The notes beneath the pieces were generated by a model that worked only from the letters and a program-made list of their open reading frames with translations, had not been told where the DNA came from and made no database searches. A program made the translations under genes and the position numbers. Positions 1 to 34,589 of a DNA stretch of 34,589 nucleotides are shown in pieces. The stretch spans positions 1-34,589 of the forward strand of contig JAHDNZ010000072.1 in assembly GCA_018435125.1 (NCBI GenBank), given 5' to 3'. How positions within the stretch are numbered: the stretch's first letter is position 1; each line of letters starts with the position of its first letter. The stretch is from Bacillota bacterium. Its GTDB lineage: Bacteria > Bacillota > DTU065.

Positions 1-2
1 AA

Positions 3-113
3 GAGTCACACCTAGCTTCGGTTTTTGAGAAAATAGCAGTAAGAACATCATTTTTTAAGATTTTGGGCTCTTATCCAAGGTGGCGTGAGGTAGAGGTAAA
101 AGAGTTAAGTTAG
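3..113 (+). CDS. pheA: prephenate dehydratase, C-terminal end (partial)
   Basis: Only the last 36 codons of a gene that begins before the window are visible, in the frame starting at base 3 and ending at TAG 111-113. The peptide contains the string TSFFKILGSYPRW. A phenylalanine-responsive ACT domain ending in a K(V/I)LGSYPR-like motif is typical of prephenate dehydratases, which convert prephenate to phenylpyruvate in phenylalanine synthesis. The stop is followed within 20 bases by a clear terminator, so this is the last gene of its transcript. The assignment rests on this one short motif; the catalytic domain lies outside the window. Confidence 0.55.
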   Translation, partial: ESHLASVFEKIAVRTSFFKILGSYPRWREVEVKELS

Positions 114-130
114 AACTAAAGCTTATTCAT

Positions 131-169
131 AACCAGTTAGGAGTTAGATCCTAGCTGGTTTTATTTTTC
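131..169 (+). terminator. Rho-independent terminator after pheA
   Basis: A 12-bp stem (131-142 with 149-160, one G-U pair) closes a 6-base loop and is followed by TTATTTTTC. It ends the upstream transcript and separates it from lpd. Confidence 0.85.
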
Positions 170-350
170 AATTTAAATTTTTAAGGGTATTATAGTTATA
201 TAAAAGAATATTGTTCTAAGGCTACATTTCAAAAAGTTTCTTCTTAGCGAAATTAAGAGTAACTTCTTGGCAGTAAGACCGATATCTACTCAAGGTAAAG
301 AACGTTTATTTTACCAAGGGAAGGAAATATTACAAGGAAGTGATAAGAAA

Positions 351-1667
351 ATGCTAAAATTAGCTATCCTTGGTGCCGGTCCCGGTGGTTATGCAGCTGC
401 TTTGCGGGGAGCCAATTTAGGATTTGAGGTTACTTTAATCGAAAAAGAACAGCTAGGAGGGACATGTCTTAATTGGGGTTGTATACCTACTAAGACCTAT
501 TACCATTCAACTAAAGTTCTGCGAGAGTTAAAAGAATTAAAAGAGCTAAAAGGTGATTATGAAATAGATTATCTAGCTCTTTTTGAAAAACAAAAAGAGG
601 TAGTTAAACAATTAGTAAGCGGTTTAGAGGGCTTGCTAAAAAGCGCAGGTGTAAAGGTTATAAAAGGCCAAGGAAAACTAACCAAGGCTGGGGTTTTAGT
701 AAACGACAAGCTTATTGAAGCAGACAATACCATTATTGCTACCGGAGCTTTGCCGCTTTTAATTCTAGGTATTAAACCAGATGCTGAAAATGTCTTTACC
801 GCCAAGGAGATCTGGCAATTAAAAAGGGTTCCGGAAAGCGTTATTATATTGGGTGGTGGGGTAATCGGGGTTGAACTAGCAACCATTTTTAGCGAGTTGG
901 GTGTAAAAGTAACCGTGGTTGAAAAAGAGAAAACTATCTTACCTCAGTTTAGAACTCATGCAGTACGGCTAGTAACCAAAAGGCTGCAAGCCAAAGGGGT
1001 AGAACTTAAAACCAATACCTTGGTTACAGGCTATAGGGATGGAGTATTAGAAACACAAACAGGTAATCTGACTGCGGAGATCCTCCTTTTAGCCTTAGGT
1101 AACAAGCCAAACACAACTGGTTTAGGTCTGGAAGAGTTAGGAGTAAAGCTAAACGAAAAAAAAGAAATAATGGTAGATGCCAACTTAAAAACCAGCATTA
1201 ATGGAATTTATGCCATTGGTGATGTTAATAATCTCACTTATAAATTAGCTCATGCTGCCTCCCACCAGGGTGTTAGTGTAGTAGAGAAATTAGCCGGCCT
1301 TAAGGTAAGCTTTAACGAAGATTTGATCCCCCGTACAGTCTTTACCGATCCCGAGCTAGCTGAGGTGGGTGTTTTAGAAGGTAAAAAGAGCCGCTTTCCC
1401 TTTAGCGCTAACGGCCGGGCCTTAGCAAGCGGCATTAATGAGGGTTTTATCGAAGTCTATGGTGATCAGAATAAGCTAAACGGTGTTTTACTTGTTGGGC
1501 CGGAAGCCTCTGAATTAAGTAATCTTGCCAGCCTAGCTTTGGCCATTGGTGCCCAAAAAGAAGATTTGGCTAGGGCTATTTTTACTCATCCTACCTTAGG
1601 TGAAGCGTTTCTGGAGGCGAGCCTAGGCCTATTTGGCGCAGCTATTCATATGGTAAAAAGAGATTAA
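351..1667 (+). CDS. lpdA: dihydrolipoamide dehydrogenase (E3)
   Basis: A flavoprotein disulfide reductase of 438 aa that reoxidises dihydrolipoamide with NAD+ in 2-oxoacid dehydrogenase complexes or the glycine cleavage system. Visible are the N-terminal FAD Rossmann motif GAGPGG (residues 8-13), the redox disulfide in GGTCLNWGCIPTK (Cys39/Cys44), a second nucleotide-binding GGGVIG motif near residue 165, the FAD-contacting AIGD segment, and the C-terminal His-Glu dyad HPTLGE (about 413 and 418). The frame stays open upstream to a TTG at 267, but ATG 351 has an AAGGAAG ribosome binding site 10 nt ahead and matches the family N-terminus. It is a little shorter than the usual 455-475 aa. No E1/E2/H-protein gene is adjacent, so the complex it serves cannot be read here. 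It converges on nadE with only 5 bases between the stop codons. Confidence 0.9.
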   Translation: MLKLAILGAGPGGYAAALRGANLGFEVTLIEKEQLGGTCLNWGCIPTKTYYHSTKVLRELKELKELKGDYEIDYLALFEKQKEVVKQLVSGLEGLLKSAGVKVIKGQGKLTKAGVLVNDKLIEADNTIIATGALPLLILGIKPDAENVFTAKEIWQLKRVPESVIILGGGVIGVELATIFSELGVKVTVVEKEKTILPQFRTHAVRLVTKRLQAKGVELKTNTLVTGYRDGVLETQTGNLTAEILLLALGNKPNTTGLGLEELGVKLNEKKEIMVDANLKTSINGIYAIGDVNNLTYKLAHAASHQGVSVVEKLAGLKVSFNEDLIPRTVFTDPELAEVGVLEGKKSRFPFSANGRALASGINEGFIEVYGDQNKLNGVLLVGPEASELSNLASLALAIGAQKEDLARAIFTHPTLGEAFLEASLGLFGAAIHMVKRD

Positions 1668-1674
1668 TCTCTTT
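1657..1674. repeat. 18-bp perfect palindrome between convergent lpdA and nadE
   Basis: AAAGAGATTAATCTCTTT overlaps the lpdA stop and reaches the last bases of nadE. It could fold as a small bidirectional hairpin at the junction. No T-run follows on either strand, so terminator function is uncertain. Confidence 0.45.
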
Positions 1675-2398
1675 AGTCTCTAACAACAGGGCCCATAGGT
1701 GGCATTTGCCGCTTGTGGGCGCTTTTTTGATGCAGGCTATTAATTCTGGTTTTGATTGCTTCATCAGCTTGCCCGGTTAAAAGGAAATTATCAAGGTCTT
1801 TATAGCTGACACCTAACTCTTTTTCATCGGTCTGGCCTTCAAAAAGACCAGCGGTTGGTACCTTGGTGATAATTTTTTCAGGGATTAAGAGAGCTTTGGC
1901 TAGTTCTTTAACTTCGCTTTTGACGAGTCTGGCAATTGGTAAAAGGTCCATTGCTGAATCACCAAACTTGGTAAAATAGCCGGTATACCACTCTGCGGCA
2001 TTGCTGCCACCAACTACCAGATAACCCAAGCTTTGACCTAATAGGCTTAAAGTAGCGGATCGCAAACGTGGTTTTAAGTTAGAAGCGGCCATTGAATTTG
2101 GATCTACTCCTGTTGTTTTGACCAGATAGTCAAAAGCGGCACTAAGCTCGATCTCTCTGGTTTCTAAGTTGAGAGAATCAGCTACATAAAGAGCATCCTC
2201 TTTATCTACCGGTTGAGAATGGCAAGGCATAATAAGGCCCAATGATGTATAGGGAAAGGCTAGTTTAGCTAAACCGGCCACAACTGCAGAGTCAATGCCT
2301 CCGCTAAGACCAAAGATTACACCCTGAGATTGAGCATTCCCTACCATCTCTTTTAACCAGTCGACTAAAAGAGCCTTGGTTTTTTCGGTATGAAACAT
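1673..2398 (-). CDS. nadE: NH3-dependent NAD+ synthetase
   Basis: Amidates nicotinate adenine dinucleotide (deamido-NAD) to NAD+, the last step of NAD synthesis, using ATP. The 241-aa protein carries the ATP-pyrophosphatase P-loop SGGIDS (residues 32-37) and the conserved segments GGSNAAEW and TKFGDSAMD of the family. There is no N-terminal nitrilase-type glutaminase domain, so it should use free ammonia and not glutamine. ATG 2398 has a clear AAGGTGG ribosome binding site upstream on the minus strand. The upstream neighbour is divergent, so nadE is probably monocistronic. The length is near the lower end for this type (about 240-275 aa). Confidence 0.93.
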   Translation of the reverse strand: MFHTEKTKALLVDWLKEMVGNAQSQGVIFGLSGGIDSAVVAGLAKLAFPYTSLGLIMPCHSQPVDKEDALYVADSLNLETREIELSAAFDYLVKTTGVDPNSMAASNLKPRLRSATLSLLGQSLGYLVVGGSNAAEWYTGYFTKFGDSAMDLLPIARLVKSEVKELAKALLIPEKIITKVPTAGLFEGQTDEKELGVSYKDLDNFLLTGQADEAIKTRINSLHQKSAHKRQMPPMGPVVRD

Positions 2399-2436
2399 TA
2401 ACTATCAACCACCTTTCAGTTAAAGAAATTTCTCTG

Positions 2437-2465
2437 TTAAAATAGGCTATCCTTCTGGCTATACT
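2437..2465 (+). promoter_or_regulatory. candidate sigma-A promoter for the 2485 gene
   Basis: TTAAAA (2437-2442), a 17-base spacer and TATACT (2460-2465) lie just upstream of the ribosome binding site AGGGGTGA (2471-2478). The -35 is a poor match. If real, the leader is very short. It lies in the 86-bp divergent gap with nadE. Confidence 0.3.
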
Positions 2466-2484
2466 AATTAAGGGGTGAAATAAA

Positions 2485-3168
2485 GTGGTGGAGAATGATC
2501 TATGGCAACTGCTTTACAGCCGAGGTTTTGCCGAACGGGTACATCGATTGGGATTTAGCGGCTTAACAGCTTCAGAATGCGGTACCATAGGCCGTTATTT
2601 TTCAGGTAAAGGACCGTTAAAAAAGGGTCAAAAAGTGGAAGTGGAAGAACTTTCCTTTGAAAATCTTACCTTTGCGGGACTAAAAAAAGAACATATGCGC
2701 GAAAGAGCTCGCAGTTTAAATGAGTTAGTTATGAGCTATTCTCTGACAGGTTACCTAAATCCCCCCAAGACGCTTTGGGAATCAAGAAGAAGAGAGATGC
2801 GCAGATGGTATCGGCTGGTAACCACGGATCCTTTTGCGAAACTTTGGTCGATTGAGCTTGCCGATTGTTATCTTGGGGATCTTGACCTTTATGGACTAGG
2901 ACAAGGACTAAACCGCTTTTTTCTTTATCTGGGAGCACCAGAGCTAAGATGTCAAAATTTTATCTGTCATGTTATTAATATCTGGCTTCAAGCCATGCCT
3001 TTAAAAGAATGGGGGGTAGAGGTTTTAACATCCCCGGTTTTTTACCGGGATATAATCATGAAGGAAGCTTTAATGGAACTGGGCTTTTTTGAGCTGGGTT
3101 TGAGTTATTTGGGGAGAGAAAGAGTTTGTATCTTTGCATACAAAATACTTAATTCATTAATGACTTAG
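2485..3168 (+). CDS. protein of unknown function, 227 aa
   Basis: I do not recognise this protein. It starts at GTG 2485 (a second GTG follows at 2488) behind a good AGGGGTGA site. It has no signal peptide or clear membrane span. The central part is basic and aromatic (SRRREMRRWYRL around residue 100), and the C-terminal half is rich in Leu, Phe and Tyr with scattered Cys (for example LRCQNFICH); no CxxC pair or catalytic motif stands out. It reads as a folded, mainly helical cytosolic protein. It stands alone: divergent from nadE, with a roughly 100-bp gap to the next gene. The ribosome binding site and clean codon use argue for a real gene. Confidence 0.7.
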   Translation: MVENDLWQLLYSRGFAERVHRLGFSGLTASECGTIGRYFSGKGPLKKGQKVEVEELSFENLTFAGLKKEHMRERARSLNELVMSYSLTGYLNPPKTLWESRRREMRRWYRLVTTDPFAKLWSIELADCYLGDLDLYGLGQGLNRFFLYLGAPELRCQNFICHVINIWLQAMPLKEWGVEVLTSPVFYRDIIMKEALMELGFFELGLSYLGRERVCIFAYKILNSLMT

Positions 3169-3270
3169 CTTTTTACTGGAGGAAACAGTTGTATACTTGC
3201 TGAATACCTAGCCAATTCGCACAAGATAATGTTATTATAGTAGGAACAAACATAAAGAGGTGGAAGGCCT

Positions 3271-4659
3271 ATGATATCTTCAAAAAACACTATGCCCAAA
3301 AGAGCACCAAAAGAAAGGGTCAAAGACTTTCAGGAAGTAGCTCTAGGGTACACCAAAGAACAGGCTCTGGCCGAAGCCAACCGCTGTCTAAATTGTAAAA
3401 TACCGAAATGTGTCGAGGGATGTCCGGTGGAAACACCCATACCTCGTTTTATACAAGCCTTAAAAAAAGGCGATTATCAGACGGCAAGTTATATTATTAA
3501 AGAAAAAAACTCACTGCCGGCAATCTGTGGTCGGGTATGTCCCCAGGAAGTACAGTGTGAAATGAACTGTGTTTTAGCAAAAAAAGGCTTAGCGGTATCT
3601 ATTGGGGCATTAGAGAGATTTATCGCCGATCAGGAAAGAGAACTGAACCTAGAAGTAAAACCAAAAACTCCAACTAAAGAAAAAGTCGCTATAATCGGTT
3701 CGGGTCCAGCCTCCCTATCTGCGGCGGCTGATTTAGCTCTCTATGGCTATAGGGTGACGGTTTTTGAAGCGCTACATGAACTAGGAGGAGTGTTGCGCTA
3801 TGGAATTCCTGAATTTAGACTTCCCAAAGCCATAGTAGATTCCGAAATTCAATATTTAGAAAAACTGGGTATCGAATTTAAAACCAATATTATTGTCGGT
3901 GTAACAGAAAGTCTCGCTGATCTAAAAGAACAAGGTTATAAGGCCTTTTTTATTGGTGCAGGAGCTGGGCTACCTACCTTTTTAGGTATACCCGGAGAAA
4001 ACTTAAACGGTGTTTATTCCGCCAATGAGTTTCTAACCAGAGTTAACTTAATGAAAGCTTATAAATTTCCTGAAGTGGACACACCGATTTTTGTAGGCGA
4101 GAAGGTAGCTGTAATCGGAGCGGGCAATGTGGCTATGGATTCAGCGAGAACTGCTTTAAGACTAGGTTCAAAAGAAGTTCATATAGTTTATCGTCGCAGT
4201 AAAGAAGAGATTCCCGCAAGATTAGAAGAGGTATCAAATGCAGAAGAAGAAGGGGTTATTTTCAATCTTCTTACCAACCCAGTGGAGATTATTTCAGACG
4301 GAAACTTTAAGGTAAATGGTTTACGATGCCAGAAAATGAAACTAGGCGAAGTTGATTCACAAGGTAGAAAAAAAGCTCTACCTATTTCGGGTGAATATAT
4401 TTTTCTTGAGGTAGATATGGTTATTATAGCTATCGGTCAAGGCCCAAATCCTCTGGCTATTAGAAATATTCCGGGTCTTAAAACCGATAAGAAAGGTTTA
4501 ATCAAAACTGATTCCAGAGGGCAGACTTCTTTGCCTGGCGTATTTTCAGGTGGCGATATTGTTACCGGAGCAGCCACAGTTATTAAAGCTATGGGTGCGG
4601 GCAAAGAGGCAGCTAAAGCTATAGATGAATATCTGCAAGAATTAAGGGAGGGTAATTAG
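3271..4659 (+). CDS. gltA: glutamate synthase small-subunit-like NADPH oxidoreductase (GltA/NfnB type)
   Basis: An iron-sulfur flavoprotein of 462 aa that moves electrons between NAD(P)H and a partner. The N-terminal domain has two Cys clusters for [4Fe-4S] centres: CLNCKIPKCVEGCP (from about residue 40) and CGRVCPQEVQCEMNC (from about residue 87). Next come a FAD-binding GSGPASLSAAADLA segment (about 144-157), an NADP-binding GAGNVAMDSARTA segment (about 284) and the C-terminal GDIVTGAATVI FAD motif. This architecture is shared by glutamate synthase beta subunits, homotetrameric GltA and the large subunit of the electron-bifurcating transhydrogenase NfnAB. Neither an NfnA nor a large glutamate synthase gene is adjacent, so the exact role is open. 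The start ATG 3271 follows AGAGGTGG. It heads a tight operon with YjbQ and an aminotransferase (gaps of 2 and 13 bp), which favours a link to glutamate/amino-nitrogen metabolism. Confidence 0.85.
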   Translation: MISSKNTMPKRAPKERVKDFQEVALGYTKEQALAEANRCLNCKIPKCVEGCPVETPIPRFIQALKKGDYQTASYIIKEKNSLPAICGRVCPQEVQCEMNCVLAKKGLAVSIGALERFIADQERELNLEVKPKTPTKEKVAIIGSGPASLSAAADLALYGYRVTVFEALHELGGVLRYGIPEFRLPKAIVDSEIQYLEKLGIEFKTNIIVGVTESLADLKEQGYKAFFIGAGAGLPTFLGIPGENLNGVYSANEFLTRVNLMKAYKFPEVDTPIFVGEKVAVIGAGNVAMDSARTALRLGSKEVHIVYRRSKEEIPARLEEVSNAEEEGVIFNLLTNPVEIISDGNFKVNGLRCQKMKLGEVDSQGRKKALPISGEYIFLEVDMVIIAIGQGPNPLAIRNIPGLKTDKKGLIKTDSRGQTSLPGVFSGGDIVTGAATVIKAMGAGKEAAKAIDEYLQELREGN

Positions 4660-4661
4660 GA

Positions 4662-5066
4662 ATGCCTGTCTATCGAGAAGATTTTACGGTCGAGTCTCAC
4701 CGCAGTAAAGAGGTATTGCTTATTACACAAGAGGTAGCTAGCATCTTAAGAAAAAGTGGTATGCAAGAAGGCATTTGCCTAGTCTATACTCCACACACTA
4801 CAGCGGCTATTGCCATTAATGAAGCAGCCGATCCCGACGTTTTAGATGATATGATCTTAGGCTTTAACCGTTTATCACCTAGTTTAATTCAATATAGTCA
4901 TAAGGAAGGAAATTCTCCGGCACATTTATTGTCAAGTCTTATTGGTCCTTCAGAAGCTATACCCATAAAAGACGGTAAGCTTGATTTGGGACTTTGGCAA
5001 GGTATCTATTTTTGTGAATTTGATGGACCACGAGTTAGAAAAGTAGCTGTTCAAGTTTTAGGTTAG
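4662..5066 (+). CDS. yjbQ: YjbQ/UPF0047 family protein
   Basis: A single-domain protein of 134 aa covering the whole UPF0047/YjbQ fold. The family hallmarks are visible: YTPHTTAAIAINEAADPDV (about 42-60), the SHKEGNSPAHLLSSLIG segment with conserved His residues (about 85-101), and LGLWQGIYFCEFDGPR near the C-terminus. Members are widespread; some have weak thiamine-phosphate synthase activity, and the true role is unsettled. It begins 2 bases after gltA (AGGGAGG site within the gltA end) and is followed within 13 bases by the aminotransferase, so it is co-transcribed. Confidence 0.88.
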   Translation: MPVYREDFTVESHRSKEVLLITQEVASILRKSGMQEGICLVYTPHTTAAIAINEAADPDVLDDMILGFNRLSPSLIQYSHKEGNSPAHLLSSLIGPSEAIPIKDGKLDLGLWQGIYFCEFDGPRVRKVAVQVLG

Positions 5067-5079
5067 GAGAGTGGGTTTA

Positions 5080-6270
5080 GTGGAGGTTTCGCAAAGGGCC
5101 AAAGGCATTTTACCATCAGCAACTTTGGCTATTACTAACAAAGCAAAAGTTTTAAAAAGCCAAGGCCTGGATATTATCGGCTTTGGTGCGGGTGAACCGG
5201 ACTTTGATACACCTGATAACATTAAAGAGGCAGCTTGTACTGCTCTTAAGGAAGGATTCACTAAGTATACGGCCACAGAGGGTATAATAGCTTTGAGAAA
5301 AGCTGTGGCTGATAAATTAAAAAGCAGAAATGGCCTTGACTATACTATAGATGAGATTCTTATCTCCTCTGGAGCTAAGCATTCTTTGTTCAATGCTTTT
5401 ATGTGCCTTCTAAACCCTGGAGATGAGGTCCTTTTACCTTTACCGTACTGGGTAAGCTATGAAGAACAGATTCGTCTTTGCGGAGCTAAGGTAGTTGCAG
5501 TTAATCCGGAGACTAATCTAAAAATTACCGGTGATACCATAAGACGCCAAAAAACATCTAAAACTAAACTCCTAGTGCTAAATTCGCCCTCAAATCCTAC
5601 CGGAGTTGTCTATAGTAAAAAAGAGCTTAAAGATATAGGTGAAGCAGTATTAGAAACAGGTCTAGGGATTATATCAGACGAAATATACGAAGATTTTACC
5701 TATGATGGCATCAAAGCAGAATCGATTGTAGGCGTGATCCCAAAACTTAAAGAGCACACCATTATTATAAACGGTGTCTCTAAAACCTATAGTATGACAG
5801 GCTGGCGTATAGGTTATGCAGCAGGACCACAAAATATAATAAAGGCTATGGGCAATTTACAAGCTCATTCCACTTCCAACCCCACCTCTTTTGCTCAAAA
5901 GGCTGCGGTTGAAGCTTTAACCGGACCCCAAGAAAGTGTATCTTTGATGTGTCAAGCTTTTTGTAAGAGAAGAGACTACATTGTTAAGGCCTTAAATAGT
6001 ATTTCGGGTATCAGATGTCCGAATCCCTCTGGGGCATTTTATGTCTTCCCCGATGTCTCCGACCTGTATGGGAAAACTACCCCTAAAGGAACTCTTGTTA
6101 ATTCCAGCCAAAGCTTTGCCAGTGCATTGTTAGAGGAGGAATTGGTCGCAGTTGTTCCAGGGGAAGCCTTTGGTACTGATCAATATGTAAGGCTTTCTTA
6201 TGCTTGTGATATGGCCACAATTAAAAAAGGCATGGAACGAATTGAACATTTCGTTAAAAATCTAAGCTAA
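5080..6270 (+). CDS. aspC: pyridoxal-phosphate aspartate/aromatic aminotransferase, class I
   Basis: Transfers amino groups between an amino acid (most likely aspartate) and 2-oxoglutarate. The roughly 396-aa protein shows the fold type I landmarks: GFGAGEPDFDTP near the N-terminus, YTATEG, NSPSNPTG (about 168-175), the SDEIYEDF cofactor Asp/Tyr segment, the Schiff-base lysine in SKTYSMTGWRIGY (Lys235) and the substrate-carboxylate Arg in YVRLSYA. Substrate choice within subgroup I-gamma (aspartate, aromatic or a broad range) cannot be read by eye. GTG 5080 is preferred over GTG 5071 because the AGGAGA site at 5065-5070 leaves 9 nt to 5080 but almost none to 5071. Last gene of the gltA-yjbQ-aspC operon; a terminator follows. 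Confidence 0.88.
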   Translation: MEVSQRAKGILPSATLAITNKAKVLKSQGLDIIGFGAGEPDFDTPDNIKEAACTALKEGFTKYTATEGIIALRKAVADKLKSRNGLDYTIDEILISSGAKHSLFNAFMCLLNPGDEVLLPLPYWVSYEEQIRLCGAKVVAVNPETNLKITGDTIRRQKTSKTKLLVLNSPSNPTGVVYSKKELKDIGEAVLETGLGIISDEIYEDFTYDGIKAESIVGVIPKLKEHTIIINGVSKTYSMTGWRIGYAAGPQNIIKAMGNLQAHSTSNPTSFAQKAAVEALTGPQESVSLMCQAFCKRRDYIVKALNSISGIRCPNPSGAFYVFPDVSDLYGKTTPKGTLVNSSQSFASALLEEELVAVVPGEAFGTDQYVRLSYACDMATIKKGMERIEHFVKNLS

Positions 6271-6305
6271 AGTTTTTCTATATTTAATTAGTTAAAATCA
6301 ATTAT

Positions 6306-6340
6306 AAAGCCTTTAGTGTCACTAAACTAAGGGCTTTTAT
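6306..6340 (+). terminator. terminator after aspC
   Basis: AAAGCCTTTAGT pairs with ACTAAGGGCTTT (one G-U) around a short loop and runs into TTTT. It closes the gltA operon. Confidence 0.8.
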
Positions 6341-6599
6341 GATTAACTACTACTGAAGATGCGAAAAGAGAACACACAGGAGACAGGTTTTTATGGAGTT
6401 ATTATTCTACATTTTACATTAGTATAAACGATTAGCGAAAATAATATCATTGGGTTTAAAGAGCATAAGAATTTGGCTTAGACTATCTGAAAACGTATTC
6501 ACACAAATGAGCGAAATATAAGAGTATATATATAATACAAAAATTTGTAATGGAGAAATAATCTGAAAATATAGAAGGAAAGAGCTGACCCTCGAAGAA

Positions 6600-6605
6600 T
6601 ATAAT
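6600..6605 (+). promoter_or_regulatory. possible -10 element upstream of the beta-barrel gene
   Basis: A TATAAT hexamer whose predicted start point would put the operator palindrome (6631-6648) at about +20 to +37, a usual place for roadblock repression. The -35 region is poor, so this is tentative. Confidence 0.3.
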
Positions 6606-6630
6606 TTAAAGGTGCATAATAAATGCCTTA

Positions 6631-6648
6631 ATTGAAATCGATTGCAAT
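6631..6648. promoter_or_regulatory. CcpA/LacI-type operator (cre-like)
   Basis: ATTGAAATCGATTGCAAT is an 18-base imperfect palindrome centred on CG; eight of its nine base pairs are symmetric. The core TGAAATCGATTGCA (6633-6646) fits the cre consensus TGWAANCGNTNWCA at 13 of 14 positions. It lies 85 bases upstream of the beta-barrel start. Binding by CcpA or another LacI-family repressor is inference. Confidence 0.55.
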
Positions 6649-6732
6649 AAAAGGAGGACGGTAGGAAAGAGGATCTAAATGATGGGGTAAATTGTTAGCT
6701 AGATTATTTTAATCAACAAGGGGGATGTAATA

Positions 6733-8283
6733 ATGAAAAACAGGTTTTTAACTTGGCTACTTGTTATTGTATTCGTTTTGGCAGCTATACCTGCTTTGGC
6801 AGTAAATGTTAATGTAGACGGAGAAATAGAATATGTTCTGCAAACACCTATTACTAAGAAATTTAATGAACTTAAATTATCTGCCAACTCAAGTTCAGCA
6901 TTAAATTATAGCTTAAGTACTACAATTGATAAGAAATGGACCTTAAAATTGGGCTACAAATTAGATTTCAATCCTAAAGTCATTGAAGTAGATGCAAATG
7001 GAATTAAAGATCAGATTGTTGATATTAATTCGTCAGTAACCAAAGTAGAAATTAAATACGCTGATAAGAATTTTAACTTTGAAGCTCACAAAAACCCAGG
7101 TGGTAGTGTAGGCGAATTGGGTTCTGCATTTAACTTACTGGTATTTCCTGTTCCTTGGGGTGATCCCAATGGTTATATCCTAAGAGGCTATGCCAAACCT
7201 TTAGGTGTTGATTTAAATTATCAGTTTATTAAAACCGGTTGGTATGCCGCTGAAATGAACGGTATGTATTTAAAAGGAACAAAAGCTTTTGGCGGTACAA
7301 ACGTTACACTTGCTGCTCGTTCAATTGTAGATGGCGCTGGTAATCTCAGCCTTTACCAAGGTGCAATTTATGGTTTAGTACCAGTGGGAAAACTAAAGCT
7401 AGAACCGGGTCTTGGCTTAACCCAAAGAAATGGTACCAAGGATAATTTAGCCTTTGGTATCAAATTAGCTGGCCCTGTTACTAAGGATGTTGATCTCGAT
7501 ATCTCTACCAGAGTTAGCCAGCCTAATTTCGAGAGCCGTTATTTTAACCGTAATTATTCCGAACAAAATATTTCTGCTACTTGGAAAAAACAACTAAGAG
7601 TTTCGGGTAATTTAGTCGGTCCTACCACTGATTTAAAAACTCGCACCCTTAACCTTGGAGCAGAGTGGCGCAATAATCCCGCCAACAACGATTTTGTAAA
7701 ACAGTTTGATACAGATAAATATTTTACCAACAAAGACTTTGGTGTAGGTCTAAATTATACTATGGAAGATAAAGGCGCAAACGATATTCATCCTAAGCAT
7801 ACCGTAGTTGTTAAAGGTACCACTCCAATTATTAAAAATAAAGCTTGGGTATTAGGTAGTTTATCTTTCAAAGCTGATAAAGATTTGCTCGAGAATAGTT
7901 TTTATGTTTCAGCTAAGAGACTCGATACTTCATTAAATGCCAGGGCTAAAGTTCTGCCTGCTTTAACCATGGAGACCTATCTCAATTACGGTACAAACCC
8001 TGATAGCAAGGTTGGTACAGAACGAGTTAAAGTACAATCTGCTTCTACAGGCATTGGTGCAAAATATGATCTTTCTAACACAACTTCTGTCGGAGCTAAG
8101 ATAGATCTGACCAGTTCACGTTTTGGTACAGGTAATACTGTAATTCGCACTATTGGCGCTAATTGGCTATTAAAAACCAGTGATAATGCTAGCTTTGAAG
8201 TTGCCTATGGTCTAGGTAGAAATTTACTAGTGAAAGATCCAAGCTATAGCACACTTACAGCCAAAATCAAACTAAAGTTTTAA
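6733..8283 (+). CDS. secreted beta-barrel protein, probable outer-membrane porin-like protein
   Basis: A 516-aa protein with a classic Sec signal peptide: basic MKNR, a hydrophobic run, and AxA cleavage at IPALA near residue 23. The mature part is made of alternating hydrophobic/polar stretches with many Gly, Asn, Thr and Tyr and no hydrophobic helix, as expected for amphipathic transmembrane beta-strands. Its last residues (LTAKIKLKF) end in Phe, the C-terminal aromatic signature that BAM substrates use in outer-membrane barrels. No SLH domain is present, unlike the OmpM proteins of Negativicutes. ATG 6733 follows AAGGGGGATG. I do not recognise the family by name; barrel and outer-membrane location are inferred from composition and the C-terminus. 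It is co-transcribed with the following lipoprotein gene and may be controlled by the upstream operator. Confidence 0.7.
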   Translation: MKNRFLTWLLVIVFVLAAIPALAVNVNVDGEIEYVLQTPITKKFNELKLSANSSSALNYSLSTTIDKKWTLKLGYKLDFNPKVIEVDANGIKDQIVDINSSVTKVEIKYADKNFNFEAHKNPGGSVGELGSAFNLLVFPVPWGDPNGYILRGYAKPLGVDLNYQFIKTGWYAAEMNGMYLKGTKAFGGTNVTLAARSIVDGAGNLSLYQGAIYGLVPVGKLKLEPGLGLTQRNGTKDNLAFGIKLAGPVTKDVDLDISTRVSQPNFESRYFNRNYSEQNISATWKKQLRVSGNLVGPTTDLKTRTLNLGAEWRNNPANNDFVKQFDTDKYFTNKDFGVGLNYTMEDKGANDIHPKHTVVVKGTTPIIKNKAWVLGSLSFKADKDLLENSFYVSAKRLDTSLNARAKVLPALTMETYLNYGTNPDSKVGTERVKVQSASTGIGAKYDLSNTTSVGAKIDLTSSRFGTGNTVIRTIGANWLLKTSDNASFEVAYGLGRNLLVKDPSYSTLTAKIKLKF

Positions 8284-8319
8284 TAATCTAACGAAATTAA
8301 GGAAATGGGGGTTAAAATA

Positions 8320-8880
8320 ATGCATAAAAACTTGAAAACCCTATTTTGGGTATCCCTGTTGGGAGTGTTGGCAGTTGCACTATCGGGGTGCCTCTTTACC
8401 CCTTCAGAAGGCGGAATTATCTCTATGGGTAGGCCATATGAAGTAGTTAATTTGAGTCAACATGGAGGTTATAACGATCCTGATCTGGTGAAATTAACCG
8501 ATGGCAAAGTTGGTAATAATGAAGTTTGGGATGGGCCATATGCTGGCTTTGGGGCAACAGATGGTACTCAACCGAGCTATTTGATTATCGATTTGGGAGC
8601 TGCTAAAACTGTTAGCTCTGTGTCAATTCATTGCTACCATGGCAAATGGGGTATTTACGCTCCTGAGAAAATCTATACTGCTTTATCAAACGATAAAGTA
8701 ACTTGGACTGACCCAGTTTACCACAATGTTACCGAAGAACATTGGAATTCTGAACTCGCAGACAAAAACCCGGACGGTGCATGGTATAGCATGGCTCTTA
8801 ACGGTTCCGGTCGTTATGTAAAGGTAGGTTTCGAAGACTTTGGTTGGGCATGGGCAAGCGAAATAACTGTTATTCAATAG
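8320..8880 (+). CDS. lipoprotein with an F5/8-type C (discoidin-like) domain
   Basis: A 186-aa lipoprotein. The N-terminus is a signal peptide ending in the lipobox LSGC, with Cys24 to be lipidated. The rest is one beta-sandwich domain resembling F5/8 type C (CBM32-like) modules: KLTDGK near the start, then W-G-GF, YLIIDLG, a VSSVSIH strand, the GIYAPEKI segment, and RYVKVGFEDFGWAWASEITV at the end. Such domains usually bind glycans or cell-surface polymers. ATG 8320 is preferred over ATG 8305 because the GGGG site lies at 8307-8310 and the signal peptide then starts with MHKNLK. It follows the beta-barrel gene by 36 bp and is closed by a terminator, so the two form one operon. The same domain type opens the DUF4855 protein at 17243. 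Confidence 0.8.
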   Translation: MHKNLKTLFWVSLLGVLAVALSGCLFTPSEGGIISMGRPYEVVNLSQHGGYNDPDLVKLTDGKVGNNEVWDGPYAGFGATDGTQPSYLIIDLGAAKTVSSVSIHCYHGKWGIYAPEKIYTALSNDKVTWTDPVYHNVTEEHWNSELADKNPDGAWYSMALNGSGRYVKVGFEDFGWAWASEITVIQ

Positions 8881-8905
8881 ACATTGAGTCATAAAACTTT
8901 TAAGT

Positions 8906-8945
8906 ATCAGGACCTAAGTGGATAACTTAGGTCCTGATTTATTTA
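8906..8945 (+). terminator. terminator after the lipoprotein gene
   Basis: A perfect 14-bp stem (8906-8919 with 8925-8938), 5-base loop, then TTTATTT. It ends the beta-barrel/lipoprotein transcript. Confidence 0.85.
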
Positions 8946-9179
8946 ACTAGAAGTAATAACTAAAGAGGTAGATTGATTTTTTTGACAAAGATAAAGGTTT
9001 AGCAGTCAATAAGTTTATTGAGAGAAAAAGGGTGGAAAAAAAAGGCAATGGAACCTTTAAATAGAATTGCTTAATATAGCACTTATCGTAAAGTTAAGCT
9101 CTAAAACAGTAGTTTTTTTATTGGCTTGGTAATGCTAATAAGGTTAAGTGCTGTGTTACACTTACAGGAGGTGAAAGCG
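8946..9179. other. intergenic region upstream of the M42 peptidase operon
   Basis: The gap contains a consensus -35 TTGACA (8982-8987) with no good -10 at 16-18 bases, but at that place sits the inverted repeat CAATAA-GT-TTATTG (9007-9020). A second weak promoter possibility is TTGCTT (9067-9072), 16 bases, TAAAGT (9089-9094). No open reading frame here has a ribosome binding site. Confidence 0.35.
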
Positions 9180-10226
9180 ATGGATTTAGCTGAGTTATTA
9201 ATAGCTCTTTCTGAAAGCAGCGGTGTATCAGGTTATGAGAATATGCCAGCTGATCTAATAGCTAAAACTTGGTTAGGCTATGCAGATGAAGTAAAAAAAG
9301 ATGCTTTGGGTAATGTTATTGCTCTTAAAAAAGGTAAAGGTCATGGTAAATTACTATTAGCCGCCCACATGGATGAGATTGGTCTAATGGTAAAAAAGAT
9401 CGATGACAAAGGCTTTATTCGTTTTGCTACTGTGGGTGGTTTTGATTACCGTACTTTAGTTGCCCAGGAAGTGACTGTTCATGGCAAAGAAAAATTAAGG
9501 GGAGTCGTAGGGGCAAAACCACCTCATTTACAGGCTGCTAATGAGCAAAAGAAAGCTTACCTTGAAGAAGAGTTCTACATTGATGTTGGCTTTTCAAGTG
9601 ATAAGGTAAGAGAAATGGTAAAAATCGGTGATCTTATTACCATCAATCGCAGTGTCCAAAAGCTTAACGGTCAAAGATATGCCGGCAAATCATTTGATGA
9701 TCGTGCTTGTGTTGTTATGCTTACTGCCTGTTTACAAAGGTTAACTCAACTTAATCACAACCTTGATGTTTACCTTGTAGCTACGGTGCAAGAGGAAGTA
9801 GGGACAAGAGGAGCAGCTGTAGCTGCCTTTGGTATCGATCCGGATTTAGCCATAGCAGTCGATGTCTGTCACGGCGAATTTCCGGGGGTCAGAGCAGATC
9901 GTGGTTTTGGCCTCGGCAAGGGAGTAGTTATTAGCATGGGTCCGGATACTCATCCCAAAATTCTGACCAAACTCAAAGAGATAGCCGATGAGGCTAAAAT
10001 CAGTTATCAGCTGGAGGCTTCAACTAGTGCCGGTGGCACAGATGCTTGGAGTATACAGGTGGCCAGAGAAGGTATTGCCTGTTCACTGCTGTCTTTGCCT
10101 TTAAGATACATGCATACATCAGTGGAGACACTAGATCTCCAGGATATAAAAGAAGGCGGTAGACTTCTTTCAGAGTTTGCTCTCAAAGCTGATCGCCAGT
10201 TTGTGGAGGGATTGCCATGTTTCTAA
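9180..10226 (+). CDS. M42 family glutamyl/leucyl aminopeptidase (first of three)
   Basis: A cytosolic dinuclear-metal aminopeptidase of 348 aa; M42 enzymes usually form dodecameric TET shells that trim peptides. Expected metal and catalytic residues are all visible: His63 and Asp65 in AAHMDEIG, bridging Asp173 in KSFDDRA, catalytic Glu205/Glu206 in VQEEVGTRG, Asp228 in AVDVC and His312 in RYMHTS. ATG 9180 follows a perfect AGGAGGTG and is chosen over an in-frame TTG at 9126. It overlaps the next gene by 10 bases, and the three M42 genes plus the methylthio-nucleoside phosphorylase are translationally coupled. Substrate preference cannot be read from sequence. Confidence 0.9.
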   Translation: MDLAELLIALSESSGVSGYENMPADLIAKTWLGYADEVKKDALGNVIALKKGKGHGKLLLAAHMDEIGLMVKKIDDKGFIRFATVGGFDYRTLVAQEVTVHGKEKLRGVVGAKPPHLQAANEQKKAYLEEEFYIDVGFSSDKVREMVKIGDLITINRSVQKLNGQRYAGKSFDDRACVVMLTACLQRLTQLNHNLDVYLVATVQEEVGTRGAAVAAFGIDPDLAIAVDVCHGEFPGVRADRGFGLGKGVVISMGPDTHPKILTKLKEIADEAKISYQLEASTSAGGTDAWSIQVAREGIACSLLSLPLRYMHTSVETLDLQDIKEGGRLLSEFALKADRQFVEGLPCF

Positions 10227-11239
10227 AGGAACTAAGCGAAGCTAGAGGTGTCTCTAGTAGAGAACAAGAAGTCAGAGATCTAATCAGAGAATATGTAAAG
10301 CCTAATGTTGATGAGGTCTTTACCGATTCTTTGGGTAACCTCTATGCGGTTAAAGGCAAAGACAAACAAGGACCAAAGGTCATGCTTGCAGCCCACATGG
10401 ATGAGGTTGGGCTTATGATCACTAATATTGAAAAAAACGGTCTTTTACGCTTTGCTCCCGTAGGAGGTATAGATCCCAGGGTTTTAGTTTCTAAGCCGGT
10501 GGCAATTGGAGAAGATAAAGTAATTGGTATTATTGGGGCCAAGGCTATCCATTTGCAAAAACCGGAAGAAAGAACACAGGTTTTAGGGTTTGACGATCTC
10601 TATCTTGATATTGGAGCTTCTGATGATGAGGAAGCTAAAAGGTTAGTTAAAATAGGCGATGTAGCCACCTTTACAACCCAATTTCAAGAGTTAGGCGATC
10701 TTTTCTTAGGCAAAGCTTTTGATGACAGAGCAGGTTGTGCAGCTTTAGTTGAATTGACTAAAGGCGAATTTGACTGCCCGGTTTACTTTGTCTTTACAGT
10801 CCAGGAAGAGGTAGGTCTTAGAGGAGCGGCTCCGGCAAGTTATAAAGTAGCCCCCGATGTGGCTTTAGTTTTAGAAGGTACTACGGCCTCAGATGTCGGA
10901 GAAACCGATGAAGCCAACTATTCAACGGCTGTTTTGGGGGGACCTGCTGTAACAGTCATGGATCGCAGTGTAATTTCCCATCCGCAAGTGGTGGCAAGAC
11001 TCTTTGAGATTGCTGATAAAAATGCAATCTTGCTTCAGGTTAAACGCACCATTACAGGTAGTACCGATGCCGGTAAAATTGCCCTAAGCCGCGGTGGTGT
11101 ACCTACGGCAGTAGTGGCCGTGCCTTGCCGTTATATTCATTCACCGGTAACTGTAATGAGTGTTAAAGACTGGGAGCAGATAGTTAGATTAGTAGAACTT
11201 TTTGTCTGTGATATCGCTCATAAAGGGGTGGAGTTTTAA
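10217..11239 (+). CDS. M42 family aminopeptidase (second of three)
   Basis: A 340-aa M42 paralogue. Ligands visible: His60/Asp62 in AAHMDEVG, Asp169 in KAFDDRAG, Glu197/Glu198 in VQEEVGLRG and His308 in RYIHSP. The terminal metal ligand that is Asp in the other two copies (AVDV, ALDV) is Glu220 here, in LVLEGTTASD, which marks a distinct M42 subgroup. The ATG lies inside the 3' end of the first M42 gene, and its own stop TAA shares a base with the ATG of the third. Divergence between the copies suggests different peptide specificities and not a recent duplication. Confidence 0.9.
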   Translation: MFLKELSEARGVSSREQEVRDLIREYVKPNVDEVFTDSLGNLYAVKGKDKQGPKVMLAAHMDEVGLMITNIEKNGLLRFAPVGGIDPRVLVSKPVAIGEDKVIGIIGAKAIHLQKPEERTQVLGFDDLYLDIGASDDEEAKRLVKIGDVATFTTQFQELGDLFLGKAFDDRAGCAALVELTKGEFDCPVYFVFTVQEEVGLRGAAPASYKVAPDVALVLEGTTASDVGETDEANYSTAVLGGPAVTVMDRSVISHPQVVARLFEIADKNAILLQVKRTITGSTDAGKIALSRGGVPTAVVAVPCRYIHSPVTVMSVKDWEQIVRLVELFVCDIAHKGVEF

Positions 11240-12219
11240 TGAAAGAGTTACTTGAAAAACTAACTCAGGCGTATGGTCCTTCGGGATCAGAAAATAACAT
11301 CCGTGAGATAATTAAAGCCAATCTCTCTCAATATGAAACAAAAACTGATGCGCTAGGAAATCTAATAGTTGAAAAACCAAGTCCGGGTAAAAAAATTATG
11401 TTTTCGGCGCATATGGATGAGATTGGTGTAATGGTAACCCATATCGATAAAGATGGGTTTTTGCGTTTTGACTTTATAGGTGGGGTCGGGCCTTATCATC
11501 TGCCTGGTGAGAGGGTCAAATTTGCCAATGGAACCTTAGGTGTGATTGGTCTTGAAAAAATAGATAAAATCAGTGATCTAAAAAAAGAAAACCTCTATAT
11601 AGACATTGGTGCAGAGAGTAAAGACGAAGCTTTAAAACTGGTTAAAATTGGTGATAGTGCTTCATTTATCTCACCGTTTTTCGATCTTGGCCACCGCTTG
11701 GTTTCTAAAGCGATGGATAACCGTTCGGCCTGTGCAGTTTTGATTAAACTAATGCAGCAACTTCCTGAAACCAATAATCATATTACCGCAGTCTTTACAG
11801 TCCAAGAGGAAGTAGGTTTAAGAGGTGCTACCACAGCGGCGTATGCCCTAGAGCCGGATTACGGTATGGCTCTTGATGTAACTCTTACCGGGGATACCCC
11901 CAAAGGTGTAACCATGGAGGTAGGACTGAATAAAGGAGCGGCTATTAAGGTTAAAGACCGTTCTTTGATGGTACATCCTTATGTTAAGGAAAAACTGGTA
12001 GAGTTAGCTGAAAAAAATGATATTAAATACCAACTGGAAGTTTTAGAGTTTGGAGGAACCGATGCTGGAGCAATTCATCTAAGCCGCTCTGGAGTTCCAT
12101 CAGGGGTAATTTCTATTCCCTGTCGCTATACTCACAGTCGCTCTGAGATGGTTGATCTACGAGATATGGAAGCAGTTTTAAGTTTGGCCAAAGCATTTTG
12201 CGGAGCGGATCTTAAATGA
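11239..12219 (+). CDS. M42 family aminopeptidase (third of three)
   Basis: A 326-aa M42 paralogue, the shortest of the three. His58/Asp60 in SAHMDEIG, Asp160 in KAMDNRSA, Glu190/Glu191 in VQEEVGLRG, Asp213 in ALDV and His299 in RYTHSR are present. The usual DDR triplet is DNR: the presumed bridging Asp is kept and the following residue is Asn. The His-containing segment seen after GVVGAK/GIIGAK in the other copies is absent here (GVIGLEKI). Start and stop codons overlap those of the flanking genes, so expression is coupled. Activity is probable but the DNR change deserves a test. Confidence 0.87.
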   Translation: MKELLEKLTQAYGPSGSENNIREIIKANLSQYETKTDALGNLIVEKPSPGKKIMFSAHMDEIGVMVTHIDKDGFLRFDFIGGVGPYHLPGERVKFANGTLGVIGLEKIDKISDLKKENLYIDIGAESKDEALKLVKIGDSASFISPFFDLGHRLVSKAMDNRSACAVLIKLMQQLPETNNHITAVFTVQEEVGLRGATTAAYALEPDYGMALDVTLTGDTPKGVTMEVGLNKGAAIKVKDRSLMVHPYVKEKLVELAEKNDIKYQLEVLEFGGTDAGAIHLSRSGVPSGVISIPCRYTHSRSEMVDLRDMEAVLSLAKAFCGADLK

Positions 12220-12962
12220 AGGTGGCTATTATCGGAGGTTCCGGAGTCAAAGACTCCGACCTCCTAAAAACAAAAGCAGCCTCTTTGGAGACTCCTTTTG
12301 GAGAGGTAACCTTCTATCACGGTTTATTTAGAGGAGAGGAAGTTATCTTTTTGCCTCGCCATAATAAGGAGCATACATTGCCACCGCATTTAATTAATTA
12401 TCGGGCTAATATCAGAGCCCTCAAGGATTTAGGAGTAAAAAGAGTCCTGGCAACTTCGGCGGTGGGTGCTTTACGAGCGGATCTTCCACCTGGAAGTTTA
12501 GTGCTTTTAAATCAGTTTCTGGATTTTACCAAAAGAAGAGCCCTTTCTTTTGACGAAACAGAGGTTAAACACCTTGATTTTTCCGAGCCTTATTGTCCAG
12601 AGATACTTCAGATTCTAAAAGAGGAACTCGCTTTACTAAATCTTGAAAGTCAAGAAGGTTGCTATGTCTGTACCGAAGGGCCAAGATATGAAACTCCGGC
12701 AGAGGTTAAAATGTTTGCGCAACTTGGCGGAGATGTAGTTGGGATGACTAATATACCGGAGGTGACCCTGGCTAAAGAAGCAGGTATCTGCTATGCCTGT
12801 CTGGCTACAGTAACCAACTTTGGCGCAGGAATACAAAAAAAGCCCCTTAAACATGAAGAAGTTATCGAGGTAATGAATGCTAATGCCTCTAACCTAAGGA
12901 GACTGCTTGAAAAGGTGATTCCACGCTTGCAAACAGATCCCCACAAATGCACCTGTTTTTAA
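12216..12962 (+). CDS. mtnP: methylthioadenosine/methylthioinosine phosphorylase family (PNP/MTAP)
   Basis: Phosphorolyses 5'-methylthio-nucleosides to methylthioribose-1-phosphate and a purine base. The 248-aa protein shows IIGGSGV at the N-terminus, the phosphate-binding FLPRHNKEH and LPPHLINYRANI segments, GPRYETPAEVKMF and DVVGMTNIPE. The segment VTNFGAG carries Asn where human MTAP has Asp220, the residue that selects 6-amino purines; Asn there is typical of enzymes taking 6-oxo purines, so methylthioinosine may be a better substrate than methylthioadenosine. The ATG overlaps the M42 stop (ATGA). The next gene is mtnA, which uses the product sugar phosphate, so methionine salvage is firm even if the base is not. 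Confidence 0.85.
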   Translation: MKVAIIGGSGVKDSDLLKTKAASLETPFGEVTFYHGLFRGEEVIFLPRHNKEHTLPPHLINYRANIRALKDLGVKRVLATSAVGALRADLPPGSLVLLNQFLDFTKRRALSFDETEVKHLDFSEPYCPEILQILKEELALLNLESQEGCYVCTEGPRYETPAEVKMFAQLGGDVVGMTNIPEVTLAKEAGICYACLATVTNFGAGIQKKPLKHEEVIEVMNANASNLRRLLEKVIPRLQTDPHKCTCF

Positions 12963-12981
12963 TTAAAGAGGGGGTGTTATT

Positions 12982-13962
12982 TTGGAGCATATCAAGTGGA
13001 TGGGAGATAGATTGATTCTACTAGATCAACGTTATCTACCCTATAAAGAGAGCTATGTGGAGTGCTTTTCAGCTGAAGATGTCGCTGATGCTATTTTTAA
13101 CATGGTAGTCAGGGGAGCTCCGGCAATCGGTGTAAGCGCAGCTTACGGAATGGCTCTGGCAAGTCTAAGGGGAGACAATCTAGCTCAAGCAGCTAAGGTT
13201 TTAAAAGATGCCCGTCCAACGGCGGTAAATCTTGCCTGGGCAGTTGACAGAGTATTGGAAGAAGCAAAATCCGGCAAGATAATAAGTGTGGTAGCAGAGC
13301 AAATTTTTGCGGAAGATATTAGCATGAATCAAGCCATCGGAAGAGTCGGAGCAGAAATTGTACCTTTTCGGGCCAGTGTTCTTACCCATTGCAATGCAGG
13401 TGCTTTGGCTACCGCAGGTTTTGGTACGGCTTTGGGAGTTATTCGAGCGGCCAAAGACAAGGTCTCTATGGTCTATGCCGATGAAACCAGACCTTATCTG
13501 CAGGGAGCCAGGTTAACAGCTTGGGAGCTGGCAGAAGATAATATCCCGGTTACAGTTATAGCCGACAATATGGCCGGTTATCTTATGCAACAGGGCAAGA
13601 TAGATTTAGTAATTGTAGGTGCTGATCGGATTGCCAGAAATGGAGATACCGCCAATAAAATAGGCACTTACAGTCTAGCGGTTCTAGCTCATGCTCACGG
13701 TATTCCTTTTTATGTGGCAGCTCCAAGCTCTACTTTTGATCTTTCTTTAGCCGATGGTTCACTGATTCCCATTGAGCAAAGGTCTAGAGAAGAACTTACC
13801 GAATTTAACGGACGCAAGATTGTTGCCGATAAATGCTTAGTTTACAATCCTTCTTTTGATGTTACTCCAGCAAGATATATTGCTGGTATCATTACTGAAA
13901 AAGGAATTCTAAGAGTTCCCTATACGCTATCAATAGAAAGTTTGACCCCTAAAAGTTTATAA
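12982..13962 (+). CDS. mtnA: methylthioribose-1-phosphate isomerase
   Basis: Isomerises 5-methylthioribose-1-phosphate to 5-methylthioribulose-1-phosphate in methionine salvage. The 326-aa protein has the family N-terminus WMGDRLILLDQRYLP, the RGAPAIG motif, the catalytic Cys in LTHCNAGALAT (about residue 135-145) and the catalytic Asp in GADRIARNGDTANKIGTY. It starts at TTG 12982 behind a strong AGGGGGTG site, 19 bp after mtnP. It is slightly shorter than many MtnA proteins. No mtnK, mtnB, mtnW/X or aldolase gene follows, so the fate of the ketose is not shown. Oxygen-independent (DHAP-shunt-like) use of the product would suit an anaerobe but is inference. Confidence 0.92.
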   Translation: MEHIKWMGDRLILLDQRYLPYKESYVECFSAEDVADAIFNMVVRGAPAIGVSAAYGMALASLRGDNLAQAAKVLKDARPTAVNLAWAVDRVLEEAKSGKIISVVAEQIFAEDISMNQAIGRVGAEIVPFRASVLTHCNAGALATAGFGTALGVIRAAKDKVSMVYADETRPYLQGARLTAWELAEDNIPVTVIADNMAGYLMQQGKIDLVIVGADRIARNGDTANKIGTYSLAVLAHAHGIPFYVAAPSSTFDLSLADGSLIPIEQRSREELTEFNGRKIVADKCLVYNPSFDVTPARYIAGIITEKGILRVPYTLSIESLTPKSL

Positions 13963-13984
13963 TAAGCAAAGTTTATAAAAAGCC

Positions 13985-14013
13985 TTGACGATTTAGGGGC
14001 TATCCGTTACAAT
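13985..14013 (+). promoter_or_regulatory. sigma-A promoter of the tRNA pair
   Basis: TTGACG (13985-13990), exactly 17 bases, TACAAT (14008-14013). Each hexamer matches consensus at 5 of 6 positions. It lies about 37 bases upstream of the first tRNA and is the best promoter in the window. Confidence 0.8.
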
Positions 14014-14049
14014 TAAACATGTCGTGATAAGCGACTTTAGTAAAATTGT

Positions 14050-14123
14050 TGGAGGATCGTCTAGTGGTAGGACAGCGGGTTCTGGCCCCGCCAGCGAGGG
14101 TTCGAGTCCTTCTCCTCCAGCCA
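14050..14123 (+). tRNA. tRNA-Gln (anticodon CUG)
   Basis: A 74-nt cloverleaf. Acceptor TGGAGGA pairs perfectly with TCCTCCA, discriminator G, encoded CCA. The anticodon stem GCGGG/CCCGC encloses TTCTGGC, giving CUG. The T-arm has TTCGAGT. It reads CAG codons. It is co-transcribed with tRNA-Glu. Confidence 0.95.
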
Positions 14124-14126
14124 ATT

Positions 14127-14202
14127 GGCCCCATCGTCTAGTGGCCTAGGACACCGCCCTCTCACGGCGGTGACAGGGGTTCAAATCCCCTTGGGGCTAC
14201 CA
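14127..14202 (+). tRNA. tRNA-Glu (anticodon CUC)
   Basis: A 76-nt cloverleaf three bases after tRNA-Gln. Acceptor GGCCCCA pairs with TGGGGCT (G-U at the end), discriminator A, encoded CCA. The anticodon stem CCGCC/GGCGG encloses CTCTCAC, giving CUC. The T-loop is TTCAAAT. It reads GAG codons; the major UUC-anticodon isoacceptor must be encoded elsewhere. Confidence 0.95.
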
Positions 14203-14214
14203 ATAGTCTATTTG

Positions 14215-14246
14215 AACCTGCAAACTGTGAGTTTGCAGGTTTTTTA
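14215..14246 (+). terminator. terminator of the tRNA operon
   Basis: A perfect 12-bp stem AACCTGCAAACT/AGTTTGCAGGTT with a 3-base loop followed by TTTTT, 12 bases after the tRNA-Glu CCA end. Confidence 0.92.
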
Positions 14247-14283
14247 ACACTAGAGTGAAACAAAAATGGCGGGGGGTAAGTAG

Positions 14284-14757
14284 ATGTTAGTAGAAGCTTT
14301 GGTGGAGATACCAAAAGGCAGCCAGAATAAATATGAGTATGATGTTAAAAGAAGTATCTTTTATCTGGATCGTGTTTTATATGGATCAATCCACTACCCT
14401 GCAGAATACGGTTTTATTCCCCACACTTTAGCCGAAGATGGCGATCCTTTGGATATTCTTGTCCTTTCTAATATACCAACTTTTCCAGGTTGTCTTTTAG
14501 ACGCAAGGGTGTTAGGAGCTTTAGAGATGGCTGATGATAAAGGCCGTGATGTCAAAATACTAGCAGCTCTGGAAAAGGATCCCCGTTTTAACGAAATGCA
14601 GTCTCTGGAAGATGTCCCTATGCACATCTTAAAAGAGATAGAGCACTTTTTTAGGATATATAAAGAATTAGAGGGTAAACAAACTGCTGTAGATGGCTGG
14701 AGAGATTTAGAGTTTGCCATAAAGGTAATTGAAGAATCCAAGATCAAAAATATCTAA
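14284..14757 (+). CDS. ppa: inorganic pyrophosphatase, family I
   Basis: Hydrolyses pyrophosphate to two phosphates and so pulls biosynthetic reactions forward. The 157-aa protein has EIPKGSQNKYEYD near the N-terminus, YPAEYGFIP, the metal-binding signature DGDPLDILV with its Asp residues (about 52-60) and a further DDKGRDVK metal site. It is somewhat shorter than typical family I enzymes (about 165-180 aa), ending soon after the last conserved region. ATG 14284 follows GGGGGG. It is flanked upstream by the tRNA terminator and has its own transcript. Many Clostridia use family II or membrane pyrophosphatases; this one is the classic soluble type. Confidence 0.92.
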   Translation: MLVEALVEIPKGSQNKYEYDVKRSIFYLDRVLYGSIHYPAEYGFIPHTLAEDGDPLDILVLSNIPTFPGCLLDARVLGALEMADDKGRDVKILAALEKDPRFNEMQSLEDVPMHILKEIEHFFRIYKELEGKQTAVDGWRDLEFAIKVIEESKIKNI

Positions 14758-14931
14758 GATAATAAATCTAATCCCTCGACGTCTAAAACAGGTCAGGAAA
14801 AAAGCATATAAATTAACCTTGGCCAAAATAGAACTGTCTTAAAGATGGAAATCAATGTTATTTTGGAGTGATAACAATACTATAGGGCTTAGCCCAAGAA
14901 TCAAAAAGACTTGCCTTATAAGCACAAAAGG

Positions 14932-14960
14932 TTGTTAAGAGTACAAAAAAACTATAAAAT
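14932..14960 (+). promoter_or_regulatory. candidate sigma-A promoter for lemA-tpm
   Basis: TTGTTA (14932-14937), 17 bases, TAAAAT (14955-14960), about 60 bases before the lemA start. The rest of the 266-base gap after ppa (14758-15023) shows nothing else I can name. Confidence 0.5.
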
Positions 14961-14995
14961 AGGCTGTAGGCAGTCTGTCTAAAAACAGAATTTGA

Positions 14996-15026
14996 GGGGA
15001 GGTTAGCGGTTTAACCGCGAAAAATG
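14996..15026 (+). promoter_or_regulatory. lemA ribosome binding site separated from AUG by a hairpin
   Basis: The Shine-Dalgarno GGGGAGG (14996-15002) is 21 bases from ATG 15024. Between them lies the inverted repeat GCGGTTTAACCGC (15006-15018). If folded, the remaining spacing is 8 bases, which is optimal. An in-frame TAA at 15012 rules out an earlier start. Confidence 0.6.
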
Positions 15027-15587
15027 AAACAAGGTAATAAAACGCTTATTATAATTATTGTGGTTTTAGTTGCTTTAGGTTTATTTATGGTTAGCAATTA
15101 CAATAATCTTGTAAGTTTAAGTGAAGAAGTCGATGCTCAGTGGGGCCAGGTAGAAAATCAGCTTCAAGCCAGATATGATAAAATCCCCAATATTGTTAAT
15201 ACGGTAAAAGGTTATGCCAGTCATGAAAAAGAAGTATTTGAGTCTATAGCCAATGCCAGAGCAAAATTAGCCGGAGCCAATACTGTTAATGAGCAGGTTA
15301 AAGCAGCCAACGAGATGGAATCAGCTCTAGCCAGACTGTTAGTGGTTGTTGAAAATTATCCGGAATTAAAAGCTGACGCCCAGTTTAACCAATTGATCTA
15401 TGAGATCTCCGGCACCGAAAATCGTATTGCTGTAGAAAGAATGCGCTACAACGAAACTGTTAAGACTTATAATAGTAAAGTAAAGCGTTTTCCAACTGTA
15501 CTGTTAGCTGGAATGTTTGGCTATGAACCAAGAACTTACTTCGAAGCTGCCAAAGGGGCTGAACTAGCTCCTATAGTGGAGTTTTAG
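15024..15587 (+). CDS. lemA: LemA family membrane protein
   Basis: A 187-aa protein with one N-terminal membrane segment (about residues 7-24) and a helical-bundle domain outside the membrane. Family signature segments visible are VDAQWGQVENQLQARYDKIPNIV (shown here only in part of its length, residues about 36-58), VKGYASHEKEVFESI and the C-terminal YNSKVKRFPTVLLAGMFGY. LemA proteins lack a known enzymatic role and are commonly encoded next to TPM-domain proteins, as here. It is transcribed with the TPM gene, 62 bases downstream. The ribosome binding site is unusual: it is placed upstream of a small hairpin (see the separate entry). Confidence 0.93.
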   Translation: MKQGNKTLIIIIVVLVALGLFMVSNYNNLVSLSEEVDAQWGQVENQLQARYDKIPNIVNTVKGYASHEKEVFESIANARAKLAGANTVNEQVKAANEMESALARLLVVVENYPELKADAQFNQLIYEISGTENRIAVERMRYNETVKTYNSKVKRFPTVLLAGMFGYEPRTYFEAAKGAELAPIVEF

Positions 15588-15607
15588 AGCACGGAATTTA
15601 GGAGGGT

Positions 15608-15652
15608 GGAGGGTGCGAGTAAAGCTTTAGAGTTTTCTCGCGACAAAAGATG
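15608..15652 (+). promoter_or_regulatory. tpm ribosome binding site separated from AUG by a hairpin
   Basis: A strong Shine-Dalgarno cluster (AGGAGGGTGGAGGG, 15600-15613) lies 36 bases before ATG 15650. Between them 15615-15641 folds as GCGAG-AAAGC with GTTTTCTCGC (about 10 bp, one bulged T at 15620, one G-U pair, 6-base loop). Taking out the hairpin leaves 9 bases between GGAGGG and AUG. Confidence 0.6.
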
Positions 15653-16408
15653 AAAAAACCAGTTGGAATATCTATCATAGTGTTAATTCTTTCCCTTAGC
15701 ATCTTCGCTCTGTCGCCAATTCCAGGAACTAATGTCCATGATTTTGCTCATATTTTAGGTAATACTTTAGAATTAGACCAAAGGATCGAAACTCTTTACC
15801 ACCGTACCAGGGTAGAGATGGCAGTTGTAACTGTAGCTGAGATAAAAAACACTACCCTTGAGTTTTATGCCGTAAAGCTTTTTGAAGACTGGGGCATAGG
15901 TAAAAAGGGTGAGGATAAAGGCCTGCTTTTATTGATTTCGCTAGAGCCCAGAACAGTGCGTTTAGAAGTGGGATATGGCTTAGAAGGAGCCTTACCTGAT
16001 TCTTTTGTGGGACTCAAATTAGATGAGTTAGTAGCACCTGCCTTGGCTCAAAACGATATCGAGGGTTTAATAAGCTTTGTTGATGTTTTAGAACAAAGAA
16101 TTATAGAAAAAGGAGATCAGGCCGGAGACTTTTATGCTGGGCAAAATGAAAGCCTAGTTGAATACGAATACGATAACGATTTAACCTCAGATCGCAGTAG
16201 CTTGAAAGGGTTTTTCCTCTTTTTAATCATTATAGCTTTGATTATTTTAGATCTGCGTTTTACCGGCGGTAGAATGCTAAGATCAATAATCCGTTCAGGG
16301 TCTAGTGGCAAAGGAGGAGGTTTTGGGAGAGGTTCTTTTGGCAGTGGCAGAGGCAGGTATGGCGGCGGTGGCCGAAGTGGTGGCGGCGGAGCTTCAACTA
16401 AATGGTAA
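15650..16408 (+). CDS. TPM-domain membrane protein (YgcG/Psb32-like)
   Basis: A 252-aa protein: signal peptide/anchor at residues 5-22, a TPM domain (about 28-150) with NVHDFAHIL, MAVVTV, WGIGKKGEDKGLLLLIS and LEVGYGLEGALPDSF motifs, a second membrane span (about 187-201), and a Gly/Ser/Arg-rich tail ending GGGGASTKW that is typical of this family. TPM domains bind divalent metal and some have phosphatase activity. The partnership with LemA is conserved in many bacteria; a role in the envelope is likely but the function is not settled. Its translation start lies behind a hairpin. A bidirectional terminator follows. Confidence 0.92.
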   Translation: MKKPVGISIIVLILSLSIFALSPIPGTNVHDFAHILGNTLELDQRIETLYHRTRVEMAVVTVAEIKNTTLEFYAVKLFEDWGIGKKGEDKGLLLLISLEPRTVRLEVGYGLEGALPDSFVGLKLDELVAPALAQNDIEGLISFVDVLEQRIIEKGDQAGDFYAGQNESLVEYEYDNDLTSDRSSLKGFFLFLIIIALIILDLRFTGGRMLRSIIRSGSSGKGGGFGRGSFGSGRGRYGGGGRSGGGGASTKW

Positions 16409-16410
16409 AT

Positions 16411-16443
16411 AAAAACCTGCGCACTAAAGCGCAGGTTTTTTAG
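16411..16443. terminator. bidirectional terminator between tpm and the ygjP-like gene
   Basis: A 12-bp perfect stem AAAAACCTGCGC/GCGCAGGTTTTT with a 6-base loop. The T-run extends on the plus strand and the A-run gives U-tracts on the minus strand, serving both convergent genes. Confidence 0.92.
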
Positions 16444-16467
16444 CTATCTGGCAGGATGAGTGTTGTT

Positions 16468-17148
16468 TTAGGTTAGAAAAGATATCAAAGCGGTCTCATT
16501 TTCTTTGAGGTATTGTTTAGCGAGCTGATACTTGGGACAATATTTTGCTACTAAAGACCAGAACTCAGGTGAATGATTGGGTTGTTTTAGGTGGCAGAGT
16601 TCGTGGATAATAATATAGTCGCTCACCCATAGCGGCAGTAAAATCAAGCGCCAGGAAAGGTTGATGTTTTTTAATGAAGAACAGCTTCCCCAACGTTTTT
16701 TCTGGTCTTTCAGATGCAAATTAGCTAGGGAGAACTGATAGTTCTCGCAGAGGGTATGGACTCGGCTTGGAATCTTTAATTCAGCTTGGCCTCGATACCA
16801 AGTATAGAGGGCTTCCTTGTTTAGAGAAATCGCCGGAACATAAAGTTTAGCCTCAGAAATAAAAATCTCCTCAGAGGCTCTGTTTTCAGCCAGAGTTAAT
16901 AAAACACCCTGATAAAAAACTTGGTGGCCATAGGCGATTATGTGGGAAGAGCTATTTTTGTAGTTAGCTGTTTTTTTCAGTTGTTTCTCGATCCAGTTGG
17001 CTTTTTTTATAAGTACATCGTTTAGCTGTTTATCAGTTAAGTCTTGAGGTGCCAAGACAATCAGACGCTCATTTTTGATTTTAAGGGTGATAGTCTTGTG
17101 GCGGTTTTTGGAGCGGATTATCTCCAATTGGTACTTAATATCAGCCAC
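16468..17148 (-). CDS. YgjP-like zinc metalloprotease (DUF45)
   Basis: A 226-aa cytosolic protein of the DUF45/YgjP metal-dependent hydrolase family. The C-terminal half has KRWGSCSS, then the zinc motif HELCHLKQPNHSPEFW (HExxH at about residues 178-182 with a downstream His/Glu environment). The N-terminal half is the beta-rich DUF45 domain (KTITLKI, LIVLAPQ). Start is GTG 17148 with an AAGGAG site 8 bases ahead. It is convergent with tpm and divergent from the DUF4855 gene. The substrate is unknown; related proteins have been linked to proteolysis near restriction systems or to stress, and no such neighbour is here. Confidence 0.88.
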   Translation of the reverse strand: MADIKYQLEIIRSKNRHKTITLKIKNERLIVLAPQDLTDKQLNDVLIKKANWIEKQLKKTANYKNSSSHIIAYGHQVFYQGVLLTLAENRASEEIFISEAKLYVPAISLNKEALYTWYRGQAELKIPSRVHTLCENYQFSLANLHLKDQKKRWGSCSSLKNINLSWRLILLPLWVSDYIIIHELCHLKQPNHSPEFWSLVAKYCPKYQLAKQYLKENETALISFLT

Positions 17149-17242
17149 AGTATCAACTCCTTCAGGTTCTATTTGCCCTTAAAACATTAATTTTGATAAA
17201 GACGTTTTTACTAATTCTATTTGGCAAGAGGTGATTAGTCAA

Positions 17243-18799
17243 GTGAGGGAAAAGGAACTAAAAGGATTAAAGTATAAAGTAAATCAACTAGCTCCGGATT
17301 ATGATTTCAGTAAAAAAAGTGCGGTTTATAAAGACGGCGGCGGTTATTTAACTGACGGAAAAAGAGGGCTTCTTACTGATTTAAATAGTGGCTGGGTTGG
17401 GTTTATGCGTTCCGAAGGTGTCGAGATTATTCTGGATTTAGAACATCCACAGCCGATTACTTTAGTGGGAGCCACTTTTTTACATCAGCCAGAGTTAGGT
17501 ATCTTAATGCCAAGAGAAGTTGAATTCAGTGCGTCTTTGAATGGAAAAGACTATTATCTGTTGGGTAAGATTAAAAATCCCAAGCCTCTTTACACTAAAG
17601 AACCTTTGATTCAGGATTATTTTTTGGAAGTAGAGGCCTACGAGGCGAGATACCTTAGAATTAGTTTTCTTACCGATGTCTGGAGTTTTATCGATGAAAT
17701 AACGGTAAAGGTCACTGCCAAAGGATCTGCTACCCAAGATATCACCTCCAAACCTAAGATAGAAAAAACTAGTTTATCTGATTTTGATAAAACACCTTCT
17801 CCGGATGTAAAAGATATGCACCATATGGTTTTAATATATTCCGGGGATACCTACAGTTGGCAGGCTAAAGATTTTTTGCCCTATGTCGGCTATCTAAACA
17901 ATAAAACCTTAACTTTGGAAGATTATCTTTTTGATAGCTTTTTATTTTTACCCTATGGTAAAAACGCTTCTGGTTACTCCTTTAATCATGCTGGTGAAAA
18001 GCCAGCCCAAAAAGAGCATTGGCTAGCCTATTTAGAAAGCCTGTTTGCAGAGGGAACAAACCTTTATGGGTTGGATGAGGCTGTTGAGATTTTGAAAGCT
18101 AGTCTAAACGATCCTTACTATAAAGCTAAAGTAGAAATTGCTATCCCCTATCCTTCGGAAAGACAAAGTAACTTCGGCGAAATAACAGGCAAAAGGCTTG
18201 ATTTTACAACCCAAAATCCCCAAGAAGCCCTAAAAAACAGAATCTTTGCTGTTAAATGGTATGTTGAGGAAGCCATTAAAAGATTTGTTGCTGCCAAGTT
18301 TAAGAATCTAGAACTGGTTGCTTTTTATTGGTTGGAAGAAAATGTTTCCTTTAGTGCTACACCCTTTGAGGCTGATTTAGTCAAGGCAACGGCTGCTATT
18401 TTACATGGTAAAAACTTGGCCTTTCACTGGATACCTTTTATTCAGGCTGAAGGTTTTAGAGAGTGGTCGGAGTTTGGTTTTGATTTAGCTTTAATGCAGC
18501 CCAATTACTTCTTTCACCCTGAAGCTAAAGGAGACCGTTTAATAAACAATGCACGGCTTGCCAAAAAATATGGACTTTCAGTAGAGATCGAAGTCAGTAA
18601 CCAAGTGTTTACCAGTGAAGACTACCGCGGGCGATATAAATTATACCTCGAAAATGCTCTGGAATATGACTTTAATAAGACTTTGCTGGCATATTATCAG
18701 GAAACTTCACTATTTGGTATAGCAGCCCTAAGCGATAAGCCTCGAAAAAGAGAGATCTATGATTGGGTCTATCAGTTTATCTCTAAAGGAAAATTTTAA
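17243..18799 (+). CDS. DUF4855 protein with N-terminal discoidin-like domain
   Basis: A roughly 518-aa protein. Residues about 10-155 form an F5/8 type C-like beta-sandwich (YLTDGKRG, GWVGF, EIILDLEH, GILMPREVEFSASLNGK, RYLRISF, WSFIDEITVKV) related to the lipoprotein at 8320. Residues about 180-515 match what I know of DUF4855: LIYSGDTYSWQAKDFLPYVGY, WLAYLESLF, LVAFYWLEE and IPFIQAEGF-like segments, suggesting a TIM-barrel, glycosidase-like fold. The family has no confirmed activity. GTG 17243 (AGAGGTGA 8 bases ahead) is preferred over GTG 17231, which overlaps that site. No signal peptide is visible, which is odd for a glycan-binding protein; a cytosolic location or non-classical export are both possible. 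Confidence 0.82.
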   Translation: MREKELKGLKYKVNQLAPDYDFSKKSAVYKDGGGYLTDGKRGLLTDLNSGWVGFMRSEGVEIILDLEHPQPITLVGATFLHQPELGILMPREVEFSASLNGKDYYLLGKIKNPKPLYTKEPLIQDYFLEVEAYEARYLRISFLTDVWSFIDEITVKVTAKGSATQDITSKPKIEKTSLSDFDKTPSPDVKDMHHMVLIYSGDTYSWQAKDFLPYVGYLNNKTLTLEDYLFDSFLFLPYGKNASGYSFNHAGEKPAQKEHWLAYLESLFAEGTNLYGLDEAVEILKASLNDPYYKAKVEIAIPYPSERQSNFGEITGKRLDFTTQNPQEALKNRIFAVKWYVEEAIKRFVAAKFKNLELVAFYWLEENVSFSATPFEADLVKATAAILHGKNLAFHWIPFIQAEGFREWSEFGFDLALMQPNYFFHPEAKGDRLINNARLAKKYGLSVEIEVSNQVFTSEDYRGRYKLYLENALEYDFNKTLLAYYQETSLFGIAALSDKPRKREIYDWVYQFISKGKF

Positions 18800-18803
18800 C
18801 TAC

Positions 18804-18842
18804 AAGGACCTCTAAGTTTACCGAACTTAGAGGTCCTTTTTT
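18804..18842 (+). terminator. terminator after the DUF4855 gene
   Basis: A perfect 15-bp stem (18804-18818 with 18824-18838), 5-base loop, and a run of six T. Confidence 0.95.
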
Positions 18843-18922
18843 GCAAAGAACACTAACAATGTATAAAAAAGCCGCTAATGATAGATATTGTAGATAAGGG
18901 TCTTTAGAGGGAGGTCTCATAG

Positions 18923-20440
18923 ATGCGGCCCAAAGAAGCTACTTATTTTAATAAACAAATACTCCACACTAGTTTGGGAAAAAATATTCAAGCCATGAAG
19001 GCTATCTTTAATAATAGCAGTGACTGTATTTTTCGTGAATTCACCATAGCTGAAAAACTAAAAGCAGCTCTGATCATAATTGATGGTTTAATAAACAAAG
19101 AAACTCTGCATGAAGATGTTATAAAACCACTTATGTTTGCTTATGCCGCCAGTGAAATACCACCAAAAAGAATTATGCCCTACTTACAAACTAAATTATT
19201 AACAGCCAGTGAAGTTAAAGAAGAAACTGATATTTCTAAGATAATCGAAGCTATTTTAGCAGGTGACTGTGCTCTTTTGGTAGATAACCAAAATACAGCC
19301 ATTATTATCTCTGTGAAAGGCTTTACTACCCGAAGTGTCGCCGAACCTACAGCTGAATCCGTAATTAGAGGCCCAAGAGAAGGGTTTACCGAGGCTTTAA
19401 GAACCAATACTTCCCTTCTTCGCCGCAAAATTAAAAATCCGAATCTGGTCTTTGAAACCCTGACCGTAGGTGTAAGGACAAATACTCTGGTAAATGTAGT
19501 TTATGTCAAAGGCTTAGCCAAAAAAGAGCTCATAAACGAAGTCAAAAGAAGAATTCAAGCCATTAATATCGATCAAATTTTAGATGCAGGCTATATTGAG
19601 CAACTTATTGAAGATAATCCCTTATCGATCTTTGCTACCATAGGTTTTACCGAAAAGCCTGATGTTTTGGCAGCTAAAATCTTAGAAGGTCGGGTGGGTG
19701 TTTTAGTAGACGGAAGCCCCAATGCTCTTACCATACCACTGCTTTTTAGCGAGAAATTTCAAACAGCCGAAGATTATTATGCCAGGCCTTTTTTCATGTC
19801 GTTTATCAGGCTGATTCGCTATCTGTCTTTTTTAATCAGTATAACAGCTCCAGCTTACTATATAGTTTTAACCAGCTTTGACATCGAACTCTTACCAACC
19901 CCATTTCTTATATCCATTGCCGCTTCAACAGAAGGCACCCCTTTCCCAGCCATAGTAGAGATCATGATTATGGGCTTTTTTCTCGAAGTTTTAAGAGAAG
20001 CTGGGGTAAGGATGCCGCGCCCTATCGGCCAGGCAGTAAGTATTGTTGGAGCTTTAGTTATTGGGGAGGCGGCAGTCTCTGCCGGTCTGGTAGCGGCTCC
20101 CCTAGTAATTGTTGTTGCGGTCACGGCCATAACTTCTTTTATTGTACCTGCTCTTTACGAAGAAGGCGCTCTCTTAAGAATCTTTTTAATCTTAATATCT
20201 GCTTTTTTTGGACTAATCGGACTTGGAGTAGGGTTTTTACTTTTATTAGTTCATTTGGCCAGTTTAAGATCGTTTGGGGTATCTTTTATGTCTCCTATAA
20301 TGCCGCTTGAGGGCGAAGAGATGAAAGATACCTTTATTAGGGCTCCGCTGTGGCTATTTTTTAGAAGACCTAAAGCTTTAAATAACAGTATTAGATTAGG
20401 TAAAGGACAGATGCCAAAGGGAGAGAGAGACAAATCATGA
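18923..20440 (+). CDS. gerKA: spore germination receptor subunit A (GerA family)
   Basis: The A subunit of a germinant receptor in the spore inner membrane; recent work on the family supports A subunits forming the ion channel. The 505-aa protein has the long hydrophilic N-terminal region (about 1-285) with AEPTAESVIRGPREGF and the C-terminal membrane part (about 290-450) with several spans and PRPIGQAVSIVGALVIGEAAV, both diagnostic of the family. ATG 18923 follows GGGAGG. It overlaps the C-subunit gene by four bases (ATGA). The symbol marks family only; the germinant is unknown. Expression late in the forespore would be expected, but I found no convincing sigma-G promoter. Confidence 0.95.
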   Translation: MRPKEATYFNKQILHTSLGKNIQAMKAIFNNSSDCIFREFTIAEKLKAALIIIDGLINKETLHEDVIKPLMFAYAASEIPPKRIMPYLQTKLLTASEVKEETDISKIIEAILAGDCALLVDNQNTAIIISVKGFTTRSVAEPTAESVIRGPREGFTEALRTNTSLLRRKIKNPNLVFETLTVGVRTNTLVNVVYVKGLAKKELINEVKRRIQAINIDQILDAGYIEQLIEDNPLSIFATIGFTEKPDVLAAKILEGRVGVLVDGSPNALTIPLLFSEKFQTAEDYYARPFFMSFIRLIRYLSFLISITAPAYYIVLTSFDIELLPTPFLISIAASTEGTPFPAIVEIMIMGFFLEVLREAGVRMPRPIGQAVSIVGALVIGEAAVSAGLVAAPLVIVVAVTAITSFIVPALYEEGALLRIFLILISAFFGLIGLGVGFLLLLVHLASLRSFGVSFMSPIMPLEGEEMKDTFIRAPLWLFFRRPKALNNSIRLGKGQMPKGERDKS

Positions 20441-21558
20441 AAAAGTTTAACCTGCTGCTTATGGCAACTCTTTTGTTGGCAACAAGTTGCTATGATCGCA
20501 GGGAAATAAATCATTTAGAGATAGTAGCGGGAATTGGTTTTGATCTTTCTAATGATAATCAGATTGAAGTTAGCTTTCAGATTTTAAATGCGGGAGCCCT
20601 GGGGAAAAACGCCAGTGGAGGGTTAGAACCTTATTGGATTTTGCAATCAAAAGGTAAAACCACCTTTGATGCCATCAGAAAAGCTACCTATACCTCACCA
20701 AATAAACTTTTTTTCTCACATAACCAGGTCATTATAATAAGCGAGGATTTAGCCAAACAAGGTATTAGAGGCATAATGGATCTTTGGCTAAGAGATGAAG
20801 AGCCTCGTGAAGATACTAAGATGACAATCTGTGAAGGCAAAGCTATTGATATTTTAAAAACAAAACTCCCTCATGGCTTAATACCAGCCTATGAAATTGT
20901 TAATATGATTGAAGCAAGCATTGTGGCAGCTTATGCGCCAATTATTACACCAATAGATCATCGCAGGTTAACCGCAGCTAATATTCCTTGTACGGTTTTT
21001 GGCAAAATTGTTAAAACCAGTGAAACAGAACTAGAATACAAAGGGGGAGCTTTAGTTAAAGATGATAAACTAGTCGACTATTTAACTGAGACAGAGACAA
21101 GGGGTTATCTATGGTTAAAATGCAAAATTAAGGATGGTTTGATTATTGCCAAAACTAAAGATTCCAACATAGTTATTACCCTGGAGATAATTAGAGCAAA
21201 ATCCGGTTTTAAACCAGTTCTTACCAAAAACGGGCAGCTAACTTTTCGGGCAAGAGCTGATATTACCGGTAGACTAGGAGAATTTGAAGACTCTAAATCT
21301 ATTGTAGATCCTACTGCTTGGCCTGGTTTTATCGAGGCGTTGCAAGAAACGGTTAAAGAAGAAATGCGAGCAGCCATTGCCAAAGCTACTTATAATAACC
21401 TCGATTTCTTGGGTTTAAATGACTCGGTGCGAAAATATTTACCCAAGACCTTTAAGCAGTTAGCTTCATCATGGGAAGAGATTATGCCTCTTATACCTTT
21501 TACGTTTGAAATTAATATCCAAATAATTGGTGTGGGCATGGTAAAAAAGAGTTTTTAG
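20437..21558 (+). CDS. gerKC: spore germination receptor subunit C (Ger(x)C lipoprotein)
   Basis: A 373-aa lipoprotein: signal peptide with lipobox ATSC (Cys18), then a mature domain starting YDRREINHLEIVAGIGFD, the stock opening of GerAC/GerBC/GerKC proteins. Further typical features are FSHNQVIIISEDLA and LRDEEPREDTKM. It sits on the outer face of the spore inner membrane with the A and B subunits. The start overlaps gerKA by 4 bases and the next gene follows after 13. The order here is A-C-B, not the A-B-C order of Bacillus gerA. Confidence 0.95.
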   Translation: MKKFNLLLMATLLLATSCYDRREINHLEIVAGIGFDLSNDNQIEVSFQILNAGALGKNASGGLEPYWILQSKGKTTFDAIRKATYTSPNKLFFSHNQVIIISEDLAKQGIRGIMDLWLRDEEPREDTKMTICEGKAIDILKTKLPHGLIPAYEIVNMIEASIVAAYAPIITPIDHRRLTAANIPCTVFGKIVKTSETELEYKGGALVKDDKLVDYLTETETRGYLWLKCKIKDGLIIAKTKDSNIVITLEIIRAKSGFKPVLTKNGQLTFRARADITGRLGEFEDSKSIVDPTAWPGFIEALQETVKEEMRAAIAKATYNNLDFLGLNDSVRKYLPKTFKQLASSWEEIMPLIPFTFEINIQIIGVGMVKKSF

Positions 21559-21571
21559 AGGAGCAGGGAAG

Positions 21572-22669
21572 ATGGAAGGAAAATATCCTGTTTCAAGCAG
21601 ACAAGTACTAGCTTTAATTGCCATGTTTATACTTGGCACATCTCTTCTATTTTCACTAGGGCAAGAGCTAGGTAGACATAGCTGGCTGGGAATAATAACC
21701 GGTTTTATAGCTTTTTTATTTTTGTTTTGGTTGTACTATTTTCTTTTAAAACTTGAACCGGGTAAAAGTCTTTTTGGCCTTAATGAACAGGCCTTTGGTC
21801 GGGGGCTCGGGACAGTTATTAATCTTTGGTATTTAATCTACTTTTTTGTTTTACTTTCAGTCGTAGTGGGCAATTTTGTTGATTTTATCAACAGTGTCAT
21901 TCTTATTCAAACCCCGGAGATACTGTTAACAATTTTTTTGACTTTAACTGCAGCCTATGCGGTTAAAAAAGGCTTGGAGTCCATTGCCAGGCTCAGCGAA
22001 ATTATGGTGTTTTGTGTTTTCACAACGGCCATAGTAGTTACACTTTTGCTTTTTGATAAGATAGACACAACTAATTTTTGGCCTCTTTGGCCCCAAAATT
22101 GGGCTCTGGTTTTGCGTTCTGGTTTTAGTATTTTAACCTTTCCCTTTGGAGAAACGGTTATTTTTCTAAGTATTTTCTACCAATTAGGTGGACCACAAAA
22201 GGTTTCCAAAGGTTTTTTCTGGGGTAGTGTGGTTGGTGTATTTGTTCTTTTAGTAATTGCTCTGCGTAATATAGCTGTTTTAGGCGAATTTGTAAAATTT
22301 AGCACTTATCCAGCCTATGATAGCGTTAGGTTAATTAACATTGCCAGATTTATTACCAGAGCTGAGGTTGTTATTTCTCTAAACTATATGTTTGCAGGTT
22401 ATGTCAAAGCTACAACAGTCTACTATAGTCTCTGCTTGGGATTAAAAGAAATTTTTCGGCTAAAGACCTACCAACATCTTGTTCTTCCTATAGCAGCTTT
22501 GGTAATTTTAAATGCACATTTATCATTTTCAACCAATGTCCAAAACGTTTTCTTTGCTTTTGAGGTCTATCCCTTTTTTGCCATTATCTTCCAACTTATT
22601 CTGATATTAGCTACTTTGATTATGCTGTTAATTAAAAAGCAGCTAGGAAGAAGGAGACCGACTATATGA
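21572..22669 (+). CDS. gerKB: spore germination receptor subunit B (GerB family permease)
   Basis: A 365-aa integral membrane protein with about ten hydrophobic spans, of the endospore germination permease family within the APC superfamily. SSRQVLALIAMFILGTSLLF at the N-terminus and the FPFGETVIFL segment mid-protein are typical. B subunits carry the germinant-binding pocket. ATG 21572 follows GAGGAGCAGGG. It is coupled to the next small gene by an ATGA overlap. Confidence 0.94.
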   Translation: MEGKYPVSSRQVLALIAMFILGTSLLFSLGQELGRHSWLGIITGFIAFLFLFWLYYFLLKLEPGKSLFGLNEQAFGRGLGTVINLWYLIYFFVLLSVVVGNFVDFINSVILIQTPEILLTIFLTLTAAYAVKKGLESIARLSEIMVFCVFTTAIVVTLLLFDKIDTTNFWPLWPQNWALVLRSGFSILTFPFGETVIFLSIFYQLGGPQKVSKGFFWGSVVGVFVLLVIALRNIAVLGEFVKFSTYPAYDSVRLINIARFITRAEVVISLNYMFAGYVKATTVYYSLCLGLKEIFRLKTYQHLVLPIAALVILNAHLSFSTNVQNVFFAFEVYPFFAIIFQLILILATLIMLLIKKQLGRRRPTI

Positions 22670-22899
22670 CCTACATAAGCATTATATCAATTTTTCTGGG
22701 AATCTTTCTTATTGACTATCCAGGTTTAAAAAAAGACAAGGATCTCAATGAGAAAATTGTTTACGGTATCTTGTTTAGTGTAGGCTTGGCCTACGCCTTG
22801 CTTATAAATAGCGGCCTGGTAAAAAACTCCCTTCCCTATCTAGTCTTACAGGCGGTGAGTTTTTTTAGAGGTATTAAAATACCCCCAGCTTTTCATTAA
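22666..22899 (+). CDS. small two-span membrane protein of the ger operon (D-subunit-like)
   Basis: A 77-aa protein with two hydrophobic segments (about residues 3-18 and 33-50) separated by a charged loop LKKDKDLNEK. Its ATG overlaps the gerKB stop (ATGA), which makes co-expression with the receptor almost certain. Small two-span D subunits that modulate germinant receptors are known in some Bacillus ger operons; this fits their size and topology, but I see no specific sequence motif. It is the last gene before tandem hairpins. Confidence 0.75.
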   Translation: MTYISIISIFLGIFLIDYPGLKKDKDLNEKIVYGILFSVGLAYALLINSGLVKNSLPYLVLQAVSFFRGIKIPPAFH

Positions 22900-22923
22900 G
22901 GGCTTTTCAATAAAAGCTTGGGG
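22883..22923 (+). repeat. hairpin overlapping the end of the ger operon
   Basis: CCCAGCTTTT near the stop codon pairs with AAAAGCTTGGG (one bulged base) across an 18-base loop. It is followed by TTT only, so it is a weak terminator or an mRNA 3'-end protecting structure placed before the stronger terminator at 22943. Confidence 0.45.
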
Positions 22924-22942
22924 TTTACAAACATAAAAGAGG

Positions 22943-22970
22943 AATTGGCCACTTTGTGGCCAATTTTATT
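22943..22970 (+). terminator. terminator of the ger operon
   Basis: A perfect 10-bp stem AATTGGCCAC/GTGGCCAATT with a TTT loop, followed by TTATT. Confidence 0.8.
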
Positions 22971-23037
22971 ATAGTAAAAGCCGTACGGGTTGTAAAAGAC
23001 AACAAGGCCTTAAATTATCTTGAAAGGAGAGAGTAAA

Positions 23038-24540
23038 GTGGCTGAAAAAAAGACAACTTCACGCAATAAGTTAATTATTAGGCTCGTGATTTTAGTAATT
23101 GTTTTAGTGGCCGGTTTACTTATCTACAAGTATTTCTCTGAAAAAACCAGACTGCTCAATGGTGGACGTTATTATACGTATGGGGTGAACAAGTTTAAAG
23201 AAGCCCAAGGTATTGCTATCGATTCCACAACGACAACTACTACCCAGCCTGACAAACCAATAGACAAGGATCTGGCCCTTGAGGCGGTTGATAATTTCCG
23301 TCAGTCAGTTAATTATGACAATCAAAGGGCTGATTCTTGGGTAGCTATGGCTGAAGTCTACACCAAAATAAATGAATTTGAAAAAGCTATCGAAGTATTA
23401 GAAGAAGCTACCGAGGTAAAATACGAAAAAGTTAGTGACAAAGTTACGGTTTTAACTGCATTGGGAGACTCTCATTTTAGGTGGGCAAACTATGACCAGG
23501 CGGCCCAAGCTTATGACAAAGCTATTAAAGCCTCTCCGGTTAATCCCATTGTGGCTCTTAGTTATGCCACCAAAGTCTTATCGTTGCTAGAAAGTGACAA
23601 TACCGAAGAGATCGATCAGTTTGTCGAATGGGTACGTAAAGGTCAGGAACTTGATAGCAGAGCTGAATATCAACATATCTACCATTATGCTCTGGGTTGG
23701 ATCTACGAAAAGAGAGGCCGACTCGATCAGGCTATGACCGAATATACCGAAGCTATGAGCTATAATGATAAGTATCCGCCTTTACTATACAGAATGGCTA
23801 TTCAAGAACAAGCCCAGGGGTTATTTTTCGAGCCCTATTTAAAGCTGCGTTTAGCTGTGGAAAACAGTCTCGCCAGTGGAGTGGCTTATGAGCCTGCCAA
23901 AGAAGCCTTAGCTTTAATGGATGCGGAGCTCGCCTTAAAACCTACTGCTGAACAAGCTGAAGTATATGTTAAAGTAGGCAATTATTATTATGATTTAGAC
24001 AGTCGCAACATTGAAGTTATTACAGAGTTATATAATAAAGCTCTTGAGGTGGATTCCACGGCTCCTGCTGCCGCTACAGCCTATTCCAGACTGGCAGCTA
24101 TGCTTCTTGATACTCGTATTGACGAAGAACTCCAAGCCAACTGTAATAAAGCTATTGAGATGACACAAAAAGGAGTCGCAATTGCCAAGGACAAAACAGC
24201 TAAATCTAACAATTATGTAGTTATGGCCAAAGCTTTACGAGTTAAAGAAGACTATGTAGGAGCAATAGATGCTTCTATTAAAGCTACTAAGGCTGATTCC
24301 GAAAACCACAAAGCTTATCTGGAATTAGCAGTTAATTACTACGAAGCCTATAATGATTATAGTCTTGACGAAGCGCATGATACTTCACTTTTGTCAAGAT
24401 ATGAAGGTTATCTATATAGTTCTAAGGAAGCAATTCAAAAGGCCAAAGAACTTGTGGCCTACGATCGGGAAGTCGAATCGTATCAAAAAAGAATCGATAG
24501 GGCTATTGATAGATTAGAAACAGAAAAAGCAGGCAAATAG
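23038..24540 (+). CDS. membrane-anchored tetratricopeptide-repeat protein
   Basis: A 500-aa protein with one N-terminal membrane span (about residues 12-31), a Thr-rich linker (TTTTTTQP, about 66-73) and then TPR units through most of its length, for example SWVAMAEVYTKINEFEKAIEVL, DSHFRWANYDQAAQAYDKAIKASP and YALGWIYEKRGRLDQAMTEY (each a 34-residue helix-turn-helix repeat). The basic residues before the span suggest the TPR part is outside the cytoplasm. It should be a protein-interaction scaffold; the partner is unknown. GTG 23038 with AAAGGAGAG ahead is preferred to the in-frame TTG 23020. It lies between the ger terminator and a hairpin, so it is probably a single-gene transcript. Confidence 0.85.
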   Translation: MAEKKTTSRNKLIIRLVILVIVLVAGLLIYKYFSEKTRLLNGGRYYTYGVNKFKEAQGIAIDSTTTTTTQPDKPIDKDLALEAVDNFRQSVNYDNQRADSWVAMAEVYTKINEFEKAIEVLEEATEVKYEKVSDKVTVLTALGDSHFRWANYDQAAQAYDKAIKASPVNPIVALSYATKVLSLLESDNTEEIDQFVEWVRKGQELDSRAEYQHIYHYALGWIYEKRGRLDQAMTEYTEAMSYNDKYPPLLYRMAIQEQAQGLFFEPYLKLRLAVENSLASGVAYEPAKEALALMDAELALKPTAEQAEVYVKVGNYYYDLDSRNIEVITELYNKALEVDSTAPAAATAYSRLAAMLLDTRIDEELQANCNKAIEMTQKGVAIAKDKTAKSNNYVVMAKALRVKEDYVGAIDASIKATKADSENHKAYLELAVNYYEAYNDYSLDEAHDTSLLSRYEGYLYSSKEAIQKAKELVAYDREVESYQKRIDRAIDRLETEKAGK

Positions 24541-24556
24541 TAATCAGGTATACTTG

Positions 24557-24607
24557 CCTCCTCGGCTGGTTAGGCTAATTTTAGCCTAATACTGAGGAGG
24601 TTTTTTT
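24557..24607 (+). terminator. terminator-like hairpin that contains the next gene's ribosome binding site
   Basis: Outer stem CCTCCTC (24557-24563) with GAGGAGG (24594-24600), inner stem TTAGGCTAA (24570-24578) with TTAGCCTAA (24581-24589), then seven T. The 3' arm GAGGAGG is also the Shine-Dalgarno of GTG 24609, eight bases before it. The element can end the TPR transcript and, in read-through RNA, hide the ribosome binding site. Confidence 0.7.
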
Positions 24608-24608
24608 A

Positions 24609-24848
24609 GTGTTAAGAGGTCTAGAAGAAGAAACAGTACGGCTTATTGCAGAATTTCTGGAAAATAGAAAAGGAGAGGGAGCTTCTTTAGCGGTTTTGTC
24701 TGAAAATGATAAAAGTGAGCTTTTAGACCTTTTGCAGTGGGAACTGGGGGTTATGCTAGAAACAGATGCCTATGACGAACTTCTTTATGGCCAAATGGGA
24801 TTAGATCACATTCTTAATGCTTTTTATGAAGGGATTCCTATTCAATAG
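24609..24848 (+). CDS. small acidic protein of unknown function, 79 aa
   Basis: I do not recognise this protein. It is acidic and helical (many Glu, Leu, Asp), without signal peptide, membrane span or cysteines. It begins at GTG 24609 behind GAGGAGG, which lies in the arm of a terminator-like hairpin, so its expression may depend on opening that structure. The next gene, a CBM25-like protein, starts 16 bases after its stop with a good GGAGGTGA site, so the pair probably forms a small operon and may act together. Confidence 0.65.
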   Translation: MLRGLEEETVRLIAEFLENRKGEGASLAVLSENDKSELLDLLQWELGVMLETDAYDELLYGQMGLDHILNAFYEGIPIQ

Positions 24849-24864
24849 ATGGAGGTGATTCTAG

Positions 24865-25164
24865 ATGAGAGAACAGGAAGAGAGAGTAGCTTTAGCAGAA
24901 AAGATTGAGGTGCGTTATAAAGGCTTACTGGTTAAAGCAGGAGCAAATCGGGTCTATCTTCATTGTGGTTTTGGGAGTGAATGGAAAAATGCCAGAGATA
25001 TTGCTATGAGTATGGATGAGGGTACCACCTGGAAAGCGATGCTAGAATTAAATGATGGCACAGAAGTTAATTTTTGTTTCCGTGACGATGCGGGTAATTG
25101 GGATAATAATAACGGCCGCAATTGGGGATTTGTAGTTGATAATTCGCAGTTAATATCTCATTAA
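24865..25164 (+). CDS. stand-alone CBM25-like carbohydrate-binding protein
   Basis: A 99-aa protein made of a single starch/glycogen-binding-type domain: VRYKGLLVKAGANRVYLHCGFG, aromatic residues in EWKN and TTWKAML, and the family end motif FCFRDDAGNWDNNNGRNWGF (about 71-90). In CBM25/26 modules these Trp/Tyr side chains stack on alpha-1,4-glucan. There is no signal peptide and no catalytic domain, so it is probably cytosolic and could tether to glycogen. ATG 24865 follows GGAGGTGA. Its partner is the 79-aa unknown just upstream. A terminator follows directly. Confidence 0.8.
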   Translation: MREQEERVALAEKIEVRYKGLLVKAGANRVYLHCGFGSEWKNARDIAMSMDEGTTWKAMLELNDGTEVNFCFRDDAGNWDNNNGRNWGFVVDNSQLISH

Positions 25165-25170
25165 AATTTG

Positions 25171-25198
25171 GAGGCGAGCTTAAGGCTTGCCTCTTTTT
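25171..25198 (+). terminator. terminator after the CBM25-like gene
   Basis: GAGGCGAGC pairs with GCTTGCCTC (one G-U) over a 5-base loop, then TTTTT. Confidence 0.85.
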
Positions 25199-25605
25199 AA
25201 AACGTAATATCTTAGAAGGGTAATTTACGGTATAATATTAGAAGGACCTGTGATTATTGCTATATAAGTGGGATTTATCAAGCTCAAGCCTTGCTGACTG
25301 AGAGTATTGAGTATTTATAGCTTTATAAGTTCTAATATCTGTCTAAAGTCTACTTGAAAGGAAAAGAAATAAAAAGGGTTAGTTAAACTCTAAGGTTGCC
25401 TAAAGCAGATCTTTGTTAAAAGGTCAATTTCAAAAGAAGAATTTGCTTTTTTGAGTAGCCTTTTTCTTATACCCAGGTTTTACAAAAAAAAAAACAAGGT
25501 GGATGAGAAGAGTTAAGTTACCTTTTTAAGAGTTAATAGTCCAAAAGGATACTACTGTTTTGAAATAGACAATTAGCAGGAACAAGTAATATAAGGAAGA
25601 ACTAA
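25199..25605. other. long leader upstream of the malic enzyme gene
   Basis: About 400 bases without a supported gene. A consensus -10 TATAAT sits at 25231-25236, but I find no matching -35. If transcription starts there, the mRNA has a leader of about 360 bases, long enough for a regulatory RNA. I looked for T-box, TRAP-site and common riboswitch motifs and saw none; poly-A (25485-25496) and AT-rich stretches dominate. Confidence 0.4.
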
Positions 25606-25635
25606 ATGATAGAAAACTTGGAGGCAAAAAAGAAG

Positions 25636-26847
25636 ATGAATATTAAAGAAGCTGCCTTAGCTCTGCATAAAAAGCATCAGGGAAAGTTTGCGGTTATTTC
25701 CAAAGTACCGGTGACAAGCAAAGAGGAACTAAGTCTTGCCTATTCTCCAGGAGTGGCAGAGCCATGCTTGGCTATTTTTAATGAACCTGAAAAGATTTAT
25801 GATTATACGGCCAAAGGTAATTTGGTTGCAGTTATTAGCAATGGAACTGCCGTTTTAGGTTTGGGTGATATTGGAGCTAAGGCGGCTTTGCCGGTAATGG
25901 AGGGCAAAGCAATTCTTTTTAAAGAATTTGCTAATGTTGATGCGATTCCTATCTGTCTTGACTCTAGGGATCCTGATGCTATTATAGATACCATTTTAAT
26001 GCTGGCGCCAACCTTTGGCGGGATTAACCTTGAGGATATAAAAGCGCCGGAATGTTTTTATATCGAAGATAAATTAAAAAGCCTTTTGGATATTCCGGTT
26101 TTTCATGATGACCAACACGGTACAGCTGTGGTAGTTTTAGCTGGACTTTTAAACAGCCTTAAAATAGTTAATAAAAATTTGGCTGATCTCAATGTGGTAA
26201 TTAATGGCGCTGGTGCAGCTGGCACCGCAATTGCCAAACTCCTATTAAATGTTGGAGTAAAAAATATAGCTGTGCTTGATCGCAGTGGAGCGATCTATCT
26301 TAACCGGGAGAAGCTAAATGCAGCTAAAATTGAGCTGGCAAAGGTACTTCCTATACGAAAAGGAACCCTAAAAGAAGAATTAGTTGGCGCTGATGTATTT
26401 ATTGGCGTCTCTACTAAAGATATCTTATCTTCTGAAATGATTGGTTCTATGCATAAAGATCCTATTATTTTTGCATTGGCTAATCCCGATCCGGAGATTA
26501 ATCCCAAACTAGCTTTAGAATCAGGGGCCAAGATAATTGCGACCGGCCGTTCCGATTACCCTAATCAGGTAAATAATGTACTGGGTTTTCCGGGTATCTT
26601 TAGAGGAGCTCTTGCGGCAAGAGCTACAAGTATTAGTGAAGGTATGAAATTAGCAGCAGCCAAAGCTATTGCTTCATGTGTGGAGGAAATTAATTGTGAC
26701 CAAATTATTCCGTCTCCTTTTAATCCTCAAGTAGCAGCTCAGGTAGCTAAAGCTGTAGCTAAGAAAGCTCTGGATGAAGGTCTGGCAAGGCTAAATATCG
26801 ATTTAGATCAGCTGGAAACAACCGTTTTTAACGAACTTAAAAGATAA
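25636..26847 (+). CDS. ytsJ: NAD(P)-dependent malic enzyme
   Basis: Oxidatively decarboxylates malate to pyruvate. The 403-aa protein begins [17 protein letters not shown], which matches the family N-terminus, and shows [12 protein letters not shown] with the catalytic Tyr, the metal/substrate-binding [11 protein letters not shown] (about 150-160), the Rossmann segment [14 protein letters not shown] and ALANPDPEI. No phosphotransacetylase-like C-terminal domain is present. Two starts are possible: ATG 25606 with AAGGAAG (adding ten residues) and ATG 25636 with GGAGG 11 bases ahead; the latter is chosen on family length. It opens the malic enzyme-accDA-pfkA-pyk block known from Bacillus, here with mtrB in between. 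Confidence 0.92.
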
Positions 26848-26864
26848 AAAGGGGAGGTTATGAT

Positions 26865-27119
26865 ATGAAAGATAATCTAAACAGCAATAATGCTATTCGC
26901 AGTGATTATATTGTGGTCAAAGCTATGGAAGATGGTGTCACGGTTATTGGGCTTACAAGAGGGGAAAACACCAAATTTCACCATACGGAAAAGCTAGATG
27001 CCGGTGAAGTTATGATCGCACAGTTTACCGAGAATACCTCAGCGATGAAAATCAGGGGGAAAGCCTGGATAAGCACGGGGCATGGGAGTGTAGAATCAGG
27101 CAAACCTGAAAAGTTCTAA
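26865..27119 (+). CDS. mtrB: trp RNA-binding attenuation protein (TRAP)
   Basis: An 84-aa protein that matches the Bacillus TRAP sequence I know almost end to end: [54 protein letters not shown] forms an 11-subunit ring that binds tryptophan and then wraps RNA bearing (G/U)AG repeats to control trp genes. The RNA-contacting basic residues (Lys37, Lys56, Arg58 in Bacillus) correspond to Lys43, Lys62 and Arg64; tryptophan-pocket residues Thr25, Thr30, Gln47, Thr49 and Ser53 correspond to Thr31, Thr36, Gln53, Thr55 and Ser59. It should be functional. ATG 26865 follows GGGGAGG, 17 bases after the malic enzyme stop. The Bacillus partner mtrA/folE is absent. No trp gene or TRAP target site is in the window. 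Confidence 0.95.
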
Positions 27120-27137
27120 GACAGAAGGATACCGTTA

Positions 27138-27146
27138 TGCTATAAT
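27138..27146 (+). promoter_or_regulatory. extended -10 promoter for the accD-accA-pfkA-pyk operon
   Basis: TGCTATAAT is a perfect extended -10 (TGnTATAAT) 54 bases ahead of accD and 18 bases after the mtrB stop. The -35 region is poor, as is tolerated with extended -10 promoters. Confidence 0.5.
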
Positions 27147-27200
27147 CAGAAAGTACTTTGAAATTATTTTTGTTGTCTTTATTAAGGGGTGATAAGGTCT

Positions 27201-28064
27201 GTGTTTAAGGATTTGTTCAGATCTAAACCTAAATATGTTACCGTAAGACCCCACAAACAAAGTGATAGATCAGAAAAAAAAGAGATCCCCGGAGGCCTTT
27301 GGATTAAATGTAATAAATGTAATAATATTCTTTATCGCAAGGATCTAGAAAAGAGTCTTTCTGTTTGCCCCAAATGTGGGTATCATTTTGTCATAAGTGC
27401 CAAAGAAAGAATTCTTGAGCTTGTTGATCCAGATAGCTTCAAAGAAATGGATGCTGATTTGGAGACGGCAGATCCCCTGGGGTTTCCAGATTATTTAGAC
27501 AAATTAAGTAAGTACCAAGAAGAGACCGGCATGAAAGAGGCCATTATTACCGGTAAAGCCACAATTTTAGGCCAGAGACTAGTGTTGGCCTTAATTGATT
27601 TTAACTTTATGCGTGGTTCTATGAATACTGTAGTTGGTGAGAAGCTGGTAAGAGCTTTTGCTGTGGCCACTAAAGAGAAAATGCCGGTAGTGGTTATCAG
27701 CGGCGGCGGTGGCGGAGCCAGAATGCAGGAAGGGGTTTTATCCCTGATGCAGATGGCCAGAACCTGCCAGGCAGTAGAAAAACATAATAACGCCGGTCTT
27801 TTGTATATTGCGGTTTTAACTCAGGCTACTATGGGTGGAGTATATGCCAGTTTTGCTTCCCAAGCGGATATTATTTTAGCAGAACCCGGAGCCTTAATCG
27901 GATTTGCCGGTCCAAGAATTATTGAACAAACTATGAAGCAGAGTCTACCGGAGGGTTTTCAGACCGCGGAATATGTCTATCAACATGGACATATTGATCG
28001 TATTGTAGCCAGGCCTTTTCTCAAGGTAACCTTGGCTCATTTACTTGCTTGGCATGGGAGGTGA
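27201..28064 (+). CDS. accD: acetyl-CoA carboxylase carboxyltransferase subunit beta
   Basis: With AccA transfers CO2 from carboxybiotin to acetyl-CoA, the first committed step of fatty acid synthesis. The 287-aa protein has the N-terminal zinc ribbon (Cys37, Cys40, Cys56, Cys59), then a crotonase-fold domain with SGGGGGARMQEG (oxyanion/CoA region, about 171-182), QATMGGVYASFA and GFAGPRIIEQT. GTG 27201 is chosen because AAGGGGTGA ends 8 bases ahead; the in-frame GTG 27189 overlaps that site. It is followed by accA after 6 bases. AccB/AccC genes are not here. Confidence 0.95.
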   Translation: MFKDLFRSKPKYVTVRPHKQSDRSEKKEIPGGLWIKCNKCNNILYRKDLEKSLSVCPKCGYHFVISAKERILELVDPDSFKEMDADLETADPLGFPDYLDKLSKYQEETGMKEAIITGKATILGQRLVLALIDFNFMRGSMNTVVGEKLVRAFAVATKEKMPVVVISGGGGGARMQEGVLSLMQMARTCQAVEKHNNAGLLYIAVLTQATMGGVYASFASQADIILAEPGALIGFAGPRIIEQTMKQSLPEGFQTAEYVYQHGHIDRIVARPFLKVTLAHLLAWHGR

Positions 28065-28070
28065 GCTGTA

Positions 28071-29042
28071 GTGGTCAATACGGCAATTCTTGATTTTGAA
28101 AAACCGCTGGTTGAACTAGAAAAAAGGATCGCTGAACTAAAAAATTTTGCTAATGAACGCAATCTTGATCTTTCCGACGAGATTGATACCTTGCAGAATC
28201 GGGCTGAAAAATTAAAGCGCGAGATCTATTTTAATCTCACTTCTTGGCAAAGAATTCAGCTTGTCCGTCATCCACAAAGGCCTACTGCTTTAGAATTGAT
28301 TGATTTGGTATTCGATGATTTTTTTGAACTGCATGGTGATAGGCTTTTTGGTGAAGATACCGCTTTAGTCGGAGGTGTTGGTCTTTTAAATGGCGAACCG
28401 GTCACAGTACTTGCTCCTCAAAAGGGTCGTGATACCAAAGAAAATATCGAAAGAAACTTTGGCCTGCCACATCCCGAAGGCTATAGAAAAGCAATTCGCC
28501 TCATGAAGCAGGCGGAAAAATTCCATCGGCCGGTGATAACCTTAGTTGATGTCGTGGGGGCCTATCCCGGTATCGAAGCGGAAGAAAGAGGACAAGGACC
28601 TGCTATTGCAGAGACCATAACAGTTATGGGTTCTTTACAAGTTCCAACCATTGCGGTAATAACAGGAGAAGGAGGCAGTGGGGGAGCTTTAGCTTTGGCC
28701 ATGGGCAATAGAGTCTTAATGTTAGAGAACGCTTATTACTCAGTAATTTCGCCTGAAAGTGCCTCTATAATTTTATATAAAAATGATAACTATGCCCAGG
28801 AAGCCGCCGAAGCTCTAAAAATAAGTAGCAGAGATCTACTGGGGATGCAGATTATAGATGAAATTATTCCTGAACCTCTTGGAGGAGCTCACAAGGATCG
28901 GGAAGCAATGGGTAGACTTCTAAAAGAAGCTTTAGAGAGAAATTTGGCCATATTAAAGGGCTTATCGGCCGAGGAAATAGTTACAGCTCGCTATCGGCGA
29001 TTTGAAGTTTACGGTAAAATTGGCGATCCTGGCTTAGAATAA
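28071..29042 (+). CDS. accA: acetyl-CoA carboxylase carboxyltransferase subunit alpha
   Basis: The alpha half of the carboxyltransferase. The 323-aa protein shows the coiled N-terminal segment (LEKRIAELKNF), RPTALELIDLVFDDFFELHGDR, PQKGRDTKENIERNFG, VDVVGAYPGIEAEERGQG and ITGEGGSGGALALAMG, all typical. GTG 28071 follows GGGAGGTGAG, which overlaps the end of accD, so the two subunits are translated from adjacent sites for 1:1 production. The next gene is pfkA. Confidence 0.95.
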   Translation: MVNTAILDFEKPLVELEKRIAELKNFANERNLDLSDEIDTLQNRAEKLKREIYFNLTSWQRIQLVRHPQRPTALELIDLVFDDFFELHGDRLFGEDTALVGGVGLLNGEPVTVLAPQKGRDTKENIERNFGLPHPEGYRKAIRLMKQAEKFHRPVITLVDVVGAYPGIEAEERGQGPAIAETITVMGSLQVPTIAVITGEGGSGGALALAMGNRVLMLENAYYSVISPESASIILYKNDNYAQEAAEALKISSRDLLGMQIIDEIIPEPLGGAHKDREAMGRLLKEALERNLAILKGLSAEEIVTARYRRFEVYGKIGDPGLE

Positions 29043-29056
29043 AGCAACTACCGATG

Positions 29057-29077
29057 GGGGCAGATAAACTGCCCTTT
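29057..29077 (+). repeat. small hairpin in the accA-pfkA gap
   Basis: GGGGCAG pairs with CTGCCCT (one G-U) over ATAAA and is followed by only TT. It could slow polymerase or act as a processing site between accA and pfkA; too weak to call a terminator. Confidence 0.4.
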
Positions 29078-29090
29078 AGTGTAAAAAAAG

Positions 29091-29137
29091 AGAGGTGGAA
29101 AAACGCAGGGCAAAAATGTTTCCTGTGTATGGATATG
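29091..29137 (+). promoter_or_regulatory. pfkA ribosome binding site separated from AUG by a hairpin
   Basis: AGAGGTGG (29091-29098) lies 30 bases before ATG 29129 and 36 before ATG 29135. ACGCAGG (29103-29109) pairs with CCTGTGT (29122-29128; one G-U), closing directly before ATG 29129. Taking out the hairpin leaves 4 bases to the first and 10 to the second ATG. No other start in frame suits this site. Confidence 0.5.
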
Positions 29138-30130
29138 AAGGTTGTAGGTATTGTAACAAGTGGCGGCGATGCTCCCGGAATGAATGCGGCTATAAGAGCA
29201 TTCACTAGGATGTCTAATCGTTTAGAAATGGATGTTTTTGGAGTCTATCATGGCTTTTTTGGTCTAATTAACGATGAAATTATTCGACTTGATACTCGCA
29301 AAGTTGGGGATATTCTCCACCGCGGCGGTACATTTTTGAAAACTGCCAGATGTCCGGAGTTTAAAACCGAGGCCGGACAGGCAAAAGCTGTTGCCAACCT
29401 AAAAAGATATGGTATGGAAGGCCTAGCAGTAATTGGCGGTGACGGTTCCTTTCGAGGCGCTTTGGCTTTGCAAAACTGGGGTATTAAGGTAGTTGGTATA
29501 CCCGGAACAATTGATAACGATATTCCCTGCACTGATTTTACTATTGGGTTTGACACAGCTGTAAACACAGTTGTTGAAGCAGTAAACAAGATCAGAGATA
29601 CAGCTACCAGCCATGAACGCACCTTTGTGGTTGAAGTGATGGGACGCAACTGTGGCGATTTAGCGCTTTGCTCTGGACTTGCAGGTGGTGCGGAAGTAAT
29701 TTTAATACCTGAGGTTGAACCCGATTACGAAGAAGTATGTCGTCGGGTTCAAAAAAGCCACGATCAAGAGAAAAGTCATGCTGTGGTGATTGTAGCCGAA
29801 GGTGTAGGGGGAGATCCTGACAATCGTAACCTTTACGATTCTTCAGCCTTTAGGGTAGCTAATTATATTAAAGAAAAGACTAAAATTGATACCAGGGTTA
29901 CGATACTTGGACATATTCAAAGAGGTGGTTCACCTACTGTAAACGACAGACTCTTAGCGAGTCGCCTTGGAGCTGAAGCGGCTAAAGCTTTATATGACAA
30001 CGACACTGGTAAAATGGTTGCTACTCAAGAGGGAAAAATTCTTCGCGTTGATTTAGAATACGCTCTTAGCCACAAAAAAACTGTAAAAAAAGAATATCTA
30101 GAACTAGCTTCAATGTTAGCGAGTGTTTGA
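29135..30130 (+). CDS. pfkA: ATP-dependent 6-phosphofructokinase
   Basis: Phosphorylates fructose-6-phosphate, the committing step of glycolysis. The 331-aa protein starts MKVVGIVTSGGDAPGMNAAI, as the family does, and has GGDGSFRGA (about 101-109) and PGTIDNDI with the catalytic Asp (about 123-130), plus GHIQRGGSP. Gly at the GGDGS position, and not Asp as in GGDD enzymes, indicates ATP and not pyrophosphate as phosphoryl donor. Start ATG 29135 is chosen on family length; ATG 29129 (MDMKVV) is equally open, and the frame runs up to ATG 29054 without a ribosome binding site. The gap of about 90 bases after accA holds two hairpins. It is followed by pyk, as in Bacillus. Confidence 0.93.
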   Translation: MKVVGIVTSGGDAPGMNAAIRAFTRMSNRLEMDVFGVYHGFFGLINDEIIRLDTRKVGDILHRGGTFLKTARCPEFKTEAGQAKAVANLKRYGMEGLAVIGGDGSFRGALALQNWGIKVVGIPGTIDNDIPCTDFTIGFDTAVNTVVEAVNKIRDTATSHERTFVVEVMGRNCGDLALCSGLAGGAEVILIPEVEPDYEEVCRRVQKSHDQEKSHAVVIVAEGVGGDPDNRNLYDSSAFRVANYIKEKTKIDTRVTILGHIQRGGSPTVNDRLLASRLGAEAAKALYDNDTGKMVATQEGKILRVDLEYALSHKKTVKKEYLELASMLASV

Positions 30131-30144
30131 GGGAGGTTTTCTTG

Positions 30145-31551
30145 ATGCGCAAGACCAAGATAGTCTGCACGATCGGACCGGCTTCGGCTTCTACTGAGAT
30201 GCAGATTGAGCTTATTAAAGCCGGTATGAACGTAGCCAGAATTAATTTTTCCCATGGTAGTGCTGAAGTATATGAAAAACGAGTCCAAAATCTAAAAAAT
30301 GCAGCTGCTAGGACAGGTCAGCCTATTGCGATTTTAGCTGATTTACAAGGGCCAAAAATACGAGTAGGTGAAATGGAAGAAGATAAAATTTATCTTCCCA
30401 AAGGCAGTATAGTTAATGTAACCTCTGAAAACATGATCGGCAATGCCAGGCGTTTTACCATTAATTATCCCGGTTTAGCGCGTGATGTTGGTATTGGCAA
30501 TGTTATCTTTCTTGATGATGGCCTTATTGAACTTAAAGTTATAGAATTAAAAGATAATGATTTAGTTTGTTCGGTGGAAGTTGGCGGGGAATTAGCTCCT
30601 AGAAAGGGAGTTTCGCTCCCCGGAGTCTTAGTTGATCTACCTGCAGTTACTAAAAAAGACACTGAAGATATTGAACTGGCAGCAGAGCTGGAAGTGGATT
30701 ACTTAGCCATCAGCTTCGTACGCCGAGCCGAGCATATAAAAAAGGTACGCGAGATCCTAGCTGGTTACGGTGCAGATATCGATCTGGTTGCCAAAATTGA
30801 ATCACAAGAAGCAATCGAACATCTGGATGAGATAATCGCTGAAGCAGATGCAGTTATGGTTGCTCGTGGTGATTTGGGTGTGGAAATCCCTCCGGAAACA
30901 GTACCAATTGTGCAAAGAGAAATAATCAAAAAATGTAATGCCGCAGGCAAACCTGTTATTACAGCCACCCAGATGCTAGAGTCTATGAAAAAAAGTCCCA
31001 GACCTACAAGAGCTGAGGTTACCGATGTGGCTCATGCTATCTTAGATGGGACTGACGCGATTATGCTCTCCGGAGAAACTGCTATCGGTGAATACCCTGT
31101 TGAAGCTGTAAAAGTGATGAACAAGACAGCCCTTGTAATTGAACAATCGCTTTCTATGGATATGTTAAAACACACCAATACTGCCTCGGTTTCTGTAGCT
31201 GATGCCATCAGTCATGCTACGGTACAATCAGCCAATGAGTTAAATGCAGCAGCTATTATTTCTTCCACCCAATCCGGCTCTACGGCCAAAAAGGTTGCCA
31301 AGTTTAGGCCTAAAGCTATTGTTTTGGCAGCCACTCCTTCGGATAAGGTTATGCGCAAATTATGTCTGGTTTGGGGTATTAAACCTCTATTAGTCCCTCG
31401 TACGGCAGATATTGATAGTATGATTGATGTTAGCGTGGAGGCCGGACGTTTAAGTGGTATAATTCGGGAAGGAGATCTAATTGCAATTACCGCTGGTGTA
31501 AAGACTGATAGTCCCGGTTCTACCAACTTGTTAAAGATACATTGGGCTTAA
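30145..31551 (+). CDS. pyk: pyruvate kinase
   Basis: Makes pyruvate and ATP from phosphoenolpyruvate and ADP. The 468-aa protein has RKTKIVCTIGPAS, ARINFSHGS, the catalytic Lys in DLVAKIESQEA, metal ligands in MVARGDLGVEIP and TATQMLESM, ending with the C-terminal allosteric domain. The extra PEP-utiliser-like C-terminal domain of Bacillus pyruvate kinase (about 580 aa) is missing. ATG 30145 with GGGAGG ahead is preferred over upstream in-frame codons that overlap the pfkA end. It closes the accD-accA-pfkA-pyk operon before a strong terminator. Confidence 0.95.
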   Translation: MRKTKIVCTIGPASASTEMQIELIKAGMNVARINFSHGSAEVYEKRVQNLKNAAARTGQPIAILADLQGPKIRVGEMEEDKIYLPKGSIVNVTSENMIGNARRFTINYPGLARDVGIGNVIFLDDGLIELKVIELKDNDLVCSVEVGGELAPRKGVSLPGVLVDLPAVTKKDTEDIELAAELEVDYLAISFVRRAEHIKKVREILAGYGADIDLVAKIESQEAIEHLDEIIAEADAVMVARGDLGVEIPPETVPIVQREIIKKCNAAGKPVITATQMLESMKKSPRPTRAEVTDVAHAILDGTDAIMLSGETAIGEYPVEAVKVMNKTALVIEQSLSMDMLKHTNTASVSVADAISHATVQSANELNAAAIISSTQSGSTAKKVAKFRPKAIVLAATPSDKVMRKLCLVWGIKPLLVPRTADIDSMIDVSVEAGRLSGIIREGDLIAITAGVKTDSPGSTNLLKIHWA

Positions 31552-31558
31552 GTGCGTA

Positions 31559-31600
31559 AAAAGCCAGGACTATTTGTGAATCAAACGTCCTGGCTTTTAT
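31559..31600 (+). terminator. terminator after pyk
   Basis: AAAAGCCAGGAC (31559-31570) pairs with GTCCTGGCTTTT (31587-31598), with an extra TTTG/CAAA pairing inside the loop, then TATAT. Confidence 0.88.
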
Positions 31601-31658
31601 ATAATTAATAATGGTATACCAAAGCCGGCAGAAAGGGGTCAAGGGGCAGATGCAGAGA

Positions 31659-32675
31659 ATGAGAATAGCTGTTTTAATGGGAGGACAATCTGGAGAACAT
31701 GAGGTTTCTTTAATTTCCGGCCAGTCAATTGCTAACGCCTTAAAAAATCAGGGCTTTGAAACAATAACCGTTACCATCTCTCTGGATGGCATTTGGAGTT
31801 TAGAGGATGGACGTGAAGTCACTATTTTGCCAAAGCCGGTAAAGGGCTTGTGGTTAATCAAAGAAAATCAGGAGATACCCGTGGATGTTGTTTTCCCGGT
31901 ACTTCATGGCCCCAAAGGGGAAGATGGAACAATTCAGGGAGTTTTAGAATTAGCTAGGCTCCCATATGTTGGTTCTGGAGTCTTAGGTTCAGCTGCCGGT
32001 ATGGATAAAGCAGTTATGAAAGCTCTCTTTAGCGAAGCTAAACTACCTTTTCCTAAAACTATACTCTTAACCGAAGAAAAAGCCAACTCAGAATTAGTTG
32101 CCCAAGAGATAGGTTATCCCTGTTTTATTAAACCAGCTAATTTAGGCTCATCTGTAGGTATAAGCAAAGCTAAAAATGAAAAAGAATTAGAGCAGGCCCT
32201 AAAAATAGCTTTTGCCTATGATACTCGAGTGGTAGCAGAGGAAGCTATTCAAAACCCTCGGGAAATAGAATGCAGTGTTTTGGGTAATAACGAGCCGATG
32301 GCATCCTTCCCCGGAGAGATCATTCCCGATGCAGATTTTTACACCTATGAATCTAAATATCATTCTAACCATTCCCAGCTAATAATCCCAGCCTCACTTA
32401 ATGAAGCTGAAATTAAAACCGTTCAAGAATATGCCATCAAAGCTTTTAAGGCTGTAGCAGCAGAAGGTCTGGGTAGAGTCGATTTTTTGATGGATGCAAA
32501 AACACGAAAAATCTATATCAATGAGATTAATACCATGCCTGGCTTTACAACGATTAGCATGTATCCAAAACTGTGGCAAGCCAGTGGCCTTTCTTATGGT
32601 GATCTAGTCGAAAAACTGGTTTCTTTAGCTTTAGAGAGGCATAAAAAGCGTTTAGCTTTAAGAATTAGTCGATAA
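31659..32675 (+). CDS. ddl: D-alanine--D-alanine ligase
   Basis: Joins two D-alanines for peptidoglycan precursors in the cytosol. The 338-aa ATP-grasp protein has RIAVLMGGQSGEHEVSLISG with the N-terminal substrate Glu, HGPKGEDGTIQG, KPANLGSSVGISKA and the C-terminal metal site EINTMPGFT. The omega-loop reads TYESKY, with Tyr where D-Ala-D-Lac ligases have Phe, so D-Ala-D-Ala is the expected product. ATG 31659 (MRIAVL) fits the family; ATG 31650 is also possible, as AAAGGGG and AAGGGG sites serve both. It has its own unit after the pyk terminator. Confidence 0.92.
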   Translation: MRIAVLMGGQSGEHEVSLISGQSIANALKNQGFETITVTISLDGIWSLEDGREVTILPKPVKGLWLIKENQEIPVDVVFPVLHGPKGEDGTIQGVLELARLPYVGSGVLGSAAGMDKAVMKALFSEAKLPFPKTILLTEEKANSELVAQEIGYPCFIKPANLGSSVGISKAKNEKELEQALKIAFAYDTRVVAEEAIQNPREIECSVLGNNEPMASFPGEIIPDADFYTYESKYHSNHSQLIIPASLNEAEIKTVQEYAIKAFKAVAAEGLGRVDFLMDAKTRKIYINEINTMPGFTTISMYPKLWQASGLSYGDLVEKLVSLALERHKKRLALRISR

Positions 32676-32745
32676 ATATCAACCTGTTTCCAATCTTTTT
32701 CAACTTAGTTCATCACCTTTTCTGAAGGTCTAAAACTAAAAAATA

Positions 32746-32799
32746 CCGCATAGAGAGAGAGTGCAGCTTTTAGCTGTACTCTCTCTCTATGCGGAGGTG
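32746..32799 (+). promoter_or_regulatory. 23-bp hairpin abutting the ribosome binding site of the DOMON protein gene
   Basis: Bases 32746-32768 pair with 32772-32794 (one G-U, TTT loop); the stem contains (GA)n/(TC)n. Its last two G residues are the first bases of the Shine-Dalgarno GGAGGTG (32793-32799). On the plus strand no T-run follows; on the minus strand the stem is followed by TATTTTTT, as in a terminator. Confidence 0.7.
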
Positions 32800-32805
32800 T
32801 AAAAA

Positions 32806-33639
32806 ATGGTCTGGTTCTTGATATTTATTTTGACTTTTCTTGTTAGAGCTGACGGTTTGCAAAACCTTTTTGAGATGGCAGATCGCAGTGGAGATGATTT
32901 TGGCGCTGGAAAAATAACTTACCCAACCCATCAAGCTTTTGCTCCTTATCGCGATCTATTTGATCTGACCCACTTTAAGGTGACTAAAGAGGGAGAATAT
33001 CTTTTTTTTGATTTAAGTTTTAGCCAAATTACTAACCCCTGGAAAGCTCCGGAAGGTTTTTTTCATCAACATGTACTTATTTTTATTAATACAGGTTCTG
33101 AAGGGATTAATTATTATGCACCGCTTTTAATGTCTTTTAAAAAACCCTATCGCTATGTTATCAGAGTAGCACCCTGGTCCTTAAGTTCGTTGAGATTTTC
33201 TGATAACGAAACAATTATTCCCATAAGAGCAGAAACTCTAAATCAAAGGACCATAAGAGTTTATTTGCCGTTAAACATAATTAATGCATCTTATAATGAC
33301 TGGGAATATGCTGTATTAGTCGGAGCTTATGATCCTTTTGGTCTGGATTTGTTTAGAGAAGTGGCCCCCAAAAATAGTGCCTGGGAGTTTGGAGGCGAAC
33401 AAAAATGGCCTTTTATTGATATTTTAGCACCTTCCTTTGGCAATAGGCGTCAAGAACAGCAATTACAATCGGGCATATTTATTTTTCAAAGCTCCCAAAG
33501 TCAAAGTAAACCTTCTTGGTGGTGGCTTTTATTAATTCCGATGGGTTTTTTTTCAGTTTTCTTTCTTAAACGGAGCGGATTTAAGTTTGATTTGGGTCTA
33601 AAGAAACCAAGAAGCGAGCATAATAAAAAAGGTACTTAA
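32806..33639 (+). CDS. glucodextranase C-terminal-type (DOMON-like) membrane protein
   Basis: A 277-aa protein. It begins with a hydrophobic signal/anchor (VWFLIFILTFLV), continues as a beta-sandwich resembling the C-terminal domain of glucodextranases (DDFGAGKITYPTHQAFAP, FDLTHFKV, FDLSF, HVLIFINTG, VRVAPWS, YAVLVGAYDPFG) and ends with a membrane span (WWWLLLIPMGFFSVFF, about 239-254) plus a basic tail. The domain is therefore displayed outside the cell and probably binds carbohydrate. In related genomes I know this domain next to GT4 glucosyltransferases, as here. No enzymatic domain is present. ATG 32806 follows GGAGGTG, which abuts a 23-bp hairpin. Confidence 0.82.
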   Translation: MVWFLIFILTFLVRADGLQNLFEMADRSGDDFGAGKITYPTHQAFAPYRDLFDLTHFKVTKEGEYLFFDLSFSQITNPWKAPEGFFHQHVLIFINTGSEGINYYAPLLMSFKKPYRYVIRVAPWSLSSLRFSDNETIIPIRAETLNQRTIRVYLPLNIINASYNDWEYAVLVGAYDPFGLDLFREVAPKNSAWEFGGEQKWPFIDILAPSFGNRRQEQQLQSGIFIFQSSQSQSKPSWWWLLLIPMGFFSVFFLKRSGFKFDLGLKKPRSEHNKKGT

Positions 33640-33695
33640 AAAGTGGGATTTTTGCCACCCTTTCAAGTCACAATAAGTCAAAGCAGGTGAAGTAA

Positions 33696-34589
33696 TTGCG
33701 TATTCTGATGATTAGTTGGGAATATCCTCCTAAAATAGTAGGAGGGCTAGGCCGGCATGTGGAGGGCTTGTCGGAAGCATTGGTTAGAAAAGGTCACCGG
33801 GTAAGTGTAGTTACAGCCGATATACCCAAAGTCAGGGAACAAGAAATAGTTGCAGGTGTTGAAGTTTGGCGAGCTCTACCACATAGGCCACCGGCAAGAG
33901 ATTTTATTGAAAGTGTGATGCAGCTAAACTTTAACATGGTAGAAAGGGTCATAGCTCTTTTTGATTTGGAGACTCAATTTGATGTTGTTCATGTTCATGA
34001 TTGGTTAGGCGCCTATGCCGGGAAACTATTAAAACATGCTTTTAGACTACCTTTAATCGCTACCATTCATGCTACCGAATATGGTAGAAACAATGGTCTG
34101 CATAACGATATGCAGCGTCACATTTCCGACTTGGAATGGTGGCTTTGTTATGAAGCCTGGAAGGTTATAGTTTGCAGCCGTTATATGGAAAGTGAAGTTC
34201 AGCATATTTTCGGATTGCCCAAGGATAAGCTTAAGGTAATACCAAATGGTATAGATCCCAAAAAGCTGCAAGCATCTGAAGAAGCAGATTTTACTGGGTT
34301 GCGCAAACTATATGCTAGGCCAGATGAAAAAATCGTTTTATTTGTTGGCAGATTAGTTAGAGAAAAGGGTGTCTGGCTGATTATAGACTCGTTTAAGGAA
34401 CTGTTAAATATTGTTCCCGAAGCAAAATTGATTGTGGTTGGCAAAGGTCCTGAAGAGATGTATCTGCGTGATTATGCAAGAAGGCTGGGACTTGAACACA
34501 AGATCTATTTTACGGGTTTTATTGCTGATGAAATCCGCAACCAGCTCTATAAAATGTGCCAGGTCGCGGTTTTCCCTAGTCTCTATGAA
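33696..34589 (+). CDS. GT4 family glycosyltransferase, glycogen-synthase-like (partial, runs off the window)
   Basis: The first 298 codons are open to the last base. It starts at TTG 33696 behind AGGTGA, giving MRILMISWEYPPKIVGGLGRH, the opening of a bacterial/archaeal GT4 group related to ADP-glucose glycogen synthases. Further motifs are VHVHDWLGAYAG, ATIHATEYGRNNGLHND, CSRYMESEV, VIPNGID and FVGRLVREKGVW (second Rossmann domain with the nucleotide-sugar loop). The end, with the catalytic E-x7-E motif, is cut off. It probably transfers glucose onto an alpha-glucan or envelope glycan. The gap to the DOMON gene is 56 bases, so they are likely one operon. Confidence 0.88.
   Translation, partial: MRILMISWEYPPKIVGGLGRHVEGLSEALVRKGHRVSVVTADIPKVREQEIVAGVEVWRALPHRPPARDFIESVMQLNFNMVERVIALFDLETQFDVVHVHDWLGAYAGKLLKHAFRLPLIATIHATEYGRNNGLHNDMQRHISDLEWWLCYEAWKVIVCSRYMESEVQHIFGLPKDKLKVIPNGIDPKKLQASEEADFTGLRKLYARPDEKIVLFVGRLVREKGVWLIIDSFKELLNIVPEAKLIVVGKGPEEMYLRDYARRLGLEHKIYFTGFIADEIRNQLYKMCQVAVFPSLYE

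Follow-up and report, generated by a model that had tools for sequence, protein, structure and literature searches.

Hairpin-folded spacers in putative split ribosome-binding sites of chromosomal genes across the bacterial class DTU065

The window analysed here (34,589 nt at its full length) is one contig of G000, a 2.55-Mb genome (91 contigs) belonging to DTU065, a poorly known GTDB class of uncultured bacteria that is sister to Limnochordia (PMC11456536). It carries an inorganic pyrophosphatase gene followed by lemA (15024..15587, + strand; Pfam LemA, E 6.6e-57) and then by tpm, encoding a TPM domain protein (15650..16408, + strand; Pfam TPM_phosphatase, E 1.3e-27), with lemA starting 266 nt past the pyrophosphatase gene and tpm starting 62 nt past lemA in the same orientation. 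An inverted repeat with a T run lies 3' of tpm (window 16410-16441) and resembles an intrinsic terminator of a lemA-tpm operon.

Upstream of tpm a strong Shine-Dalgarno (SD) cluster, AGGAGGGTGGAGGG (15600..15613, + strand), lies 36 bases from ATG 15650, just as the initial annotation had described it, and a single T separates it from a hairpin, GCGAGTAAAGCTTTAGAGTTTTCTCGC (15615..15641, + strand), which is in turn followed by the spacer GACAAAAG (15642-15649, + strand) and the ATG. The hairpin is evident from sequence and folding and has the 27 nt and the one bulge (a U) that were claimed for it, but its stem folds with 11 bp (including one G-U) and not 10. Subtracting the hairpin reduces the raw SD-ATG spacing of 36-37 nt to an effective spacing of 9-10 nt: the nearer core, GGAGG at 15608-15612, gives a raw value of 37 and an effective value of 10, or 36 and 9 when the last base of the purine run is taken as the origin. 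The 9 bases of effective spacing originally proposed thus hold for this second core only, since the first (AGGAGG, 15600-15605) is 44 nt from the ATG and its effective spacing would be 17; GGAGG 15608-15612, as the sole core giving 9-10 nt, is most likely the operative one. The cluster had also been called too distant for direct initiation, with which the raw spacing agrees, and no strong near SD was found in the lemA and tpm leaders of any of the family's genomes. In a 150-nt context the outer pair of the tpm hairpin has a probability of 1.00, and the predicted minimum free energy (MFE) structure pairs the tpm SD with a CUUUCCC within the tpm gene (probability of an unpaired SD 0.09); no CUUUCCC-type partner was seen in the relatives described below. 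The 81-nt tpm leader as a whole shows no more stable folding than its shuffled versions (z = -0.35) and the hairpin itself is marginal against dinucleotide-shuffled spacers (p = 0.045), and the tpm leader by itself is weak evidence for bridging.

The lemA leader has the same layout, reading GGAGG, TTA, GCGGT-TTA-ACCGC, GAAAA and ATG 15024. Its SD core (14998..15002, + strand) lies within GAGGGGAGG (14994-15002) and its 5-bp hairpin (15006..15018, + strand; seen in sequence and folding and with counterparts in relatives) has an outer pair probability of 0.94 in a 150-nt context and shortens a raw spacing of 21 nt to an effective 8 nt. Its sequence is, as had been noted, unrelated to that of the tpm hairpin. 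A third case in the window precedes pfkA (6-phosphofructokinase, 29135..30127, + strand; 90% identity to the G003 pfkA, NCBIfam-named), where the SD core AGAGG(TGG) is at 29091..29095 (+ strand) and folding gives a bridging hairpin, ACGCAGGGCAAAAATGTTTCCTGTGT, at 29103..29128 (+ strand), with a hairpin present in 5/5 family genomes. Two candidate pfkA starts lie 6 nt apart, the effective spacing being ~13 nt for ATG 29135 and 7 nt for ATG 29129, which is in frame with it; the stems of pfkA orthologues are markedly different but equal in position. The layout had been presented as a feature of one operon, and while it is indeed shared by lemA and tpm, it is recurrent across the class, with pfkA an instance within the window itself.

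Relatives were available as the four other genomes of the same order in the collection (G001-G004; draft metagenome assemblies). All three of them that have lemA-tpm (G001, G003 and G004) show the order SD, hairpin, ATG at both genes, so the stem conservation among close relatives on which the initial annotation had made its proposal depend was found for lemA and tpm alike. Their stems are largely rebuilt compared to G000, the tpm hairpins being TAGTAAAGAAGTTAAAACTCTTTACTA (27 nt) in G003, GGGAAAG-TTT-CTTTCTC in G004 and GGGAAGG-CTA-CTTTCTC (or an alternative fold at a similar place) in G001, and the lemA hairpins AGCGGT-ATT-ACCGCT, GGCG-TTTT-TGCC and GGCG-ATTT-TGCC in G003, G004 and G001 respectively, and the tpm leaders of all three retain the GGAGG core. 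Some of these hairpins are weak, namely those of lemA in G001 and G004 and of tpm in G004 (-3.0 to -4.5 kcal/mol, p 0.055-0.20).

Besides lemA-tpm, ten further families show the layout (gapA, pfkA, fba, mreB, mraY, dacF, uppP, oppD, glgA and a GH4-type glycosidase, bgl). Orthologous leaders were compared in ten families, each picked for having a hairpin in one member or more, and as many as five genomes supplied the 37 leaders. Start sites rest on homology, and those of gapA, pfkA, glgA and mreB are secure, since family models align with the N-termini of these proteins from residue 1-3. Across the 37 leaders the raw spacing was 21-44 nt (30.7±6.6) and the effective spacing 10.0±2.6 nt, and in 32 of them the hairpin beat shuffled spacers at p<=0.05. 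For gapA, pfkA, bgl, mreB, lemA and tpm a bridged hairpin was found in every family genome holding the gene. The gapA stem arms, for example, are GCTGAAATC/GATTTCAGC in G003 and GCTGAAACC/GGTTTCAGC in G004, with unrelated loops, and pairs have been exchanged in mreB (outer G-C to A-U in G001), bgl (A-U to G-C at two positions), uppP (A-U to G-C) and oppD (C-G to U-A). When stem columns were pooled, 13 of 80 were variable and pairing was kept in 12 of those 13, with two-sided changes in 6 (bgl twice, gapA, uppP, mreB and oppD); about 0.001 of column shuffles, which ignore relatedness, matched this covariation. Stem arms were curated by hand for this count because automatic alignments of the bgl, tpm and lemA leaders misplaced them, and the significance lies in the pooled count alone, the single alignments being too shallow and each non-significant. 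The suggestion that selection acts on the shape and not the sequence of the hairpin is supported by this pooled compensatory change together with the rebuilt lemA and tpm stems.

Two of these families showed further structures of their own. In the mraY leaders of G001 and G004 a GGAG close to the ATG lies within the hairpin's 3' arm, and therefore the same sequence could act as a stem or as a proximal SD; this ambiguous case is possibly an intermediate between the bridged and proximal-SD leader types. Upstream of gapA a second covarying hairpin, CCTGTGTC-TTTA-GACACAGG and its counterparts, lies ~45-90 nt from the ATG in 5/5 genomes, after a CggR-like ORF and before a conserved GATACCAATA-like stretch (loci L213-L217), and this hairpin and stretch are possibly an mRNA processing element.

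A measure less biased than that of the ten families, which had been selected for a hairpin-bearing member, came from scanning G000 (~1.0 Mb) and G003 (0.75 Mb) for leaders with a strong SD solely at 15-48 nt, and seeking a single hairpin anywhere in the spacer; starts were taken, unverified, as the first in-frame start of each ORF and the null was 60 dinucleotide shuffles of the spacers. Hairpins were found in 20 of 63 such far-SD-only leaders in G000, compared to 5.1±1.8 in shuffles, and in 15 of 38 in G003, compared to 3.6±1.4. An effective spacing of 5-13 nt resulted in 14 of the G000 leaders (2.4±1.3 when shuffled, with a maximum of 5 in 60 shuffles) and 13 of the G003 leaders (2.1±1.2, maximum 6). 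No excess was seen in the controls, G024 and G051 of the same phylum giving 1 and 2 and 77 loci from diverse bacteria giving 1, which is chance level; a stretch of E. coli had 0/41 annotated genes with a strong SD at far positions only and hence was uninformative as a control. Effective spacings of the bridged leaders concentrate at 7-9 nt, close to the 6-8 nt at which the ordinary SDs of these genomes have their peak. Bridged genes in the G000/G003 scan were gapA, pfkA, fba, glgA, mreB, mreC, mraY and uppP, and further dacF, oppD, cysS, folB, a Na/Pi symporter gene, pgeF and bgl, and hairpin-bridged starts come to ~1.5-2% of genes, a figure that still includes chance hits and from which the strict SD definition leaves others out. 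Two earlier versions of the count were dropped: a permissive MFE criterion, which gave a weak excess (36 vs 22.6±3.7) because long spacers fold regardless and many leaders have proximal SDs, gave way to the search for single hairpins in far-SD-only leaders, and a too-strict filter against proximal SDs threw out likely cases with GGAG in the 3' arm. The 16S 3'-end (anti-SD) pattern was not found in any of the five MAGs, which may merely reflect missing rRNA operons. The excess over shuffles and the conservation convincingly take the layout well beyond chance.

Two other inverted-repeat arrangements were recorded at gene starts. On the minus strand of L165 (~16670 in reverse coordinates) and in its L242 counterpart a hairpin conserved between two genera abuts a GTG start (AGGTAGATATTTTACCTGTG; AGCAGAAGTATTTGTTTCTGCTTGTG), the start assignment being uncertain, and 5' of a gene in both L039 (~8840-8905) and L181 (~8680-8739) there is a long inverted repeat, perfect and with AGGAGGAGAAGCTT in one of its arms, which is probably a terminator.

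Loss of the hairpin could be followed in fba. The fba leader of G000 reads GAAAGGTAGGTGAA-hairpin-GAATAG-ATG and that of G003 matches it, whereas in G002 it reads GAAAGGTAGGTTATAGAT-ATG without a hairpin, with AGGTAGGT 7 nt from the ATG; likewise glgA of G000 is without a bridging hairpin and has a proximal GGGAG instead. Within the class, gapA has GGAGG 33-34 nt away and a covarying hairpin in 5/5 genomes, while families outside it contributed 26 gapA leaders, 25 of them with a proximal GGAGG-type SD. In genomes from elsewhere in the phylum, ordinary proximal SDs likewise precede lemA and most tpm genes.

It could be argued that the hairpins are regulatory elements, such as protein-binding sites, RNA thermometers or mRNA-stability stems, and that the spacing is a by-product. 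They are stable in a 150-nt context, and many of the genes belong to central carbon metabolism (gapA, pfkA, fba and glgA) or to the cell wall (mraY, uppP, dacF, mreB, mreC and pgeF), which could suggest a regulon. Against this, stem and loop sequences vary between genes and between orthologues, making a common ligand site unlikely, the effective spacings gather near the ordinary SD optimum, and pure regulation would not predict that the hairpin-less fba has a proximal SD; we consider this explanation unlikely. Hairpins that sequester the SD or AUG, as RNA thermometers do, were rejected as candidates because the conserved bridging stems contain neither, and a riboswitch or other known RNA family was also rejected, as Rfam at gathering score matched two tRNAs alone in the window and nothing at six orthologous loci.

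For tpm itself, translation might instead pass through a short upstream ORF starting at GTG 15613 (VRVKL*, 15613-15630) with reinitiation at ATG 15650, since AGGAGG precedes this GTG at an ideal spacing of 7 nt, and 19 nt separate the stop of the ORF from the tpm start codon. The ORF is, however, absent from the tpm leaders of G001, G003 and G004 and from the lemA, gapA, pfkA, bgl, mreB, fba and mraY leaders (mreB by eye), a possible start of this kind occurring elsewhere only in dacF (GTG 4 nt after GGAGG) and in one uppP leader, which makes such a route very improbable, and a leader-peptide attenuator was rejected because VRVKL* is found in G000 tpm alone and is not conserved. We give equally little credence to expression of tpm by translational coupling from lemA, with the SD cluster and hairpin incidental: the 62-nt distance and shared orientation of the two genes would fit it, but a gap of this length that holds a stable hairpin is ill suited to coupling, the same layout occurs at gapA (~90 nt past the preceding ORF) and at lemA, 266 nt past the pyrophosphatase gene, and it is retained in relatives. 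That short inverted repeats simply fall by chance near SD-like purine runs would fit the unremarkable tpm leader taken in isolation, but it is barely credible given the excess over shuffles in two genomes and its absence from controls, the pooled covariation and the conservation across five genomes.

The preferred reading, to which we assign a probability of about 0.86 from comparison of sequences, is that these hairpins are folded spacers in split ribosome-binding sites, which would be used in ~2% of genes of class DTU065. The 30S subunit would pair with the distant GGAGG core while the hairpin between SD and AUG remains folded and absorbs 12-30 nt, and the start codon would then be presented at a normal effective distance of about 7-10 nt; hairpins may be gained, lost and rebuilt as long as the effective spacing remains functional. 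We infer that ribosomes initiate with the hairpin still folded and that expression depends on it. Bridging may carry an added regulatory role, for example in tuning. A wider and rather doubtful extension is that the class as a whole has evolved a distinct way of defining start sites, with folded spacers accepted alongside short ones, perhaps with changes in the 30S subunit or initiation factors, and perhaps with tuning or co-regulation of glycolytic and cell-wall genes.

The recurrence of bridged sites in core chromosomal genes of DTU065 suggests that the rule for the spacer between SD and AUG concerns physical and not nucleotide distance, and orthologous leaders in which hairpins are gained, lost or rebuilt form a natural data set, directly usable for testing how a stem lying between the SD helix and the P site is accommodated by the 30S subunit. 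Predictors of start codons or ribosome-binding sites that score linear spacing alone would be expected to miss or misplace bridged starts.

To our knowledge, hairpin-bridged ribosome-binding sites have been documented for two phage T4 genes only. A literature search (one open-access library, with few subscription journals) likewise gave T4 genes 25 and 38 and no bacterial case. In gene 25, described as having a split ('accommodated') ribosome-binding site (Nivinskas 1999; Malys and Nivinskas 2009, as reviewed in PMC3014915), the SD is 27 nt from the AUG and a hairpin reduces this to 11 nt, while in gene 38 a hairpin brings the SD from 22 nt to 5 nt of the AUG, and initiation drops when mutations destabilise the structure (PMC3014915). 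Our measurements recover both, with raw 27, effective 9 and p 0.010 for gene 25 and raw 22 for gene 38.

Several known systems were compared with the DTU065 leaders. The standby-site model (PMC3936740) has in common with them the idea that the 30S subunit accommodates leader hairpins, with an optimal aligned SD-AUG spacing, but its hairpins are upstream of the SD whereas those of DTU065 are inside the spacer. T4 e and soc (PMC3014915) and RNA thermometers also have a small hairpin at the initiation region, but in these cases it is the stem that contains the SD or AUG, and translation is repressed. In T4 gene 38, a single gene, the hairpin carries a UUCG tetraloop and is very stable, whereas DTU065 loops are mostly 3-10 nt with no fixed sequence. 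In T4 gene 25 a hairpin also lies wholly between a distant SD and the AUG, and the sequence-level marks of the gene 25/38 type (a far SD, a hairpin in between, a functional effective spacing and compensatory conservation) were found in DTU065. The gene 25 hairpin, however, belongs to one viral gene and is conserved among close T-even phages only (PMC3014915), while in DTU065 many unrelated chromosomal genes have different hairpins that show gain, loss and rebuilding, and it is this apparent recurrent chromosomal use of hairpin-bridged sites across a bacterial class that would be new.
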